From Deltaproteobacteria bacterium (lineage in GTDB: Bacteria; Myxococcota_A; UBA9160; UBA6930): DNA of 64,000 bases. The DNA is taken from positions 159,921-223,920 of the forward strand of contig VGRF01000001.1 in NCBI GenBank assembly GCA_016875395.1, in the 5' to 3' direction. The notes beneath the pieces are model-generated. The model was not told where the DNA came from. It searched no databases and was given only the letters and a program-made list of their open reading frames with translations. Numbering within the stretch: position 1 is the first letter of the stretch; every line of letters begins with the position of its first letter. The position numbers were made by a program, and so were the translations under genes. Below, piece after piece: positions 1-64,000 of this stretch.

Positions 1-2
1 AC

Positions 3-611
3 GGCCGCAAGCGCGCCGCGCAGTCCATCATCGTGAACCCCGACGCGCTGCGGAAGCTGCTGCGCGGCGAGGCGGGCCTGAACACGCTGATCGACCTCAC
101 CCTCGCCGGCGCCACGAGCACCGTCCTCGTGAAGGGCCTCGAGCGCGACCCGGTGCGCGGGACGTACCTGCACGCGGACTTCTACGAAGTCGACCTCACG
201 CAGAAGGTCACGGTGTCGGTGCCGGTGCACCTCGTCGGCAAGGCCGCCGGCATCGAAATGGGCGGCATTCTCGATCACCCGCTGCGCGAGCTCTCGATCG
301 AGTGCTTGCCGCGCGAGATCCCGAAGAGCATCGATGTCGACGTGACGAGCCTCAACGTCAACGAGTCGATCCACGTGAGCGACCTGAAGCTCGCGGCGGG
401 CCTCACGATCAAGACCGACGGATCGCTCGCGGTTGCATCGGTGGTTCTGCCCCAGGCTGAGGAAGCGGCGGCAGCGGAGACGACCGAGGTTGCGGCCGAA
501 GGCGAGGCGGCGGCGGCGGCGCCCGCTGCGGACGCGGCGAAGGGCGACGCGAAGGCGGCTCCCGCGAAGGCGGACGCCAAACCCGACAAGGGCGGCGACA
601 AGAAGAAGTAA
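3..611 (+). CDS. rplY: Ribosomal protein bL25 (CTC/TL5 form), 5' end outside window
   Basis: This is a 5S-rRNA-binding protein of the large ribosomal subunit. The frame is open from the window edge and reads GRKRAAQSIIVNPDAL, the bL25 signature near the N-terminus, so the true start lies upstream. A beta-barrel C-domain (the YLHADFYEVDL and VPVHLVGKAAG stretches) identifies the long CTC/TL5 type rather than the short E. coli form. The last ~50 residues are an Ala/Glu/Lys-rich, low-complexity tail ending in a Lys cluster. The peptidyl-tRNA hydrolase gene follows 29 bp downstream, the usual rplY-pth pairing. Family assignment is secure; the start is unseen. Confidence 0.95.
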   Translation, partial: GRKRAAQSIIVNPDALRKLLRGEAGLNTLIDLTLAGATSTVLVKGLERDPVRGTYLHADFYEVDLTQKVTVSVPVHLVGKAAGIEMGGILDHPLRELSIECLPREIPKSIDVDVTSLNVNESIHVSDLKLAAGLTIKTDGSLAVASVVLPQAEEAAAAETTEVAAEGEAAAAAPAADAAKGDAKAAPAKADAKPDKGGDKKK

Positions 612-640
612 GCGGCGAGCAGCGCGCTCGGAGCCCGCTC

Positions 641-1225
641 GTGAAGCTGATCGTCGGCCTCGGCAACCCCGGGCCGCGCTACGCGCTCACGCGCCACAAC
701 ATCGGCGCGCGCGTCGTGGGCGCGCTCGCCGCGGAGCTGCGCGTTCCGCTCGCGGAGGAGCGCTTCTTCGGGCGCTTCGGCGCGGGCGAGATCGCGGGCG
801 AACGGGTGGGGTTGTTATTGCCCGAGACCTGGATGAACGCGTCTGGGGGCAGTGTCGCGGAGGCAGTCGCGGAGCTGCCGATCGAAGACGTCTCGCGCGA
901 TCTGATCGTCGCGCTCGACGACGTCGACCTGCCGTTCGGGCGCCTGCGCCTGCGTGCCCGCGGCAGCAGCGGCGGACAGCGCGGCCTCGCGGACGTGCTC
1001 GCGGTGCTCGCGCGCGAAGACGTGCCGCGCCTGCGCATCGGTGTGGGGCGCAGCGCCGAGCCGGCGCGCGACACGAAGGACTACGTGCTCGATGCGTTCA
1101 GCCCCGAGGAGAACGCCGTGCTGCCTGCGCTGATCGCGCGCGCCGGCGACGCGCTGCGCTGCTTCGCGACGGCGGGCATCGCCGAGGCGGCGAATCGCTT
1201 CAACGGGGTGGGGCCGCCGACCTGA
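641..1225 (+). CDS. pth: Peptidyl-tRNA hydrolase
   Basis: The enzyme cleaves peptidyl-tRNA released by stalled ribosomes. The 194-residue length is normal for the family. The GTG start follows a GGAG; the N-terminus reads MKLIVGLGNPGPRY. Expected residues are present: N9, catalytic H19 (TRHNIG), N66 (WMNASG) and the D93/D94 pair before LPFGRLRLR. The usual GGHNGL segment is GGQRGL here, so the positions matching E. coli H113 and N114 are Q113 and R114. The gene sits directly after rplY. A TTGTTATTG copy of the dispersed motif lies in frame at 812-820. Function is confident despite the altered loop. Confidence 0.95.
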   Translation: MKLIVGLGNPGPRYALTRHNIGARVVGALAAELRVPLAEERFFGRFGAGEIAGERVGLLLPETWMNASGGSVAEAVAELPIEDVSRDLIVALDDVDLPFGRLRLRARGSSGGQRGLADVLAVLAREDVPRLRIGVGRSAEPARDTKDYVLDAFSPEENAVLPALIARAGDALRCFATAGIAEAANRFNGVGPPT

Positions 1226-1242
1226 CCGACGAGGCCAGGATT

Positions 1243-1315
1243 GGCTGGGCTATGGCCTGGGCAATTCCTGACTTCGATTCCGGATTCGTCACGATTGTTC
1301 GGCTGGTGGCCTGGG
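1243..1315 (+). promoter_or_regulatory. Direct repeats, candidate operator of the MocR/PdxR-like gene
   Basis: Two related stretches lie in the 106-bp gap before the regulator gene: GGCTGG then GGCCTGGG at 1243-1261, and the same two blocks, three bases closer together, at 1301-1315. The second copy fills the spacer of the candidate promoter at 1295-1323. MocR-family proteins such as PdxR and GabR are known to bind direct repeats at their own promoters, so an autoregulatory operator is a reasonable inference. Confidence 0.4.
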
Positions 1316-1323
1316 TCTAGTCT
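1295..1323 (+). promoter_or_regulatory. Candidate promoter of the B6 operon
   Basis: TTGTTC (1295-1300), a 17-bp spacer and TAGTCT (1318-1323) form a sigma-70-like promoter. The -10 ends only 8 nt before the ATG at 1332 and no Shine-Dalgarno is visible, so the message may be leaderless or nearly so. Confidence 0.45.
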
Positions 1324-1331
1324 CCCTGGCG

Positions 1332-2828
1332 ATGCACCTCGACCTTCAGCGCGACGACGCCTCTGGGCGCAGTAGCGAGCCGGTTTACCGGCAGATCGCT
1401 GCGCAGATCCGTGCGCGCGTAGATCGCGGCGAGCTCGCCGAGGGCGACCGGCTGCCACCGATCCGCGAGCTCGCAGCGCAGCTGCGCGTCAATCGCGAGA
1501 CGGTGAGCAGCGCGTACGAAGAGCTCGCCGCGCAGGGCGTGGTCGACGCGCACGTCGGGCGCGGCACGTTCGTGCGCGGGCGCCGGCCGCGCGCGCTCGC
1601 GCCTGTCGCGCCGGCGCCCGCGCCGCTCTCGGCGCGCGCCGAGCGGCTGCTCGAGTTCGAGCGCTCGCGCGTGAGCTACGGCGCCGGCCGCGGTGCGATT
1701 CGCCTGCACGCGCTGAAGCCCGACCCGCGCCACTACCCGCTCGATGCGTTTCGCCGCTCGCTCGCGCGCGTGCTCTCGGAGCTCGGCGGCGAGGTGCTCG
1801 ATTACGGAGACCCGCAGGGTTATCAGGGCCTGCGCGCCGCGATCGCGGAGCGCTTGCGCGCGAACGGCGTCGTCGTGGGCGCGGAGTCGCTCGTGCTGTG
1901 CCAGGGCGCGAGCCAGGGCATCGAGCTCGTGCTGCGCCTGTTCGCCGATCCCGGCGATGCGATCGCGGTCGAGGAGCCGACGTATCCGAATGCGCTCGCG
2001 GCGATGGCGGCGCTCGGCCTCCGCACGGCGCCGGTGCCGATGCGCAAGGGCGGCGCGTGCCTCGACACGCTCGACCGCGCGCTGGCGCGCCCCGACGTGA
2101 AGGCGCTCTACACCATCCCGACCTTCCACAATCCGCTCGGCCTGACTACTTCGCTCGAGCACCGGCGCGAGCTACTCGCGATCGCGGCACGCCACGGCAA
2201 GGCCGTGATCGAAGACGCCTACGAGATGGACCTGCGCTACGCGGGCAAGCACGTGCCTTCGCTCGCAGGGCTCGACGACGAGGGACAGGTGGTGCAGCTG
2301 CTCTCGTTCTCGAAGTCGCTGTTCCCGGGCGTGCGCATCGGGGCGGTGGTCGCGCGTGGGCGCCACGTCGACGCGCTGCTCGCGCTGCGCCACGCCGCGG
2401 ATCTCGGCGGTGCGCTGCCGCTGCAGGCCGCGCTCGCGGACTTCATGAACACGGGGGCGTACGAGCGGCACCTCGGGAGCCAACGCAAGCGCCTGCGCGC
2501 GCGGCGCGACGCGCTCGTCGCCGCGCTGAAGCGCGAGATGCCGGAAGGCGCGACGTGGGCGGAGCCCGAGGGCGGGCTCCAGCTTTGGCTCGAGCTGCCC
2601 GAGCCGCTCGACTCGCGCGAGCTCTACGCCGACGCGATGCGCGCGGGCGTGCTCGTATCGCCCGGCTTCCAGTTCAACTGCGACGGCCGGCCCTCGCGCG
2701 GCTTCCGGCTCTCGATCGGATCCGTGAACGAGGAAGAGATCGCCGAGGGCATTGCGCGCTTCGGCAAAGTGATTCGCGAACGACTCGAGTCGGGCGACTC
2801 GGACGGGCGCGCGTCGATCCACATCTAG
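1332..2828 (+). CDS. MocR-type (GntR + aminotransferase fold) regulator, PdxR-like
   Basis: This is a 498-residue fusion. Residues ~15-85 form a GntR winged helix (EPVYRQIAAQIRARVDRGEL, RLPPIRELA, ending GRGTFVRG). Residues ~115-480 form a type-I PLP aminotransferase domain with the YP/HNPLG substrate region, D295 and the PLP-lysine K328 in SFSKSLFPGVRIG. Such proteins sense PLP-related ligands rather than transaminate. Its stop lies 27 bp before pdxS, and PdxR is the known MocR regulator of pdxST, so a B6 regulator is the best inference. Classical pdxR genes are usually divergent from pdxST; here the gene is co-directional. Confidence 0.88.
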   Translation: MHLDLQRDDASGRSSEPVYRQIAAQIRARVDRGELAEGDRLPPIRELAAQLRVNRETVSSAYEELAAQGVVDAHVGRGTFVRGRRPRALAPVAPAPAPLSARAERLLEFERSRVSYGAGRGAIRLHALKPDPRHYPLDAFRRSLARVLSELGGEVLDYGDPQGYQGLRAAIAERLRANGVVVGAESLVLCQGASQGIELVLRLFADPGDAIAVEEPTYPNALAAMAALGLRTAPVPMRKGGACLDTLDRALARPDVKALYTIPTFHNPLGLTTSLEHRRELLAIAARHGKAVIEDAYEMDLRYAGKHVPSLAGLDDEGQVVQLLSFSKSLFPGVRIGAVVARGRHVDALLALRHAADLGGALPLQAALADFMNTGAYERHLGSQRKRLRARRDALVAALKREMPEGATWAEPEGGLQLWLELPEPLDSRELYADAMRAGVLVSPGFQFNCDGRPSRGFRLSIGSVNEEEIAEGIARFGKVIRERLESGDSDGRASIHI

Positions 2829-2855
2829 ATCCCCTAACAAGTGCAAGGAGAGGCG

Positions 2856-3755
2856 ATGAGCGAGGGCAAGCGCGAAGGCGCACAGTCGTACGAGCTCAAG
2901 GTCGGGCTCGCGGAGATGCTGAAGGGCGGCGTGATCATGGACGTGACCACGCCCGAGCAGGCGAAGGTCGCGGAGGATTCGGGCGCTGCCGCCGTGATGG
3001 CGCTCGAGCGCGTGCCGGCCGACATCCGCAAGGAAGGCGGCGTCGCGCGCATGGCGCAGATCGCGGTGATCGAGGGCATCCAGAAGGTTTGCTCGATCCC
3101 GGTGATGGCGAAGGTGCGCATCGGCCACTTCGTCGAGGCGCAGGTGCTCGACGCGCTCGGCGTCGACTTCATCGACGAGAGCGAAGTGCTGACGCCCGCG
3201 GACGAGGCGTTCCACGTCGACAAGCACGCGTTCCGCTCGCCGTTCGTGTGCGGCGCGCGCAACCTCGGCGAAGCGCTGCGCCGCATCGCGGAAGGCGCGG
3301 CGATGATTCGCACCAAGGGCGAGGCCGGCAGCGGAAACATCGTCGAGGCGGTGCGCCACCTGCGCCAGGTGAACGGCGACATCCGCGCGATCCAGGCGCT
3401 GCGCGGCGACGAGCTGTTCACCAAAGCGAAGGAGCTCGGCGCGCCGATCGACCTCGTGAAGTACGTGCACCAGCACGGGAAGCTGCCGGTGCCGAACTTC
3501 GCGGCTGGCGGCATCGCGACGCCGGCCGACGCCGCGCTCTGCATGTCGCTCGGCGCCGAGGCCGTGTTCGTGGGCTCGGGCATCTTCAAGAGCGACGACC
3601 CCGAGGCGCGAGCGCGCGCGATCGTGCACGCGACCACGCACTGGAAGGACGCGCACGAGGTGCTGAACGCGTCGCGCGGCCTGAAGGGCGCGATGGCGGG
3701 CCTCGAGATGTCGACGATTCCCGAGAGCGAGCGGCTCGCGAATCGCGGCTGGTAG
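2856..3755 (+). CDS. pdxS: Pyridoxal 5'-phosphate synthase subunit PdxS
   Basis: PdxS condenses ribose 5-phosphate, glyceraldehyde 3-phosphate and ammonia to PLP in the DXP-independent route. The 299-residue product is nearly invariant family sequence: [19 protein letters not shown], the imine-forming lysine in [27 protein letters not shown] and the second lysine in [11 protein letters not shown]. The ATG at 2856 is preferred over an in-frame GTG at 2841 because AAGGAG (2844-2849) fits the ATG. It shares an operon with the MocR gene upstream and with pdxT two genes on. Confidence 0.98.
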
Positions 3756-3765
3756 TCCCCGACAA

Positions 3766-3812
3766 GCCCGCTCGAAAAAGCGGGCGGCTGCGTGGAGCTC
3801 GCGCAGCCGCCC
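3766..3812 (+). terminator. Two overlapping hairpins between pdxS and the paiB-like gene
   Basis: GCCCGCT/AGCGGGC (3766-3785, CGAAAA loop) overlaps an 11-bp hairpin GGGCGGCTGCG/CGCAGCCGCCC (3782-3812, 9-nt loop). Because they share bases 3782-3785 they cannot both form. No T-run follows, so this may be a weak or Rho-type terminator, a 3'-end stabiliser of pdxS mRNA, or an attenuator for the genes behind it. Confidence 0.5.
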
Positions 3813-3831
3813 GTCGCATTCGGAGCTCGCC

Positions 3832-4497
3832 ATGTACGTCCCCGAGCACTTCGCCGCGACCGATCTCGCCGCGCTGCAGGCGCTCGTGCGCGCGCACGCG
3901 TTCGGGACGCTGATCACGGCGCGCGCGGGCGAGGCGCCGTTCGCGACGCACTTGCCGCTCGCGCTCGACGCTGCGCGCGGCGAGCTGGGGACGCTCATCG
4001 GACACGTCGCGCGCGCGAACGGCCAGTGGCGTGCGTTCGACGGCGAGACGCAGGCCCTCGCGGTGTTCAACAGGCCGCACGCGTACGTGTCGGCGCGCTG
4101 GTACCCCAGCGCGAAGCAGGTGCCGACGTGGAACTACGTGGCGGTGCATGCGAGCGGGCGCCCGCGCGTGATCGACGACCCCGCGCGCAAGTTCGAGCTG
4201 CTGCGCGCGCTGATGCTCGAGCACGAGGGCGCACTGCCCGAGCCGGCGCGCGCGCTCGGCAAGGGACCGCGCGACTTCGCGGACATCCCGTTCGCGCATC
4301 TCGACAAGTTGTTGCGGGGGATCGTGGCGTTCGAGCTGCCGATCGAGCGCATCGAAGGCAAGCGCAAGCTCTCGCAAAACAAGAAGCTCAGCGAGCGGCG
4401 CGCGCTGATCGCGGGCCTCGAGGCGACGGGCGCTGCCGACGCGCGCGCGATCGCGGCGCTGATGCGCGTCGAGCTCGCCGCCGAGGAGCCTGCGTGA
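3832..4497 (+). CDS. PaiB-family FMN-binding split-barrel protein
   Basis: The 221-residue protein matches the FMN-binding negative transcriptional regulator (PaiB) family: MYVPEHFAATD at the start, AFGTLITARAGEAPFATHLPL, AYVSARWYPSAKQVPTWNYVAVHASG, and a C-terminal KRKLSQNKK motif. The fold is a relative of the PNP-oxidase/flavin-reductase split barrel. It lies between pdxS and pdxT and overlaps pdxT by the four bases GTGA. Family members have been described as repressors in Bacillus, but the biochemistry is thin. A flavin- or vitamer-linked role in B6 metabolism is my inference from position only. Confidence 0.9.
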   Translation: MYVPEHFAATDLAALQALVRAHAFGTLITARAGEAPFATHLPLALDAARGELGTLIGHVARANGQWRAFDGETQALAVFNRPHAYVSARWYPSAKQVPTWNYVAVHASGRPRVIDDPARKFELLRALMLEHEGALPEPARALGKGPRDFADIPFAHLDKLLRGIVAFELPIERIEGKRKLSQNKKLSERRALIAGLEATGAADARAIAALMRVELAAEEPA

Positions 4498-5093
4498 AGC
4501 GCGTCGGCGTGCTCGCGATTCAGGGCGACTACGAGGCGCACGCGAAGGCGCTCGCTCGCGCGGGCGCGGAGGCCGAGCTCGTGCTTTGGCCCAAGCAGCT
4601 CGCGGCGCTCGACGCGCTGATCCTGCCGGGCGGCGAGAGCACGACCATCGCGAAGGGCCTCGCGCGCCTCGCGCTCTACGAGCCGCTGCGCGAGCGCATC
4701 CGCGAGGGCATGCCGGTGCTCGGGACCTGCGCGGGCGCGATCCTGCTGGCCGCGCGCGTCGAGAACCGCCCAGTCGAGACGCTCGGCGTGCTCGACGCGA
4801 CCGCCGTCCGCAACGCCTATGGCACCCAGGTCGACTCCTTCGCCGCGCCGGTGGACGCGGGCGCCGCCCCCGCGCTCGCGGGCCTGCGCTGCGTCTTCAT
4901 CCGCGCCCCGCGGCTGAAGGACCTCGGCCCCGAGGTCGAGGTGCTGGCCCGCGTCGATGGGGCGCCGGTACTCGTGCGCCAGGGCAACGTGTTCGCGGCG
5001 ACGTTCCACTCCGAGATCACGCGGGACGACCGCGTGCACCGTCTGCTGATCGAGGCGGCAGCAACGCGAGAGGAGCGTCAGACGCCTCGATGA
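4494..5093 (+). CDS. pdxT: Pyridoxal 5'-phosphate synthase glutaminase subunit PdxT
   Basis: PdxT is the class-I glutaminase that feeds ammonia to PdxS. The 199-residue product starts GTG within the GTGA overlap with the preceding stop (VKRVGVLAIQGDYEAH). The catalytic triad is visible: C79 in LGTCAGAIL, and H172 and E174 in ATFHSEIT. The LPGGEST oxyanion strand is also present. Translation is probably coupled to the PaiB-like gene, giving the order regulator-pdxS-paiB-pdxT. Confidence 0.97.
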   Translation: MKRVGVLAIQGDYEAHAKALARAGAEAELVLWPKQLAALDALILPGGESTTIAKGLARLALYEPLRERIREGMPVLGTCAGAILLAARVENRPVETLGVLDATAVRNAYGTQVDSFAAPVDAGAAPALAGLRCVFIRAPRLKDLGPEVEVLARVDGAPVLVRQGNVFAATFHSEITRDDRVHRLLIEAAATREERQTPR

Positions 5094-5216
5094 CGTTCGG
5101 GGGAGCCCGAGATTTCTCGTCGGCCTGCCTTCCTTCCCCGAGCCGCCTCTGCTAAATCGCCGCGTCTTCTCGGTCCCGGTTCGTGCGGCCACCCGCGGCG
5201 CGCGCGAGGTCTCCGG

Positions 5217-5233
5217 GGCCCGGCCTACGGGCC
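5217..5233 (+). promoter_or_regulatory. GC hairpin just upstream of rpsF, possible S6:S18 leader site
   Basis: GGCCCG-GCCTA-CGGGCC forms a perfect 6-bp hairpin 10 nt before the AGGAGG of rpsF. Many bacteria carry an autoregulatory S6:S18-binding RNA hairpin at this place. I cannot confirm the conserved bulge, so the role is tentative. The rest of the 5094-5254 gap shows only a weak -10-like TGCTAAAT near 5148. Confidence 0.3.
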
Positions 5234-5254
5234 GCCCACGAGAAGGAGGATGAA

Positions 5255-5728
5255 ATGCGGGAATACGAGACGACTTTCGTCGTGCAGCCGGAAATTTCGG
5301 ACGAGGGCTGCACCGACCTTTGCAACCGCGTGAACGCGGTGCTGGAGCGCGCGGGCGGCGTGCCGCTGCTCCACGACGACCAGGGCAAGCGGCGCCTGGC
5401 GTACGACATCCGCAAGTTCCAGAAGGGCCGCTACGTCACGGCCTACTACCTCGATGTCGAGGGCAAGGGCGTCGCCGAGATCGAGCGCCTGCTGCGCATC
5501 GAGGAGTCGATTCTGCGCTTCCTCACCGTGCTGCGGCCCGGCGAGGTGACCGACATCGAGAAGCGCAAGGTCGAGGCGGCGGAAGAGCAGCGGGTTCGCG
5601 CCGAGCGCGCTCGCGAGCGCGCCGCGCGCGAGGCGGAAGAGGAGCGGATGCGCGCGCAGATGCGCGATGACGACCGCGACCGGGATCGCGACCGCGACCG
5701 CGACGACGACATGGGAGACGACGAATGA
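5255..5728 (+). CDS. rpsF: Ribosomal protein bS6 with charged repeat tail
   Basis: A 30S subunit protein that pairs with bS18 on the platform. The start is the ATG behind AAGGAGGATGAA ([15 protein letters not shown]). Residues 1-~100 are the bS6 fold ([39 protein letters not shown]). The remaining ~55 residues are an Arg/Glu-rich helix followed by alternating Asp-Arg pairs ending DDDMGDDE. The product is 157 residues, longer than the ~95-135 common in the family. The stop overlaps the rpsR start by ATGA. Confidence 0.97.
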
Positions 5729-6141
5729 GCGAGGCAGGCGCACCCGGCGGCTTCGGCGGCGGCGGTGGTTTCGGCGGCGGCCCGCGCGGACCGCGGCGTG
5801 ACTTCGATCGAGGCGGCCGTGGCCGCGACGATCGCGAGCCGCGCGGCCCGATGAGCGTGAAGGCGCGGCTGCGCGCCAAGGCGCGCAAGAAGGCGCGCAA
5901 GGCAGCCAAGAAGAAGGGCAGCTTCAATCGCAAGAAGGTCTGCCGCTTCTGCGCCGAGCCGCGTACGGGCATCGACTACAAGGATCCGAAGGGCCTGCGT
6001 TACTTCGTGACCGAGACGGGCAAGCTGATCCCGTCGCGGATCTCGGGCAACTGCGCGAGCCACCAGCGCGAGATCGCCGTCGCGATCAAGCGCGCGCGGC
6101 ACCTCGCGCTGCTGCCCTTCGCGTCGCAGCACGCGGGCTGA
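5725..6141 (+). CDS. rpsR: Ribosomal protein bS18 with long Gly/Arg-rich N-terminal extension
   Basis: Residues ~63-138 are the bS18 core: [36 protein letters not shown]. The CxxC...C..H pattern is that of a zinc-binding (C+) S18. Ahead of it lie about 62 extra residues: a glycine repeat ([12 protein letters not shown]), an Arg/Asp/Gly stretch like an RGG box, and a Lys/Arg-rich segment. Typical bS18 is ~75 residues. An internal ATG ([14 protein letters not shown], residue ~43) is a possible alternative start, but the ATGA coupling to rpsF favours the long form. Confidence 0.95.
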
Positions 6142-6152
6142 GGAGTAGGGCC

Positions 6153-6635
6153 ATGGCTCAGGTGAAAATCATCCTCCGCGAGGACGTGCACGGCCTCGGG
6201 CATGCCGGCACCGTCGTCTCCGTTCGCCCCGGCTACGCGCGCAACTTCTTGCTCCCCGAAGGCAAGGCGGTGCTCGCGACCGAGGCCGGCGTCAAGGAGC
6301 TGGAGCATCACAAGCGCGCGATCGCCGAGAAGATCGCGAAGGAGATGAAGGGCCACGCTGGCGTGAAGGCGCGGCTCGAGAGCCTCAAGCTCGCCATCTC
6401 CGTGCAGGTGGGCGAAGAGGGCAAGCTGTTCGGCTCGGTCACCGCGCGCGAGATAGCGGACCTGATCGCCGCGCAGGGCGTCGAGATCGACCGCCGCAAG
6501 ATCGACCTGCGCGACCCGATCAAGGAGGCCGGCACGCACACCGTGCCGGTGCGCCTGCACCGCGAGGTGATCGCGAACCTGAAGCTCGAGGTGACCGCAG
6601 CGAATCCTCCCGGCGAGGAAGCGGCGAAGGCGTAA
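6153..6635 (+). CDS. rplI: Ribosomal protein bL9
   Basis: A 160-residue large-subunit protein. It begins MAQVKIILREDVHGLGHAGTVVSVRPGYARNFLLPEGKAVLAT, the bL9 N-domain, followed by the linker helix and a C-domain with GKLFGSVTAREIADLI. It starts 11 bp after rpsR behind a GAGGAG. The rpsF-rpsR-rplI-dnaB order is conserved across bacteria. A rho-independent terminator follows directly. Confidence 0.97.
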   Translation: MAQVKIILREDVHGLGHAGTVVSVRPGYARNFLLPEGKAVLATEAGVKELEHHKRAIAEKIAKEMKGHAGVKARLESLKLAISVQVGEEGKLFGSVTAREIADLIAAQGVEIDRRKIDLRDPIKEAGTHTVPVRLHREVIANLKLEVTAANPPGEEAAKA

Positions 6636-6654
6636 GCGGCGTCACGAACTGAAG

Positions 6655-6687
6655 CGCGCCAAGTTCCGTCGGAGCTTGGCGCGTTTT
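6655..6687 (+). terminator. Rho-independent terminator after rplI
   Basis: CGCGCCAAG (6655-6663) pairs perfectly with CTTGGCGCG (6675-6683) across an 11-nt loop and is followed at once by TTTT. It closes the rpsF-rpsR-rplI operon before dnaB. Confidence 0.85.
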
Positions 6688-6742
6688 CCGTTTCGAGCGC
6701 GTGCGCTGCGTGCGAACATGCGCGCCACGCGTGGGGTGAGGG

Positions 6743-9517
6743 GTGACGGTCAGCGACTACACGGCGACCTCTTCGGCTTCGGGTGGACGCCGCCGGCGAA
6801 CCCGCGAGGCCGAGGCGCCCGCCGACGCGGCCGCGTTCGCCGGTCGCGTGCCGCCGAGCGATCTCGGCGCCGAGAAGGCCGTGCTGTCCTCGTTGTTGTT
6901 GGACGCGCGCGCGTTCCACGAGGTGCTGGTCGAGCTCTCCGGCGACGACTTCTACCACCCGGCGCATCAGCTGCTGTTTCGCGCGATGTCGACCGTGCAC
7001 GACTCCGGGCGGCCCGTCGACCTAATCACTCTGGCCGAGCACCTGACGCAGCAGAAGCAGCTCGACGCCGTGGGCGGCCCGGTCGCGCTCGCCGAGATCG
7101 CGGACTACGCGGCCACCGCCGCGAACGTCGTGCACCACGCGCGCATCGTGCGCGACAAGGCGGTGAAGCGGCGGCTGATTCGCGTCGCGACGGAGATCGT
7201 CGAGACCGGCTACGACGAGGCCGAGACCGCGGACAAGCTGCTCGACTTCGCCGAGTCGAAGATCTTCGACGTCTCGAAGCAGCAGAGCCGCTCGACCTTC
7301 CAGAACGTGCACGACGAGATGCCCGGCGTGTTCGATTACGTCGAAGGCATCATGAACCGCGCCGGCGCGCTCTCGGGCCTGCCGACCGGCTACGACGACC
7401 TCGACGAGATGACCGGCGGCCTTCAGCCCGGCGAGCTGATCATCATCGCCGCGCGTCCGAGCATGGGGAAGACGGCGTTCGCGCTGAACATCGGGCGCAA
7501 CGCCGCGGTCGATCACGGCAAGAAGGTCGCGGTCTTCTCGCTCGAAATGACGACCCGCAGCCTGATCATCCGCCTGCTGTCGTCCGAGGCGCGCATCGAC
7601 TTCTCGAGCCTGCGCAAGGGTTTCCTGCCGATGGCCGACTACCGGCGCCTGCAGGAAGCCGCCGATCGCCTCTCGCACGCGAAGATCTGGATCGACGACT
7701 CGGGCTCCGCCTCGATCCTCGAGATCAAGGCGAAGAGCCGCCGCCTGCAGGCCGAGCACGGCCTCGACCTCGTCGTCGTCGACTACCTGCAGCTCGCCTC
7801 CGGCGACGGGCGCAAGGACCGCAAGGACCTCGAGATCGCCGAGATCAGCAAGGGCCTGAAGGCGCTCGCGAAGGAGCTCTCGATCCCGGTCGTCGCGCTC
7901 TCGCAGCTGAACCGCGGCCCCGAGCAGCGCGACCCCGACAAGCGGCGGCCGATGATGGGCGATCTGCGCGAGTGCGTGACCGGAGACACGCGCGTGTGGC
8001 TCGCCGACGGCCGGCGCGTCCCGATTCGCGAGCTCGTCGGCGCGACGCCCGAGGTGTGGGCGCTCGACGAGCGCCAGCGCGTCGTTCGAGCACACGCGGA
8101 CAAGGTGTGGCGCGTCGGCACGCGCCCCGTGTTGCGCTTGCAGCTCGCGAGTGGGCGCTCGATTCGCGCCACGGCGGAGCATCGCCTGCTCGCGGGCCAG
8201 GGCTGGGCGACCGTGTCGCAGCTCGCGGCGGGCGATCGCCTCGCGCTTTCGCGGCAGGTGCCGGCGCCCGCGACGCCGCAGCGCTGGCCCGAGCATTGGC
8301 TGGTATTGCTCGGTCACCTCGTCGGCGACGGCAGCTACCTGAAGCACCAGCCGCTGCGGTACACGACCGCATCCGAGGAGAACAGCGCGGCCGTCCGCGC
8401 GGCGGCCGAGGCGTTCGGCTCGCGCGTCACGCGCCATGCCGGCCGCGGCGCGTGGCATCAGCTCGTGATCGCGGGCAACGGCAATCGCTGGGCGCCTGCG
8501 GGCGTCGGCGCGTGGCTTAAGTCGCTCGGTGTGTTCGGGCAGCGCTCGCACGAGAAGCACCTTCCGGGCGAGGTGTTCACGCTCGCGGACGATCAGATCG
8601 CGCTGTTGTTACGGCACCTGTGGGCGACCGACGGATCGGTCACGCTACGAAAGACCGGTCGCGGCGCGCCGCGCGTTTACTTCTCGACGAGCAGCCGCGC
8701 GCTGGCCGAGGATGTCGCGGCGCTGCTGCTGCGCCTCGGCATCGTCGCGCGCATCCGCACGGTGCACTCGCAACGCGGTCGGCCCGTGCACACCGTCGAC
8801 GTGAGCGGCGCAGCCGCGCAGCGGCGCTTCGCGGCGCGGGTCGGCGGTTTCGGCCCGCGCGCGGAGGCCGTGCGCGCGCTCGAGATGCAGCTCGCGCACG
8901 TCGAGGCGAACCCGAACGTCGACACGCTGCCGCTCGAGGTCTTCGCGCACGTGCGCGAGCGGATGCGCGCGCGTGGCGTCTCGACGCGCGCGATGGCGCA
9001 GCTGCGCGGCACCGCATACGGCGGCGCCGCGCACTTCCGCTTCGCGCCGAGCCGCGAGACGCTCGCGAGCTACGCCGAGCTGCTCGACTCGCGCGAGCTC
9101 GGAGTGTGGGCGGAGTCGGACGTGTTCTGGGACCGCGTCGTCGCGATCACGCCCGACGGCGAGGAGGACGTGTTCGATCTCACCGTGCCCGGCCCGTCGA
9201 ACTGGCTCGCGGACGGCATCGTCACGCACAACTCCGGCGCGATCGAACAGGACGCAGATCTGATCGCCTTCATCTACCGCGACGTCGTCTACAACAAAGA
9301 GACCGACGATCCGCGCTGCGCGGAGATCATCATCGAGAAGCAGCGCAACGGGCCGACGGGCACGGTGAAGCTCGACTTCGACGGCAAGTACGCGCTGTTC
9401 GGCAGCCGCGCGAATCGCGATGCGCCGGGCGGGCCACCCGGAGGGTCGGGCTTCGTTCCGCCGGACGACAACGGCGGGAGCTTCGGCTCGTCGTTCGGCG
9501 AGGAGCCGCCGTTCTAG
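6743..9517 (+). CDS. dnaB: Replicative DNA helicase DnaB containing an intein
   Basis: The precursor has 924 residues and the spliced helicase would have ~504. The N-domain (VPPSDLGAEKAVLSSLLLD, residues ~37-150) is followed by the RecA-like motor with Walker A RPSMGKTAF (~238-246), LEMTTRSLIIRLLSSEARI, and Walker B VVVDYLQL (~340s). The conserved segment DLRE|SGAIEQDADLIAFIYR is split by the intein at 7973-9232. A Gly/Ser-rich C-terminus ending EEPPF is normal. The GTG start follows GTGAGGG. The next gene begins inside its stop codon. Confidence 0.97.
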   Translation: MTVSDYTATSSASGGRRRRTREAEAPADAAAFAGRVPPSDLGAEKAVLSSLLLDARAFHEVLVELSGDDFYHPAHQLLFRAMSTVHDSGRPVDLITLAEHLTQQKQLDAVGGPVALAEIADYAATAANVVHHARIVRDKAVKRRLIRVATEIVETGYDEAETADKLLDFAESKIFDVSKQQSRSTFQNVHDEMPGVFDYVEGIMNRAGALSGLPTGYDDLDEMTGGLQPGELIIIAARPSMGKTAFALNIGRNAAVDHGKKVAVFSLEMTTRSLIIRLLSSEARIDFSSLRKGFLPMADYRRLQEAADRLSHAKIWIDDSGSASILEIKAKSRRLQAEHGLDLVVVDYLQLASGDGRKDRKDLEIAEISKGLKALAKELSIPVVALSQLNRGPEQRDPDKRRPMMGDLRECVTGDTRVWLADGRRVPIRELVGATPEVWALDERQRVVRAHADKVWRVGTRPVLRLQLASGRSIRATAEHRLLAGQGWATVSQLAAGDRLALSRQVPAPATPQRWPEHWLVLLGHLVGDGSYLKHQPLRYTTASEENSAAVRAAAEAFGSRVTRHAGRGAWHQLVIAGNGNRWAPAGVGAWLKSLGVFGQRSHEKHLPGEVFTLADDQIALLLRHLWATDGSVTLRKTGRGAPRVYFSTSSRALAEDVAALLLRLGIVARIRTVHSQRGRPVHTVDVSGAAAQRRFAARVGGFGPRAEAVRALEMQLAHVEANPNVDTLPLEVFAHVRERMRARGVSTRAMAQLRGTAYGGAAHFRFAPSRETLASYAELLDSRELGVWAESDVFWDRVVAITPDGEEDVFDLTVPGPSNWLADGIVTHNSGAIEQDADLIAFIYRDVVYNKETDDPRCAEIIIEKQRNGPTGTVKLDFDGKYALFGSRANRDAPGGPPGGSGFVPPDDNGGSFGSSFGEEPPF
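7973..9232 (+). mobile_element. DnaB intein with LAGLIDADG homing endonuclease (in frame, 420 residues)
   Basis: The intein spans precursor residues 411-830. It starts with Cys1 (CVTGDTRVWLADG) and ends THN just before Ser+1 of the helicase. Block B reads ATAEHRLLAGQGW. The two endonuclease motifs are LLGHLVGDGSY and LLRHLWATDGSV, each keeping its acidic residue. Blocks F and G read DVFDLTVPGPSNWLADGIVTHN. It is therefore a full bifunctional intein with no visible decay. It sits in the same conserved DLRE/SGxIEQDAD segment where cyanobacterial DnaB inteins are known, within about two residues. A TTGTTACGG motif copy lies inside it (8606). Confidence 0.96.
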
Positions 9518-10422
9518 TGCGCTTGTTATTGCCGCGTGCGCTGCCGCGCGGAGGCACGATCGCGATTGCGGCGCCCGCGTTCTGGGTCGAGCCCGCGCGC
9601 GTGTACGCGATGGCGGAGAAGCTGCTCGCCGCCGGCTACCAGGTGACGTGGCGCGAGGACGTGTTCGCGCGCCAGGGCTATCTCGCCGGCAGCGCAAAGC
9701 GGCGCGCCGCGGAGCTGATGCAGTGGGTTCGCGACGACTCGGTGGACGCGATCCTGTGCGCGCGCGGCGGCTGGGGCTGCCACCACGTGATCCCGCGCCT
9801 CGACGCGCGCGCGTTCCGCAAGGCGCGCAAGCCGCTGATCGGCTTCAGCGACGTGACGACGCTGCTCGGCTGGCAGCGCGAAGTCGTGGGCCTCGCGGGC
9901 GTGCACGGTCCGATGTGCGTGCGCGACGACGGCATCGCGCCGAACGAGCTGCGCGCGCTGCTCGCACTCCTGCGCGGCGAGGCGCCGGCGCCGCTGCGCG
10001 GCCGCGGCGTGGTGCGCGGGCGCGCGGAAGGCGTGCTCGTCGGCGGCTCGCTCACGCTCGTCGCGGACTCGCTCGGCACGCCGTGGGAGATCGACACGCG
10101 CGGCGCGATTCTCTGCCTCGAAGAGATCGGCGAGAAGCCCTACGCGATCGACCGCCAGCTCTCGCACCTCCACGCCGCGGGCAAGCTCGAGCCCGCAGCG
10201 GGCTTCGCGATCGGCCACTTGATCGGCTGCGTCGACCCGAAGCGCGCGCGCCCGACGGCGATGCAAGTGATCCACGAAATCCTCGGCGCGCTGCGAAAAC
10301 CGCTCGTCACCGGCTTGCGATTCGGACACGTCAGCCCGAACTTGCCCTGGCCCGTGGGCGTCCGCGGGCGGCTCGACGGCGGGAAGGGTGAGCTCGCCGC
10401 GCTGGGGCCAGCGACTGATTAG
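9517..10422 (+). CDS. LD-carboxypeptidase (peptidase family S66)
   Basis: It trims the terminal D-Ala from murein tetrapeptides in the cytosol, giving tripeptide for reuse. The 301-residue protein has the S66 plan: GGTIAIAAPAFWVEPARV, ILCARGGWGCHHVIPRLD, the nucleophile Ser in LIGFSDVTTLLG, Glu in CLEEIGEKPYAIDRQLSHL and His in FGHVSPNLPWPVG. The GTG start uses the last G of the dnaB stop (TAGTG). With mpl two genes downstream it suggests murein recycling. MccF-type immunity proteins share the fold, but the context favours LdcA. Confidence 0.9.
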   Translation: MRLLLPRALPRGGTIAIAAPAFWVEPARVYAMAEKLLAAGYQVTWREDVFARQGYLAGSAKRRAAELMQWVRDDSVDAILCARGGWGCHHVIPRLDARAFRKARKPLIGFSDVTTLLGWQREVVGLAGVHGPMCVRDDGIAPNELRALLALLRGEAPAPLRGRGVVRGRAEGVLVGGSLTLVADSLGTPWEIDTRGAILCLEEIGEKPYAIDRQLSHLHAAGKLEPAAGFAIGHLIGCVDPKRARPTAMQVIHEILGALRKPLVTGLRFGHVSPNLPWPVGVRGRLDGGKGELAALGPATD

Positions 10423-10525
10423 GGTGACGTGTGCGTGCTCCGGGAAAGCGAGAAGGGACGATGACGCAGCGACCGGACGCGGCTCGGGAAGCGCAAGCCG
10501 TCCAGCGGCGCGAGCGCCGCAGGCG

Positions 10526-10553
10526 GCGCGCAGCGAGCCGAAGGCGAGCGGAG
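10526..10553 (+). repeat. Dispersed GC-rich element, copy 1
   Basis: GCGCGCAGCGAGCCGAAGG followed by CGAGCGGAG recurs, with few changes, at 35711-35747, 38533-38559 and, inverted, at 62199-62235. This copy is intergenic, in the 142-bp gap before the serine hydrolase gene, which holds no other recognisable feature. Confidence 0.7.
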
Positions 10554-10564
10554 AGTCGTAAAGG

Positions 10565-11710
10565 ATGAGGCACGCGGCGATCCGGAAGAAGTTGCAAAGG
10601 GTCGATCGCGCGCTCGACAAGGCGATCGACGCGGCCGAGATCCCCGGCGCCGTCGTGCTCGCGCGCATGCAGCGCGAGGGCGAGACGCTCGAGCACTGCT
10701 CCGTGCGCGGCCTCGCGCTGTCGCGACCGGAGCGCATCCCGATGGCGCGCGAGACCGTGTTCGATCTCGCCTCGCTGACCAAGGTGCTCGCCACGACCAC
10801 CGCGTTCATGCGCCTCGTCGAGGCCGGCGCCGTCGCGCTCGACGACCCCGTCGCGAAGGTGCTGCCGCACTTCGCCGAGCGCGAGAAGGAGGCGGTGACG
10901 TTCCGCCACCTGCTCACGCACAGCTCGGGCCTCAAGCCTCTGCGCGATTTCCACGAGCCGCTCGCCGAGCGCGAACGAAAGAGCGGCGAGCGCCTCTTGT
11001 GCACGCCCGCAGCGAAGGCTTGGGTGATCGAGAGCATCTGCCGCTCCGCGCTCGTGCACGCGCCGGGCGAGGCGGTGGTGTACGGCGATCTCGACTTCAT
11101 CACGCTGGGCGCCGCGGTCGAGCAGCTCGTCGGGAAGCCCCTCGACGAGCACTGCGCCGAGACGATCTACGCGCCGCTCGGCCTGACCAGCATGCGCTTC
11201 CTGCCGCTGGCAGCGCCGATCGGCGATGCCGAGCGCCGCGGCATCGCGGCGACCGAGAACTGCCCGATTCGCGAGAAGATCCTGTGGGGCGAGGTGCACG
11301 ATCCCAACGCGTGGACGATGGGCGGTGTCGCCGGCCATGCGGGCCTGTTCGCTTCCGCGGACGATGTGCTGAAGTTCGGGCAGACGCTGATCGACGTGTG
11401 GCACGGGCGCAGCGACGCGTTCCCGCGCGCGCGCCTCGCCGAGTTCGCGGCGAAGCAGAACATCCCGCCAGGCTCCGACTGGGCGCTCGGCTGGGACACG
11501 CCCGCCGCCCAAGGCTCGAGCGCGGGCCGCTACTTCTCGCGCAACTCGATCGGACATCTCGGCTTTACCGGCACGTCGATCTGGATCGACCTCGACGCCG
11601 AGTGCGTGGTCGTGATGCTCACGAACCGCATTCACCTCGTCGCCAAGCGCAGCAAGTTCGCGCTGCGCGCCGAGATCCACGACCTCGTCCGCGAAGCGTT
11701 CGCCGAGTAA
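10565..11710 (+). CDS. Serine hydrolase of the beta-lactamase (class C/PBP4*) fold
   Basis: The 381-residue protein has the three family motifs: SxxK at S70-LTK73 (FDLASLTKVLATTTA), YGD at Y173 (VVYGDLDFITLG) in place of YxN, and HLGFTG near the C-terminus for the KTG position. The RHLLTHSSGLKP segment is characteristic. There is no clear signal peptide, so it probably acts in the cytosol. Between an LD-carboxypeptidase and mpl it may hydrolyse a murein peptide or ester, but members also include esterases and I cannot assign a substrate. The ATG has a close upstream AAAGG only. Confidence 0.85.
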   Translation: MRHAAIRKKLQRVDRALDKAIDAAEIPGAVVLARMQREGETLEHCSVRGLALSRPERIPMARETVFDLASLTKVLATTTAFMRLVEAGAVALDDPVAKVLPHFAEREKEAVTFRHLLTHSSGLKPLRDFHEPLAERERKSGERLLCTPAAKAWVIESICRSALVHAPGEAVVYGDLDFITLGAAVEQLVGKPLDEHCAETIYAPLGLTSMRFLPLAAPIGDAERRGIAATENCPIREKILWGEVHDPNAWTMGGVAGHAGLFASADDVLKFGQTLIDVWHGRSDAFPRARLAEFAAKQNIPPGSDWALGWDTPAAQGSSAGRYFSRNSIGHLGFTGTSIWIDLDAECVVVMLTNRIHLVAKRSKFALRAEIHDLVREAFAE

Positions 11711-11723
11711 TCAGGGGATTTCG

Positions 11724-13139
11724 GTGCACGTCCACTTCATCGCGATCGCGGGCACCGCGATGGGCTCGCTCGCGGGGCTGCTGAAGTCGCGCGGGCACAC
11801 GGTGACGGGCAGCGACGAGGGCGTGTATCCGCCGATGAGCACGTTCCTCGAGCGGCTCGGGATCCCCGTCACGATCGGCTTCAAGCCCGAGAACGTGCTC
11901 GCGCAGCGCCCCGATCTCGTCGTGATCGGCAACGCCGTGCACACGACCAACCCCGAGGCGAAAGCCGCGATCGACGCGGGCCTGCGCTACGCCTCGCTGC
12001 CCGACGCGCTCTACGAGCACGCGATTCGCGGCAAGCACTCCGTCGTGATCTGCGGCACGCACGGCAAGACCACGACCACGAGCATGGTCGCGACATTGTT
12101 GTTGGAGGCGGGCCGCGACCCGAGCCTGCTCGTCGGCGGCATCGCCGCGAACTTCGATGGCACCTTCCGCGACGGCGCGGGGCCGGAGTTCGTCGTCGAG
12201 GGCGACGAGTACGACACCGCGTTCTTCGACAAGACCCCGAAGTTCTTGCACTACGGCCCCGAGACCGCGGTGATCACCTCGATCGAGTTCGACCACGCCG
12301 ACATCTACCGCGACCTCGCGCACGTGCAGGGCGAGTTCGCAAAGCTCGTCGCGAAGCTCGGCGCGAGCGGCACGCTGATCGCGGCGGCCGGCCCCGCGAC
12401 GATCGATGCGGTGTGCGCGGGCGCGCGCTGCAAGACCGTGCGCTACGGCATCGAGTGCGAAGCCGATTTCGCCGCCCGCAATCTCGAGGCCGACGCCAGC
12501 GGCACGCGCTTCGACGTGAGCGTGCGCGGCGCGAAGGCGGCGCGCGCACTGCTCCCCGCTTGGGGCAAGCACAACGTCGCGAACGCGCTCGCGGCGCTCG
12601 CGGTGTGCGAGGCGCGCGGCGTCCCCGTTGCGCGCGCCGCGGAGCTGCTGCCGCGCTGGCAGGGCGTGAAGCGGCGCCAAGAAGTGCGCGGCGAAGTCGC
12701 GGGCGTGACCGTGATCGACGACTTCGGCCATCACCCGACCGCCGTGCGCGAGACGCTCGGCGCGCTCGCATCGCGCTACCCCGGCCGGCGCATCGTCGCG
12801 GTGATGGAGCCGCGCTCGAACACGAGCCGCCGCGCGATCTTCCAAGAGGAGTACGCGCGCGCCTTCGACGGCGCCGGCCTCGCCGTGATCGCGCGCGTCG
12901 CCGACGCGAAGATCTACAGCGCGTTCGGCGGCGACCCCGAGCGCCTGAACGCGGACAAGCTCGCGGCGGACCTGACCGCGCGCGGCATCCCGACCGTCGC
13001 GCGCGCGAGCGTCGACGAGATCGTCGACCACCTCGCGCGCGAGTGCCGCGCCGGCGACGTCGTGATCACGCTCAGCAATGGCGGCTTCGGCGACATCTGG
13101 ACGAAGCTGCTCGCGCGCCTTCAGTCGCGCACGACCTAA
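11724..13139 (+). CDS. mpl: UDP-MurNAc:L-Ala-gamma-D-Glu-meso-DAP ligase
   Basis: Mpl attaches recycled murein tripeptide to UDP-MurNAc. The 471-residue Mur ligase starts GTG (VHVHFIAIAGTAMGSLAGLLKSRGHTVTGSD) 13 bp after the preceding stop. The ATP loop is GTHGKTTTTS (111-120). Also present are VEGDEYDTAFFDK, the EFDHADIYRDL motif typical of Mpl rather than MurC, and DDFGHHPTAVRETL. The TAA stop forms part of a CCTAACAAG motif copy. Together with the S66 peptidase upstream it forms a plausible recycling operon. Confidence 0.95.
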   Translation: MHVHFIAIAGTAMGSLAGLLKSRGHTVTGSDEGVYPPMSTFLERLGIPVTIGFKPENVLAQRPDLVVIGNAVHTTNPEAKAAIDAGLRYASLPDALYEHAIRGKHSVVICGTHGKTTTTSMVATLLLEAGRDPSLLVGGIAANFDGTFRDGAGPEFVVEGDEYDTAFFDKTPKFLHYGPETAVITSIEFDHADIYRDLAHVQGEFAKLVAKLGASGTLIAAAGPATIDAVCAGARCKTVRYGIECEADFAARNLEADASGTRFDVSVRGAKAARALLPAWGKHNVANALAALAVCEARGVPVARAAELLPRWQGVKRRQEVRGEVAGVTVIDDFGHHPTAVRETLGALASRYPGRRIVAVMEPRSNTSRRAIFQEEYARAFDGAGLAVIARVADAKIYSAFGGDPERLNADKLAADLTARGIPTVARASVDEIVDHLARECRAGDVVITLSNGGFGDIWTKLLARLQSRTT

Positions 13140-13154
13140 CAAGCAGGAGCAGCC

Positions 13155-13505
13155 ATGAGCAGCATCACCCGCCTCCAGCCCGGCAAGCGCCTCTCGCAGG
13201 GCGCCGTGCACGGCGATCTCGTCTACAGCGCCGGCATCGTCGCCGACGACCCGGTGCCCGACGCGAAGAAGCAAACCGAGCAGATCCTCGCGCAGATCGA
13301 CCGCCTGCTCGCCGAAGGCGGCAGCCACAAGAGCAAGATCCTCACCGCCACGATCTGGCTCAGCGACATCCGCCACTACGCCGCGATGAACGAGGCGTGG
13401 GATCCGTGGGTCGTGCCGGGCAACACGCCCGCGCGCGCGTGCGTGGAAGCGAAGCTCGCGGCGCCGCAGTACTGGGTGGAGATTCGGGTCGTGGCGGCGC
13501 GCTGA
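13155..13505 (+). CDS. RidA/YjgF-family protein
   Basis: RidA proteins hydrolyse reactive enamine/imine intermediates released by PLP enzymes. The 116-residue length fits. Visible motifs are GDLVYSAGIVADDP, QTEQILAQIDRLLAEGG, ILTATIWLSDIRHYAAMNEAWDPWV and NTPARACVEAKLA, with the arginine that binds the substrate carboxylate. The pattern resembles the Rid group with a HGDLVYSAG start rather than classical RidA. GGAGCAGCC precedes the ATG, 15 bp after mpl. Confidence 0.9.
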   Translation: MSSITRLQPGKRLSQGAVHGDLVYSAGIVADDPVPDAKKQTEQILAQIDRLLAEGGSHKSKILTATIWLSDIRHYAAMNEAWDPWVVPGNTPARACVEAKLAAPQYWVEIRVVAAR

Positions 13506-13521
13506 CTGTCGCGCGGCGAGC

Positions 13522-14016
13522 TCAGTCCGGGCGCGTTCCCGCTTTCGCTTCGCCGGGCGTGATGCCCGTGGGCTCCACGTGGGTCGGATCCCAGCCGATC
13601 TTCACCTTCGCTTCCCAGTCCTTGGTGGCGATCGCAGTGTCGATCGCGCCGCGCAGCGCAGCGGGAACTCCCCAGCGGATTCCCGTGGTGAGCCCGTGCT
13701 GTTCCGCGGCGGCGGCTAGCCGCAGCAGATACTTCTTTCTCGACGCGAGCGGGCTGTCGTCGTCGAGCAAATCAACCGCGAGGGATTCCTTCGCGCCACT
13801 CGGCGCCGTCACGTTGTGGAAGCCGAACTTCAGCTTCGAGTGCCCCGACAGGAAGGCCTTCATTTGGTCGTCGGGCGAGCGCCACGCATCCTGGATGCGC
13901 GGGCGGAAGCCATCCGCCTCGAGGGCTGCGATCACGCGCTTCAAGCGCACCCGGAAGGTCGGGTAGAGCTCGAGAAGACGTTCGGCGTTGCGTTGTCGGC
14001 GAAGCTCTTCCTTCAT
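13522..14016 (-). CDS. M15-like peptidase domain protein (putative murein peptidase)
   Basis: The 164-residue product looks like a small VanY/M15-type zinc peptidase: DAWRSPDDQMKAF, then the metal ligands H67 (KFGFHNV), D82 (SLAVDLLDDD) and H146 (WDPTHVEP), with GIRWGVP between. The start is taken at 14016 because GGAG lies 8 nt upstream; an in-frame ATG at 14079 would add 21 residues without a ribosome site. No signal peptide is seen, which is unusual for a wall hydrolase and leaves open an endolysin-like or cytosolic role. It is convergent with the RidA gene. Confidence 0.7.
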   Translation of the reverse strand: MKEELRRQRNAERLLELYPTFRVRLKRVIAALEADGFRPRIQDAWRSPDDQMKAFLSGHSKLKFGFHNVTAPSGAKESLAVDLLDDDSPLASRKKYLLRLAAAAEQHGLTTGIRWGVPAALRGAIDTAIATKDWEAKVKIGWDPTHVEPTGITPGEAKAGTRPD

Positions 14017-14075
14017 CGGTGTCTCCTTCGCCGCGAAGCGTCTCGCGTGTGCGGGGGCGCGCGCGATGAAGTGGC

Positions 14076-14888
14076 TCACACCACCAGTGAGCCGCCGAAC
14101 CCGAGCACCCGCCTCCCGCCGCCGATCTCACGCGCGCCCGCGATGCCGGCGCGCACGAACGCGCGCGCAGCCTCCACCGCGGCGAGCAGCTCGTCGCCGC
14201 GCGCGAGCTGCGCCGCGATCGCGGCGCTGAGCGCGCAGCCGGTGCCGTGCACGTCGCCGCCGGGGATGCGTTCGCCCGCGAGCCAGCGCACTTCGACGCC
14301 GCTGGGGGTCCTGTGCGCGAGGCAGTCGTCGGCGTCGCGCTCGCGGTGACCGCCCTTCACGAGCGCGGCGGCTGCGCCCAGCTCGCTCACGAGATGCTTC
14401 GCCGCGCTCTCGATCCCCGCGCGCGTCGAGACGTCGCGCTCGCACAGCACTTCGGCTTCGGGGAGGTTCGGCGTCACGATCGCGGCGCGGCCGATCAGGT
14501 TGCGCAGGCCCGGGATCGCGCGGCGCTCGAGCAGCTCGCGCCCGCTGCTCGCGCGCAGCACCGGATCGATCACGATCGGCACCGGCAGGTTCCGCAGCAC
14601 GTCGAGCCCGAAGTCGACGGCGCGCAGCACGTCGTCGCTCGCGAGCATGCCGAGCTTCACCGCGTGCGGCGGCACGTCCTTCAGCAGCACGCGCAGCTGC
14701 TCCGTCATCACGTTCGGGAAGAGCGGCAGAACGCTGTGGACTTTGGCGGTGTCCTGCACGGTCAGCGCCGTCGGCACTGCGCAGCCGTGCACGCCAAGCG
14801 CGCGAAAAACCTGAAGGTCGAGCTGGAGGCCCGCGCCTCCCGTCGGATCGGAGCCTGCGATGGAGAGCGCGACGCGAATGGGCGGCAT
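14076..14888 (-). CDS. thiD: Hydroxymethylpyrimidine (phosphate) kinase
   Basis: ThiD phosphorylates HMP and HMP-P in thiamine synthesis. The 270-residue ribokinase-fold protein starts MPPIRVALSIAGSDPTGGAGLQLDL. It has TALTVQDTAKV, KLGMLAS, VIDPVLRASSG, TPNLPEAEVL, and the catalytic segment DVHGTGCALSAAIAA. The start at 14888 is set by the family N-terminus. ThiE lies about 9 kb away on the same strand, so the pathway genes are scattered. Confidence 0.94.
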   Translation of the reverse strand: MPPIRVALSIAGSDPTGGAGLQLDLQVFRALGVHGCAVPTALTVQDTAKVHSVLPLFPNVMTEQLRVLLKDVPPHAVKLGMLASDDVLRAVDFGLDVLRNLPVPIVIDPVLRASSGRELLERRAIPGLRNLIGRAAIVTPNLPEAEVLCERDVSTRAGIESAAKHLVSELGAAAALVKGGHRERDADDCLAHRTPSGVEVRWLAGERIPGGDVHGTGCALSAAIAAQLARGDELLAAVEAARAFVRAGIAGAREIGGGRRVLGFGGSLVV

Positions 14889-14967
14889 GAGGGGCGATGG
14901 TAAGGTGCGCCGCCCTTCGCGACAGCGCGCCGCGCGGCGAAGCCTTCCCTCACACGCCGGAGCTTCC

Positions 14968-15618
14968 ATGGTTCGCGCCGCCGCCTTGTTACTGGCTTTC
15001 ACCGCCGCCGCGGCCTCCGCGCAGTCGTGGCACGCCGAGCGCCTCACGGCGGGCGGCGGTGCGCCGCCTCGCGTCGAGCGGCTCTGGTCGAAGGGCGCGT
15101 GGCTGCGTGCCGAGGTGACGCTCGGCGGCCACCCGATCCAGACGTTCGTGAAGGGCGACCGCTACGTGATCGTCGACGCGCTCACCAACAAGGGCATCTC
15201 GATTCAGCGCAGCGCGAAGTCGATCGCCGAGGACGCGAAGCGCGGCCGGCCCTTTGCGCAGGAGCAGCGCGCGATCGTCGCGGCCGGCGGCGAGAAGGTG
15301 AAGACCGAGGGTCATGGCGCGGGCGCGTGCGATCTCTATCGCCTCACCGATCAAGCCGGCCGCCGCGAGGTGTGCGTGAGCACGAGCGAGGACAAGGTGC
15401 CGCTCGTCGCGCGCGCGTGGAGCCGGCAGTCGGGCGCCGAGACCGAGCTCACGTATCTCGCGTGGGCGAAGGAGGTGCCGGCGGACGACGCCTTCTTCGC
15501 GCCGGACCCGCGCGTGCAGCTGGAGAGCTTCACGACCGACGCGTACGTCGCGAAGGCGCGCGAGGGCGCCGTCGGCCCCGCGCCCGTGCTGTATCCCGAG
15601 CTCCTGCTGGGGAACTAG
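14968..15618 (+). CDS. Secreted protein of unknown function
   Basis: The 216-residue product begins with a clear signal peptide (MVRAAALLLAFTAAAASAQ, cleavage about residue 19). The mature part is rich in beta strands (ERLWSKGAWLRAEVTLGGHPIQTFVKGDRYVIVDALTNKG), loosely reminiscent of LolA/DUF4412-type periplasmic proteins, with two cysteines (ACDLYR, EVCVST). I do not recognise a specific family. A TTGTTACTG motif copy lies inside the signal-peptide codons. The gene diverges from thiD and converges on the methyltransferase gene. Confidence 0.75.
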   Translation: MVRAAALLLAFTAAAASAQSWHAERLTAGGGAPPRVERLWSKGAWLRAEVTLGGHPIQTFVKGDRYVIVDALTNKGISIQRSAKSIAEDAKRGRPFAQEQRAIVAAGGEKVKTEGHGAGACDLYRLTDQAGRREVCVSTSEDKVPLVARAWSRQSGAETELTYLAWAKEVPADDAFFAPDPRVQLESFTTDAYVAKAREGAVGPAPVLYPELLLGN

Positions 15619-15676
15619 AACCCATCTGCCAGATCCGCGCGCCGGGCTCGGTCCGGAATCCTGAGACGGGTTCTAG
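15615..15676. terminator. Inverted repeat spanning both stop codons of convergent genes
   Basis: CTAGAACCCATCT (15615-15627) and AGACGGGTTCTAG (15664-15676) are complementary except for one base. The TAG stop of the + gene lies in the left arm and the TAG stop of the - gene in the right arm. Imperfect complementarity continues inward. It may act as a bidirectional terminator or 3'-end stabiliser; neither side has a T-run. Confidence 0.45.
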
Positions 15677-16326
15677 GCGCGCAGCGAGATGCGGTCGCTT
15701 GCAGCGCTCGCCTGCGGGGCGCGCGCCGGCCCGCCCACGTGCCAGCGGAGCACGCGCAGCGGGGGGATGTTGAGGAGCTCGAGCGTGACATCGGGCTCCC
15801 CGAGCAGCGGCGTGGCGCGATCCGCGACGGCGCCGCGCACCTGATACGCGACGAAGCAGCCGCCCGGCGCGAGCACGGCGCGAATCGACTCGACGATGCG
15901 CGTGCCGATCGCCGCGGGGATCACCGAGAAGGGAATTCCGGAGATCACGACGTCGGGTGCCGAGAGACCGTGGGCCGCGAGGATGTCCGGCAGATGCTCC
16001 GCGCTGCCTTCGTGCACGATCAAGCGCGGATCCGTCTCGCGCTTCAGCAGCCGCGCGAAATCGGGGTCGAGCTCGATGCAGAGCAGCCTCGCGTCGGCAG
16101 GCAGCGCGGCGAGGATCGCGCGCGTGGTGCCGCCGGTGCCGGGGCCGAGCTCGACCACGAGGCGGGCGCGCTTCACGTCGGCGAGCGAGACGAGGCGGCG
16201 CTCGAGGAAGCGCGAGCTCGGCACGACCGACGCCACCTGCCCCGGCCGCCGCAGGAAGCCCTGCAGGAACGCGATGCGCTCGTCGCGCAGCAGCCTCTTG
16301 GCCTCGATCCGCGGCAGCTTCGGCAT
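15673..16326 (-). CDS. Class I SAM-dependent methyltransferase, PmtA/KsgA-like
   Basis: The 217-residue protein carries the SAM loop VVELGPGTGGTTRAIL (57-72), the acidic strand-2 residue in LLCIELDPDFARLL, VHEGSAEHLP, and VVISGIPFSVIP where rRNA dimethylases have an NLPY-type motif. Together with a short N-terminal helix (FLQGFLRRPGQVASVVPSS) this resembles phospholipid N-methyltransferases of the PmtA type, which also read SGxPF. The substrate is inferred, not shown. Confidence 0.8.
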   Translation of the reverse strand: MPKLPRIEAKRLLRDERIAFLQGFLRRPGQVASVVPSSRFLERRLVSLADVKRARLVVELGPGTGGTTRAILAALPADARLLCIELDPDFARLLKRETDPRLIVHEGSAEHLPDILAAHGLSAPDVVISGIPFSVIPAAIGTRIVESIRAVLAPGGCFVAYQVRGAVADRATPLLGEPDVTLELLNIPPLRVLRWHVGGPARAPQASAASDRISLRA

Positions 16327-16426
16327 GTCCCCTCGCTTCGTGTGTTCGAGACTGCGCGGCGAGCGCGGTCGCTTCCTCGATCCTGAGTCCGCCGATCTCC
16401 GCTTGCGCGGCGAAACGCCGCTTGCG

Positions 16427-17548
16427 CTAGTTGGTGCTCGTCACCCACGAGATGTTCGGGTCCGCGATCTTCGGCGTGCGCTCGGCGAGCACCGCCAACT
16501 TGCGCGCCACGCGCCCCGCGATCATGCGCAGTGCTGCGGCTGCGGGCGACTCGGGGGCGTGCACGAGAATCGGGCGACCCACGTCGCCGCCCTCGACGAC
16601 GCGCGTGTCGATCGGCACCTCGCCGAGGAAGTCCACGCCGAGCTCGTCCGCGACGCGCTTGCCGCCGTCCTTGCCGAAGATGAAGTACTTGCGATCCGGC
16701 AGATCGGGCGGAACGAAGTAGGCCATGTTCTCGACGATGCCGAGAACCGGCACGTCCACCTTCTCGAACATGCGCAGCCCCTTGCGCGCGTCGATGATCG
16801 AGAGGTCGTTCGCGGTGGTGACGATCACCGCGCCCGAGAGCGGCGCGTTCTGCGTGAGCGTGAGCGCCGCATCGCCGGTGCCGGGCGGCAGATCGATCAC
16901 GAGGTAGTCGAGCTCGCCCCACTGCACGTCCACCAGGAACTGGCGGATCAGGCCGTGCACCATCGGGCCGCGCCAGATCACGGGCGAGTTGTCGTTGATG
17001 AAGAAGCCCATCGACATGACTTTCATGCCGTAGGCCTCGAGCGGGAGGATGATCTTCTTGCCGTCGCGCTCTTCGCTCACCGGCCGCGTCTTCACGCCGA
17101 GCAGCAGCGGCAGCGAGGGGCCGTAGACGTCGGCGTCGAGCACGCCCACCGTCGCGCCGGTCTCCTTCAGCGCGAGCGCGAGGTTCACCGCGGTCGTGCT
17201 CTTGCCGACGCCGCCTTTGCCCGAGGCCACCGCGATCGTGTTGCGCACGCCGGGCAGCACGTCGCCGCGCTCGGCGCCGGGCAGGCCGCCGCGGCCGCGC
17301 GTGTTCGCGGTCATGGTCACGGCCACGCTCTCGACGCCGGGCAGCGCCTTTACGCGCTCGTTGGCGGCGCGCTCGAACTCGGCCTTCACCGGGCAGGCGG
17401 GCGTGGTCAACTCGATCGCGAACGACACCGCGCCGCCGTCGACGCGCAGGTTCTTGATGAACCCGAGGTCGACGATGCTCTTGCCGAAGTCCGGGTCGAC
17501 GATCGGGCGCAGCGCGGCCAAGACCTGCGCGGGGGTGACGGCGCTCAT
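16427..17548 (-). CDS. Mrp/ApbC-family P-loop ATPase, variant without the CxxC pair
   Basis: The protein is an iron-sulfur cluster carrier-type ATPase of 373 residues. Residues 1-~80 form the MIP18/DUF59 domain (VDPDFGKSIVDLGFIKN, TTPACPV). The deviant Walker A is SGKGGVGKST (109-118), followed by DADVYGPSLPLLLG, WRGPMVHGLIRQFL and VIDLPPGTGDAALT. The segment after GIVENMAYF reads VPPDLPDRKYFIFGKDGG (about 279-296), so the cluster-bridging CPxC of most Mrp proteins is absent. I recall a similar CxxC-less form in Bacteroidetes. Family is certain; cluster carriage is doubtful. Confidence 0.93.
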   Translation of the reverse strand: MSAVTPAQVLAALRPIVDPDFGKSIVDLGFIKNLRVDGGAVSFAIELTTPACPVKAEFERAANERVKALPGVESVAVTMTANTRGRGGLPGAERGDVLPGVRNTIAVASGKGGVGKSTTAVNLALALKETGATVGVLDADVYGPSLPLLLGVKTRPVSEERDGKKIILPLEAYGMKVMSMGFFINDNSPVIWRGPMVHGLIRQFLVDVQWGELDYLVIDLPPGTGDAALTLTQNAPLSGAVIVTTANDLSIIDARKGLRMFEKVDVPVLGIVENMAYFVPPDLPDRKYFIFGKDGGKRVADELGVDFLGEVPIDTRVVEGGDVGRPILVHAPESPAAAALRMIAGRVARKLAVLAERTPKIADPNISWVTSTN

Positions 17549-17736
17549 GCGGGCTCCCAGGGCGAAAGGCGCGCAGAGTCGGGGAGGGGGCGAGGAGCGT
17601 CAAGCGAGATTGCGGGGCCCCAGGGCGGGCGCAGGCGGACGTCTGCGGACGCGCGCGAACGCGAGCGAGGCGCAATGCTGCGCGCCCGCGACGCGAGCGC
17701 TCGCGAGGGGACGCCACCGCGCGCGAGGAGACCTGG

Positions 17737-18024
17737 ATGCCCGCATTTCTCGATCCCGCGACATGGACCCTCTGGACCGCGATCGGCTTCCTCGGTCAAG
17801 GCATGTTCTTCTCGCGCTTCGCCGTGCAGTGGCTCGTGTCCGAGCGCCGCGGCGAAAGCCACGTCCCGGTCGCGTTCTGGTGGCTTTCGCTCGCCGGCAG
17901 CCTCGTCACGCTCGCCTACGCCATCCACCGCGGCGATCCGGTGTTCGTGCTCGGCCAAGCGTTCGGCTGGATGGTGTACTCGCGGAACCTCGTGCTGATC
18001 TACCGCGGGCGCGGAGCGGAGTGA
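17737..18024 (+). CDS. Lipid A biosynthesis N-terminal (LAB_N) domain membrane protein
   Basis: The 95-residue protein is all LAB_N domain: a start helix, IGFLGQGMFFSRFAVQWLVSER, VPVAFWWLSLAGSLVTLAYAIHRGDPVFVLGQAFGWMVYSRNLVLIY. Three to four membrane helices are evident. The domain is found alone or fused to LpxB-like or glycosyltransferase proteins; stand-alone members have no firm function. GAGGAG lies 6 nt before the ATG. Consistent with an outer-membrane-bearing cell. Confidence 0.88.
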   Translation: MPAFLDPATWTLWTAIGFLGQGMFFSRFAVQWLVSERRGESHVPVAFWWLSLAGSLVTLAYAIHRGDPVFVLGQAFGWMVYSRNLVLIYRGRGAE

Positions 18025-18030
18025 ATCGGC

Positions 18031-18067
18031 GGGATCAGACCCTGCGTAGTCGCGTTCTGCGCGAACG
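18031..18067 (+). repeat. Dispersed TCAGACCCTGCG element, copy 1
   Basis: This 37-bp stretch (beginning GGGATCAGACCCTGCG) matches 52193-52229 at 31 of 37 positions. A shorter relative lies at 50356-50382. Its core is an odd palindrome (GGRTCAGACCC). It occupies the gap between two convergent genes. Confidence 0.65.
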
Positions 18068-18068
18068 C

Positions 18069-19037
18069 TCACGCCGCGCTCGGCTTCCCCGCCGCGCGGC
18101 GCAGGATCGCCGCGTAGCCCTCGCGCTCGACGCAGGCGCGCGCGAGCAAGCCGCGCTCGCGCAGCAGCTCGTGCATCCGCGGCAGCTTGTAGTGCGGCAC
18201 GGTCATCAGCAGGTGGTGCTCGAGGTGGTAGTTCACGCGGTTGGGCGCGATCAGCAGGCGCTCCCACCAGCGCGCGAGCGTGGTGCGCGTGTTGTTCAGC
18301 GGGTCGTCGGCGTTCGGCGTGAGCGCATGTTCGGCGATCGAGCGAATGCGCGTGACGAGCGTGTTCGTCGTGAGCCACGCGCCGACCCATAACAAGTACA
18401 GCTCCGCGTGGCCGAGCGCGGCGAGCGCGCCCAGCAAGAGCGCGTTCGTCGCGACGAAACCGATCGCCGCGCGGCGGCCGTCGGGATCGCTCCAGCGCGC
18501 CATCGAACGCTTGAAGCCGGCGCGCGCGAACTTCACGCCGGTTTGCCCGGACAAGTCGCGCCAGATCTTGCGCCGCAAGCTCGTGCGCGTGATCGGGAAC
18601 GGCATCACGAGCCCGAGATCCGGATCGCGCTGCGTCCCGGTGTGCGCGTGGTGCTGCAGGTGATACGGGCGATACACGGAGCAGTCGCTCCAGATCGGAT
18701 ACGCGCACAGCCACTGCCCCGCCCAGTCGTTGACGCCGCGATCGGCGAACAGCGAGCGATGCGCCGCCTCGTGCATCAGCACCGCGAAGCCGAGCTGGCG
18801 CGCGCCGATCACGAACAGCGCGACGAGAATCGGCGCGACGAGCGTCGGCCCGTGCGGCCACGTTGCCACGAGCGCCATCGAAGCGAACACCGCGAGCCAG
18901 TTGAACGCGATCGACCACCAGCTGCGCCAATCCTCGAAGCGCAGCAGCTCCGCGATGTCCTCGCGCGTGAGCTGCTCGCGCCAGGAGAGGTCGCCCTCTG
19001 CGGTGTGGCGCTCGACGACGGCTTCGGCTGCGGCCAT
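18069..19037 (-). CDS. Membrane fatty acid desaturase
   Basis: The 322-residue protein has the three di-iron histidine boxes of the FA_desaturase family: HEAAH (89-93), HLQHHAH (126-132) and HLEHH near 275. Hydrophobic helices flank them. Which bond or lipid is desaturated cannot be read from sequence. The PaaX-type regulator gene lies 9 bp upstream on the same strand, so the two are probably co-transcribed. A TTGTTATGG motif copy lies in the Leu-Leu-Trp codons at 18390. Confidence 0.92.
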   Translation of the reverse strand: MAAAEAVVERHTAEGDLSWREQLTREDIAELLRFEDWRSWWSIAFNWLAVFASMALVATWPHGPTLVAPILVALFVIGARQLGFAVLMHEAAHRSLFADRGVNDWAGQWLCAYPIWSDCSVYRPYHLQHHAHTGTQRDPDLGLVMPFPITRTSLRRKIWRDLSGQTGVKFARAGFKRSMARWSDPDGRRAAIGFVATNALLLGALAALGHAELYLLWVGAWLTTNTLVTRIRSIAEHALTPNADDPLNNTRTTLARWWERLLIAPNRVNYHLEHHLLMTVPHYKLPRMHELLRERGLLARACVEREGYAAILRRAAGKPSAA

Positions 19038-19046
19038 GACTCTCTC

Positions 19047-19892
19047 CTAAGCGATCGCGAGCGACAGCGTGCGCTCGCCATGGGCTGGTGCGGAGACGTG
19101 CGGCGCGCCGTAGCGCGCCATGAAGCTCGCCCAGGCGCGCTTTCCGGCGCGGTCGTAGCCGCGCATCGCGGCGACGACCGCGCGGCGCTCGGCTTCGGGT
19201 GCGAGCGGCTCCGGAAGAAGCGGATCGAGCACGAGCTCGCGGATCACGCGGCCGCCCAACAAGAACGACTCCACCATCGCGCGCTCCTCGGGCAGCGCAG
19301 CGAGGCGGGCCTCGCTCGCGAGCAGCTCCGCGAGCGAGCGGCGATACGAAGCCGCGAGCTTCTCGCGCTTCCAGAGCGCGCGAGCGCGGGCGTCGCTCTC
19401 GGCGTCGAGCTCGCGCACGAGCGCAACCATCGCGTCGCGCTCGAGCCCGAGCTCGCGCAGCTCGCCGCGCAGCTCCGCGAGCGACGCGCGCAAGTTGTCG
19501 GGGCGCAGCGCGATGCCGGGCGCGAGCTCTGCGAAGCCGAGCAGCGCGAGCGCGCGCTGGCGTTGGCGCCGCTCGTGCGAGCGCGCCGGCGCGAGCGTTC
19601 CCGCGCGCACCATCCACCACCCGCCTGCCCACTTCGTGATGCGCAGCTCCGCCGCGCGCCAGCCCAGCACGCGCTGATCGATCGCGTGCGCCGCTTCGCC
19701 GAGCCGATACTGCCCGCGCTCGTCGCGCACGATCTGCCCCGCGGCGAGCAGGCGCGTGATCGCGACGCGCAGCGCGTTCTCGTCGATGCGGAAGAGACGC
19801 GCCGCGGCGATCAGCGCCGCGACCGGCATCGCGGCCCCGCGCAGCGAGGAAAGCAGGTCGAGCGTGAGGCTCTTGGCGGTGGGCTTGCTCAC
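19047..19892 (-). CDS. PaaX-family transcriptional regulator
   Basis: The 281-residue protein has a winged-helix N-domain (KSLTLDLLSSLRGAAMPVAALIAAARLFRIDENALRVAITRLLAAG, residues ~7-60), then WGGWWMVRAGTL-like sequence at ~85-100 and the all-helical PaaX C-domain. PaaX represses phenylacetate genes via phenylacetyl-CoA in E. coli; here the neighbours are a desaturase, a PNPOX-like protein and an enoyl-CoA hydratase, so an acyl-CoA-type inducer is plausible. It starts GTG; AGGAG lies 12 nt upstream within the shared operator region. Confidence 0.85.
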   Translation of the reverse strand: MSKPTAKSLTLDLLSSLRGAAMPVAALIAAARLFRIDENALRVAITRLLAAGQIVRDERGQYRLGEAAHAIDQRVLGWRAAELRITKWAGGWWMVRAGTLAPARSHERRQRQRALALLGFAELAPGIALRPDNLRASLAELRGELRELGLERDAMVALVRELDAESDARARALWKREKLAASYRRSLAELLASEARLAALPEERAMVESFLLGGRVIRELVLDPLLPEPLAPEAERRAVVAAMRGYDRAGKRAWASFMARYGAPHVSAPAHGERTLSLAIA

Positions 19893-19898
19893 GAGAGA

Positions 19899-19939
19899 AC
19901 ATTACTCCTGCGACGATCATCGAGCAATCGGTGTAATGT
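19899..19939. promoter_or_regulatory. Inverted repeat in the divergent PaaX/PNPOX-like promoter region
   Basis: ACATTAC (19899-19905) and GTAATGT (19933-19939) are exact inverted copies, 27 bp apart, and AT-rich against the background. They lie between the two divergent start sites and cover the PaaX ribosome site. A PaaX operator is the natural inference. Confidence 0.45.
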
Positions 19940-19973
19940 CGTGAGGGAACGCCACGGACCGAGGAGGGGCGCC

Positions 19974-20486
19974 TTGCACGAGACCGCCGAAGAGCTCGCC
20001 GAGCTGCAGCGCCTGCTCGACGCGAGCCACGCCGCCGCGAACTCCCACATGGCCTCGATCTTCACGCCCGAGCGCCGCGCGAGCGCCGCCGAGACTGCGC
20101 AGCTCTTGCGCGGAGCCTGCGTGCTCGCGCTCGCCACCGTCTCGCCTGACGGCTCGCCGCGCACGGCGCCGGTGGACGGTCTGTTCTTTCGCGGGCGCTT
20201 CACGTTCAGCACCTCGCCCGAGTCCGCGCGCATGAAGAACATTCGCCGCGACGCGCGCGTCAGCGCGAACTACAACCGCGGCGAAGAGCTCTGCGTGATC
20301 GTGCACGGCGCGGCGCGCGAGATCGACCAGCGCTCCGCCTGGGGCCTCGCGCTGCGCGACTACAACCGCGAGGTCTACGGCGAGGCCTGGGACTCGTGGG
20401 GTTACTGGGGCAAGGCCCCGTACACCGCGATCGAGCCGAGTCGCATGTACGCCGCGCTGTTCAACCGCGCGCTGCTCGGCGCCTGA
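19974..20486 (+). CDS. PNPOX-like split-barrel (pyridoxamine 5'-phosphate oxidase family) protein
   Basis: The 170-residue product has ACVLALATVSPDGSPRTAPVDGLFFRGRFTFSTSPESARMKNIRRDARVSA, the usual flavin/F420 split-barrel pattern, followed by VIVHGAAREID. TTG at 19974 is chosen because GAGGAGGGG lies 4-5 nt upstream; GTG at 19941 and ATG at 20049 are alternatives. The barrel seems to start near residue 40 after a helical N-terminus. The cofactor could be FMN or F420. It is divergent from the PaaX gene across an inverted repeat. Confidence 0.8.
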   Translation: MHETAEELAELQRLLDASHAAANSHMASIFTPERRASAAETAQLLRGACVLALATVSPDGSPRTAPVDGLFFRGRFTFSTSPESARMKNIRRDARVSANYNRGEELCVIVHGAAREIDQRSAWGLALRDYNREVYGEAWDSWGYWGKAPYTAIEPSRMYAALFNRALLGA

Positions 20487-20549
20487 AGCGCGCCTCACGA
20501 GCGAGCTAGCGTCCACGCCTTCCATCGAGTCTCAACCACAGGAGTTCCC

Positions 20550-21317
20550 ATGAGCGAGCTGCTCGTCGAGAAGCAAGGCGGCGTCACGATCCTCACCCTG
20601 AATCGCCCCGATCGCATGAACGCGATCAGCGGCCCGATGCTCGCCGCATTCAGCGAGCAGCTGCTCGAGGCGAACCGCGACCCGGAAGTGCGCGTGGTCG
20701 TGATCACCGGCGCCGGCCGCGCTTTCTGCGCGGGCCTCGACCTCAAGGAGCAAGCGAGCGGCGGCAACCTCGGCGGCGGCTTCGACCTGCGCGAGGCGCC
20801 GCCCGTCGTGCTGCACCAGATGGACAAGCCCACCATCGCCGCGATCAACGGCGGCGCCGCGGGCTACGGCATGGACCTCGCGATCGGCTGCGACATCCGC
20901 CTCGCCTCCGACGCCGCGAAGCTGAGCGCCGCGTTCACGAAGCGCGGCGTCATCCCCGAGAGCGGCGGCACCTGGCTGATGCCGCGCCTCGTCGGCTGGG
21001 CCAAGGCGAGCGAGATCTTCTTCACGGGCCGCACGCTCGGCGCCGACGAGTGCCTCGAGCTCGGCCTCGTCTCGAAGGTGGTGCCCGGCGAGCTGCTCAT
21101 GAAGGAAGCCCTCGCGCTCGCCCACGAGATCGCAGCCAACGCGCCGCTCGCCGTGCAGGGCACGAAGCGCATGATGCGCATGGCCCTAACAGAAACCTTC
21201 GAAGCGAACGTGCACCACGTCTACCTGCAGCTGCTGCCGCTCTTCCGCAGCAAGGACTTCAGCGAGGGCGTGAAGAGCTTCCTCGAGAAGCGCCCGCCGA
21301 AGTTCGAGGGGAAGTGA
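20550..21317 (+). CDS. Enoyl-CoA hydratase/isomerase (crotonase family)
   Basis: The 255-residue protein shows the crotonase pattern: ILTLNRPDRMNAIS, VVVITGAGRAFCAGLDLKE (oxyanion hole), KPTIAAINGGAAGYGMDLAIGCDIRLAS, and AFTKRGVIPESGGTWLMPRLVG with the catalytic Glu of the second oxyanion/active-site region. Only the later Glu is present; the position of the first hydratase Glu reads GYGMDLA, so dehydratase, isomerase or hydratase activity stays open. An AGGAG lies upstream. It follows the PNPOX-like gene by 63 bp and may share its control. Confidence 0.92.
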   Translation: MSELLVEKQGGVTILTLNRPDRMNAISGPMLAAFSEQLLEANRDPEVRVVVITGAGRAFCAGLDLKEQASGGNLGGGFDLREAPPVVLHQMDKPTIAAINGGAAGYGMDLAIGCDIRLASDAAKLSAAFTKRGVIPESGGTWLMPRLVGWAKASEIFFTGRTLGADECLELGLVSKVVPGELLMKEALALAHEIAANAPLAVQGTKRMMRMALTETFEANVHHVYLQLLPLFRSKDFSEGVKSFLEKRPPKFEGK

Positions 21318-21385
21318 GCCTCGATTTCGGCGCGCTTCGTCGCACTTTGACGCTTTTTCGCGGCGCTGTGAGGAACGCCTCCTCG

Positions 21386-21391
21386 TAGCGT
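21386..21391 (+). promoter_or_regulatory. -10-like TAGCGT directly before the PIN-protein start
   Basis: TAGCGT ends 6 nt before the ATG at 21398, with no Shine-Dalgarno between. This is the geometry of leaderless transcripts. Similar arrangements occur before 1332, 26917, 37606, 50427 and 63162. Confidence 0.35.
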
Positions 21392-21397
21392 CGCGGC

Positions 21398-21865
21398 ATG
21401 CGTCGCTTTCGCGTGTACGTCGACACTTCGGTGATCGGCGGCTGCTTCGATCCCGAGTTCGCCGAGTGGTCGCGGCTGCTGGTCGAGGACTTTCGCAGCG
21501 GCCGACTGGCGCCAGTGCTGTCCGATGTCGTTGCGACTGAGATCGCGCCAGCGCCGCCAAGGGTCCGCGCGCTCCACGACGAGTTGCTCGCCCTCCCAGC
21601 GTCGCAGCTCTTCGTGACCCAGGTCGTGATCGACCTCGCGCGCGCATATCGAGACGAGAGGGTTCTGCGCGAGCGCTCGTGGGAGGACATGTTGCACGTC
21701 GCTCTCGCCAGCCATGCGAGGGTCGACGTGCTCGTCAGCTGGAACTTCCGACACTTGTTGCGGCCGGATAGAATTCGCGCGTTCAACGCGGTAAATGCGC
21801 AGCGGGGAGTCGGCGGCCTCGTGATCGCTTCACCCCGCGAGGTGACCTTCTATGGCGAGACGTGA
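21398..21865 (+). CDS. PIN-domain protein, putative toxin
   Basis: The 155-residue protein opens VYVDTSVIGGCFD, the first acidic motif of PIN RNases. Further acidic residues are E27/D30-type in EWSRLLVEDF, and SWEDMLHVALASHARVDVLVSWNFRHLL carries the conserved Asp and the SWNFRHL segment. The small basic gene behind it overlaps by 14 bp. The pairing and sizes suggest a type II toxin-antitoxin module, with toxin first. Base composition is somewhat less GC-rich than the neighbours, hinting at transfer. Confidence 0.78.
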   Translation: MRRFRVYVDTSVIGGCFDPEFAEWSRLLVEDFRSGRLAPVLSDVVATEIAPAPPRVRALHDELLALPASQLFVTQVVIDLARAYRDERVLRERSWEDMLHVALASHARVDVLVSWNFRHLLRPDRIRAFNAVNAQRGVGGLVIASPREVTFYGET

Positions 21866-22058
21866 AATCCGCGCGGTCGAGATGGTTCGCAAGATCCGTG
21901 AACAGATCGCGGCGCAGCTCGTAGGGAAGTCGGACGAGGAGGTGATCGCGTTCTTCAATGCGGCGGGCCGGAGGGCTGCGAAGCGCGCAGACGCACTCCG
22001 CGCGCGGAAGGCCACCGCTGCGAAGCGTCGCGTTGCCCGGAAGGCGAAGCGCAAGTAG
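21852..22058 (+). CDS. Small basic protein, putative antitoxin partner
   Basis: The 68-residue product has a helical N-part (RAVEMVRKIREQIAAQLVGKSDEEVIAFFNAAG) and a Lys/Arg/Ala-rich tail. I recall similar 'MVRxIRxxxxxxxxxxxxEExIxFF' small proteins beside PIN-domain genes in other genomes, which supports an antitoxin role. GAGGTGA precedes the ATG, inside the end of the PIN gene. The basic tail could bind DNA for autoregulation. Confidence in the gene is high; in the role, moderate. Confidence 0.65.
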   Translation: MARREIRAVEMVRKIREQIAAQLVGKSDEEVIAFFNAAGRRAAKRADALRARKATAAKRRVARKAKRK

Positions 22059-22074
22059 CGCCACTCCTCGCTAC

Positions 22075-23304
22075 CTACACCAACACCGCCACCACGCTCG
22101 CAGTCATCAGGGTCGCGAGCGTGCCGGCGAGGATCGCTTTGAGCCCGAGCTCCGCGATCTCGGGGCGGCGCTCGGGGACCATCGCGCCGACGCCGCCTAA
22201 CAAGATCGCGAGCGAGCCGAAGTTCGCGAAGCCGCACAGCGCGTAGCTGCTGATCACGGCGGCGCGCGGTGAGATCGCCTGCTCGGCGATCAGCTTGCCG
22301 AGCGCGTCGTAGGCGAGGAACTCGTTGAACACAGTCTTCACGCCGAGCAGCGAGCCGACGCTCGCGGCCTCGCTCGGCGCGACGCCGATCAGCAGCGCGA
22401 ACGGCGCGAACGCCCAGCCGAGCACGCGCTGCAGCGTGAGGTCCGCGATGCCGAGCCAGCCGCCCACGACTTCGAGGCCCGCGTTCGCCATCGCGAGCAG
22501 CGCGATGAACGCGATCAGCAGCGCGCCCACGTTCGCGGCGAGGCGCAGCGCGGCGCTCGCGCCGGCGGCGGCCGCGTCGATGGTGTTCACCGTGGCGATC
22601 GGGACGGTCGCGGCGGCGGCGTGGCTCGTCTCCGGAGCGCCGGTCTCGGGCACCATCACCTTCGCGAGCAGCACTGCGGCGGGCGCGGCCATGAAGCTCG
22701 CAGTCACGAGGTGGCCCGCGTAGTCGCCGCCGAGCATCTGCGCGTAGGCCACGAGCACCGAGCCCGCGATCGTCGCCATGCCCGCAGTCATTACGGTGAA
22801 CAGCTCGCTGCGCGTCATGCGCGCGAGGTAGGGGCGGATCAGAAGCGGCGCTTCGGTCATGCCGACGAACACGTCGGCGACGGTGCTGAGGCTCTCGGCG
22901 GCCGAGATGCCCATCGCGCGCGAGAGGCCGCGCGCGAGAGCGCGCACCACGAGCTGTACGACGCCCCAGTGGTAGAGCACGGAGAAGAGGCTCCCCATCA
23001 CGACGATCACGGGCAGCACTTCGAGCGCGAACGAGAAGCCGGTCTCGCGCAGCGAGCCGAACACGAAGCTGGTGCCGGCGTCGGTGAAGCGGATGAAGGC
23101 GCTGACCGCGTCGTTCACGCCCACGAAGAACGCGCGGCCCGCCGGGCTCCGTAACAACACGAGCGCGAGCGCGACTTGCAGCCCGAGGCCCCAAGCGACG
23201 ACGCGCAGCGGGAAGCGGCGGCGGTGCTCGGAGAACACCCACGCGATCGCGATGAACGCCGCGATGCCGAGCACCGCCGCGGCGCGCGAGGCTGGCTCGC
23301 TCAT
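22075..23304 (-). CDS. CNT (NupC-type) concentrative transporter
   Basis: The 409-residue membrane protein has the concentrative nucleoside transporter core: VFVGMTEAPLLIRPYLARMTRSELFTVMTAGMATIAGSVL, KTVFNEFLAYDALGKL and ISSYALCGFANFGSLAILLGG. The start at 23304 overlaps the stop of thiE by ATGA. Family members import nucleosides with Na+ or H+. Coupling to a thiamine gene raises the possibility of a thiamine-precursor substrate, which is inference only. Two TTGTTA motif copies lie in Leu-Leu codons. Confidence 0.92.
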   Translation of the reverse strand: MSEPASRAAAVLGIAAFIAIAWVFSEHRRRFPLRVVAWGLGLQVALALVLLRSPAGRAFFVGVNDAVSAFIRFTDAGTSFVFGSLRETGFSFALEVLPVIVVMGSLFSVLYHWGVVQLVVRALARGLSRAMGISAAESLSTVADVFVGMTEAPLLIRPYLARMTRSELFTVMTAGMATIAGSVLVAYAQMLGGDYAGHLVTASFMAAPAAVLLAKVMVPETGAPETSHAAAATVPIATVNTIDAAAAGASAALRLAANVGALLIAFIALLAMANAGLEVVGGWLGIADLTLQRVLGWAFAPFALLIGVAPSEAASVGSLLGVKTVFNEFLAYDALGKLIAEQAISPRAAVISSYALCGFANFGSLAILLGGVGAMVPERRPEIAELGLKAILAGTLATLMTASVVAVLV

Positions 23305-23930
23305 CGCGCGCCGCCGAACGCGGCGACGAGCGCGCGCACCGCGGCGACGGGGTCCGCCGCATTCGCGACGGCCGAGATCACCGCGACGCCGTGCGCGCCC
23401 GCGGCGCGCGCCTGCGCACAGTTCGTCGCATCGATGCCGCCGATCGCGACGAGGGGCAGCGGCGCGCACGTGCGCGCGATCTCGCGCAGCGCGGCGAGGC
23501 CGCGCGCGTCGTAGCCGGTGTCCTTGCTCGCGCTGCCGAAGAGCGGGCCGTACGCGACATAGTCGATCGGCTCCGCCAGCGCGCGCGCGAGCTGCGCGGC
23601 GTCGTGGGTCGAGCGCCCGATCGCGAGGCGCGGCGCGATGCGGCGCGCGTCCGCGGGCGGCAAGTCGTCTTGGCCGAGGTGCACGGCGTCGGCCTCGCAC
23701 GCGAGCGCGATGTCGACGCGATCGTTCACGACGAACACGAGGCCCGCCGCGCGCGTGAGCGCGCGAATCTCGCGCCCCCAGCCGAGCGCCCGCGCGTCGG
23801 TGGCGCGCTTCGCCCGCAGCTGCACCGCGCGCGCACCGCCCGCACACGCCGCGCGCGCTTGGGTGACGGGATCGTGCTTCCAGCACGGGTCGTCGTCCGC
23901 GAGCACGTGTACGCCGGCGAAGCTCTGCAT
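23301..23930 (-). CDS. thiE: Thiamine-phosphate synthase
   Basis: ThiE joins HMP pyrophosphate and thiazole phosphate. The 209-residue TIM barrel shows VQLRAK, FVVNDRVDIALACEADAVHLGQDDLP, GRSTHD, DYVAYGPLFGSASKDTG and LVAIGGIDATNC. It overlaps the CNT transporter gene by four bases. I looked for a TPP riboswitch in the 120 bp before it and saw no THI-box pattern. The NtrC gene ends upstream on the same strand. Confidence 0.95.
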   Translation of the reverse strand: MQSFAGVHVLADDDPCWKHDPVTQARAACAGGARAVQLRAKRATDARALGWGREIRALTRAAGLVFVVNDRVDIALACEADAVHLGQDDLPPADARRIAPRLAIGRSTHDAAQLARALAEPIDYVAYGPLFGSASKDTGYDARGLAALREIARTCAPLPLVAIGGIDATNCAQARAAGAHGVAVISAVANAADPVAAVRALVAAFGGAR

Positions 23931-24049
23931 CGCGCGCAGTGTTCCCGGGATCGTGCGCGACCGCGACGGGGGCGGACGCGAGCAGACTCAGGCGAACGGC
24001 GGCGAGGCGTTCTCGGTCATTTCCACGGAACCCAAGTGTTCCGCTGCGC

Positions 24050-25474
24050 CTACGGCCGATCCGGCACGTCGATGCCCAGCTCGACGATGCGCTTTCGCAG
24101 GGTGTTGCGGTTGATGCCGAGCAGCTCGGCGGCGCGCAGCTGATTGCCTCCGGTCCGCGCGAGCGCAGCCTCGATCAGCGGCTTCTCGACGCGCGAGAGC
24201 AGGGCCGCATGCACGTCGGCGGGCGCGCCCGAGTCGAGAGCGGCCTCGGTCTCGGCGCGGACCAGCGCTTCGAGCGACAGCGCGGTGCGCTCGCCCGCGC
24301 CGCCGCCATCGAGGAACGCGAAGTCCTCGGCACCGATCACTTCGGCGGCAACGAGCACGAGCGCGCGCTTGATCGCGTTCTCGAGCTCGCGCACGTTGCC
24401 CGGCCAGGCGTGACGCACGAGCTTCTCGATCGCGTCCGGCGAGATCACGTGCATGCCGCCCGTCAGCTCCGCGTCGTAGCGCGCGAGGAAGTGGTCGATC
24501 AGCGGGGGAATGTCCTCGCGGCGCTCGCGCAGCGGCGGTACCGCGATCGGCACGACCCGCAGGCGGTAGAGCAGATCCTCGCGGAATGCGCCGCTCGCCA
24601 CGGCCGCATCGAGGTCGCGATGCGTGGCTGCGAGGATGCGCACGTTCACCGCTTCGGCGCGGCGCCCGCCCACCGAAGTCACCTCTCCCGTCTGCAACAC
24701 CCGTAACAACTTCGCCTGCAGGTCGACCGGCATGTCGCCGATCTCGTCGAGGAAGAGCGTGCCGCCGCTCGCCTCGCGGAAGCGGCCCGCGCGCGCCTCG
24801 ACCGCGCCGGTGAACGCGCCGCGCTCGTGGCCGAACAGCTCACTCTCGAGCAGGTCGCGCGGGATCGCGGCTGCGTTCACCGCCACGAACGGCGCGGCTG
24901 CGCGCGAGCTCGCGGCGTGGATCGCACGCGCGATCAGCTCCTTGCCAGTGCCGCTCTCTCCCGTCACGAGCACCGGCACGTCGGAGCGCGCCACGCGGCC
25001 GATGGTCTTGAACACGTCGAGAAGCGCGCTGCTCTTGCCCACGAGCCGCTCGCTCGCCGGCGCGCCCTTGCCGAGCGCGCGGCGCAGGGCGCGCACCTCG
25101 GACTCGAGCGCGCGCGAGCGCAGCGCCTTCTCCACGAGCGCGAGCACTTCCTGCGTGCCGAAGGGCTTCGCGAGGTAGTCGAAAGCGCCGCGCTTCATCG
25201 CCTCGACGGCGTTCTCGAACGTGTTCTGCGCGGTGATGATCACGATCGCGGTGTCGCTGCCGACCGTGCGCGCGCGCTCGAGCAGATCGAGGCCGCTCGC
25301 GCCGGGCATGCGGATGTCGAAGAACGCGAGGTCGAAGCTCGCCTCGGTGAGCGCGCGCAGTGCGTCGTCGCCGTTCGCGACGTCGGTGACGGCGTGCCCG
25401 GCGCTCTCGAGCGTCTCGCGCAGCACGAAGCGGATCGACGGCTCGTCGTCGGCGATCAGGACGCGCGCACTCAC
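24050..25474 (-). CDS. NtrC-type sigma-54 response regulator
   Basis: The 474-residue protein has a receiver domain with phospho-site D53 (FFDIRMPG), an AAA+ domain with Walker A GESGTGKE (172-179), the sigma-54 loop GAFTGA (219-224) and GGTLFLDEIGDMP, and a Fis-type helix-turn-helix at the end (AAELLGINRNTLRKRI). The GTG start overlaps the kinase stop by GTGA. The closest description is NtrC of nitrogen control, but no glnA or glnB is in view, so the regulon is unproven. Confidence 0.93.
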   Translation of the reverse strand: MSARVLIADDEPSIRFVLRETLESAGHAVTDVANGDDALRALTEASFDLAFFDIRMPGASGLDLLERARTVGSDTAIVIITAQNTFENAVEAMKRGAFDYLAKPFGTQEVLALVEKALRSRALESEVRALRRALGKGAPASERLVGKSSALLDVFKTIGRVARSDVPVLVTGESGTGKELIARAIHAASSRAAAPFVAVNAAAIPRDLLESELFGHERGAFTGAVEARAGRFREASGGTLFLDEIGDMPVDLQAKLLRVLQTGEVTSVGGRRAEAVNVRILAATHRDLDAAVASGAFREDLLYRLRVVPIAVPPLRERREDIPPLIDHFLARYDAELTGGMHVISPDAIEKLVRHAWPGNVRELENAIKRALVLVAAEVIGAEDFAFLDGGGAGERTALSLEALVRAETEAALDSGAPADVHAALLSRVEKPLIEAALARTGGNQLRAAELLGINRNTLRKRIVELGIDVPDRP

Positions 25475-26550
25475 GAGGGCTTCCTCAGCGGCAGCGTGAC
25501 GCGCACGCTGGTCCCCACGTTCGGCTCCGACTCGAGATGCAGCGTGCCGCGGTGCTGCGCGATCCAGTAGTCCGCAACCGCGAGCCCGAGCCCCGTGCCG
25601 CCCGGGCGCGCGCTGAAGAACGGCGTCGTGGCTTGGCGCAGCTCGTCCGCGCTCATCCCGCGGCCGGTGTCGCGGATCCACACGGCGAGGGTCGGCAGCG
25701 GCTTGCCGTCATCGAGGGCGATGCGGTGATCGAGAGTCATGCGCGTCGTCACCGTGACTCTGCCCCCGCGGCCTTCGAGCGCCTGCAGCGCGTTCCGTAA
25801 CAAGTTGAGGAACACCTGGATCAGCCGGTCGGCGTCGGCCCCGAACTCCGGGATCGAGGGGTCGTAGGCGCGCACGATCTCGACGGCTTCGCCGAGGGGA
25901 TCGTGCGAGAGCAGCGCGAGCACGCCGTCGAGCACGCGGTGGATGTTCGTGGTCGCGAGCCGCAGCCTGTCGCGCCGCGCGAAGACCATGAAGTCGTCGA
26001 CGAGCGCCGCGATGCGCGTCGACTCGCGCACGATCAGCTCCGCGGTCTCGCGCGTCTTCGCGTCGCCCGCGCGCAGGCCGAGGATCTCGCCGGCGCCGCG
26101 AATGCCGCCGAGGGGATTCTTGATCTCGTGTGCGAGGCCGGCGGCGATGCGCCCGAACGCCTCGAAGCGCTCGCGCTCGGTCTCGAGCTGCGCGAGCCGG
26201 CGCTGCGCGGTCTGGTCGCGCAGCACCACGACCGCGCCCTCCGTCGCGCCCGACTCGGACTGCAGCGGCGACGCGCTCACGTCGAGCGGGATGCGCTCGC
26301 CGCGCTGCGGCTCGAGCTCGCAGTCCGCGGCCGAGATCGCCGCGCCGCGCGCCAGCACGCTGCGCGCAAGCTGCGCGACCGCGTGACGCGGCGGCACCAG
26401 CTCCTCGATCGCGCAGCCGAGCGCGGTCTCGCGCGAGCGCCCGAGCAGCCGGCACGCGACCGAGTTCAGCTCTTCGACGCGCCCCGCCGGCCCCACGACG
26501 ATGACGCCCGCGAGGATCGCTTCGAGCACGTCTGCGAGGTCGCGGCGCAT
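25471..26550 (-). CDS. NtrB-like PAS sensor histidine kinase
   Basis: The 359-residue soluble kinase has an N-terminal PAS domain (VLEAILAGVIVVGPAGRVEELNSVACRLLGRS), the phospho-acceptor H141 in GLAHEIKNPLGGIRGA, the N box FLNLLRNALQAL and G boxes DTGRGMSADEL and GGTGLGLAVADYW. No membrane segments are present, as in NtrB. It is paired with the NtrC-type regulator by a 4-bp overlap. The start at 26550 is set by the PAS N-terminus; an earlier in-frame ATG lies inside the palindromic repeat. Confidence 0.93.
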   Translation of the reverse strand: MRRDLADVLEAILAGVIVVGPAGRVEELNSVACRLLGRSRETALGCAIEELVPPRHAVAQLARSVLARGAAISAADCELEPQRGERIPLDVSASPLQSESGATEGAVVVLRDQTAQRRLAQLETERERFEAFGRIAAGLAHEIKNPLGGIRGAGEILGLRAGDAKTRETAELIVRESTRIAALVDDFMVFARRDRLRLATTNIHRVLDGVLALLSHDPLGEAVEIVRAYDPSIPEFGADADRLIQVFLNLLRNALQALEGRGGRVTVTTRMTLDHRIALDDGKPLPTLAVWIRDTGRGMSADELRQATTPFFSARPGGTGLGLAVADYWIAQHRGTLHLESEPNVGTSVRVTLPLRKPS

Positions 26551-26579
26551 AGGGGTACGACGATAGGGGCTGAGCCGAC

Positions 26580-26870
26580 GTGGGCGAGACGCTGGCGGGC
26601 GCGAGCGGACGAAAGCGCGCGCGTGCCCAGGGACGTTCCGCAAGAAAGTAAAGAAACCCCAGCTTTACTTTCTTGCGGAATGTCCCCGGGAGATGCGTTC
26701 CCGGGAAGCGTCTCTGGGAAGTGCTGCCGTGGGCGAGACGCCGGCGGACGTAAGCGCGCGCTTGACCAGGGACGTTGACCAGGGACGTTCCGCAAGTAAG
26801 TAAAGAAACTCCCGCTTTACTTTCTTGCGGAACGTCCTCGGGAAGTGCGTCCCCGGGAAGCGCGGCCGTC
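26580..26870. repeat. Tandem palindromic (REP/BIME-like) elements
   Basis: The 366-bp gap between the divergent kinase gene and moeA holds two related units of about 150 bp. Each contains a long palindrome: arms 26630-26653/26663-26686 (one mismatch in 24 bp, 9-nt loop) and arms 26782-26805/26815-26838 (two mismatches). Arms begin GGGACGTTCCGCAAG and end GTAAAG. The flanks GTGGGCGAGACGC and CCCGGGAAGCG are repeated too. No ORF of its own is seen. Confidence 0.85.
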
Positions 26871-26904
26871 CCCGACCGCGCTCCCCGCCCGCGCCTCATC
26901 GCGA

Positions 26905-26910
26905 TACGTT
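26905..26910 (+). promoter_or_regulatory. -10-like TACGTT directly before moeA
   Basis: TACGTT ends 6 nt before the ATG at 26917 and there is no Shine-Dalgarno, suggesting a leaderless moeA transcript starting just past the palindromic repeats. Confidence 0.3.
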
Positions 26911-26916
26911 GCCGCG

Positions 26917-28149
26917 ATGCGCACCGGCATCAGCGTTCCCGAAGCGCGCGCGATCGTGCTCGAACAGGCTCACGCGCTCGCGCCCGAGATCGTGGCGTTC
27001 GAGGCGGCGCTCGGGCGCGTGCTCGCGGAGGAGGTGCGCTCGGATCGCACGCTGCCCCCCGCGGACTGCTCGGCGATGGACGGCTATGCGGTGCGTGGCG
27101 CGGATGTCGCCGATGCGGGCGCGAAGCTGCACATCGCCTACGAGGTCGCCGCCGGCGGGGCGGCGCCGCGCGCGCTCGCGGCGGGCGAGGCGGCGCGCAT
27201 CTTCACCGGCGCACCGATTCCGCGCGGCGCCGACACCGTGGTGCGCCAAGAGGACACCGAGGCGCGCGCGGATGAGGTGCGCGTGCTCGTGTCCGTTCCG
27301 CGCGGCGAGAGCGTGCGCGCTTCGGGCGAGGACGTGCGGGCGGGCGATCTCGTGCTCAGCGCGGGTGTGCGCGTGAGCCCCGCGGAAGTGGGGATGCTCG
27401 CGTCGCTCGGGCGCACGCTCGTCCACGTGCACCGCCGGCCCACGGTCGCGGTGCTCTCGGGCGGCGACGAGCTCGTCGAGCCGCACGAGACGCCGACGAA
27501 CGGGCGCATCGTCTCGTCGAACGCCTACTCGATCGCTGCGCAATGCCTCGAAGCGGGCGCGCTTCCTAACAATCTCGGCATCGCGCGCGACACGCCCGCG
27601 GATCTCGAGCGGCTGCTCCGCGCGGGCCTCGGCGCGGACGTGCTGGTTTCGAGCGCGGGCGTCTCGGTCGGAGATCACGACCACGTCCGCCCCACGCTCG
27701 AGAAGCTCGGCGTGCGCCTCTTCTTCTGGGGCGTCGAGATGAAGCCGGGTTACCCGATCACGTTCGGCCGCGCCCAGGACGGCGAGGGCGCGTTCGTGTT
27801 CGGTCTCCCTGGCAATCCCGTCTCGGCGATGGTCACGTTCGAGTTGTTCGTGAGGCCCTTGTTGTTACGACTCGGCGGACGCAGCGACCTCGCGCGGCCC
27901 GAAATCTCCGCGGTCTGTGGCGAGCGCTTCAGCAAGAAGCCTGGCCGCGAGCACTACGTGCGCGTGTTCCTCGAGAAGCGCGCGAGCGGAGACGTCGTCG
28001 CGCGCACGACGGGCAACCAGAGCAGCGGCGTCCTGCGCTCGATGACCCTCGCCGACGGCCTGCTCGTCTTCCCCGCCGACGCGAGCGAGATTGCCGACGG
28101 TGGGCGCGCGCGCGTGATCGTGCTCGACGCGAGCTTCTTCGCGCGATGA
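26917..28149 (+). CDS. moeA: Molybdopterin molybdenumtransferase
   Basis: MoeA inserts molybdate into adenylylated molybdopterin. The 410-residue protein shows ADCSAMDGYAVRGAD, IFTGAPIPRGADTVVRQED, VAVLSGGDELV, SAGVSVGDHDHVRPTLEKLG, KPGYPITFG, FGLPGNPVSAMVTFELFV and a C-terminal GNQSSGVLRSMTLADGL. It overlaps mobA by ATGA. MsrP at 39.8 kb is a local molybdoenzyme that would use the cofactor. Confidence 0.96.
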   Translation: MRTGISVPEARAIVLEQAHALAPEIVAFEAALGRVLAEEVRSDRTLPPADCSAMDGYAVRGADVADAGAKLHIAYEVAAGGAAPRALAAGEAARIFTGAPIPRGADTVVRQEDTEARADEVRVLVSVPRGESVRASGEDVRAGDLVLSAGVRVSPAEVGMLASLGRTLVHVHRRPTVAVLSGGDELVEPHETPTNGRIVSSNAYSIAAQCLEAGALPNNLGIARDTPADLERLLRAGLGADVLVSSAGVSVGDHDHVRPTLEKLGVRLFFWGVEMKPGYPITFGRAQDGEGAFVFGLPGNPVSAMVTFELFVRPLLLRLGGRSDLARPEISAVCGERFSKKPGREHYVRVFLEKRASGDVVARTTGNQSSGVLRSMTLADGLLVFPADASEIADGGRARVIVLDASFFAR

Positions 28150-28748
28150 CGCACTCGCGACTCGCGAACGTGAGCGCGGCGCTGCTGCTCGGCGGTGCCT
28201 CCACGCGCATGGGCCGCGACAAGGCGCAGCTCCTGGTCACGGGTGAGCCGGCGGCGACGCGGCTCGCGAAGATGCTCGCGAGAATGTTCGAGGACGTGCT
28301 GCTCGTAGGCGGTGACGCGCCCGGGGATGCGCCGGGCAGGCGCGTCGCCGATCTCGCTGGACCGCGCTGCGCGCTGCGCGGCCTCGTCACGGCGCTCGCG
28401 GCCGCGCGCGAGGAGCGTGTGCTCGTGCTCGCGACGGACCTGATGGCGATGACACCCGACGTTTTGCTCGCGCTCGTCGCGTACCCCGAAGCCGACGCTG
28501 TGGTGCCGCGGCGCGATGGCTACGCGCAGCCGCTGTGCGCGCTGTATCGACGAGCCCCGGCGCTCGCCGCCGCGCAGCGTGCTCTCGCAGCCGAGGAGCT
28601 CGCACTGAAGCACGTGCTCGCGCAGCTCAGCGTGCGTTGGCTCGAAGGGGACGATCTCAGCTCGGTCGATCCTCGCGGCTTGGCGCTGGGGAACGTCAAC
28701 ACGCCCGAGGACTACGCGCGCATGGTTGCGAGCGAGGCGTGCGCGTGA
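28146..28748 (+). CDS. mobA: Molybdenum cofactor guanylyltransferase
   Basis: MobA adds GMP to Mo-molybdopterin. The 200-residue nucleotidyltransferase has the loop LLGGASTRMGRDK (14-26), VLVLATDLMAMTPDVL with the metal-binding Asp, and the C-terminal NVNTPEDYARM. The product would give the bis-MGD form, whereas MsrP uses plain Mo-MPT, so another enzyme elsewhere needs it. It overlaps moeA and dagK by 4 bp each. Confidence 0.93.
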   Translation: MTHSRLANVSAALLLGGASTRMGRDKAQLLVTGEPAATRLAKMLARMFEDVLLVGGDAPGDAPGRRVADLAGPRCALRGLVTALAAAREERVLVLATDLMAMTPDVLLALVAYPEADAVVPRRDGYAQPLCALYRRAPALAAAQRALAAEELALKHVLAQLSVRWLEGDDLSSVDPRGLALGNVNTPEDYARMVASEACA

Positions 28749-29116
28749 GTTGGCTGCGCGCGCGCGCGGCGAGCTTCGCGTTCGCAGCTCGCGGGCTCGC
28801 GGCGTTCGCGCGCGAGCCGAACGCGCGCATTCACTTCGCCGCCGCCGTCGCGGTGCTCGCGCTCGCCGCGTGGCTGCGCGTGTCGCGTGCGGACGCCGCG
28901 CTGCTCGCGCTCGCGATCGGCCTCGTGCTCGCCGCTGAGGCGCTGAACACCGCGCTCGAAGCGCTCGCCGACCGCGTCGCGCCCGATCATCACGCGCTCG
29001 TGGCGAAGGCGAAGGACGTGGCCGCCGCGGGCGTGCTCCTCGCCGCGCTCGCGGCAGCGGTGGCGGGGCTGCTGGTGTTAGGGCCGCCGCTGCTCGCGAA
29101 GCTCGGCCTCGCGTGA
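28745..29116 (+). CDS. dgkA: Prokaryotic diacylglycerol kinase
   Basis: A 123-residue inner-membrane enzyme. EPNARIHFAAAVAVLALA and AEALNTALEALADRV (64-78), with the catalytic Glu/Asn, are the family signature, and three hydrophobic helices fit. The GTG start lies in a GTGA overlap with mobA, and the stop overlaps the next start in the same way. It recycles diacylglycerol or phosphorylates undecaprenol, depending on subfamily; the sequence looks like the DgkA/UdpK type without deciding. Confidence 0.88.
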   Translation: MSWLRARAASFAFAARGLAAFAREPNARIHFAAAVAVLALAAWLRVSRADAALLALAIGLVLAAEALNTALEALADRVAPDHHALVAKAKDVAAAGVLLAALAAAVAGLLVLGPPLLAKLGLA

Positions 29117-29634
29117 GCGCGGTTCGCATTCGCCCTTACTCGCTCGGCGACGCGGAAGCGCTTTGCGACGCGGTGCTCGAGTCGCGCGCGCAGCTCTCGC
29201 AGTGGATGGACTGGGCGCATCCCGCGTACTCGATCGCGGACTCACGTCCCTGGGTGGAGGCGAGCGTGGAGAAGTTCGCGGCGGGCACGGAGCTCAACTT
29301 CGTGATCGAGTCGGACGCGGGCCGCTTTCTCGGTGGCTGCGGCCTGAACGACTTCACCCCGGGTGGGCCGCGCGCGAATCTCGGCTACTGGGTGCGCAGC
29401 TCAGCGACGAGGGGCGGGGTGGCGAGCGCGGCGGCGCGGCGACTCGCAGCGTGGGCGTGGGAGAGCACGAACCTCGTGCGGCTCGAGGTGCTCGTCGCAG
29501 TCGGCAACCTCGCGTCGCTGCGCGTCGCGGAGAAGATCGGCGCGCAGCGGGAGGGCGTGCTTCGCAAGCGAGTCGCTGCGCACGGCACGCTGCACGATGC
29601 GGTGATGCACTCGCTGATCAGGCCGGCTTGTTAG
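29113..29634 (+). CDS. GNAT acetyltransferase, RimJ/RimL type
   Basis: The 173-residue protein has IRPYSLGDAEALCDAVLES at the N-terminus, LNFVIESDAGRFLGGCGLN, LGYWVRSSATRGGVASAAARRLAAWAWE (acetyl-CoA loop) and NLASLRVAEKIGAQREGVLRKRV. This is the RimJ/RimL subgroup that often modifies ribosomal-protein N-termini, though many members act on small molecules. It is the last gene of the moeA-mobA-dgkA run; its TAG stop lies in a CTTGTTAGG motif copy. Confidence 0.9.
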   Translation: MSAVRIRPYSLGDAEALCDAVLESRAQLSQWMDWAHPAYSIADSRPWVEASVEKFAAGTELNFVIESDAGRFLGGCGLNDFTPGGPRANLGYWVRSSATRGGVASAAARRLAAWAWESTNLVRLEVLVAVGNLASLRVAEKIGAQREGVLRKRVAAHGTLHDAVMHSLIRPAC

Positions 29635-29635
29635 G

Positions 29636-31930
29636 TCAGAACCGCAGCGTCCAGGAGACCTTGCCCGTCAGCCCCGTGCTCTGGAAGCGGAAGTCGTGGC
29701 CGCTCACGTCGACGCCTTGGTTCCACACGAACGCGAACTCCTGGCCCGGCTGATAGATCCAGCGCACCCGGCTGTTCCAACCCACGGTGTCGCTCAGGTT
29801 GTCGTACTGGACGAACGTGTCCCAATTGAGGTCGGGGCTGAGGATCACCTGCGCGCGCAAGCGCACGAGGCGCTGCGTGAAGTCGCCCTGACACGCGGCG
29901 CCGCTGCACGTGGCGAGGTCCGCGAAGCTCGCGGGCAGGTCGGCCTTGTTCTCGATGTATTCGAGCTGCCCGAAGAAGTGTTTGCTCGCGCGCCACTCGA
30001 GCGTGGCTTCGATCGAGTGCAGCGTGCCGTCGAAGAAGTCGCCGTACGAGTAGTCGACGAACGCGGCGAACGGGCGCGAGGGCGCGGTGCCGAAGCCGAT
30101 CTGCCCGCGGCCCCAGTCGTACCGCTCACCCCCGTTCGGGTCGCCGAACACGAGCACGCCGGGTGCGATGAAGAACGACTCGAACAAGATCTCGCTGCGC
30201 GCTTCCGCGCCGACATAGATGTAGTCGTCGAGCTGGTTGTGAATCTCGATGAAGGTGGGGTTGAGGATCAGCGTCTCGAGCTTGCCGTCGGTGTTCTGGA
30301 CGAGCTGGCCGTTGAGGTATGTCTCGAAGAAGCGAATGCGGCCGGCGGCGGGCCGCCAGCGCCGCGCGAAGTTCCACGAGAACTGCTCGACGCCGGGGCG
30401 GTTGATGAAGCCGAGCTTCGGGTCGTAGTCCTCGCCCACGTGGGACCACGACACGTCGGCGAACCAGGTGTCGTTCGGGTAGCGGAAGCGCAGGCCGTAA
30501 GCGTCGTCGTCGCCGCGCACGCCGGGCGTGAACGTGTGCAGCATGAAGCCCATCAGCTCGATGTTGTTGCCCTTGATCAGCTCGTGTGAGCGCAGGCGGA
30601 AGTCGCCGCCGATCGTCGTGCCATCGCCCGAGCTGTTCGGGTCGCCGTTGGTCGCGATGAGGCCGATGGTGGACGCGCTGCCGACGTTCACCTTGGCGCG
30701 CGCGACCGCGAGGTTCTTGTGCCCGATGTCGTCGGGGTCTTCCATCTGCACGTCGAGCACGCCGAAGTTGAGGCGCCCGACGCGGCCGGTGACTTTCGCG
30801 CCCGCGCGGATGTCGACGATCTCGCCGCCCTGATAAATGCCGATCTTCCGCGTGAAGAACGGCATGCCGTTCGGGTTCGAGATCTCCATGAAGTTGACTT
30901 GTTCGCCGAGGCCGCCGAAGTCGAAGATGCCCGCGTCCTGCAGGAAGAAGTCGCGCGTCTCGGGGAAGAACAGTGCGAAGCGGTCGAGGTTCACTTGGCG
31001 CGCGTCGACTTCGGCATCGGAGAAGTCGGTGTTGAAGGTGAGCGCGCCGGTGACCGAGGGCGTGAGCTTGTAGAACACGTCGAGCGTGGGATCGACGGTC
31101 GAGTAGTAACGGTGATCGACGCTCGCCGACCCGTCCGTGGCGAGCGTGCGCTGGCGCTCGCGGAAGCCGCCGATCGCGCCGCCGGGCACGACGTCGAGGC
31201 CGATGCCGCCGATGTCGCCCGTGATGCCTTCGAGCGTGCCCGCCTCGGACATGTCGGGCGGGAACTTGTTGATGCGCCACGAGGCCCAGCGGCTCTCTTC
31301 GTTGAGGCGCCGGATGCTGCGTGAGACGTTGAAGCCCCAGCTCGTCTTCTTGGGATCGAACGCCAGCGACTGGAACGGGAACGCGAACTCGCAGGTCCAG
31401 CCTTCCGCGTCGACTCTGGCCTTCGCGTACCAGATGCCGTCCCACTCGACCTTCGGCGGCTGGTTGTTCTCGATGATGCCTTCGTACCGCGCCGAGTTCG
31501 GATTGGTCGAGAACATGTATCCGTTCCGCTTGTCGTGGAACGTGTCGATCGTGATCAGGATGCGGTCGTCGGGGCGCTGGCTCGTGTCGCGCCGCATCGT
31601 CTTCATGATCAGCTTCTCGGGCTCCGGGTCCCACGCGCGCACCGAGACGTAGAAGAACTCGTCGTCGAACAGCACCTTCACGTCGGTGGGGTAGGTGGGC
31701 TCCGCGCCCTCGTACGGCTGCTGCTGCGTGAACGGCCCGAGCGCGGTCGCGTGCTGCCACGCGGCGTCGCTGAGCCGCCCGTCGATCTTCGGCGGCTTCA
31801 CGCCGGCGGGCAGCTTCGTGAGCTGCGCCTTCGGCGACATCTCGCGATTCGGCGCCAGCGGCGGCCGCTGCGGCGCCTGCGCGAGGGCGGCGCTCGCCAA
31901 TAACAACACGGCCGCGGCGAGGGCTCGCAT
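29636..31930 (-). CDS. CBM9-like/DUF5916 outer-membrane protein, paralogue A
   Basis: The 764-residue protein has a signal peptide (MRALAAAVLLLASAALAQA), a CBM9-like domain (KPPKIDGRLSDAAWQHATALGPF...WDGIWYAKARVDAEGWTCEFAFPFQSL, ~50-240) and a long beta-strand region ending WTLRF, a terminal aromatic typical of BAM-assembled barrels. Its start shares one base with the stop of paralogue B (TGATG). Large stretches are near-identical to B, including VTGALTFNTDFSDA and ARQVNLDRFALFFPETRDFF. Ligand unknown; members often sit near peptidases or carbohydrate genes. Confidence 0.88.
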   Translation of the reverse strand: MRALAAAVLLLASAALAQAPQRPPLAPNREMSPKAQLTKLPAGVKPPKIDGRLSDAAWQHATALGPFTQQQPYEGAEPTYPTDVKVLFDDEFFYVSVRAWDPEPEKLIMKTMRRDTSQRPDDRILITIDTFHDKRNGYMFSTNPNSARYEGIIENNQPPKVEWDGIWYAKARVDAEGWTCEFAFPFQSLAFDPKKTSWGFNVSRSIRRLNEESRWASWRINKFPPDMSEAGTLEGITGDIGGIGLDVVPGGAIGGFRERQRTLATDGSASVDHRYYSTVDPTLDVFYKLTPSVTGALTFNTDFSDAEVDARQVNLDRFALFFPETRDFFLQDAGIFDFGGLGEQVNFMEISNPNGMPFFTRKIGIYQGGEIVDIRAGAKVTGRVGRLNFGVLDVQMEDPDDIGHKNLAVARAKVNVGSASTIGLIATNGDPNSSGDGTTIGGDFRLRSHELIKGNNIELMGFMLHTFTPGVRGDDDAYGLRFRYPNDTWFADVSWSHVGEDYDPKLGFINRPGVEQFSWNFARRWRPAAGRIRFFETYLNGQLVQNTDGKLETLILNPTFIEIHNQLDDYIYVGAEARSEILFESFFIAPGVLVFGDPNGGERYDWGRGQIGFGTAPSRPFAAFVDYSYGDFFDGTLHSIEATLEWRASKHFFGQLEYIENKADLPASFADLATCSGAACQGDFTQRLVRLRAQVILSPDLNWDTFVQYDNLSDTVGWNSRVRWIYQPGQEFAFVWNQGVDVSGHDFRFQSTGLTGKVSWTLRF

Positions 31931-34296
31931 CAGAAGCGGAAAGTCCACGCCAGCTTGCCAGTGAGGCCCGTGTTCGTGAAGCGGAAGTCGTGTCCCGTCA
32001 CGTCCACCGCTTGATTCCACACGAACGTGAGGTCGTTGCCCGGTTGAATGATCCACCTCACGCGACTGTTCCAACCCACGCTGTCGGTGAGGTTGTCGTA
32101 TTGGACGAACGTGTCCCAGCTCAGGTCGGGCGTGAAGATGTACTGGGCGCGGATGCGTACCAGACGCTGCGTGAAGTCGCCCTGACACGCGGCGCCTGCG
32201 CAGGCGTTCGGACCGGTCGTGACCGCGAAGCTCTCGGGCAGATCGGCCTTGTTCTCGACGTACTCGAGCTGGCCAAAGAAGTGCTTGCTGAGGCGTAGCT
32301 CGAGGTTGCCCTCGATCGAGTGCAGCGTGCCCCCGAAGAAGCCGCCATACGAGTACTTGAAGAACAGCGCCGCTGGACGCGACTGCGCCATGCCGAGGAT
32401 CAGCTGGCCGCGTCCCCAGTCGTAGCGCCGTCCGGCTGCCGTCCCCGGGATCACGATGCCCGGTGCGATCGGGAACGGGCGGAACAACACCTCGCTGCGC
32501 GCTTCGCCCGCGACGCCGACGTAGTCGTCGAGCGCGCTGTGCACTTCGACGAACGTCGGGTTGATGATCAGCGTCTCCAGGTGCCCGTCGAGGTTTTGTG
32601 CGAGCTGGCCGCGCAGCAGGCTGTCGTAGTAACGCACGCGTCCGCGCGAGGGGCGCCAGCGGCGGCGCGTCGTCAGACGGAAGTGATCGACGCCTTGGCG
32701 ATTCACGAAGCCGAGCCGCGGATCGAAATCCTCGCCGACGCGCGACCACGACGCGTCCACGAACCAGGTGTCGTTCGGGTAGCGGAGCCGCAGGCCGAAC
32801 GCCTGATCGTTCACGCGCTCGTCGCCGAGCCTGCGGAACTCGCGCGACTCGGCCGAAGTCTCGGTGTGCTGCGCCCAGCCGATGAGCTCGAGGATGTTGT
32901 TGCCGCGCACGTGGCTGGAGCGCAGGCGGAAATCGGCGCCGAACGTGGCGCCGGCGCCGGGCGTCAGGGGGTCGCCGTACGTCGCGATGAAGCCCACGGT
33001 CGACTCCGCGCCGACGTTCACCTTCGCACGGCCGACCGAGAGGTTCTTGTGCCCGATGTGGTCGGGGTCTTCCATCTGCACGTCGAGCAGGCCGAAGTTG
33101 AGGCGCCCGACGCGGCCGGTGACCTTCGCGCCGGCGCGAATGTCGACGATCTCGCCTCCGGTGTAGATGCCGATCTTGCGCGTGAAGAACGGCATGCCGT
33201 TCGTGTCCGCGAACTCGTTGAAGCTGACCTGCTCGCCGATGCCGCCGAAGTCGAAGATGCCCGCGTCTTGCAGGAAGAAGTCGCGCGTCTCGGGGAAGAA
33301 CAGCGCGAAGCGATCGAGGTTCACCTGACGCGCGTCGATGTCGGCGTCGGAGAAGTCGGTGTTGAAGGTGAGCGCGCCCGTCACCGAGGGCGTGAGCTTG
33401 TAGAAGACGTCGAGGCCGGGATCGAGCGTCGAGTAGTAACGGTGCTCGACATCACCTGTTAGGGGGTCGCGTTGGCGCTCGCGGAAGCCGCCGATCGCGC
33501 CGTAGGGGATGACGTCGAGCTCGAAGCCGAGCTCGACGGGCTCGTCGCCGGTGAGCGTCCCGGCCTCGCTCTGGTCCAGCGGGAACTTGTTCTGCCGCCA
33601 CGAAGCCCAGCGGCTCTCTTCGTTGATGCGCCGCACCGTGCGGGCGACGTTGAAGCCCCAGCTCCGCGTGTCGGGATTGAACGACAACGTCTGCAGCGGG
33701 AACGCGAACTCGCAGGTCCAGCCCTCGGCGTCGACTCGCGCCTTCGCGAACCAGATGCCGTCCCACTCTTGACGAACGCTCTGGTTGTTCTCGATCAGCG
33801 CGTCCCAGCGCGCGCCATTCGGATTCGTCGAGAACATGTACCCGTTGCGCTTGTCGTGGAACGTGTCGAGCGTGATGAGGATGCGGTCGTCGGGCCGCTG
33901 GCTCGTGTCGCGCCGCATCACCTTCGCGATCAGCTCCTCGGGCTCCGGATCCCACGCGCGCACGGCGACGTACGCCGTGTCGTTGTCGTACAGCACCCAG
34001 ACATCGGTGGGATACGTCGGCTCGGCGCCTTCGTGCGGCGTCTGCTGGGTGAGCGGGCCGAGCTTCGTCGCGTGCTGCCACGCCGCGTCGTTGATGCGTC
34101 CGTCGATCTTCGGCGGCTTCACGCCCTCCGGCAGCTTCGTCAGCTGCGCGCTCGGCGACATCTCGCGGTTCGGCGCGAGCGGGTAGGCAGGCGCGGGTGT
34201 CTCGCCCAGCGCGGACATGGCGCAGAGTGCGAGCGCCGCCGCGAGTGCGAAAGCCGCACACGCGGCGCGGACGCCGCTCTCTGGCCGAATCCGCAT
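31930..34296 (-). CDS. CBM9-like/DUF5916 outer-membrane protein, paralogue B
   Basis: The 788-residue protein has a longer signal region (about 30 residues, through CAMSALGETPA) and the same plan as paralogue A: LAPNREMSPSAQLTKLP, KIDGRINDAAWQHATKLGPL, CBM9-like domain, then beta-strand repeats ending TFRF. It is transcribed first and probably translationally coupled to A. The pair looks like a tandem duplication that has diverged mainly in loops. A substrate such as a glycan or peptide is not evident from motifs. Confidence 0.88.
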   Translation of the reverse strand: MRIRPESGVRAACAAFALAAALALCAMSALGETPAPAYPLAPNREMSPSAQLTKLPEGVKPPKIDGRINDAAWQHATKLGPLTQQTPHEGAEPTYPTDVWVLYDNDTAYVAVRAWDPEPEELIAKVMRRDTSQRPDDRILITLDTFHDKRNGYMFSTNPNGARWDALIENNQSVRQEWDGIWFAKARVDAEGWTCEFAFPLQTLSFNPDTRSWGFNVARTVRRINEESRWASWRQNKFPLDQSEAGTLTGDEPVELGFELDVIPYGAIGGFRERQRDPLTGDVEHRYYSTLDPGLDVFYKLTPSVTGALTFNTDFSDADIDARQVNLDRFALFFPETRDFFLQDAGIFDFGGIGEQVSFNEFADTNGMPFFTRKIGIYTGGEIVDIRAGAKVTGRVGRLNFGLLDVQMEDPDHIGHKNLSVGRAKVNVGAESTVGFIATYGDPLTPGAGATFGADFRLRSSHVRGNNILELIGWAQHTETSAESREFRRLGDERVNDQAFGLRLRYPNDTWFVDASWSRVGEDFDPRLGFVNRQGVDHFRLTTRRRWRPSRGRVRYYDSLLRGQLAQNLDGHLETLIINPTFVEVHSALDDYVGVAGEARSEVLFRPFPIAPGIVIPGTAAGRRYDWGRGQLILGMAQSRPAALFFKYSYGGFFGGTLHSIEGNLELRLSKHFFGQLEYVENKADLPESFAVTTGPNACAGAACQGDFTQRLVRIRAQYIFTPDLSWDTFVQYDNLTDSVGWNSRVRWIIQPGNDLTFVWNQAVDVTGHDFRFTNTGLTGKLAWTFRF

Positions 34297-34308
34297 CCGG
34301 GCGACTCG

Positions 34309-35481
34309 TCAGAGCCGCTCGATGATCGTGCCGGTGCCGAGGCCGCCGCCGCAGCACATCGAGATGAGGCCGTAGCGGCCCTTCGTGCGCTCGAGCTCGT
34401 GTAGCGCGCTCGTGATCAGGCGATCTCCCGTCGCGCCGGTCGGGTGACCGAGCGCGATCGCGCCGCCGTTCGGGTTCACGCGCGCCTCGACGGGCTTGCA
34501 CTCCTTCTGCCACGCGAGCACCACCGACGCGAACGCCTCGTTCACCTCGTACACGTCCATGTCCTCGATGCGCAGCTTCGTGCGGTCGAGCAGCTTGCGC
34601 GTCGCCGGGATCGGGCCCTTCAGCATCGTCTCGGGATCGACGCCCACGATCGTCGAGTAGACCATGCGCGCGCGAGGCTTCAGCCCGAGTCGCTTCACGC
34701 CCGCCTCGCTCGCGAACAGCACCGCAGACGCGCCGTCGGTCACCTGCGAGCTCGTGCCCGCGGTGTGCAGGCCGCCCTCCATCACGGCCTTCAGCGCCGC
34801 GAGCTTCTCGAGCGAGGTCTCGCGGATGCCTTCGTCGCGCGCGACGCGCACGCTCTCGCCGGTGGGCTTGCCCTCGGCGTCGACGACCGGCGCGTCCTGC
34901 GCCACGACCTCGCGCTCGAAGCGCCCGTCGGCCCACGCGCGCGCGGCGTTCTGCTGGCTGCGCAGGCCGAAGCGGTCCGTGTCCTCGCGCGTGATGCCGT
35001 ACTCCTTCGCGATCAGCTCCGCGCCCTGGAACTGCGAGTTGAAGGCGTACTTCGCGAAGTACGACTTCGGCACGGGGCGGCCGAGCTTCTTGTCCGAGAA
35101 GTTCGCGCCGAGCGGCACGCGGCTCATCATCTCGACGCCGCACGAGAGCACCACGTCTTCCAGGCCCGAGCCCACGAGCCCAGCCGCGAGCGTGCTCGCC
35201 TGCTGCGACGAGCCGCACTGCGAATCCACCGTGGTGGCCGCGACCTCGAGCGGCAGCCCAACTGACAACCACGCCGTGCGCGCCACGTTGTACGACTGCT
35301 CGCCCACCTGCGACACGCAGCCGCCGATCACCTGCCCGACCTCGCGCGCCTCGATCCCTGCGCGCGAGATCGCGGCCTTCACCACGTTCCCCAACAGGTC
35401 GGCCGCGTGCATCGTCGACAGCCCGCCTCCGCGGCGGCCGAGCGGCGAACGAACAGCTTCGACGATGAACACTTCGGGCAT
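34309..35481 (-). CDS. Thiolase (acetyl-CoA C-acyltransferase)
   Basis: The 390-residue protein has the thiolase catalytic set: nucleophile C89 (TTVDSQCGSSQQA), His in NPNGGAIALGHPTGATG and Cys in LISMCCGGGLGTG. It opens MPEVFIVEAVRSPLGRRGG. The DSQCGSSQQA form, in place of NxxCASG, is common in steroid/long-chain acyl thiolases of actinobacteria and proteobacteria. AAAGGA lies upstream of the ATG. Degradative or biosynthetic direction is open. Confidence 0.93.
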   Translation of the reverse strand: MPEVFIVEAVRSPLGRRGGGLSTMHAADLLGNVVKAAISRAGIEAREVGQVIGGCVSQVGEQSYNVARTAWLSVGLPLEVAATTVDSQCGSSQQASTLAAGLVGSGLEDVVLSCGVEMMSRVPLGANFSDKKLGRPVPKSYFAKYAFNSQFQGAELIAKEYGITREDTDRFGLRSQQNAARAWADGRFEREVVAQDAPVVDAEGKPTGESVRVARDEGIRETSLEKLAALKAVMEGGLHTAGTSSQVTDGASAVLFASEAGVKRLGLKPRARMVYSTIVGVDPETMLKGPIPATRKLLDRTKLRIEDMDVYEVNEAFASVVLAWQKECKPVEARVNPNGGAIALGHPTGATGDRLITSALHELERTKGRYGLISMCCGGGLGTGTIIERL

Positions 35482-35914
35482 ACGAGATCCTTTCGTTGCG
35501 TCCAGCGCGCGGGGCGCAGCTGCTGGCGCAGAGAGAGCCGCACCGTAGCCCCTCGCTGCCGCCTCCGCGCCCCGCGCAGCGCGCTCGAAAGCTCCGCCGA
35601 ACACACCAAAACGAGAGGGAAGCCGCGCACGACTCGATGGCCGACGCGCAAAGGGGAGGCAGGAGCGACCTCGATGACGAACGCGACTCCCAAGCGAGTC
35701 GGCCGAGGCCGCAAGCGAAGCGCGCAGCGAGCCGAAGGCGAGCGAAGCAAACGGGGAAGATTCGCCGACGCGCTCCCTGGGTCGCGTTTGCCTCGGTGCA
35801 TCGGCGCGCGTCGGCGAAGCGCGCAGCAGCGGGCGAGTCTTCGAGCCCGATGCGAAGTAAACGTGGCGAGAGTCCCAACTCGCTGCCGCAACCCGGCAGA
35901 AGTGCCTCGCCCAC
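35482..35914. other. 433-bp non-coding gap rich in GC repeats
   Basis: No gene is supported here. Reading frames in this gap are Arg/Ala/Ser-rich with no family pattern. It holds copy 2 of the dispersed GC-rich element (35711-35747) and a partial copy (CGAAGCGCGCAGCAGCGGGCGAG near 35815). The gap lies between the thiolase start and the end of the next gene on the same strand, so a promoter for the thiolase gene is expected but not obvious. Confidence 0.6.
35711..35747 (+). repeat. Dispersed GC-rich element, copy 2
   Basis: The sequence beginning GCAAGCGAAGCGCGCAGCGA and continuing through GCCGAAGGCGAGCGAAG is the fullest copy. It differs from the inverted copy at 62199-62235 at about three positions. 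Confidence 0.75.
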
Positions 35915-36394
35915 CTACCTATGAATCATCCGCACCTGCTCCCAGGCGCGCAGCTTCCCGCCCGCCTTCACCCACGCCTTGAACACGCGGCCCGCGTCGC
36001 GCGCGGGGTTGTAGATGTCCTCCTCGGACTTCCATTTCAGGTTCCCGGCGTAGACGAGCCGCGACCAGTTCGGGAACGAGTACGGCTCGCCGTTCTCCTG
36101 GAACGGCGCGGGGAACGCGTTGCGCACGGCCCAAACGATCGCGCCTTTCTCTTCGTCGACGACCATCCAGTCGATCGGGAACGTCATCGTGGGATACGGC
36201 GCCATCACGCCGCAGATCCACTGGCGGATCGCCTCGCGCCCCTGCAGCTCGCCGTAAGCATGCTCGACGTAGTGAGAGTCCTCGGCGAAGCAGTCGGCCC
36301 ACACGTTCCAGTCGCCCGTCTGCGACGCGATGTCGCGGCGGCGCTTGTAGTCCTCGAACGCTTCGAGCAGCTCGGCGCGTGTGTACTTGCCCAT
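35915..36394 (-). CDS. NTF2/SnoaL-like fold protein (first of three)
   Basis: The 159-residue protein reads EAFEDYKRRRDIASQTGDWNVWADCFAEDSHYVEHAYGELQGREAIRQWICGVM, the helix plus cone-shaped-sheet pattern of SnoaL-like polyketide cyclases/isomerases and ring-hydroxylase subunits. Such proteins may be isomerases, dehydratases or ligand binders. Two other NTF2-like genes lie at 38653 and 49798. A ribosome site (GGGAGAA) precedes the ATG. Substrate unassigned. Confidence 0.8.
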   Translation of the reverse strand: MGKYTRAELLEAFEDYKRRRDIASQTGDWNVWADCFAEDSHYVEHAYGELQGREAIRQWICGVMAPYPTMTFPIDWMVVDEEKGAIVWAVRNAFPAPFQENGEPYSFPNWSRLVYAGNLKWKSEEDIYNPARDAGRVFKAWVKAGGKLRAWEQVRMIHR

Positions 36395-36419
36395 GGGTTC
36401 TCCCGGCGAAGCGAGCAGC

Positions 36420-37511
36420 CTACTTCAGGTACGGCACGTCGAAGCAGCGCTCGGGCTCGGTCACGTCGTACTTCGCGAGCGTCGGGTTGTACTGGCGCAC
36501 GCACACGTTCGGCCGCTTCGGCCACGCCGTGACGTCGATGCGCACGAGCACGAGCGTGCCGGCGATCTCGCGCATGCCGTTGGTCTGGAAGTTCGAGAAC
36601 AAGCTCAGCACGGGCCGCTCGGCGAGCGTGACGCTCCCGTAACAACTGAAGTTCGGATCCTGCACGTAGTGCCCGCCCGCGATCGCGAACACGCCGCCGC
36701 GCGCGGCGAGCTGCGTCGCGCGCTCGGGGTGCCCGGGCTCCGCGGCACCGACGCAGCTCGGTGAATCGCCCGGGCGCGCGGCGGAGTGCCCTAACAAGAT
36801 GAAGTGCGTGTTCGCGCCGTGCTGCGCGAACGTGTCGCGCGCCCAGTCCGTCTGCTGCTTGCAGTCCACGTACCAATCGAGCGAGAGCGCGGCGAAGCGC
36901 TCGGCGAAGCGGATCCAGCCGTTGCGGCTCGGCGCGCGCGTGTCGCCGCCGAGGCCGCAGCGCGCGTGCGCCGCGCGAATCTCGGGGCCCGCGCCCTGCC
37001 ACTCCGGCTGCTTCGCCGCGCGCGCGGCCACGAAGCGCGAGAAGTTGCCTGCGCGATCGCCGCCCGCCGGCAGCCCGCAGCCGCGCGCGCCGGCATCGCA
37101 GTCGTGATTGCCGAGCGGTGCGAGCCACGGCACGCCGCACGCTTCGAGGCGGTCGAACAGAATCGCCGCGTAATCACATTGCGTGCGCACGCCGCGCGGC
37201 TGCGCCTGCACCACGTCGCCGAGGTGCAGCGCCGCAGCGATGCGCAGAGTGTCGCGCTGCTCGCAGATCCACTCGGCGTTGCGCTTCAGGCGCGGCAGCT
37301 GCCACGGGAATTCGAGCGCGGTGCCGCCATCGGGCTGCGTGTCCACCTCGTGCTGCGTGTCGGGCACGAGCACGATCGTGAAGGCCCCGTCGTCGGGATC
37401 GATCGCGGCGCGCGCGGGCGGCTCGGGCTCCGCGTCAGGCGCCGCGTTCGCGACGGCGAGAGGCAGGAGCGCGAGCAGCGCGGCGAGCAGCAGCTTCGGT
37501 GTGCGTGTCAC
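36420..37511 (-). CDS. Secreted calcineurin-like metallophosphoesterase
   Basis: The 363-residue protein starts GTG behind GGAGGA, with a signal peptide (VTRTPKLLLAALLALLPLAVANAAP). The metallophosphoesterase metal motifs follow in order: VLVPDTQ, LHLGDVVQ, PLGNHDCD, and later FILLGHS and AGGHYVQ. Eight or more cysteines in the mature protein suggest disulfides and an extracytoplasmic location. The substrate is unknown. Two TTGTTA motif copies lie within 160 bp of each other in this gene (36640 and 36792). Confidence 0.85.
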   Translation of the reverse strand: MTRTPKLLLAALLALLPLAVANAAPDAEPEPPARAAIDPDDGAFTIVLVPDTQHEVDTQPDGGTALEFPWQLPRLKRNAEWICEQRDTLRIAAALHLGDVVQAQPRGVRTQCDYAAILFDRLEACGVPWLAPLGNHDCDAGARGCGLPAGGDRAGNFSRFVAARAAKQPEWQGAGPEIRAAHARCGLGGDTRAPSRNGWIRFAERFAALSLDWYVDCKQQTDWARDTFAQHGANTHFILLGHSAARPGDSPSCVGAAEPGHPERATQLAARGGVFAIAGGHYVQDPNFSCYGSVTLAERPVLSLFSNFQTNGMREIAGTLVLVRIDVTAWPKRPNVCVRQYNPTLAKYDVTEPERCFDVPYLK

Positions 37512-37591
37512 GGGTCCTCCGCGCTCGCGCGTGAGACATTTCGGCCGGGCCGAAATGATCGGCCTCGCGGCGCGCAGTCTAGGCAGCGGCT

Positions 37592-37597
37592 TATGCT
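37592..37597 (+). promoter_or_regulatory. -10-like TATGCT directly before the luciferase-like gene
   Basis: TATGCT ends 8 nt before the ATG at 37606 and no Shine-Dalgarno is present. The spacing suggests a leaderless transcript. Confidence 0.35.
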
Positions 37598-37605
37598 GGC
37601 CCGCC

Positions 37606-38568
37606 ATGCGCGCTCGCAAGATTCGCTGCGGCTTCGGCGTCTCCAGCTTCGGCTTCGACTCCGCGCGCGACTGGTTCGCCTACGCACAGCAGTGCGAGGC
37701 CGGCGGCGTCGACTCGCTCTGGCAGACCGACCGCCTCGTGGGCGCCGACGCGCAGCTCGAGCCGATGGCCGCGATGGCCGCGCTCGCGGGCGCGACCGAG
37801 CGCATCAAGTTCGGCATGAACGCGGTGGTCGTCGCCTACCGCGATCCGCTCGTGCTCGCGAAGGAGTGCGCGACGATCGACTTCCTCTCGAACGGGCGCC
37901 TGCTCCCAGTCTTCGGCGTCGGCTTCGAGGGCGACCCGACCTGGAAGGCGACCGGCCGCGATCCCGCGGCGCGCGGCAAGCGCTCCGACGAGACGCTCGA
38001 GATCATGGCGCGGCTCTGGAACGGCGAGAGCGTCGACTTCGCGGGCGCGCACTTCACTTATCAGGGCGCGCGCATCGCGCCGCTGCCGGTGCAGAAGCCG
38101 TTGCCGCTCTGGATCGGCGGCCACAGCCCCGCCGCGATTCGCCGCACCGCGCGCATCGGCACGGGCTGGCTCGGCGGCCTGATGCCTCCGGGAGAAGTGG
38201 CGGGCGTGGTCGCCGCGATCCGCGCCGAGTGCGCGAAGCAAGGCCGCGCGATCGACGAGGACCACTTCGGCGCGACGCTGCCGTTCCGTTTCGGCAGCGA
38301 GGACGACCCGATGGTGCAGCGCTTCGCCGCGCGCGCCGCGCAGCGAGCTGGTGGAGCCGACTCACAAATCGTGGTCGGCAAGCCCGCCGATCTCGTCGCG
38401 CGCATTCAGACCTACGTCGCCGGCGGCGTCTCGAAGTTCGTGCTGCTGCCGCTCGCGCAGGGCACGCGCGAGCTGCGCGAGCAAACCGCGCGCGCGATCG
38501 CCGAGGTGTTGCCCGCGGTCGAGAACCGCGACGCAAGCGAAGCGCGCAGCGAGGCGGAGTCCTCGTAG
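37606..38568 (+). CDS. Luciferase-like (LLM) flavin- or F420-dependent oxidoreductase
   Basis: The 320-residue TIM-barrel protein reads FGVSSFGFDSARDWFAYAQQCEAGGVDSLWQTDRLVG, ERIKFGMNAVVVAYRDPLVLAKECATIDFLSNGRLLPVFGVGF and PLPLWIGGHSPAAIRRTARIGTGWL. The TATIDxLSxGR and GGHSPAA patterns are those of LLM-class oxidoreductases, many of which use F420. The last ~10 residues (ENRDASEARSEAESS) come from the dispersed GC-rich element, so the C-terminus has been extended by a repeat. Confidence 0.9.
   Translation: MRARKIRCGFGVSSFGFDSARDWFAYAQQCEAGGVDSLWQTDRLVGADAQLEPMAAMAALAGATERIKFGMNAVVVAYRDPLVLAKECATIDFLSNGRLLPVFGVGFEGDPTWKATGRDPAARGKRSDETLEIMARLWNGESVDFAGAHFTYQGARIAPLPVQKPLPLWIGGHSPAAIRRTARIGTGWLGGLMPPGEVAGVVAAIRAECAKQGRAIDEDHFGATLPFRFGSEDDPMVQRFAARAAQRAGGADSQIVVGKPADLVARIQTYVAGGVSKFVLLPLAQGTRELREQTARAIAEVLPAVENRDASEARSEAESS
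38533..38559 (+). repeat. Dispersed GC-rich element, copy 3 (inside coding sequence)
   Basis: GCAAGCGAAGCGCGCAGCGA followed by GGCGGAG forms the 3' end of the luciferase-like gene and encodes ASEARSEAE. The copy in the Gfo/Idh gene encodes the similar ASEARSGAK in the same frame. Confidence 0.7.
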
Positions 38569-38595
38569 CCGAGCGGAGATCGAACAGTGGCCTCG
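38567..38595 (+). repeat. Second intergenic repeat, copy 1
   Basis: AGCCGAGCGGAG, five variable bases, then GTGGCCTCG: 25 of 29 positions match 43568-43596. Both copies begin at or just after a stop codon and lie just upstream of the next gene on the + strand. Confidence 0.55.
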
Positions 38596-38652
38596 CTGCA
38601 ACGCTGGGCCCAGACCGGCGCACTCCTTCATCGAAACGAAACGGAGAACCCC

Positions 38653-39144
38653 ATGCCGATCGATCTGCAAGCGCTCGAAGAGATCAAGCAGCTCAAGTAC
38701 CGCTACGTGCGCTGCGTCGACCGCAAGCTCTGGGCCGAGCTGCGCGAGACGCTCGCCGCAGACGCCACCAGCTCCTACGGCGGCGGCAAGTACAGCTTCA
38801 CGGGCCGAGACGAGATCATGGCGTTCCTCGAGAAGTCGATGGCGTCGACGAAGTTCCTCAGCAGCCACACCGTCCATCAGCCCGAGATCACCTTCGAGAG
38901 CGCCACGCGCGCCCGCGGCGTCTGGGCGCTGCACGACACCGTGATCAACCTCGAGCAAGGCTGGAGCCTGAACGGCAGCGCCTTCTACGAGGACGTGTAC
39001 GTGAAGGGCGCCGACGGCCAGTGGCGCATCCAGCACACCGGCTACACGCGCACCTACGAAGAGGTGACGCTGCGCGCGAAGACCGGCGCGAAGGTGACGG
39101 ACTCGTTCTGGGGGGAGCGCGAGCTCAAGTGGGATGCGGTGTGA
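38653..39144 (+). CDS. NTF2/SnoaL-like fold protein (second)
   Basis: The 163-residue protein reads LQALEEIKQLKYRYVRCVDRKLWAELRETLAADATSSYGGGKYSFTGRDEIMAFLEKSM, followed by HTVHQPEITFESATRARGVWALHDTVINL and WRIQHTGYTRTYEEV. This is the SnoaL_4 type. The ATG at 38653 with GGAGAA 4 nt upstream is preferred over ATG-less longer reading. It follows the luciferase-like gene by 84 bp and may be co-transcribed. Function unknown. Confidence 0.82.
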   Translation: MPIDLQALEEIKQLKYRYVRCVDRKLWAELRETLAADATSSYGGGKYSFTGRDEIMAFLEKSMASTKFLSSHTVHQPEITFESATRARGVWALHDTVINLEQGWSLNGSAFYEDVYVKGADGQWRIQHTGYTRTYEEVTLRAKTGAKVTDSFWGERELKWDAV

Positions 39145-39202
39145 CTTCGCCTCGCATCCGGGTGGCGGTCAAGGCAATGCCGCGCCTTCCCGCTCGTCCG
39201 GA

Positions 39203-39601
39203 CTATCTCCCGGCGCGCGCCGCGTCCACGCTCCAGATCCCGCTCCCCTTCGCTGCGATGAAGAGGAACGCGAAGCAGTAGAGCGCCGCGAGCTCACCTT
39301 GATTGACGATGGGGAAGATCGACTTCGGGTTCGAGATCACGAAGGCGTGGAAGGCAAAGGCGAAAGCCATCGTGCCGCTGGCGATGAACGCCGCGGGCCC
39401 CGCGAAGAGACCGAGCGCCACGAGCGCGCCGCCGGCAAGCTCGATCGTCCCGGCGCCGTAGACGATTGCGGCCGGGGAGCCATCCGGGGTTCCGCCGAAC
39501 CAACCGAACAACTTCTGGAAGCCATGTTGCACGAACATCAGGCCCGCCATGAAGCGGAAAGCGGCGTAGATCCTCTCGGTGTGCGGTGCGAGGAAGCCCA
39601 T
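39203..39601 (-). CDS. DoxX-family membrane protein
   Basis: The 132-residue protein has four hydrophobic helices and the DoxX signature RFMAGLMFVQHGFQKLFGWFGG, with GAGTIELAGGALVALGLF and AFVISNPKSIFPIVNQGELAALYCFAFLFIAA. DoxX proteins are linked to quinone/thiosulfate chemistry or oxidative stress in some bacteria, but most members are uncharacterised. It is divergent from msrP, which also deals with oxidised substrates. Confidence 0.88.
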   Translation of the reverse strand: MGFLAPHTERIYAAFRFMAGLMFVQHGFQKLFGWFGGTPDGSPAAIVYGAGTIELAGGALVALGLFAGPAAFIASGTMAFAFAFHAFVISNPKSIFPIVNQGELAALYCFAFLFIAAKGSGIWSVDAARAGR

Positions 39602-39771
39602 CGGGATGTCTCCAGTCGTTCGGTATGGGGTGTTAGGGAGAAGCGGGTGCGCGGGAGCATTCTATGTCGGCTCTGTGGCGAGTTGGCGCAGGAAGTTGCG
39701 GGCGCGACGCTGGCGCGGTGTACGTAACCCCGAGGCGTCCCGCGGCGTTCCAAGGACGTGAGGAGAGTTCG

Positions 39772-40743
39772 ATGCGCTTGATTCGACCCAGCCTGCTGCC
39801 CGAGCGCGAGGCGACGCCGGAGCGCGTCTACCTCCAGCGCCGCGAGCTGCTGCGCGCGGCGGGCGCGTTCTCGGCCGTGGCGCTGTTCGGCTGCGGCGAG
39901 GACACCTCGGCGCAGGCCGCGCCCGCGTCGCCGGCTGCGCTCGCGAAGCTGCCCGGCGTGATCCCCGCGCCCGCGGGCTACCGCACGGACGAGGCGCAGA
40001 CGCGCTACGAGGACGCGACCGCCTATAACAACTTCTACGAGTTCGGGACGGGCAAGGAAGACCCCGCCGCGAACGCGCACACGCTGCGCATCCGGCCCTG
40101 GACGCTGGCGGTCGAGGGGCTCGTCGCGAAGCCGGGCGCGATCGACATCGACACGCTGCTGAAGGCGTACCCGCTCGAGGAGCGCATCTATCGGCTGCGC
40201 TGCGTCGAGGCGTGGTCGATGGTGATTCCGTGGGTCGGCATTCCCCTCGCGGACGTGCTGAAGCGCTTCGCGCCCACGAGCGAGGCGAAGTACGTCGCGT
40301 TCGAGACGCTCGTGGACGAGGAGCAGATGCCGGGGCAGCGCCGCGGCTATCTCGACTGGCCGTATCGCGAGGGCCTGCGCCTCGACGAGGCGATGCATCC
40401 CCTCGCGATCCTCGCCGTGGGCATGTACGGCCGCGTGCTGCCGAGCCAGAACGGCGCGCCGCTGCGCCTCGTGGTGCCGTGGAAGTACGGGTTCAAGAGC
40501 ATCAAGTCGATCGTGAAGCTGAAGCTCGTGGCGCGCATGCCGCGCACGTCGTGGAGCGACGAGAACGCCGCGGAGTACGGCTTCTACGCGAACGTGAACC
40601 CGCGCGTCGATCATCCGCGCTGGAGCCAGAAGAGCGAGCGCCGCATCGGCGAGTGGCAGAAGCGCCCGACGCTCGAGTTCAACGGCTACGCGGAGCAGGT
40701 GGCGGGGCTCTACAAAGGGATGGACCTGCGCCGGTGGTATTAG
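39772..40743 (+). CDS. msrP: Periplasmic methionine-sulfoxide reductase catalytic subunit
   Basis: MsrP is a molybdoenzyme that repairs oxidised methionines in envelope proteins. The 323-residue precursor has a Tat motif ([19 protein letters not shown], from residue 23), the Mo-ligand C144 in [20 protein letters not shown], and [33 protein letters not shown] at 38-41 would also read as a lipobox. GAGGAGA precedes the ATG. It overlaps msrQ by 10 bp. Family assignment is firm. Confidence 0.95.
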
Positions 40744-41378
40744 GGAAGCGCGGCGCGCACGCCGCAGTCGTCGCGCTCTCGCTCGCGCCGCTCGGCTGGC
40801 TCGCGCTCGGCGCCGTGCGCGGCGATCTCGGCGCGAATCCCGTCGAGACGATCACGCACGTCACCGGCGAGTGGGCGCTGCGCTTTCTGCTCGCGTGCCT
40901 CGCGGTGACGCCGCTGCGCCGCGTGTCTCCTCGCTTCGCCGCGCTCGCGCCTTACCGGCGCACGTTCGGGCTGCTCGCCTTCGCGTACGCCGCGCTCCAC
41001 GCCGCGACCTTCTTCGCGCTCGATCTCGGCTTCGCGTTCGCGCTGCTCGCGGAGGAAGTCGCGGAGCGCCCGTACGTATCGCTCGGCTTCGGCGCGCTCG
41101 CCCTGATGACTCCGCTCGCGCTGACCTCGACGCGCGCAGCGCAGCGCCGCCTCGGCCGCCGCTGGATCACGCTGCACCGCGCCGTCTACGCCGCGGGCGT
41201 GCTCGCTGCCGCGCACTTCGTGTGGCTCGTGAAGGCGGACCTACGCGAGCCGTTGCTCTACGCCGCAGTGCTCGCAGCGCTGCTCGCAGCGCGCGCGATT
41301 CCTGCGCTCCGGCGCGCGAACGCTCAGCGCGCGGGGAGGCCGAGCTCGCGCGCGAACGCTTCACCCACGTCGCAATAG
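40734..41378 (+). CDS. msrQ: Heme-binding membrane subunit of MsrPQ
   Basis: MsrQ passes electrons from the inner membrane to MsrP. The 214-residue protein has several membrane helices with the YedZ pattern: [75 protein letters not shown]. The histidines in [13 protein letters not shown] and AAHFVW are the heme-ligand candidates. GTG at 40734, overlapping the msrP end, is the most likely start. The 3' end overlaps the convergent gene by 55 bp. Confidence 0.9.
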
Positions 41379-41851
41379 CTGGCGGTGGTCGCGCTCGATC
41401 GCACTTCGCGCCACACGAGCGAGGCGCTCGGCTCGTCGGGCGCGAGCTCGAGCCAGCGGAACGTGACGGGGCGAGCGTCGGCGTAGCTCTCGCCGAGCTC
41501 TCGCTCGGCGACGACCAGCGAGAAGCCCTTCGCGCTGGGAACGAGGCGGAGGTCGCGCAGCTGGCAGTCTGCTCCGTTCACCGCGCGCAGCGACAACTCC
41601 TCGCCTCCGCGTTTCCAGCGCAGCGGCACGATCTCCCAACGGGCGTTCGCGCCGACGCGAACGAACGAAGTCACGAGGGCACTGTGCGCGTTGCCGAGCT
41701 CGTGCATCGCGACGATCACGGCGTCGCCCTCGCCGTCGCCGTCGAGGTCGAGCGCGTTCACACCGCGGCGCAGCGCAGTCGCGCCCGTCTGGGTGGTCTC
41801 CGCCGCGGCGACGCTGCAGAGCATGAGCGTCACGGCGATCACGAGACGCAT
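41324..41851 (-). CDS. Secreted protein with a Ca-loop-like DxDGDGxGD motif
   Basis: The 175-residue product has a signal peptide (MRLVIAVTLMLCSVAAAETT). Next comes ALDLDGDGEGDAVIVAMHE, which resembles an FG-GAP/EF-hand-like calcium loop, and a beta-rich remainder with a C-terminal [14 protein letters not shown]. No family is recognised beyond the loop. The tail overlaps msrQ by 55 bp in the opposite strand, so one of the two ends is unusual; the signal peptide and loop support this frame as real. Confidence 0.65.
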   Translation of the reverse strand: MRLVIAVTLMLCSVAAAETTQTGATALRRGVNALDLDGDGEGDAVIVAMHELGNAHSALVTSFVRVGANARWEIVPLRWKRGGEELSLRAVNGADCQLRDLRLVPSAKGFSLVVAERELGESYADARPVTFRWLELAPDEPSASLVWREVRSSATTASYCDVGEAFARELGLPAR

Positions 41852-41906
41852 CGGCAGTCTCTCCCCTGGGCCTCGGAACCCGCGCACACGAGCGGCGTTC
41901 GAGCGC

Positions 41907-42407
41907 TCAGGGCTGGACGAACGCCACCAGCTCCGCGCACGTGGGCATTGCGGCTTCCCAGCGCGCGACATCGAGCTCGAGGGCGGCGAAGGCGCCGGGC
42001 GTCAGGCCCCGTGCGAGGCCAGCGCGCGCCTCGGGTGCGGCGCGGCGCATGAGCTGGCGCACAAGCTCGCCGAGGCCGGGCTGGTGCGCGACGACGAGCA
42101 GGCACGCGTCCGCATCGGGCGCGCGGTTCACGGCGCTCAGCAGCTCGCCCGCGCTCGCGAGGTAGAGCCGCGCGCTGAAGTCGACCTCGCGCAGGGCGGG
42201 GAGCGCGGCCTGCGCAAGCTCGAGCGTGGCGCTCGCGCGCAGCGCGGTGGAGCAGAGCGCGTGCGTGGGCGCCCACCCGGCGCCGAGCGCGGCGATGCGC
42301 TCGCCCGCGCTGGCGGCTTCCCTGCGCCCGCGCACGGAGAGCTCGCGCAGCGCATCGTCGCGCGCGTCCTCTGCGCTCGCGTGTCGGAGCAGAATCAGCC
42401 GCCGCAT
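41907..42407 (-). CDS. SixA-type histidine phosphatase
   Basis: The 166-residue protein is a compact member of the histidine phosphatase superfamily: LILLRHASAEDARDDALRELSVRGRREA (nucleophile H9), THALCSTALRASATLEL, and the second His in LLVVAHQPGLGELVRQLM. SixA dephosphorylates phospho-His on HPt domains or PtsN-type proteins; the small size and lack of a cap fit. The target here is unknown. Confidence 0.9.
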   Translation of the reverse strand: MRRLILLRHASAEDARDDALRELSVRGRREAASAGERIAALGAGWAPTHALCSTALRASATLELAQAALPALREVDFSARLYLASAGELLSAVNRAPDADACLLVVAHQPGLGELVRQLMRRAAPEARAGLARGLTPGAFAALELDVARWEAAMPTCAELVAFVQP

Positions 42408-42479
42408 CGCCTTCGCCCTAACTAACGCAAAACGGGACGCCTATGATGGCCAACCGCTGAACGAATTGTGGAGGTGAGC

Positions 42480-43565
42480 GTGAAGCATCCGCTTCTCGAG
42501 CGCGCGCAGAGCGCGGAGGTGCGCAACGCGAAGGGCTTCAAGGCCGTCGCGGCTGCGATGACGGGAGAGAGCGTCGCCGCGGATTGGGCGGCGGAGCGCG
42601 ACGGCGCGCCGCGGCGCGCGGAGAGCGGGCGCAAGCACCTCGTCGCCGCGAACAAGAAGCTCGCCGCGGAGCGCAAGCCCGCGCGCGACAGCGAGCACCT
42701 CGCGCTCGCTCTCGTCACGCGCGCGAGCGAAGGTGGCGCTGCGCTCGAGCTGCCCGAGGGCGGCGCGTTCACGGCGCTGCACGCGGGCGCCGTGCTGAAG
42801 AGCGCGCAGCCCGATCCCGCGGCGGGAACGGAAGACTCAAATTGGGGCGCCGAGCCGATCGACCTGCTCGGCGTCGGCGCGGATGGGCGAATCACCGTGG
42901 CGGTCGTGCGCTGGCTCGCGCCGAGCGCGACGCGGGTGCAGACCGGCGACACCCCGCTGCGCGCGCTCCTCGACGGGCTCGCCTGGACCGCGGGGGTCGA
43001 GGCGAACCGCGAATCCCTGACGGCGGAGCTCGCGGAGAAGACGAGCACCGCGATCTCCGCTGCGCCGCCCGCGCTGCTGCTGATCGGCAGCTACCGCTGG
43101 TGGGAGCTCTCGCGCAAACGCGAGGCGCAGAAGGGCGCGGCCTGGATCAAGGAGCTGGAGCGCCTCGCGCGCGAGATCGGCGCAAAGCTCGACATCCCCA
43201 TCCGTTACCTCACGCTCCGCACGCCCGGCGATCCCGGCTTCTCACACGACACGGGCGCGCCGCGCCTCGATGGCGACCCGCGCTTCGAGCCCGCGTTCGA
43301 GCTCGGTGCGGACAAGGTGCGCCCGAAGGCTGCGCCCAGCGCTCGCAAGAAGAAGGCGGCGGGGCCCGCGGCGCCGGTGAAGATCGAGGCCGACCTCTCG
43401 CGCCCGGTTCGCAGCTACGTCTCGAGCGAGCACTTCGCTGCGGGCGACCGCGTGCAGCACGCAGCGCTCGGGCTCGGCGTGGTGCAAGGGAGCGCGGGGC
43501 TCGGCAAGGTGCGCATCCAGTTCGAGTCGCGCGAAGCCGTGCTGGTGCACGATCGCCGCGCCTAA
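42480..43565 (+). CDS. Uncharacterised protein with Tudor-like C-terminal domain
   Basis: The 361-residue protein starts GTG at 42480 with GGAGG just upstream; a TATGAT at 42442 could be its -10. The middle (EPIDLLGVGADGRITVAVVRW, then ALLDGLAWTAGVEANRESL) faintly resembles the PD-(D/E)xK nuclease layout, but the Lys is not evident. A Lys/Pro linker (ARKKKAAGPAAPVK) leads to SEHFAAGDRVQHAALGLGVVQGSAGLGKVRIQFES, similar to the Tudor-like end of PcrA/UvrD. DNA-linked function is a guess. Its stop lies in a CCTAACAAG motif copy. Confidence 0.7.
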   Translation: MKHPLLERAQSAEVRNAKGFKAVAAAMTGESVAADWAAERDGAPRRAESGRKHLVAANKKLAAERKPARDSEHLALALVTRASEGGAALELPEGGAFTALHAGAVLKSAQPDPAAGTEDSNWGAEPIDLLGVGADGRITVAVVRWLAPSATRVQTGDTPLRALLDGLAWTAGVEANRESLTAELAEKTSTAISAAPPALLLIGSYRWWELSRKREAQKGAAWIKELERLAREIGAKLDIPIRYLTLRTPGDPGFSHDTGAPRLDGDPRFEPAFELGADKVRPKAAPSARKKKAAGPAAPVKIEADLSRPVRSYVSSEHFAAGDRVQHAALGLGVVQGSAGLGKVRIQFESREAVLVHDRRA

Positions 43566-43567
43566 CA

Positions 43568-43596
43568 AGCCGAGCGGAGGTCGCAGCGTGGCCTCG
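43568..43596 (+). repeat. Second intergenic repeat, copy 2
   Basis: This is the partner of 38567-38595 (25 of 29 positions). It lies 3 bp after a stop codon and 14 bp before the next start. Confidence 0.55.
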
Positions 43597-43610
43597 AAGC
43601 AGCGTGCGAG

Positions 43611-44261
43611 ATGAGCGCACCGGAGGCGCCGGAGGGCCCGCGCGCGAGCCTCGCGCTGCGGCTCGGTGCGAGCGCGACCGCCGGCATCGCCGCGGCGCTG
43701 TTCGCGCTCGCGTGCGCGAACTTGCCGCCGCAGCAGCTCGACGATCTGTGCGGGCTGTTCGCCGAGAAGCCGGAGTGGGCCGCGGCCGCGGAGCGCGCGC
43801 GCGAGCGCTGGGGCGTCGATGCCTCCGTCTCGATGGCGATCCTCCACCAGGAGTCGCGCTTCCGCGCCAAAGCGCGGCCCGGCTGGCGCAAGGCGTTCGG
43901 CGTGATCCCGATCGGCACCGCGTCTTCCGCCTACGGCTATGGCCAGGTGCAGGACGCCGCCTGGAGCGACTACCGCGAGCGCACCAACAACCGACACGCC
44001 AAGCGCGACGACTTCGCCGACGTGATCGACTTCGTCGGCTTCTACGCGGACCTGCTCTCGCGCGCCCACGGCATCGCGAAGAGCGACGCGTTCCACCTCT
44101 ATCTCGGGTACCACGAAGGCCCGACCGGCTACGCGCGCCGCAGCTTCGACCAGAAGCCGTGGCTGTTCGGCGTCGCGCGCAAAGTCTCCGAGCGCGCCGC
44201 GGGGTATGCCGCGCAGCAGCACGCCTGCCCGTACCCGCGACGCTCGGAGTCGAGCACGTGA
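43611..44261 (+). CDS. SLT-domain lytic transglycosylase-like protein
   Basis: The 216-residue protein has a hydrophobic N-terminal anchor (LGASATAGIAAALFALACANLPP, possibly a degenerate lipobox) and an SLT domain: VSMAILHQESRFRAKARPGWR with the catalytic Glu, SSAYGYGQVQDAAWSDYR, FVGFYADLLSRAHG and LYLGYHEGPTGYARRSF. The family cleaves murein with 1,6-anhydro product formation. Location is probably periplasmic or outer-membrane. Confident fold, substrate details unproven. Confidence 0.85.
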   Translation: MSAPEAPEGPRASLALRLGASATAGIAAALFALACANLPPQQLDDLCGLFAEKPEWAAAAERARERWGVDASVSMAILHQESRFRAKARPGWRKAFGVIPIGTASSAYGYGQVQDAAWSDYRERTNNRHAKRDDFADVIDFVGFYADLLSRAHGIAKSDAFHLYLGYHEGPTGYARRSFDQKPWLFGVARKVSERAAGYAAQQHACPYPRRSESST

Positions 44262-44323
44262 GCTACGTGCCCGCTCCCTTCGTCGCGGGCTTCATCGCAG
44301 GTCCCCCGCTCGACGCGCCATCG

Positions 44324-45400
44324 TCAGTCCGAGTTCTTCTCGCGGCTCGGTAACGCGCGCGTCTCGCCCACGCTCAGCAGCGCGACCTCGTCGTCGCGCA
44401 CGCGCTCGGCAGCGAGCTGCCGGCGCAGCTCGCGCGGCGCTTCGTCGGGCGGCTCGTCGGTCAGCTCGAACGTGCCCCAGTGCATCGGGAAGAGCGTGCG
44501 CGCGCGCAGCTCGCGGAAGGCGCGCAGCGCCTCGGCGGGATCCATGTGTTGGAAGTCCATGAACCAGCGCGGTTCGTAGGCGCCGATCGGCAGCAGCGCG
44601 GCGTCGATCGGCCCGAAGCGGCGACCGTACTCGGCGAAGCCGTGGAAGTAGCCCGTGTCGCCGGCGAAGAAGTACCGGCGCTCGCCCGAGTCGACGAGCC
44701 AAGCACACCAGAGCGTCTCGTTCGTGGCGTGCTCGAAGCGCTTCGACCAGTGCTGCGAGGGCAGGCACGTGATCGTGAAGCGCCCGCGCTTCGCGCTCTG
44801 CCACCAATCGAGCTCGACGACGTTGCTGCGCCCGCGCTCGCGGAACCACTCGGCGAGGCCCATCGGCACGAACCACGCGACGCTCGCGGGCAAGTGGTCG
44901 ACGGCGTACGCGTCGAGATGGTCGTAGTGGCTGTGGGAGACGACGGCGAAGGCGTCCGGCGGAATCGCTTCGAGCGGAATGCCCGGGGCGACGAGGCGTT
45001 TCGGGAGCAGCGCTCGCGCGCCGAAGTGCGGGTCGGTGAGGAAGACCGCGTCCCCGTCGTGCACTGCGAACGTCGCGTGGCCGACCCAAGTGAGCTCCGC
45101 TTCGCCGCGCGGCAGGGCGCGCGCGAGCGAGGCGCCGTCGTTCGCGACGCGCGGCGCGGCTCCGCGCGCCATCCCCGCGTAGGCGTTCCTCGAGAACTGC
45201 CAGCGCAGGAACGAGAAGCCGCCGCGCGCGTCGTCGCTCGCCCACGGCACGAAGTAGCGGCCGTCGGCGCGATGGGGAGCGTGCAGCGAGGCGGCTTCCG
45301 GCGCCGCGGCGAGCGGCGGCAGCGGCTCGCCGCGTGCGAGCAGCGCGGCGGCCCCAAACAACAGCGCGAGTCCGCCGCCCGCGGCGAGCGCGCGAATCAC
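44324..45400 (-). CDS. MBL-fold hydrolase, NAPE-PLD/UlaG-like
   Basis: The 358-residue protein has an N-terminal hydrophobic helix (VIRALAAGGGLALLFGAAALLARG) and the metallo-beta-lactamase metal set: ELTWVGHATF, VVSHSHYDHLDA (HxHxDH), FAGDTGYFHGF and FPMHWGTFEL. The order and the WVGHATFxxxxxxxxxLTDPHF pattern match the NAPE-PLD-like/'L-ascorbate 6-phosphate lactonase-like' group, many of which act on phospholipids. GTG start in a GTGA overlap with the MFS gene. Confidence 0.88.
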   Translation of the reverse strand: MIRALAAGGGLALLFGAAALLARGEPLPPLAAAPEAASLHAPHRADGRYFVPWASDDARGGFSFLRWQFSRNAYAGMARGAAPRVANDGASLARALPRGEAELTWVGHATFAVHDGDAVFLTDPHFGARALLPKRLVAPGIPLEAIPPDAFAVVSHSHYDHLDAYAVDHLPASVAWFVPMGLAEWFRERGRSNVVELDWWQSAKRGRFTITCLPSQHWSKRFEHATNETLWCAWLVDSGERRYFFAGDTGYFHGFAEYGRRFGPIDAALLPIGAYEPRWFMDFQHMDPAEALRAFRELRARTLFPMHWGTFELTDEPPDEAPRELRRQLAAERVRDDEVALLSVGETRALPSREKNSD

Positions 45401-46605
45401 GACGTCACTCGGAAGCGCACGAGCTCGCGCATGCGCGTCATCACCAAGCCGAGCACGCCGAGGCACGCGACGCCGCCGAACACCACGCTGAACACCGCGC
45501 TCGTGTAGTGCGCGAGGATTCCCGACTCCGCGGCGCCGAGCTCGTTCGAAGCGCCGACGAAGATCTGGTTCACCGCGGAGACGCGACCGCGCAGCGCGTC
45601 GGGCGTACCGAGCTGAATGATCACGTTGCGCGCGACCATGCTGACCTCGTCCGCCATGCCGGCGCAGGCGAGGGCGACGACCGACAGCGCGAACGACTGC
45701 GAAAAGCCGAACACGATCGTCGCGAGCCCGAACAGCGCGACGGAGATGCAGAGCGCGCGGCCGGCGCGCGCGATCGGCGGCGCCACGAGCAGCACGAGCG
45801 ACATCGCCATCGTGCCGATCGGGAGTGCCGCGCGCAGGAGCCCGTAGCCCTCCGGGCCGACTTGCAGGATGTCCTTCGCGAACACCGGCAAGAGTGCGGT
45901 CGCGCCCGCGAACAGCACGGCGAACAGGTCGAGCGTCATGGCGCCAAGCACGGCCTGCGAGCGCCACACGAACGCGAGGCCCTCGAAGAACGCGCGGAGG
46001 CTCACCTCCCGGCCGGTCGGCTGCGCGGCGGCGCGCGGGATGCGCAGCACCACCAGCGAGGCGATGCCGACGAGCGCGCCGGCGAGCGCGTACGACGCCG
46101 AGTAACCGAGCGCGTCGAACACGAAGCCCGAGACGCCGTAGCCCGTCGCCCAGCCGAGATTGCGCAGCGTCGCGATCAGCGGCACCGCGCTCGGAAACAG
46201 CTCGCGCGGCACGAGGTTCGGCAGCACCGTCGCGAGCGCGGGGAACTCGACGGCGCCGCACACGGCGATTCCCGCGGCGCCGCAGAGCAGCAGCGCGGTC
46301 CCGTAATCACTCTGCAGCGCGAGCGCGAAGCACACCGCCGCGAACGCGGCTTCGGCGATCGACGTGAGCCGCACACGGTCCGTGGTGTCGGCGAGCGCGC
46401 CCGCGAAGGGCCCGATCAGCAGCACCGGCACGAACTCGACGAGGCCGATCATGCCGAGCGCGAATTTCGAGCCCGTCACCTCGTAGACGTGCCAGCCGAG
46501 CACGGACGCGAACAGCGTCGCGCCGCAAGCGCGCGAGAAGCGCGCGAGCGCGAGCGCTTTGACGCCGGGATGAGCGAGTGCTTGCAACGTCGGGTGCTGA
46601 GGCAC
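45397..46605 (-). CDS. MFS transporter, EntS-like
   Basis: The 402-residue protein has about 12 hydrophobic helices and the EntS/MFS_3 pattern: ALARFSRACGATLFASVLGWHVYEVTGSKFALGMIGLVEFVPVLLIGPFAGALADTTDRVRL, GLAFVWRSQAVLGAMTLDLFAVLFAG and GTPDALRGRVSAVNQIFVGASNELG. Members export siderophores or drugs. It starts GTG and is coupled to the MBL-fold gene. No siderophore genes are near, so the substrate is unknown. Confidence 0.88.
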   Translation of the reverse strand: MPQHPTLQALAHPGVKALALARFSRACGATLFASVLGWHVYEVTGSKFALGMIGLVEFVPVLLIGPFAGALADTTDRVRLTSIAEAAFAAVCFALALQSDYGTALLLCGAAGIAVCGAVEFPALATVLPNLVPRELFPSAVPLIATLRNLGWATGYGVSGFVFDALGYSASYALAGALVGIASLVVLRIPRAAAQPTGREVSLRAFFEGLAFVWRSQAVLGAMTLDLFAVLFAGATALLPVFAKDILQVGPEGYGLLRAALPIGTMAMSLVLLVAPPIARAGRALCISVALFGLATIVFGFSQSFALSVVALACAGMADEVSMVARNVIIQLGTPDALRGRVSAVNQIFVGASNELGAAESGILAHYTSAVFSVVFGGVACLGVLGLVMTRMRELVRFRVTS

Positions 46606-46676
46606 GGGGCGCGCAGCGTGCGCGGCACATCGCGCGTGCGCAACAACGTCTCTAGTACTCCGCGCGGAATGCCGAA

Positions 46677-48080
46677 ATGCGCTGGATGTTGAGAGCTCTG
46701 TCGCGGGAGATCGCAGCCGCGCTGCAGTTGGCGGACGTGGTCGTCAGCGCGGCGCTGTTCGTGCTGATCGTGCGGATCCCGCACTTTGGCGTGGCCGATG
46801 CCGGCCTCGCACTGCTGCCGCTCGGGCTCGCGGCGGCGCTGGTGTGGCCGATCTCGCTGCGCCTCATGCATCTCTACGACTCGCACCGGCGCGATCCCAT
46901 CAGCGCGGTCTCGCTCTTGCTCGCGCTGGCGGCGCTCTCGTCGGCGTTCGGCCAATCGGCCGTCGCCTTCGCGACCGGCTTGGAGCTCGATCCCACGTTC
47001 CCGATCGTGATCGCATGCGCGCAGCTGGGCGTGCTCGGCGGCCTGCGCATCGTGCTGTTGGGAGCCGCGCGCCTGTTCCGCCGCGCCGGTCACAACACGC
47101 GCAACGTGCTGATCGCCGGCTCCGGGCCGCGCGCCGCGTACGTGGAGGACGTGATCGCGCGGCATCCCGAGTGGGGCCTGCGCGTGATCGGCTTCATCGA
47201 TGGGGGCTTTCCCGAGCGCGGCCCCGCCGTCGCGCCGGACCGCGTGTTCCCGCTGGATTCGATCGACGACATTCTCGCGGACCAGGTGATCGACGAGGTG
47301 ATCGTCGCGGTGCCGCGCTCGAAGCTCGAAGAGAGCGTGCGCGTCGTCGACGCCGCGACCAGCGCCGGCGTGCCGATCACGCTGCTCTCGGACGTGTTCG
47401 GCGATCTGCTCCCGACGCCGCGCGTGAAGCGCTTCGGCGCCTTGCCCGCGCTCGCGTTCGCGCCCGTTCACCATCCGGCCGGCTGGCTCGCGGTGAAGCG
47501 CGCGATCGACGCGGGCGGAGCGGCCGTGTTGTTATTGGCCGCGGCGCCGGTGCTGGCGCTGTGCGCGCTCGCCATCAAGCTCACTTCGCCGGGCCCCGTG
47601 TTCTTCCACCAGGTGCGCTGCACGCTGAACGGGCGGCTGTTCTCGATGCCGAAGCTGCGCACGATGCTGGTGGACGCGGAGGAGAAGAAGCTCGCGCTGG
47701 CGGCGCAGAACGAGATGAGCGGCCCCGTGTTCAAGATGCGGAGCGATCCGCGCATCACTCCGGTGGGCCGCTTCCTGCGCCGCTACAGCCTCGACGAGCT
47801 GCCGCAGCTGTGGAGCGTGCTGCGCGGCGACATGAGCCTCGTGGGCCCGCGCCCCGCGATTCCCAGCGAGGTGGCCGAGTACCGCACCGCCGAGCGCCGC
47901 CGGCTCTCGATGCGCCCGGGTCTCACGTGCCTCTGGCAGGTGAGCGGCCGCAACAAGATCGGCTTCGAGGATTGGGTGCGGCTCGATCTCGAGTACATCG
48001 ACACCTGGTCGCTCGCGAGCGACTTCACGATCTTGCTGCGCACGCTGCCTGCGGTGCTGCGCGGAGAGGGCGCCAGCTAG
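46677..48080 (+). CDS. Undecaprenyl-phosphate sugar phosphotransferase (WbaP/EPS type)
   Basis: This enzyme starts polysaccharide repeat-unit assembly. The 467-residue protein has four N-terminal helices (residues ~10-125), a central nucleotide-binding-like CoA-binding_3 domain (NVLIAGSGPRAAYVEDVIARHPEWGLRVIGFIDG), a fifth helix and the sugar transferase domain: KRAIDAGGAAVLLLAAAPVLAL, SPGPVFFHQVR, RFLRRYSLDELPQLWSVLRGDMSLVGPRPA, RPGLTCLWQVSGRN. No other polysaccharide genes are adjacent, so the sugar and polymer are unknown. A TTGTTATTG copy falls in the fifth helix. Confidence 0.93.
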   Translation: MRWMLRALSREIAAALQLADVVVSAALFVLIVRIPHFGVADAGLALLPLGLAAALVWPISLRLMHLYDSHRRDPISAVSLLLALAALSSAFGQSAVAFATGLELDPTFPIVIACAQLGVLGGLRIVLLGAARLFRRAGHNTRNVLIAGSGPRAAYVEDVIARHPEWGLRVIGFIDGGFPERGPAVAPDRVFPLDSIDDILADQVIDEVIVAVPRSKLEESVRVVDAATSAGVPITLLSDVFGDLLPTPRVKRFGALPALAFAPVHHPAGWLAVKRAIDAGGAAVLLLAAAPVLALCALAIKLTSPGPVFFHQVRCTLNGRLFSMPKLRTMLVDAEEKKLALAAQNEMSGPVFKMRSDPRITPVGRFLRRYSLDELPQLWSVLRGDMSLVGPRPAIPSEVAEYRTAERRRLSMRPGLTCLWQVSGRNKIGFEDWVRLDLEYIDTWSLASDFTILLRTLPAVLRGEGAS

Positions 48081-48084
48081 GCAA

Positions 48085-49251
48085 ATGTCTTCCGCCGCTA
48101 AACCTCCGCGCATGAACCGCCCGCGCCGCCGCTACGAGCTCCGCAGCGATGCACTCAACCAGGCCGTCGACGCGCTCGTCGCGCAGGCGCGCGAGCAGTT
48201 CGGCGGACGCGACGACGACGCGGCCGAGTACGCGCGCCAGATGGTCGTCACCGCGCTGCGCTTTCTGCGCGACGACCCGGCGGACGGCGACTTCAAGCTC
48301 GTGAACGCCGCGATGAAGGAGCTCCGCCACGCGCTGCGCGTGTTCGCGCCGTACGAGAGCGTGCGCAAAGTCTCGGTGTTCGGCAGCGCGCGCACGCTGG
48401 CGGGCGCGCCGGACTGGGTGCAAGCCGAGCGCTTCGCGGAGGCGATGGCGCGGCGCGGCTGGATGATCATCACGGGCGCGGGCGGCGGCATCATGCAAGC
48501 GGCGCAGGGCGGCGCGGGCCGCGACGCCTCGTTCGGCGTGAACATCCGCCTGCCGTTCGAGCAGGCTGCGAACGAGGTCATCGCGGGCGACGCGAAGCTC
48601 GTGAACTTCCGATACTTCTTCACGCGCAAAGTCAGCTTCGTGCGCCACTCGCACGCGATCGCGCTCTTTCCTGGCGGCTTCGGGACGCACGACGAGGGCT
48701 TCGAGGCGCTCACGCTGATCCAGACCGGCAAGAGCGAGATGCTGCCCGTCGTGTTCGTCGACGCACCCGGCGGCGACTACTGGCGCGACTGGGCGCAGTA
48801 CGTGGACGAGCATTTGTTAGGGCGAAAGCTGATCTCGCCGGACGATGTCGCGCTCTTCCGCGTGACCGACTCGGTCGACGAAGCGGTCGCCGAGGTGACG
48901 CGCTTCTACCGCAACTACCACTCGAGCCGGTACGTAGGCGACCGCCTCGTGCTGCGCGTGCAGGAGGCCCCGAGCGGCGACGCGCTGGCGGCGCTCTCGC
49001 GCGAGTTCGCGGACCTGCTCGTGGGCGGTGCGATCGAGGCGAGCGGCGCGCTGCCGGAAGAAGGCACGGACGCGGTGGGCCTCGCGCGCCTCGTCTTGCG
49101 CTTCGACCGCAAGAGCACGGGCCGGCTGCGGCGGCTGATCGATCGTGTGAACGAGATCGCGCCGCGAGGCGAAGCGGCCGCGCGCGCGGCGGCGCACCAG
49201 ATCGTGCCCGCGGAGATGCCGGCGGACGCGGAGCGCGAAGAGGCGGAGTAG
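48085..49251 (+). CDS. LOG-family protein (cytokinin riboside phosphate phosphoribohydrolase-like)
   Basis: The 388-residue protein has the LOG/TIGR00730 core: [76 protein letters not shown] with the PGGxGTxxE motif. It is much longer than plant-type LOGs (~180-220), with N- and C-terminal extensions ([19 protein letters not shown]). Long LOGs of this type are widespread and may act as nucleotide hydrolases. ATG at 48112 is an alternative start; neither has a strong ribosome site. TTGTTAGGG lies at 48814. Confidence 0.88.
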
Positions 49252-49307
49252 GCCGGCCTTCCCGTCGCCTCCCCGCTATGCTGCGCGCGGCGCGCGAGGG
49301 GGTCGAG

Positions 49308-49787
49308 ATGGCGGAGATTCGTGCGGAACGCCTGACAGCCGAAGTCGACGGTGAGTTCGTCGTGTTCCTGATCGGCATGCGCGTGAACAAGCTCTGGAAG
49401 CTGCACAAGTGGCTGCCGGTCGCGTTCGCGATGGGGCGCATGCTGCAGGAGATCGAGAAGGATCGCGCCACGGGCTTTCTCGGCGTCGAGCAGTTCGGTT
49501 TCCTGAGCGGAGTGCTCGTGCAGTACTGGCGCTCGTTCGATCACCTCGATAAGTACGCGCTCGACAAGCAGCGCGCGCACTTGCCGGCGTGGAAGGCGTT
49601 CAACCAAGCCGTCGCGTCGAACGGCGACGTCGGCATCTGGCACGAGACGTATCACGTGCGACCGGGCGACTACGAATGCGTCTACAACAACATGCCGCTG
49701 TTCGGGCTCGCGAAGGCGACTCGCGCGGTGCCTGCGACGGGGCGGCGCGAGTCCGCGACGGGGCGCATGGGCAACGCGAACGTCTAG
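49308..49787 (+). CDS. DUF4188-type protein
   Basis: The 159-residue protein reads [96 protein letters not shown] and [16 protein letters not shown], which I recognise as the DUF4188 (dimeric alpha-beta barrel, heme-monooxygenase-like) pattern. GAGGGGG lies 5 nt before the ATG; TATGCT at 49275 is a possible -10. Function not established. Confidence 0.8.
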
Positions 49788-49797
49788 GTCGGGCGCG

Positions 49798-50289
49798 TCA
49801 CTTCACTGGCGGTAGGACGATCGGATCCGGCTTCTGCGAGGCGGGCCACGGCTTGTTATGGCGCGCCATGATCGCCGCGGTCTCGCGCTCCCAGTGCTCG
49901 CGACCGAACGCCTTGTACGTCTGGAACGGGTTGCAGTACTCGCGCATGCGGAACGCCTGCCCGTCCTTCGACGTGACCTGCGAGAAGTAGCGCTGCGTGT
50001 AGTCGCCGCCGTTCACCGTGGGGCCGCCGCCGTGCGACTCGATGATGATCGTGTCGGGGTCGGACGTGTGATAGAAGCCGACGACCTTGGTCGAGAAGCG
50101 CGGCACCACCGAGAGCAGCAGCTCGAAGAAGCGCCCCACCGCCTCGCGCCCGACGAAGACCACGGGCGTCTCGAACATCGGCCCCTCCCAGATCGCGTCC
50201 TCGTGCAGCGCGTCGGGCCAGATCTCGCGCTGCTGCGCGAGCGTCGTGAGCTGCCCGCCGAATGCGTCGCCGATCGTCTTGCGTGCCAT
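49798..50289 (-). CDS. NTF2/SnoaL-like fold protein (third)
   Basis: The 163-residue protein reads IWPDALHEDAIWEGPMFETPVVFVGREAVGRFFELLLSVVPRFSTKVVGFYHTSDPDTIIIESHGGGPTVNGGDYTQRYFSQVTSKDG with a C-terminal YCNPFQTYKAFG, the SnoaL/PhzA-like pattern. It is divergent from tesB. The N-terminus is set by the family; an in-frame ATG 66 nt earlier overlaps the repeat region. Substrate unknown. Confidence 0.78.
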   Translation of the reverse strand: MARKTIGDAFGGQLTTLAQQREIWPDALHEDAIWEGPMFETPVVFVGREAVGRFFELLLSVVPRFSTKVVGFYHTSDPDTIIIESHGGGPTVNGGDYTQRYFSQVTSKDGQAFRMREYCNPFQTYKAFGREHWERETAAIMARHNKPWPASQKPDPIVLPPVK

Positions 50290-50355
50290 CGGAGCCCCCG
50301 AGTCTCGAGCAGTCGATGCTAGGCGCTCTCGACCGCCGCCGGACGGGGTGTGCAA

Positions 50356-50382
50356 GGTCTGACCCTGCAGGTTCTGCGCGCG
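50356..50382 (+). repeat. Dispersed TCWGACCCTGC element, copy 2 (shorter)
   Basis: GGTCTGACCCTGC followed by AGGTTCTGCGCGCG shares its two ends with the 18031 copy but lacks about six bases between them. It lies in the gap between divergent genes. Confidence 0.5.
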
Positions 50383-50410
50383 GCGGCGCGGCGCGGCGCA
50401 CGAAAATTCC

Positions 50411-50416
50411 TAGCCT
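50411..50416 (+). promoter_or_regulatory. -10-like TAGCCT directly before tesB
   Basis: TAGCCT ends 10 nt before the ATG at 50427; no Shine-Dalgarno lies between, again fitting a leaderless or near-leaderless transcript. Confidence 0.3.
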
Positions 50417-50426
50417 CCCGCGCCTC

Positions 50427-51230
50427 ATGCAGAACCAGCCCGCCCTCGATCTCTCCCGCGTCTTCCGCCTCGAGCCGCACGGCCCCGACACGTACCTCGC
50501 CGAGAGCCCGCACTATCCGTGGGGCCGCATCTACGGCGGCCTCGTGATCGCGCAGGCGCTGTGGGCCGCGACGCAGACCGTGCGCGCGGAGCACGCGGTC
50601 CACTCGCTGCACGCGTACTTCATTCTCGGCGGCGAGTTCGCGGAGCCCGTGCGCTACGAAGTCGACCGCGTGCGCAACGGCCGCTCGTTCACGACGCGCC
50701 GCGTGATCGCGCGCCAGAGCGCGGGCGCGATCCTCACGCTCGAGTGCTCGTTCCAGCGCTTCGAGGAGGGCGTCGAGTCGCAGCCGCTCGCGATGCCGAG
50801 CGGCGTGCCCGCACCCGACACGCTGCCGCCCGTGTACGACGCCGGGCTCGATCGGCGCGAAGTGGCGGTGCCCGCGCCGCGCTCGCTGATCTGGGGTCGC
50901 TTCCCGCTGCCGCTCGGCGACGATGCGCGCCTGCACGCCTGCGCGCTCGCCTACCTCAGCGACATGAACGCGATGGACGCGATCTCGAACTCGCGCGCGG
51001 GCGGCCCGCCGAGCGGCGAGCCGGGCTCGTTCGACTTCATGGGCGCGAGCCTCGACCACGCCGTGTGGTTCCACCGCCCGCTGCGCGCGGACGAGTGGTT
51101 GTTGATGGAGATGACCGGCCACGGCCTGATCCGCACGCGCGGCCTCGCAACCGGCCACGTGTTCGACCGCAGCGGCGTGCACGTCGCGACGATTGCGCAG
51201 GAGGGGTTGCTGCGGCCGAAGAAGGGGTGA
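50427..51230 (+). CDS. tesB: Acyl-CoA thioesterase II
   Basis: TesB hydrolyses medium/long acyl-CoA. The 267-residue double-hotdog protein reads YPWGRIYGGLVIAQALWAATQTV, VHSLHAYFILGGEFAEPVRYEVDRVRNGRSFTTRRVIARQ, LAYLSDMNAMDA, SLDHAVWFHRPLRADEWLLMEMTGHGLIRTRGLATGHVFDRSGVHVATIAQEG. The catalytic Asp (SLDHAVW) and the C-terminal Gln (IAQEG) are present. It may serve the thiolase and enoyl-CoA hydratase encoded elsewhere in the window. Confidence 0.93.
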   Translation: MQNQPALDLSRVFRLEPHGPDTYLAESPHYPWGRIYGGLVIAQALWAATQTVRAEHAVHSLHAYFILGGEFAEPVRYEVDRVRNGRSFTTRRVIARQSAGAILTLECSFQRFEEGVESQPLAMPSGVPAPDTLPPVYDAGLDRREVAVPAPRSLIWGRFPLPLGDDARLHACALAYLSDMNAMDAISNSRAGGPPSGEPGSFDFMGASLDHAVWFHRPLRADEWLLMEMTGHGLIRTRGLATGHVFDRSGVHVATIAQEGLLRPKKG

Positions 51231-51284
51231 CGCGCACCTGGGACGTACGCGCACCAAAGCGCGCACCTGGGACGTACGTGCACC
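51231..51284 (+). repeat. Tandem 24-bp repeat between convergent genes
   Basis: GCGCACCTGGGACGTACG plus YGCACC occurs twice with one difference, about 29 bp apart, and fills the 64-bp gap between the tesB stop and the end of the TauD gene. GGGACGT also begins the arms of the 26.6-kb palindromes. Confidence 0.7.
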
Positions 51285-51294
51285 TCGCTCCCGG

Positions 51295-52173
51295 CTACTC
51301 GCCCTTCGCGCCGCGCTGCTGCTCGTACCAGCGGAGCAGCACGCGGTCGTGGCGCGTCTGCGCGCTGCGCAGGCTCGGCTTCCACGCGGGCCAGCGCGGC
51401 TCGTTGCCCTTCACCTGATCGCCCATGATCGTGACGCGCTGGATCACGCGCTCGCCCACGAAGTCCGTAACGACACAGTGCTGCGTGACGCGGTTGTCCC
51501 ACATGCCGATCGTGCCCTCGCTCCAGCGGTAACGGACCACGAAGCGCTCCTGCTGCACCCAGCTCGTGAGGAAGCCGAGCAGCGCCGCGCTCTCGGGCGC
51601 GGACAGCTCGACGATGCGGCGCGTGAAGTGCTCGTTCACGTAGAGCGCGCGGCGGCCGGTGTCGGGATGCACGCGCACGACGGGGTGCACCGTCATCTTG
51701 TCGGGCTGCCCGTGCGGCTCCGCGTTGTGCAGAGCGGTGAGGCCGTCGCACAGCTCGCGCAGCGGAGCGGAGAGCGCGTCGTACGCGGCGCACAGGCTCG
51801 TCCACATCGTGTCGCCGCCGACCGCGGGGCACTTCACCATGCGCAAGATCGAGAGCTGCGACGGCGAGGGCAGGAAGGTGAGGTCGGTGTGCCACTCGTC
51901 GGCGATGCCGCCGTGCGTGGCCGCGAGCTCGAACAGCTCGGGATGCTGCGTGTACGGATTCTTCAGGTGCGGGTGCGCCTCGAGCGGCCCGAAGTGCCGC
52001 CCGAACGCGACGTGCTGCTCCACCGTGAGGTTCTGCGCGGGGAAGAACAGCACGCCGTGCTCGAGCAGCAGCGCACGAATGCGGTCGGCATCGGACGCAG
52101 TCGCACGCGCGAGGTCGATCCCGCGCACCTCGGCGCCCAGCGCGCCGGCGAGGCGGGTGATTTCGAGGGGCAT
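51295..52173 (-). CDS. TauD/TfdA-family Fe(II)/2-oxoglutarate dioxygenase
   Basis: The 292-residue protein has the iron triad H95 and D97 (DEWHTDLTF) and H232 (TQHCVVTDF), and an arginine for 2-oxoglutarate in ERVIQRVTIMGD. The N-terminus reads ITRLAGALGAEVRGIDLA as in TauD. GGAGGA lies 7 nt before the ATG. TauD/TfdA enzymes oxidise taurine, aryloxyacetates, alkyl sulfates and more; no sulfonate genes are adjacent, so the substrate is open. Confidence 0.93.
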   Translation of the reverse strand: MPLEITRLAGALGAEVRGIDLARATASDADRIRALLLEHGVLFFPAQNLTVEQHVAFGRHFGPLEAHPHLKNPYTQHPELFELAATHGGIADEWHTDLTFLPSPSQLSILRMVKCPAVGGDTMWTSLCAAYDALSAPLRELCDGLTALHNAEPHGQPDKMTVHPVVRVHPDTGRRALYVNEHFTRRIVELSAPESAALLGFLTSWVQQERFVVRYRWSEGTIGMWDNRVTQHCVVTDFVGERVIQRVTIMGDQVKGNEPRWPAWKPSLRSAQTRHDRVLLRWYEQQRGAKGE

Positions 52174-52192
52174 CGTCGTGTCCTCCGGTGAC

Positions 52193-52229
52193 GGGGTCAG
52201 ACCCTGCGTCGTCGCGTCCCGCGCGGCCG
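52193..52229 (+). repeat. Dispersed TCAGACCCTGCG element, copy 3
   Basis: The copy begins GGGGTCAGACCCTGCG and matches 18031-18067 at 31 of 37 positions. It lies exactly in the gap between the TauD start and the amidase stop. Confidence 0.65.
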
Positions 52230-53654
52230 TCACGAAGCTCGCGCCGGCGTACGCGTGAACCACGGCCGCGCCTGCTCGAGCTGCGCGGCAAGGCGGAAGA
52301 GCGTGGCCTCGTCGTTGTGGCGGCCGATGAACTGCACGCCGATCGGGAGCCCAGCCGCGTTCCAGGAGAGCGGCACGCTCATCGCCGGCGTGCCCGCGCT
52401 GTTGGCGAGCTGCGTGTACCCGATCGCCTGCATCAACCCCGCGGTCTGCTCGGCGAAGTTCGGGTTCGAGAGCGACAGCACGCCGAGCTTGGTCGGCGGC
52501 GCGCCCATCGTGGGCGAGAGCAGAACGTCGTAGCTCGTGAGGAACTGCGCGAGCTCGCGGCCGGTGCGGTGCAGCACCTTGATCGCCGCCGCATACGCGA
52601 CCGAGTCGAGATTCTTCGAGATGCTGGCGGTGAGCCACGTGCCGGGCTCGACGTCGTCCTGCTTCGGCTCGCGCCCGAGCTTGCGCGCGCCTTCCTCGAT
52701 CGCCCAGCGGATGTTCGCGCTCACGACGGTGAGCGTGCTCTTGCGCAGCTCCTCGATCGACGACGGCGCGAAGCGCGCGCGCTCGACGTGATGCCCTAAT
52801 GACTCGCACAGCTTCGCCGCGTCTTCCGCCGCCGCGCGGCAGTCCGGGTGCGTCGGCGCCTCGTTCCACGTCTCGGTGTCGAGTGCGATGCGCAGCCGCC
52901 CCGCCGGCGCGCCCACTTCCGCGAGCCACGGCCGCAGCGGCGGCTGCGCGGCGTAGGGCGCACCGAGATCGGGGCCGGCGGTGGCGTCGAGCAGGGCGGC
53001 GCTGTCGCGCACCGATCTCGTGACGGCGTGCACGCAGCTCATGCCGCTCCAGCCTTCGCCCGAATCGGGCCCGAGTGGCGTGCGGCCGCGCGTGGGCTTC
53101 ATGCCGAACAACCCGCAGCAGCTGGCGGGGATTCGGATCGAGCCGCCGCCGTCGCTCGCGTTGGCGAGAGGTGTTAGGCCGCCCGCGACCGCCGCACTCG
53201 CCCCGCCCGAGGAGCCGCCGGAAGTGTGCTCGAGGTTCCACGGATTCTTCGTCTGCCCGAACAGCCGCGACTCAGTCGTGCACGTCAGCCCGAACTCCGG
53301 CGACGCGCTCTTGCCGAACGTGATCAGCCCCGCGCGCCGGTAGCGCGCCACCAGCTCGCTCTCGCGCATGGGCACGTTCTCGGCGTAGAGGTTCGAGCCG
53401 TTCGTGGTGCGCACGCCTGGCAGGTTCAGGTGCAGGTCCTTCAGCAGAAACGGCACGCCCTCGAACGGACCGCGCGGAACCTCCGCCTTCGCCGCGGCGC
53501 GCGCCTGTTCGAACATCGGAACCACCACCGCGTTCAGCTCGCTGCGCTTCTCGCAGCGCGCGATCGCCGCCTCGAGCAGCTCGCTCGCGCTCACCGCGCG
53601 CTTCTTCACCAGGGCCGCGAGGCCGAGGCCGTCGTGGGAGTCGTAGTCGTTCAT
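52230..53654 (-). CDS. Amidase (amidase-signature family)
   Basis: The 474-residue protein has the Ser-cisSer-Lys triad: K72 in FLLKDLHLN, cis-S148 in HTSGGSSGGASA, and nucleophile S172 in ASDGGGSIRIPAS. AFEGxPFLLKD and NPWNLEHTSGGSSGG are typical. GGAGGG lies upstream of the ATG at 53654. No GatB/GatC-related genes are near and the C-domain differs from GatA, so a catabolic amide hydrolase is likely. A second amidase begins at 63162. Confidence 0.92.
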   Translation of the reverse strand: MNDYDSHDGLGLAALVKKRAVSASELLEAAIARCEKRSELNAVVVPMFEQARAAAKAEVPRGPFEGVPFLLKDLHLNLPGVRTTNGSNLYAENVPMRESELVARYRRAGLITFGKSASPEFGLTCTTESRLFGQTKNPWNLEHTSGGSSGGASAAVAGGLTPLANASDGGGSIRIPASCCGLFGMKPTRGRTPLGPDSGEGWSGMSCVHAVTRSVRDSAALLDATAGPDLGAPYAAQPPLRPWLAEVGAPAGRLRIALDTETWNEAPTHPDCRAAAEDAAKLCESLGHHVERARFAPSSIEELRKSTLTVVSANIRWAIEEGARKLGREPKQDDVEPGTWLTASISKNLDSVAYAAAIKVLHRTGRELAQFLTSYDVLLSPTMGAPPTKLGVLSLSNPNFAEQTAGLMQAIGYTQLANSAGTPAMSVPLSWNAAGLPIGVQFIGRHNDEATLFRLAAQLEQARPWFTRTPARAS

Positions 53655-53800
53655 GGAGATCCCTCCGGAAATCGCGGTTTCGGCGTCTGACGCTGCACCG
53701 CGATCTTGCCGCAACTTCGTCGCCAACTTCGCGAGTCTCGCATTGAGGTAGGCTGCCTCGCACAACGGCCTGCGCTCGCGCGGCCCACCCGGAGGCGCCC

Positions 53801-55486
53801 ATGCACGACCTCGTGATTCGCGGCGGAACCATCGTCGACGGCTCGGGAGGCGCGCGCTTCAGCGGCGACGTCGCGATCGCGGGCGGTCGCATCGTGGAAG
53901 TGGGCGCGGTCTCGGGTCGCGGCAAGCGCGAGCTCGATGCGCGCGGCCTGCTCGTCACGCCGGGCTGGGTCGACGTGCACACGCACTACGACGGCCAAGC
54001 CACGTGGGACTCGCTGATCTCGCCCTCGTGCTGGCACGGCGTAACAACTGCCGTGATAGGCAACTGCGGCGTCGGCTTCGCGCCGGTGAAGCCCGGCACG
54101 CACGACTACTTGATCAAGCTGATGGAAGGCGTCGAGGACATCCCCGGCACCGTGCTGTGGGAAGGCGTGCAGTGGGCGTGGGAGAGCTTCCCCGAGTACC
54201 TCGATGCGCTCGCCTCGAAGCCGCGCGCGATCGACATCGCCGCGCAGGTGCCCCACGCCGCGCTGCGCTTCTACGTGATGGGCGAGCGCGGCGCCGACCA
54301 CACCGAGGCGCCCACGCCGGCCGAGATCGACGCGATGGGCGTGCTCGCGCGCGACGCGGTGCGCGCCGGCGCGCTCGGCTTCACCACCTCGCGCACGAAG
54401 AACCACCGCGCGAGCGACGGCCGCTACACGCCGAGCCTCACCGCGCCGAAGGACGAGCTCGTCGGCATCGCGCGCCGCATGGGCGAAGCGGGCAAGGGCG
54501 TGTTCGAGATCGTGTCGGACTTCGCCGGCCGCGACGCCGAGTGGGAGATGTTCCGCGAGATGATCCGCGTCTCGGGCCGTACCGCGTCGCTCTCGCTCGC
54601 GCAGGCGGACCAATCGCCGGAGTCGTTCCGCGGCGCGCTCGCGCAGCTCGACGCCGCCAACGCCGCGGGTCTGCCCTTCAAGGCGCAGGTTCCCGCGCGC
54701 GCGATCGGCGTGATGCTCGGCTTCGAGGCCTCGCTGAATCCGTTCTGCGGCCACCCGAGCTGGCAGGAGCTCGCGAAGCTCGCGCCGAAGGAGCGCCTCG
54801 CGAAGTTGCGCTCGCCCGAGGTGCGCGCGCGCTTGTTAGGCGAGAAGTCCGCGGCGCCGGGGCTCGCGGTGCTCGTGTGCGCGTTCGACAAGATCTTCCG
54901 CAGCGGCGACTACGAGCCGACCGCGGAGCAAAGCTGCGCCGCCGAAGCGAAGCGCCGCGGCGTCGCGCCCGAAGTGGTGGCGTACGACTGGCTGCTCGAG
55001 GACGAGGGCCGCGCGCTGCTCTATCGCCCCTTGCTCAACTACGCGAACTACTGCCTCGACGCGACGCACGAGATGCTCCAGCACCCGCACGTGGTTCCCG
55101 GCCTCGGCGACGGCGGCGCGCACGTGGGCCTGATCAGCGACGGCTCGTTCCCGACCTTCCTGATCTCGCACTGGGCCAAGGACCGCACGCGCGGCCCGAA
55201 GCTGCCGCTCGAGAAGCTCGTGAAGGCGCAAAGCGCCGACACCGCCGCGCTCGTCGGCCTCACCGATCGCGGCCGCATCGCGGTCGGCATGAAGGCCGAT
55301 GTGAACGTGATCGACTTCGACGCGCTCGGCGTGACGAAGCCGGAGATCGCGTACGACCTGCCCACCGGCGGCAAGCGCCTGATCCAGCGCGCGCGCGGCT
55401 ACGTCGCGACGGTGTGCAGCGGCGCGGTCACGTTCGAGCGAGGGGAGAGCACGGGGGAGTTGCCGGGCGTGCTGGTACGGAGCTGA
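53801..55486 (+). CDS. N-acyl-D-amino-acid deacylase-type amidohydrolase
   Basis: The 561-residue protein reads DLVIRGGTIVDGSGGARFSGDVAIAGGRI, PGWVDVHTHYDGQATWD (H60, H62, D64), and TTAVIGNCGVGFAP with C89, the zinc-binding Cys of D-aminoacylases, then GLGDGGAHVGLISDGSFPTF and ADVNVIDFDALG. This is the D-aminoacylase/DUF-type amidohydrolase_3 subgroup. It is divergent from an amidase, which suggests linked amide catabolism. Two motif copies (54042, 54833) lie within. Confidence 0.9.
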   Translation: MHDLVIRGGTIVDGSGGARFSGDVAIAGGRIVEVGAVSGRGKRELDARGLLVTPGWVDVHTHYDGQATWDSLISPSCWHGVTTAVIGNCGVGFAPVKPGTHDYLIKLMEGVEDIPGTVLWEGVQWAWESFPEYLDALASKPRAIDIAAQVPHAALRFYVMGERGADHTEAPTPAEIDAMGVLARDAVRAGALGFTTSRTKNHRASDGRYTPSLTAPKDELVGIARRMGEAGKGVFEIVSDFAGRDAEWEMFREMIRVSGRTASLSLAQADQSPESFRGALAQLDAANAAGLPFKAQVPARAIGVMLGFEASLNPFCGHPSWQELAKLAPKERLAKLRSPEVRARLLGEKSAAPGLAVLVCAFDKIFRSGDYEPTAEQSCAAEAKRRGVAPEVVAYDWLLEDEGRALLYRPLLNYANYCLDATHEMLQHPHVVPGLGDGGAHVGLISDGSFPTFLISHWAKDRTRGPKLPLEKLVKAQSADTAALVGLTDRGRIAVGMKADVNVIDFDALGVTKPEIAYDLPTGGKRLIQRARGYVATVCSGAVTFERGESTGELPGVLVRS

Positions 55487-55494
55487 GCGCGTCG

Positions 55495-56142
55495 GTGAAG
55501 CTCTACGACTCGCATCTCTCGCCATTCTCCTCCCGCGTTCGCATCGTTCTCTACGCGAAGAACCTGCCCCACGAGCAGCTGAAGCCGCCGGGAGGGACGG
55601 GCTCGCCGGAGTACAAGGCGATCAACCCCACCGGCAAGGTGCCGGCTCTCGTACACGACGGGCGTGTGCTGCCCGAGTCGGGCGTGATCTGCGAGTACCT
55701 CGAGGACCTGCACCCAAGCCCCGCGCTGCGTCCTGCCGACGCGCGTCAACGCGCGGACATGCGCGTGCTCGCCGCGATGCCCGATCTGTACCTAATGCCC
55801 GAAGTGTTCCCACTGTTGCGCAACCTGAGCCGCAAGGGGCGCGACGAGGGCGCGGTCGCGGCGGCGCTCGCGAGCGTCGCGAGCGGCTTCGATCGCCTCG
55901 AGCAGTTCCTCGTCGCGGATCCACACGCCGCGGGCGGCGAGTTCACGCTCGCCGACGCGAGCGTCGTGCCGAGCACGCACTTCATCACACGCGTGCTCGC
56001 GCGCTTCGACGCGCCCGCACCCGCTGCAGCGCGGCCGAAGCTCGCGCGCGTCATGGAGGCCGCCGCCAAGAACGCCGCCGCTGTGCGCGTTCTCGGCGAG
56101 ATGACCGCTGCGCTCGACGAGCGCATCCCGCTGCCGCGCTGA
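55495..56142 (+). CDS. Glutathione S-transferase family protein
   Basis: The 215-residue protein has a thioredoxin-like N-domain (VKLYDSHLSPFSSRVRIVLYAKNLPHE, NPTGKVPALVHDGRVLPESGVICEYLED) and a helical C-domain (FTLADASVVPSTHFI). Ser in SPFSSRVR is a candidate catalytic residue. The GTG at 55495 is taken as the start, 8 bp after the previous stop. GST subclass and substrate are not determined; some relatives act as isomerases or dehalogenases. Confidence 0.9.
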   Translation: MKLYDSHLSPFSSRVRIVLYAKNLPHEQLKPPGGTGSPEYKAINPTGKVPALVHDGRVLPESGVICEYLEDLHPSPALRPADARQRADMRVLAAMPDLYLMPEVFPLLRNLSRKGRDEGAVAAALASVASGFDRLEQFLVADPHAAGGEFTLADASVVPSTHFITRVLARFDAPAPAAARPKLARVMEAAAKNAAAVRVLGEMTAALDERIPLPR

Positions 56143-56148
56143 GCGGCG

Positions 56149-57639
56149 CTACCCGTACACGAACTCCTTCCCGCCGAGATCGATCGCCGGAATCTCCTCC
56201 TTCTCCCGCCAGTAGTCCTGCGTGTGCTGCCACTCGGGCCTGTCGAGGCGCTGCGGGAGCTTGTCCATCGCGCGCATCAGGTAGCCCGGGTTGAAGTTGT
56301 CGGGCGCGATCCACGGGAGGCGCGGCAGGCCCCGATCTTCGGGCCGCAGCGTCACGTCGACGCGTTTCTTGCCGGTGCGGTCCATGTGGTTCAGCAGGCG
56401 GCACACGAAGTCGGCGAGCAGGTCCGCGCGCAGCGTCCACGAGGCGCGGAAGTAGCCGAAGATCCATAACAAGTTCGGCACGCCGGTGAACATCATGCCG
56501 CGGTAGGTGACGCTCTCGTGCAGGTCGAGCGGCTTGCCGTCGATCGTGTACGCGATGTCGCCCAGGATCGCGATGTTGAAGCCGGTGGCGGTGACGATGA
56601 TGTCCGCCTCGAGCAGCTTGCCGGACTTCGTGAGCACCCCCGTCTCGGTAAAGCGCTCGATCTCGTCGGTCACCACCGAGGCCTTGCCCGCGACGATGCC
56701 CTTGAACAGGTCGCCGTCCGGGATGAACGCGAGCCGCTGCTGCCACGGGCGGTACTTCGGCGTGAAGTTGCGCTTCACCTCTTCCTCGCCGAGGAACGCG
56801 CGCGCCGCGGTGAGGAGCTCTTCCTTCACAGCCTCGCCCTCGTTCATGCAGCGCTGCGTCTGGATGTGCTGATCGTGCAGGATCTTCCGCCGCACGATCT
56901 CGTGGATCCACATCTCGTCGATGTCGAGCTCGCGCAGCGTGTCGGCGAGCTCGTTCTTGTTAGGAGCCGGCATGAAGTACGTGGGCGAGCGCTGCAGCAC
57001 GGTCGTGTGCGCCGTCTCGGCCGCGATCGCCGGCACCACCGTGGCGGTGGTGGCGCCGGAGCCGATCACGAGCACGCGCTTGTTCTTGTAGTCGAGGTCC
57101 TTGGGCCACGACTGCGGGTGCACGAGCACGCCGCGGAAGCGCTCCATGTCCTTCCACTCCGGCGTGTAGCCCTTCGCGTGGTGGTAGTAGCCCTGACACA
57201 TCCACAGGAAGCTCGTCGTGAAGCGGAACTTCTCGCCCGTGTCGGTGCGGTGCGCGTCGACGGTCCACAGGTTGGTCTTGCTCGACCACGAGGCGGCGTC
57301 GATCCAGTGCTTGTACCGGATGTGCCGCGCGAGATCGTTCTCCGCGATCACCTCGCCCATGTACTTGAGAATCTCGTCGGCGGTCGCGATGGGCGCGTTC
57401 GTCCACGGCTTGAAGCGGTAACCGAAGGTGTAGAGGTCGCTGTCGGAGCGGATGCCCGGGTAGGTGTGCGTGAGCCAGGTGCCGCCGTAGCTCTCGAGCG
57501 CATCGAGCACGACGAAGCTCTTGCCGGGGCACTGGTCTTGGAGGTGCTTCGCGCCGCCGACGCCCGAGATGCCCGCGCCCACGATCAGCACGTCGAAGTG
57601 CTCCACCCGCTGCGCCCCGCCGCCGTTCGTTCCCGCCAT
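56149..57639 (-). CDS. Flavin-containing (Baeyer-Villiger-type) monooxygenase
   Basis: The 496-residue protein has two Rossmann GxGxxG loops, GAGISG (21-26) and VIGSGATTATVVPAIA, and the BVMO fingerprint FRGVLVHPQSWP (168-179), an exact FxGxxxHxxxWP. The ATG-context and C-terminal GFNIAILGDIAYTIDG (ATG motif region) fit. Such enzymes turn ketones into esters with NADPH and FAD. A ketosteroid-dehydrogenase-like flavoprotein is divergent from it, so steroid or terpenoid ketones are a plausible but unproven substrate class. Confidence 0.93.
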   Translation of the reverse strand: MAGTNGGGAQRVEHFDVLIVGAGISGVGGAKHLQDQCPGKSFVVLDALESYGGTWLTHTYPGIRSDSDLYTFGYRFKPWTNAPIATADEILKYMGEVIAENDLARHIRYKHWIDAASWSSKTNLWTVDAHRTDTGEKFRFTTSFLWMCQGYYHHAKGYTPEWKDMERFRGVLVHPQSWPKDLDYKNKRVLVIGSGATTATVVPAIAAETAHTTVLQRSPTYFMPAPNKNELADTLRELDIDEMWIHEIVRRKILHDQHIQTQRCMNEGEAVKEELLTAARAFLGEEEVKRNFTPKYRPWQQRLAFIPDGDLFKGIVAGKASVVTDEIERFTETGVLTKSGKLLEADIIVTATGFNIAILGDIAYTIDGKPLDLHESVTYRGMMFTGVPNLLWIFGYFRASWTLRADLLADFVCRLLNHMDRTGKKRVDVTLRPEDRGLPRLPWIAPDNFNPGYLMRAMDKLPQRLDRPEWQHTQDYWREKEEIPAIDLGGKEFVYG

Positions 57640-57883
57640 GCCGCGTCCCTCTCTGATGATTCGCGCGCGCGCTGCGCGTCGCGATCCGCGTTCGTTCCGC
57701 ATCGGTGCAAGCGATGTGCCCCGCGCGGCGCACGAGGGATCGCACAAGGCGAGGCGGGGCGCTGCGCCGATGCGCCACAGCTGAGGCGATGCGCTACCGC
57801 GTCGACTTCGCTGGGCTTCGGCTCGCTGCTCGCCTCCTCTGCATTAGCCTGCGCGACTTCCCGCTGCTCAGGAGCAAACTTCG
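57640..57883. other. Divergent promoter region, BVMO / flavoprotein
   Basis: The 244-bp gap lies between divergent genes. A -10-like TAGCCT at 57846 and an AGGAG just before the ATG at 57884 serve the + gene. A partial copy of the GC-rich element (revcomp of AGCGAGCCGAAG) lies near 57815. No gene is supported. Confidence 0.4.
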
Positions 57884-59335
57884 ATGGCCGGCCACGACTA
57901 CCGCGTGCTCGACGCACGCGAGATCACGAAGTGGGACGACGAGGCCGACGTCGTCGTCGCGGGGCTCGGCTGCGCGGGCGCGTGCGCCGCGATCGAGGCG
58001 CGCCTCGCGGGCGCGAGCGTGCTCGTGCTCGAGCGCGCGAGCGGCGGCGGAGGTGTTACGGCGATGGCGGCCGGCCACGTCTACATGGGCGGCGGCACGC
58101 GCGTGCAGAAGGCGGTCGGTGTCGCGGACAGCGTGGAGGACATGGAGAAGTATCTCGTCGCGAACACGCCCGATCCCGATCGCGACAAGATCCATCTCTA
58201 TTGCAGCGAGTCGGTCGCGCACTTCGATTGGCTCGTCGCGCAGGGCGTGCCGTTCAAGGACTCGATGTACAAGGGCAAGCACGTGCTCCAGATGACGGAC
58301 GAGTGCCTGATCTGGAGCGGCAACGAGGAGGCGTGGCCGTATCGCGAGCAGGCGAAGCCGGCGCCGCGCGGGCACAAGGTGGCGCTCGAGGGCCACGCCG
58401 GCGGCGCGAAGATGATGGAGCTCCTGATCGAGCGCGCGAAGTCATTAGGGGCGCGCATCGAGATCGATTGCTGGGTGCGCGAGCTGGTGCGCGACGGCGC
58501 GCGCATCGTCGGCGTGCGCTACCGGCGCGACGGCGCGGAACGCACGGTGCGCGCGCGGAAGGGCGTGGTGCTCGCGACCGGGCACTTCACCAACAACTCC
58601 GAGATGCTCGGGAAGTACGCGCCACACCTGCTCGACGAGCGCTACGAGCGGCAGTACACGCCGAGCGACGACGGCGCGGGCATCCAGCTCGGCCTCGCGG
58701 CGGGCGGCGAGGCGCTGCACATGGCCGGCGCCCTGATTACTTATCCCTTCTATCCGCCCGAGCATCTGCTGAAGGGCGTGCTCGTGAACAAGCTCGGCAA
58801 GCGCTTCGTCGCCGAGGACGTCTACCACTCGCGCTCGAGCATCGAGATCACGCTGCAGCCCGATGCCGAGGCGTATCTCATCGTCGACGAAGAGACGTTC
58901 GGGCGGCCGGAGTTCGGCGGCTGGGACGTCGTCGACGCGTGGGAGGACTTCGCGTCGATGGAGGCCGACCTCGGCATGCCGAAGGGCGCGCTGCAGAAGA
59001 CGCTCGCCGAGTACAACGCGAACGCCGCGAAGCGCGAAGACCCCGAGTTCCACAAGCACTACAAGTGGCTGAAGCCTCTCGACAAGCCGCCGTTCGCTGC
59101 GCTGCGCGGCTCGCTCGGCAGCGGCGCGTTTCGCACGTTCACGCTCGGCGGCCTGCGCGTCTCGCGCGATGGCGAGGTGCTGCGGCCTGATGAGTCCGCC
59201 ATTGCCGGCCTCTATGCCGCGGGCGCGTGCGCCTCGAACATCGCGCAAGACGGGAAGGGCTACTCGAGCGGCACGTGCATCGGGGAGAGCACGTTCTTCG
59301 GGCGCAGGGCGGGGCGGAAGGCGGCGGCGAGCTGA
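57884..59335 (+). CDS. FAD-dependent oxidoreductase, 3-ketosteroid dehydrogenase/fumarate reductase-like
   Basis: The 483-residue protein has the FAD loop VVVAGLGCAGACAAIEARLAGASVLVLERASGGGGVTAMAAG, a central capping domain (WVREL, VGVRYRRDG), GVVLATGHFTNNSEML and a C-terminal GGLRVSRDGEVLRPDESAIAGLYAAGACASNIAQDGKGYSSGTCIGESTFFGRRAG. This is the flavoprotein family of KSTD, urocanate/fumarate reductases. The enzyme could be a ketosteroid dehydrogenase but the diagnostic residues cannot be aligned here. Divergent from the BVMO. Confidence 0.9.
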   Translation: MAGHDYRVLDAREITKWDDEADVVVAGLGCAGACAAIEARLAGASVLVLERASGGGGVTAMAAGHVYMGGGTRVQKAVGVADSVEDMEKYLVANTPDPDRDKIHLYCSESVAHFDWLVAQGVPFKDSMYKGKHVLQMTDECLIWSGNEEAWPYREQAKPAPRGHKVALEGHAGGAKMMELLIERAKSLGARIEIDCWVRELVRDGARIVGVRYRRDGAERTVRARKGVVLATGHFTNNSEMLGKYAPHLLDERYERQYTPSDDGAGIQLGLAAGGEALHMAGALITYPFYPPEHLLKGVLVNKLGKRFVAEDVYHSRSSIEITLQPDAEAYLIVDEETFGRPEFGGWDVVDAWEDFASMEADLGMPKGALQKTLAEYNANAAKREDPEFHKHYKWLKPLDKPPFAALRGSLGSGAFRTFTLGGLRVSRDGEVLRPDESAIAGLYAAGACASNIAQDGKGYSSGTCIGESTFFGRRAGRKAAAS

Positions 59336-59400
59336 GGTCGAATCGCGCGCACCTCGCGCGTCGTTCGTGAGAACGTGAGCACGCCGACCCGAGGTGACGC

Positions 59401-59817
59401 ATGCCGTACGACGAAGGACTCGCTCAGCGCATCCGTGAAGTCGTCGATGACGACCCGCGCATCTCCGAGAAGCGCATGTTCGGCGGCGTCGCGTTCATGG
59501 CGAACGGCAACATGGCGGTGGGCATCATCCGCGACGAGCTGATGGTGCGCGTCGGGCCCGAGGCCTACGACGCTGCGATCGCGCTGCCGCACGCGCGACC
59601 GATGGACTTCACCGGCCGCCCGATGCGCGGCTTCGTGCAAGTCGCGCCCGCCGGCTTCGAGGACGACGCGGACCTGCGCGCGTGGATCGCGCGCGGCGTC
59701 GCGTTCGCGGTGACGCAGCAGAAGAAGCCGACGCGCGCGAAGGCCGCGAAGAAGGGCGGGAAGCCTGCGGCGAAGAGGGCTCAGCGCGCGAAGGCAAAGC
59801 CCGGTCGTAAGCGCTGA
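59401..59817 (+). CDS. TfoX N-terminal-domain protein with basic tail
   Basis: The 138-residue protein has a TfoX_N domain (residues ~1-105: DDPRISEKRMFGGVAFMANGNMAVGIIRDELMVRVGP, MDFTGRPMRGFVQVAPAGFEDDADLRAWIARGVAFA) followed by a ~30-residue Lys/Ala/Arg tail like histone H1. Stand-alone TfoX_N proteins are common and not the competence activator itself. The tail suggests nucleic-acid contact. AGGTGACGC precedes the ATG. Confidence 0.85.
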   Translation: MPYDEGLAQRIREVVDDDPRISEKRMFGGVAFMANGNMAVGIIRDELMVRVGPEAYDAAIALPHARPMDFTGRPMRGFVQVAPAGFEDDADLRAWIARGVAFAVTQQKKPTRAKAAKKGGKPAAKRAQRAKAKPGRKR

Positions 59818-59904
59818 ACCCTACGAACTGTCAGGCCGCTGTGAACTACTTAACAGCATGCCATCGCCGCCACGGCGCAGGCTGCGCTCCAAAGGAGATT
59901 CGCC

Positions 59905-61359
59905 TTGCGGATAGAGTTGGCCGTCGCCCTCGGAATCGCGCTTGCACCGGTGTCGGTGGCTGCAACTGGCACAGACGCGTTCTCCGCGTTCAAGCAGGTG
60001 CGCAAGCTGCTCGTCGAGAACGATTGCGCCTCGTTCGTCGACATCTTGGTCGAGATCGACGAGCCGCCGTCGGACGCCGTCCGGCGCTTCGACACGATCG
60101 CCAAGGACTTTGAGGCGCGACCACAACTCGCGCGGAGTCTCTATCCGTGCGGAGATGCGAAGGCGACGCCCGCGGCGGCAATGGGAGAGCGGGCGAAGTC
60201 CGCGATCGCCGCGCCTGCCACGCCGCGCGAATCCACGCCACCCGCGGTTGCCTTCGCGCGAGTGGCGGCGACACCAGACGCCGCTGCCGGACTGGATGCT
60301 GCGCCCACCTCCGACAATTCGTCCGATGAGGGCGGCAGTCAGGAAAGCGCGAGCGGAGACAACAAGAAAGAAGCCACCGACGATCCATCCGCGTGGAGTC
60401 GGCTCCACATTGGGCTCGGGCTCGTCTATCTGAATCCGTTCAGTCTCGAGCGAGTCAACACTGTCCCGCCCACGATCCCGCGTGAGTTCTCCTTCTCCGA
60501 GGAAGACACGAAGCTGCGTCCGTTCTTCGAGATTGGTTGGAAGCGCCGCGCCGCGTGGGACGCACTCAACGAGGGCGCTGGAGAGGAGTCTTGCTTCGGG
60601 CTTGCGGCCGTCAGTGCCGACTGCAGTAAGGCCAAGGCGGTTACGCGAATCGACTTCGAGGCGCGCGCTGGAGTCATCCTGAACCCCGACGACAAGGCCT
60701 CGGGCTCGTCCCTGTCCGGCTCGGGCGAAGGCTGGATCGAGGCCGCTCTCGGGTTCCCGCTGGTCTCGTGGGGCGACCGCCGTTCCCGAATGTCGGCGAA
60801 CCTCGAGGTTTTCGGGAGCATAGTTGCGGACGCCGGAGCGGAGGACTTGCACTCGACTTTGTTACTCGGGCCCTCGATTGTCTTCTCATCGCGACTCTGG
60901 AAGCGCCCGGTGGAAGGGCTTCTTCGCGTGGGAGGCGTGTGGACAGACCTGCCGCGCATCATCCCGAATCGGTTCGATGCAGAGGGCGACGCGCTCGTGA
61001 GTAGCGAGAACGGATTCCCTCACTTCAAGAACGAGTGGGGCGCGGTCGGGACGCAGTTTCAAATTCAGATCCCTCTCAAGCCCCCTGCAGAGGACAGCAA
61101 GACCACCGGCCTCGCTTTCTTCCTGCGCGGCAATTACTACGCGGGCTTCGACCCGAACCCGTGGACGGTGCAGTTTGGTCTCACGAGCGACGGGTCCTTC
61201 TTGACCGGGTTGATCCCGCCTGCACTGACCAATCTCCTTGGCGGCACGGGAAACGGAGACGGCAAAGAGGGCGAGGAGGGCGCCCAGGACATTCCCGATT
61301 CGAAGGAAGCGGAAGGCACTGAGAACACCCCGGACGAAGCGGACGAGACTGACGCGTAA
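59905..61359 (+). CDS. Putative outer-membrane/secreted protein of unknown family
   Basis: The 484-residue product starts TTG, with AAAGGAG 7 nt before it, and has a signal peptide (LRIELAVALGIALAPVSVAATG). A short helical part with two Cys (NDCASF, LYPCGD) is followed by a Ser/Ala/Asp-rich linker (~75-155). A beta-strand region (~160-450; LHIGLGLVYLNPF, GWIEAALGFPLVSWG, LLLGPSIVFSSRLW) suggests a barrel, and an acidic Glu/Asp tail ends it. Codons are less GC-extreme than the neighbours. I do not recognise the family. Confidence 0.7.
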   Translation: MRIELAVALGIALAPVSVAATGTDAFSAFKQVRKLLVENDCASFVDILVEIDEPPSDAVRRFDTIAKDFEARPQLARSLYPCGDAKATPAAAMGERAKSAIAAPATPRESTPPAVAFARVAATPDAAAGLDAAPTSDNSSDEGGSQESASGDNKKEATDDPSAWSRLHIGLGLVYLNPFSLERVNTVPPTIPREFSFSEEDTKLRPFFEIGWKRRAAWDALNEGAGEESCFGLAAVSADCSKAKAVTRIDFEARAGVILNPDDKASGSSLSGSGEGWIEAALGFPLVSWGDRRSRMSANLEVFGSIVADAGAEDLHSTLLLGPSIVFSSRLWKRPVEGLLRVGGVWTDLPRIIPNRFDAEGDALVSSENGFPHFKNEWGAVGTQFQIQIPLKPPAEDSKTTGLAFFLRGNYYAGFDPNPWTVQFGLTSDGSFLTGLIPPALTNLLGGTGNGDGKEGEEGAQDIPDSKEAEGTENTPDEADETDA

Positions 61360-61392
61360 AGCTGCGGCTCGGGAAGGTGAGTTGCTAACTCT

Positions 61393-61644
61393 CTACTCCG
61401 CACCCCCGCCCTTCGTCTTCAGCTCGCTCGCGTGCTGCGAGATGAAGCCGCGAATCTCGTCGCCCATGCCGAGGATGCGCTCCCACTCCTCGCGATAGAA
61501 CGTGATCGGGAAGCGCCTCATCCCGTACAGCGAGACGCCGCCCTTCTCGCTCACCTTGAGGTACGTGCCGCGCTTCTCCTTGGCCTTGAGCGCTTCGTTC
61601 TCCGCGCGCAGTCGTTCGAGCTCCGCCTTCATGTCTTCGCTCAT
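61393..61644 (-). CDS. Small coiled-coil protein of unknown function
   Basis: The 83-residue product begins with a coiled-coil helix (MKAELERLRAENEALKAKEKRG) and continues TYLKVSEKGGVSLYGMRRFPITFYREEWERILGMGDEIRGFISQH. A strong GAGGAGGG ribosome site precedes the ATG. Proteins with 'KVSEKGGVSVYGLGRFPVTLYKEQW' are familiar from myxobacterial-type and other genomes without known function. A TTGTTACG copy lies in its 5' leader. Confidence 0.72.
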   Translation of the reverse strand: MSEDMKAELERLRAENEALKAKEKRGTYLKVSEKGGVSLYGMRRFPITFYREEWERILGMGDEIRGFISQHASELKTKGGGAE

Positions 61645-61704
61645 CTCGTCCCTCCTCGAGTTGTTACGTCGAGCACCGTAGCGCCGCGCTCACTCGCTTC
61701 GAGG

Positions 61705-62814
61705 TCACATCACCTCGCTCGTCTCCACCGGCCGCTTCTCCCGCGCACTGCGTTCTGCCGCAACGCCGATCGCCACCGCGCGCAGCCCGTCCTCCGCACT
61801 CACCTCGACGCGCGCGCCCTTCGTCACCGCGTCGAAGAAGCGCAGGTGCTGGAAGTAGGTGGAGCCGTGGTGGTGGCCCGCGGCGAGCGCGCGTGCGTCC
61901 ACCGCGATGTGCTCGCTCGCGACGCTGCGCGGTGAGCGGCGCCCGATCACGAGTGTCGACTCGGGGATGAAGCACTCGACCTTGCCGCGCTCGCCGACGG
62001 CGCAGATCTCCTCCTGATTGCGCGAGGCCTCGGCGAACATGCACAGGTCGAGCATTGCCCGCGCGCCGTTCGCGAAGTCCACCGTGACGAATGCGTTGTC
62101 GAGGATGTCGGGCGTCTCGCCGGCGTAGCGCTCGTCCTTGTGATTCACGTCCTGCGCGGCCGACGCGTAAACGCGCGTTGCCTCGCTCCCGCACTCGACT
62201 CCGCTCGCCTTCGCCCCGCTGCGCGCTTCGCTTGCCGCGACCACGAGGCGCATCAGATCGAAGAAGTGGCAGCACTTTTCCACGAGCGTGCCGCCGGTGT
62301 TGCGCGCGAAGCGGTTCCAGTCCCCGACTTTCGGGAGGAACGGGAAGCGGTGCTCGCGGATCGCGAACATGCGGAGCTGCCCGATCGTGCCCGCGCGCAC
62401 TTCGTCGAGCAGCCGCGCGACGGGCGGCATGTAGCGGTACTCCATCGCGCACCACACCGGCGCTGGGTGTGCGGCCGCGCGCTCCACGGCCCAGCGCGCG
62501 TCGGCGATGGTGGTGCAGAGCGGCTTCTCGACGAGGATCGGCAGCTTCGTCGCGAACGCGGCATCGAGCACTGCGCGATGCGTGTGGTTCGGCGTCGCGA
62601 TCACGAGCGCGTCGACGCGCGCATCCGCGAGCAGCTCCTCCGCGCGCTCGTACTCGCGCGGGCCGTCGCCCGTAACAACTCGCGCCCAGCGTCGCGATTC
62701 GGCGTGCGGGTCCGCGAACGCCACCACTTCGGCGCCGGGAATCAGCGCGAGGTTCTTCAGATGCTCGATGCCCATCATGCCCGCACCGATCAGGCCGTAG
62801 CGGAGCTGCGTCAC
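61705..62814 (-). CDS. Gfo/Idh/MocA-family oxidoreductase with a repeat-derived insertion
   Basis: The 369-residue protein has the NAD(P) fold (LRYGLIGAGMMGIEHLKNLALIPGAEVVAFADP), ALVIATPNHTHRAVL, ILVEKPLCTTIADA with the EKP lysine, GGTLVEKCCHFFDLMRLV and QDVNHKDERY. Within it, residues encoded at about 62199-62235 (SEARSGAKASGVE) match the dispersed GC-rich element, in frame, where homologues go directly from LMRL to RVYAS. The GTG start at 62814 overlaps the preceding fragment's stop. Substrate unassigned. Confidence 0.88.
   Translation of the reverse strand: MTQLRYGLIGAGMMGIEHLKNLALIPGAEVVAFADPHAESRRWARVVTGDGPREYERAEELLADARVDALVIATPNHTHRAVLDAAFATKLPILVEKPLCTTIADARWAVERAAAHPAPVWCAMEYRYMPPVARLLDEVRAGTIGQLRMFAIREHRFPFLPKVGDWNRFARNTGGTLVEKCCHFFDLMRLVVAASEARSGAKASGVECGSEATRVYASAAQDVNHKDERYAGETPDILDNAFVTVDFANGARAMLDLCMFAEASRNQEEICAVGERGKVECFIPESTLVIGRRSPRSVASEHIAVDARALAAGHHHGSTYFQHLRFFDAVTKGARVEVSAEDGLRAVAIGVAAERSAREKRPVETSEVM
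62199..62235 (-). repeat. Dispersed GC-rich element, inverted copy inside coding sequence
   Basis: On the - strand this reads GCAAGCGAAGCGCGCAGCGG followed by GGCGAAGGCGAGCGGAG, differing from 35711-35747 at about three positions. It keeps the oxidoreductase frame open. Confidence 0.75.
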
Positions 62815-63122
62815 TTCCGGCGCTCCTTCTCCATCACCACGCCGTAGGCGACGCCGCTCTCCGGGGGCAGCAGCGCCGCGATGCGCCAGCCGGTACCCGA
62901 GAGGGCGCGGCGCAGCTCCGCCGGAGACGCGAGCCAGTAGTCGAACCACGGCGTTGCGAAGAAGCGATGTCGAACGCGGATGCGCAGCTGGCCGCCGAGC
63001 CTGCCTCGCGCGCGGTTCAAGCGGTGGTAGCGGCGGTGATCCGGGACGATCTCATGCCCGGGCCGGCCCCCGAGGTGGTCGAGCACGAGCTGGCCGTAGG
63101 CGTCTTTTTCGCGCGACAACAT
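62811..63122 (-). pseudogene. Internally deleted methyltransferase remnant (103 residues)
   Basis: The frame starts MLSREKDAYGQLVLDHLGGRPGHEIVPD, like the N-terminus of certain class I SAM methyltransferases ('..DAFGQALLDYLEG..EIIERDDG'). It then passes to RIRVRHRFFATPWFDYWLASPAELRRALSGTGWRIAALL...YGVVMEKE, the C-terminus of the same family. The ~150-residue SAM-binding core that should lie between is missing. The open frame, AGGA site and GTGA overlap with the next gene mean a small protein may still be made. The homology is from memory. Confidence 0.6.
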
Positions 63123-63148
63123 CCGCGCATCCTGCCAGAGAGCGGGCG

Positions 63149-63154
63149 TAGAAT
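63149..63154 (+). promoter_or_regulatory. -10-like TAGAAT directly before the amidase
   Basis: TAGAAT ends 7 nt before the ATG at 63162 with no Shine-Dalgarno, the best -10 match among the leaderless-type starts in the window. Confidence 0.4.
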
Positions 63155-63161
63155 CGCGCCC

Positions 63162-64000
63162 ATGGACAAGACACTCTCCCTCACGCTGACCGAGCTCATC
63201 GCGCGCCTGCGCCTCAAGAAGCTCTCGCCCGTGGAGCTGATGACGGCGGTGCTCGCGCGCATCGACGAGACCAACGGCGATCTCAACGCCGTGGTCTCGA
63301 TGCGCGACCGCGACGTGCTGCTCGCCGACGCGCGCGCAGCCGAGGCGCGCATCCAGCGCGGCGAAGCGCGCGCGCTCGAGGGCATTCCGCTCGGCGTGAA
63401 GGACCTCGAGTACGCGGCGGGCCTGCCAGTGACGTTCGGCAGCCTCGTCTACAAGGACAAGGTCGCCGATCGCGACGAGGCGCAGATCGCGCGGCTGAAG
63501 GCCGCCGGCGCGATCGTCGTCGGCAAGACGAACGCGCCCGAATTCGGGCACACCGCGATCACGAAGAATCTCGTGTACGGCACGACGCGCTCGCCGTGGA
63601 ACCTGGACGTCACGCCCGGGGGCAGCTCGGGCGGCTCCGCGGCGGCGCTCGCCGCGTGCGTGCTGCCACTTGTTACGGCGAGCGACGGCGGCGGCTCGAT
63701 CCGCATCCCCGCGAGCTTCGTCGGCGCCTACGGGCTCAAGACTTCGTACGGGCGCATCCCGCACGACATGCTCGATCTCTGGGAGACGGGCGACACGGCG
63801 GTCGCGGGTCCGCTCACGAAGAGCGTGGCCGACGCCGCGCTTCAGCTCGACGTGACGTGCGGCCCGCATCCGCTCGATCCCAACTCGCTGCCGCATCCGG
63901 GCATCTCGTACGTCGAGGCGCTCGCGGAGGAGCTGCCCGCGGGCACGCGCTTCGGCTTCTCGCCGGATCTCGGCTACGGCGTGGTGCAGTCCGACATCGC
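63162..64000 (+). CDS. Amidase (amidase-signature family), 3' end outside window
   Basis: About 279 residues are visible, reading MDKTLSLTLTELIARLRLKKLSPVELMTAVLARIDETNGDLNAVV. The triad is K80 (PLGVKDLEYAAG), cis-S155 (TPGGSSGGSAAAL) and nucleophile S179 (ASDGGGSIRIPAS). NAPEFGHTAITKNLVYGTTRSPWNL is typical. The frame stays open to the window edge. It is only distantly similar to the amidase at 52230. A CTTGTTACGG motif copy lies at 63670 in a Leu-Val-Thr frame. Confidence 0.93.
   Translation, partial: MDKTLSLTLTELIARLRLKKLSPVELMTAVLARIDETNGDLNAVVSMRDRDVLLADARAAEARIQRGEARALEGIPLGVKDLEYAAGLPVTFGSLVYKDKVADRDEAQIARLKAAGAIVVGKTNAPEFGHTAITKNLVYGTTRSPWNLDVTPGGSSGGSAAALAACVLPLVTASDGGGSIRIPASFVGAYGLKTSYGRIPHDMLDLWETGDTAVAGPLTKSVADAALQLDVTCGPHPLDPNSLPHPGISYVEALAEELPAGTRFGFSPDLGYGVVQSDI

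Follow-up and report, generated by a model that had tools for sequence, protein, structure and literature searches.

The window, the whole 64,000-nt stretch of DNA that was analysed, is part of contig C1 in an assembly of 4.51 Mb comprising 96 contigs. A sensor histidine kinase gene and moeA diverge from a spacer that bears two palindromes, and these palindromes lie within ~80 nt of both gene starts (Table 1). Of the names originally given to the neighbours, moeA was upheld by its three Pfam domains, while ntrB is a likely name only, because the kinase scored 179 of 240 bits against the NR(II) model and so missed the cut-off.

Table 1. Positions of the palindromic elements, associated duplications and neighbouring genes within the window.
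Feature	Position	Strand	Details
ntrB-like sensor histidine kinase gene (left neighbour)	25471..26550, start 26550	-	PAS, HisKA, HATPase_c
Flank of copy 1, recurring ahead of copy 2	26567..26637	+	repeat comparison
Palindromic element, copy 1	26628..26688, core 26630-26686	+	arm GGGACGTTCCGCAAGAAAGTAAAG, 9-nt loop
Second copy of copy-1 flank	26716..26776	+	38 identities within 51-nt stretch
13-bp tandem duplication, GACCAGGGACGTT x2	26764-26776/26777-26789	+	outer edge of copy 2, from sequence
Palindromic element, copy 2	26780..26840, core 26782-26838	+	9-nt loop
moeA (right neighbour)	26917..28149, ATG 26917	+	three Pfam matches to MoeA domains, each above cut-off

The near-perfect palindromes with a 9-nt loop that had been described from the sequence alone were real. 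In copy 1 the inverted repeat spanned 26626-26653 and 26663-26690, with 28-nt arms that were 93% complementary; in copy 2 it spanned 26783-26805 and 26815-26837, with 23-nt arms that were 96% complementary. When folded as single-stranded DNA (+ strand), copy 1 reached -28.3 kcal/mol (z = -9.07) and copy 2 reached -25.0 kcal/mol (z = -6.73), and none of 200 shuffles folded as well in either case; folded as RNA, the same strand gave -47.7 and -39.8 kcal/mol respectively. Arm position 16 was an A-T pair in copy 1 and a T.T mismatch in copy 2. Over 87 nt the two copies were 90% identical at an offset of 152 nt, which agreed roughly with the units of ~150 bp that had been predicted, but the repeated upstream stretches of the spacer were spaced at 149 and 139. 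The tandem unit consists of the element together with its upstream host flank, forming an imperfect tandem of ~150 bp.

The original prediction likened these units to dispersed repeats, and further copies were indeed present in the genome: a 15-mer of the arm occurred exactly 62 times, against 0 occurrences of its reversed control, and pairing of the arms produced 35 palindromes plus some single arms. The palindromes at C2:24 and C39:30469 were counted once on account of 127 identical contig-end bases, leaving 34 of the 35 in use; these stretches (C2:1-127 and the end of C39, or L003 and L045), palindrome included, reflect an overlap in the assembly or else a duplication of recent date. All 34 conformed to a single loop-oriented consensus of ~61 bp, CGGGGACGTTCCGCAAGTAAGTAAAG - (AAACTCC.G) - CTTTACTTTCTTGCGGAACGTCCCCG, with the head CGGGGACGTT. 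The loop was 8-10 nt long in 29 copies and 15-75 nt in five. At the borders, position -2 was C in 33/34 and position +2 was G in 33/34; strong conservation ended 2 nt outside the palindromes, and the best outer columns, -13 G and +15 C (24/34 each), may weakly echo the GGGAC head. Position 16 of the arm was Watson-Crick paired in eight copies, compared with 28-34 for every other arm position, and its five commonest states were T.T (15), T-A (5), C.T (4), A-T (3) and A.A (3). Covariation between the arms was slight (position 24 changed from G-C to C-G in 2/34) and the stem may therefore persist through recent copying alone.

According to a rough codon-usage gene caller, 28 of the 34 copies were situated between two predicted genes, of which 17 pairs were co-directional, 7 convergent and 4 divergent; two copies had one neighbour in view and four overlapped a predicted ORF. 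Among the six tandem pairs inspected, the flank was clearly duplicated in four (C1, C7, C18 and C35), slightly in C26 (17/18 nt) and not at all in C10. Since host flank was clearly duplicated in four of the six, tandems probably form after arrival of the element. Beyond this genome, a scan with GGGACGTTCCGCAAGNAAGTAAAG of a contig collection that may lack the nearest records produced 0 matches, and the exact 15-mer arm was found in one of 59 relatives, as a single copy with no partner arm in the stretch inspected; with the relatives searched without mismatches, the family was found in the window's genome only. Four Rfam matches, all to microRNA or sRNA models, fell far below gathering scores and were rejected as hairpin look-alikes. 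A further palindrome was split by an IS5-like element (a label applied by eye) with 17-bp ends GAGCCTATCCGAAAACC, seen at the starts of C23 (L035) and C30 (L040); TAA occurred on each contig-end flank and joining the flanks restored an intact palindrome. As the ends of this IS that were read (10 of 20) sit at TAA or TTA, its choice of a palindrome as target may reflect the scarcity of TAA in a GC-rich genome.

The dispersal of the family bears on the idea that the palindromes are a local hairpin under selection, acting on ntrB and/or moeA as an attenuator or as the site of a regulator. Their position between divergent starts and their strong RNA fold speak for such a site, but the same element recurs in many other parts of the genome, and the scans returned neither terminator-like nor promoter-like patterns. 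The promoter scan, of 26500-26960, addressed the sigma-70-like type alone and to that extent left unsupported the earlier statement that the gap holds the promoters of ntrB and moeA. The same spacer was then compared across 13 same-family relatives, all of which had moeA and 10 of which had a kinase match on the moeA locus. At four of these (L212, L215, L216 and L217) the kinase and moeA were adjacent across a spacer of ~148-320 bp that contained no palindrome; L214 had a 694-bp spacer without a window-family palindrome, and at the other five ~1.1 kb separated the kinase and moeA matches. With exact arms of at least 14 nt and a loop of up to 40, no inverted repeat was detected in 12 of the 13 loci, and the single one at L214 fell outside the kinase-moeA spacer. 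The comparison of the gap that had been recommended thus demonstrated the absence of the palindrome from four adjacent-pair spacers, but the same-family spacers (no same-genus genome being among those compared) were too diverged for an exact empty site to be placed. Insertion of the palindrome likely occurred in the window's lineage, and a purely local regulatory hairpin is highly improbable.

A related view is that the element was mobile in origin and was later co-opted, such that it now shapes the moeA or ntrB mRNA or provides a site for a host protein. Proximity to both starts and strong folding are compatible with this; however, no test that was run points to a function, and the T.T mismatch, being present in copy 2 and absent from copy 1, fits drift. 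Co-option is therefore considered unlikely, and an effect of the palindromes on ntrB or moeA is possible, with little expected.

Mobile elements of another kind were also considered. Long inverted arms and small size fit MITEs derived from classical DDE transposons, in which case the palindromes would be joined ends of an IS that moves by cut and paste, and the IS with GAGCCTATCCGAAAACC ends is plentiful here, with 20 ends in the genome at up to one mismatch. However, direct repeats of at least 4 nt flanked 0/34 palindromes at offsets 0-6, and 2- and 3-nt edge repeats at offsets 0-2 were within the range of shuffles, with no excess over them. The IS ends are unlike the arms, those that were read (10/20) sitting at TAA or TTA, and the gene that does lie between window-family repeats is a RAYT, as described below. 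A MITE origin is accordingly very unlikely.

Applied to the window's genome, the Pfam Y1_Tnp model identified a single gene, on contig C6, set among a different repeat family. Taken alone, this suggested that the palindromes had no cognate RAYT, a reading that was dropped when a search of the genome with the C6 protein revealed a gene at C30:6150-6947 (E = 5e-36). This gene is flanked by window-family palindromes at C30:6011-6068 and C30:7071-7128; a RAYT gene with the same flanks as the palindromes, proposed from the outset as the thing to look for, is therefore present. Residues H60, H62 and Y119, corresponding to the HUH motif and tyrosine, were invariant across 24 aligned proteins including that of C30, and Y119 is presumed to be the catalytic tyrosine by reference to known RAYTs. 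The predicted structure had a mean pLDDT of 90.2, and its single match in the PDB at E ≤ 0.001 was 4er8 (14% identity), a RAYT in complex with a REP hairpin. The C30 protein is termed a diverged RAYT relative because it scored below the curated cut-offs of both Pfam Y1_Tnp (17.5 of 23 bits) and NCBIfam (29.2 of 80). Towards its C-terminus, HTH_23 matched residues 236-270 (E = 7e-4) beneath the Pfam cut-off (19.8 of 24.6 bits), and the model predicted helices over 198-277; the protein likely carries a C-terminal HTH. By its position, the C30 RAYT is likely to be the cognate of the window palindromes, which are best read as its non-autonomous products.

The search with the C6 protein also recovered a second RAYT at C25:61638-62408 (E = 2e-22); besides C30, C25 and itself, it returned one match at chance level (E = 0.54). 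The C6 RAYT is placed amid GGGACGTACGTGCA repeats (99 matches at up to one mismatch, control 0) and the C25 RAYT amid TTTCGGCCSGGCCGAAA repeats (107 matches at up to three mismatches, control 1), although the latter pattern is nearly self-complementary, such that one palindrome may count on both strands. Both proteins passed the Pfam cut-off (24.5 and 32.6) and missed that of NCBIfam (41.3 and 48.7); a PDB sequence search with the C6 protein gave no match. Within the window itself, two direct units of the C6-RAYT repeat family occur at 51240-51282 (GGGACGTACGYGCA, 29-bp spacing) and one unit of the C25-RAYT repeat family at 37535-37559 (GACATTTCGGCCGGGCCGAAATG). In a tree of 41 RAYTs, branches were long and the placement of the three from the window's genome was unsettled. 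When Y1_Tnp was applied to 60 genomes at once, even the C6 gene was missed, and so misses by this model carry little meaning.

These associations are relevant to the suggestion that the repeats are bound by some other system, such as CRISPR or a replication or segregation site, with no transposase involved. A hairpin that is dispersed, conserved and mostly intergenic might be so explained, but no Rfam family reached its gathering score, a RAYT lies between two copies, and two more RAYTs of this genome are surrounded by repeats of other families; an explanation of this sort is barely credible.

Of the 79 genomes from the order, 19 encode RAYT homologues, the window's genome being one of them. 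Many of the 23 RAYT loci inspected (with the window genome's three among them) were bracketed by inverted repeats starting GGGGAC, which diverged gene by gene after that start; at some loci the repeats started with GGGGCCGG or GGGGTCGGG instead. Relatives from named genomes were the best 80 of 467 confirmed, and these are non-independent, in that several are the same contigs as loci already among the genomes of the order, some come from one genome, and many are metagenome bins. For this set plus the window genome's three, less 7/83 dropped for short flanks, the inverted similarity of one flank to the other exceeded the 99% level of swapped flanks at 38 of 76 loci and did not do so at 38; a score of 110 was reached by one swapped-flank pair, an outcome probably due to arms common to some of the relatives.

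The orientation of the head was counted in 73 of the best 80 of 467 relatives, seven being dropped for short flanks. GGGACG faced the gene within 150 nt upstream in 56/73, CGTCCC occurred within 250 nt downstream in 55/73, and both sides were so marked in 47/73. In the opposite orientation the head was seen upstream in 0, downstream in 6 and on both sides in 0 of the same 73, while distal control stretches contained it in 0/59 and 2/36. When the published consensus was compared with this head upstream of the RAYT (77 of the best 80 of 467 relatives, three with short flanks left out), GGGGWSAS was found in 3/77 and GGGACG in 60/77. Heads on both sides were seen, among others, at loci labelled Myxococcota, Thermodesulfobacteriota, Chlorobiota, Elusimicrobiota, Chloroflexota and Actinomycetota; the sole Planctomycetota row of the 41-RAYT tree was not among these loci.

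The palindrome pattern GGGGACGT-N15-45-ACGTCCCC was present in 14/79 genomes, and the reversed control was present in 5/79, once in each; single matches therefore mean little. In two genomes (G011 and G031), dimers located elsewhere in the genome matched the inverted repeats of the RAYT itself, and in two others, G035 with 34 dimers and G066 with 3, the inspected RAYT flanks matched none. A second RAYT in G035 was cut off by a contig end, and the relevant transposase may be absent from that bin. The 34 dimers of G035 (e.g., L219) are GGGGACGTTCCTGAAGGCAACAAAGGCAAC-like; in the listed ones the head and the edge are constant, and the arms vary in their interior. In G004, a hairpin at L113:148-235 has 42-bp exact arms, a 4-nt loop and ends that nearly match those of a RAYT ~1.2 kb away, and is an almost perfect fused-ends element.

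Very probably, then, the palindrome is a non-autonomous mobile element of ~61 bp, made of two TIRs back to back around a loop and moved by the C30 RAYT. The movement itself, the cutting site, the single-strand route and the order of events can be put forward as follows. The palindrome would fold when its DNA is single-stranded, for example on the lagging-strand template, and the C30 RAYT, as a single-strand HUH/Tyr enzyme, would recognise it by the GGGACG head and the private arm, with the mid-stem mismatch perhaps read as well. Tyr119 would cut at the edge of the element, and the cut strand would be joined to DNA at another site, in most cases between genes, with no long duplication of the target; that the palindromes are not flanked by longer target duplications fits such a route. 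In the ntrB-moeA spacer, one element would have arrived and would later have been duplicated in tandem with host flank. For E. coli TnpAREP, the available text of PMC8266576 describes cutting in which the tag and a mid-stem bulge or mismatch matter, while group 3 TnpAREPs have perfect stems and a mismatch impairs cutting by one of them; as group 3 repeats are perfect palindromes, a role for the mismatch in the window family is, by analogy, a guess.

On a wider scale, it is somewhat favoured that group-1 (subclass 2.1) RAYTs form a broad mobilising class, distinguished by a GGGACG head and private arms, whose fused ends spread as hairpins, with three such systems represented here; the third system of the window's genome has a shortened head, GGACGTT/GGACATT. 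If this were true, three RAYT systems would exist side by side in one genome, each with its own transposase. As it stands, the genome combines a diverged RAYT and its own palindrome population with two more RAYT-repeat pairs, and the cognate C30 gene was missed by Pfam at its cut-off, such that a sister RAYT was needed as the query. Work on RAYT cutting has dealt with groups 2 and 3 and the GTAG tag, as presented in the available text of PMC8266576. GGGACG is an easily recognised tag, and the natural combinations of head and arm could be used to probe how RAYTs choose their DNA; these systems also offer a lead on the role of the TIR-bearing RAYT branch.

Among known systems, GTAG-tagged REP/BIME elements were ruled out because the unpaired GTAG tag was absent: GTAG or CTAC occurred within 12 nt of a palindrome end in 1/34 copies and not at all in the consensus arm. 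The original comparison with REP/BIME elements mobilised by RAYTs therefore survives in respect of dispersed palindromes with a linked RAYT, but the repeats are TIR dimers rather than GTAG-tagged. REPINs go with group 2/3 RAYTs. Like REPINs (as described in the available part of PMC8049555), the window repeats are inverted pairs with a variable spacer, dispersed and non-autonomous, with a RAYT that is cognate by position; unlike them, the arm has no GTAG tag, and the single arm GGGACGTTCCGCAAG... has no hairpin of its own, forming in the consensus a loop-less imperfect palindrome only. CGTC-tagged REPs resemble the window family in that the reverse complement of its head is CGTCCC, but according to the available text of PMC3733652 their tag is unpaired and they have no dedicated transposase, whereas in the window family the motif forms base pairs within the stem and there is a linked RAYT; this class was ruled out also. 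The C30 RAYT shares its predicted fold and catalytic residues with E. coli TnpAREP (PMC8266576, available text; 4er8), differing in its structural identity of 14%, its extra C-terminal domain and its other tag.

The GGGACG head was not described in the open-licence literature searched, although Figure 9 of PMC3733652 may hold such heads, and titles and the beginnings of abstracts among the papers listed there yielded no work on RAYTs of Myxococcota with such repeats. RAYT subclass 2.1, equivalent to RAYT group 1, is characterised in the available text of PMC6006769 by a long protein with a C-terminal HTH and by a tie to TIRYTs, the equation of TIRYT with subclass 2.1 being tentative; according to that text, the surroundings of subclass 2.1 genes are free of REP-like sequences. 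The C30 RAYT is similarly long, with a likely C-terminal HTH, but has a dispersed palindrome family, two members of which are around the gene. In the TIRYT or TIRtron, as set out in the available text of PMC3733652, long inverted repeats whose head starts with GGGG enclose a RAYT-type gene, dimers of these repeats occur elsewhere in some genomes too, and GGGGWSAS is the consensus of some TIRs and not a strict rule. The C30 gene corresponds to this in lying between inverted repeats with a GGGG-starting head and in having dimers elsewhere. It departs from it in that the head of the window family is GGGGACG(T) rather than the published GGGGWSAS, that the gene has dimers to its left and right, and that the genome has three repeat families, each with its own RAYT. 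The nearest kind for the window repeats is accordingly TIR dimers of the TIRYT/TIRtron branch (RAYT subclass 2.1), with a head that differs from the published one.
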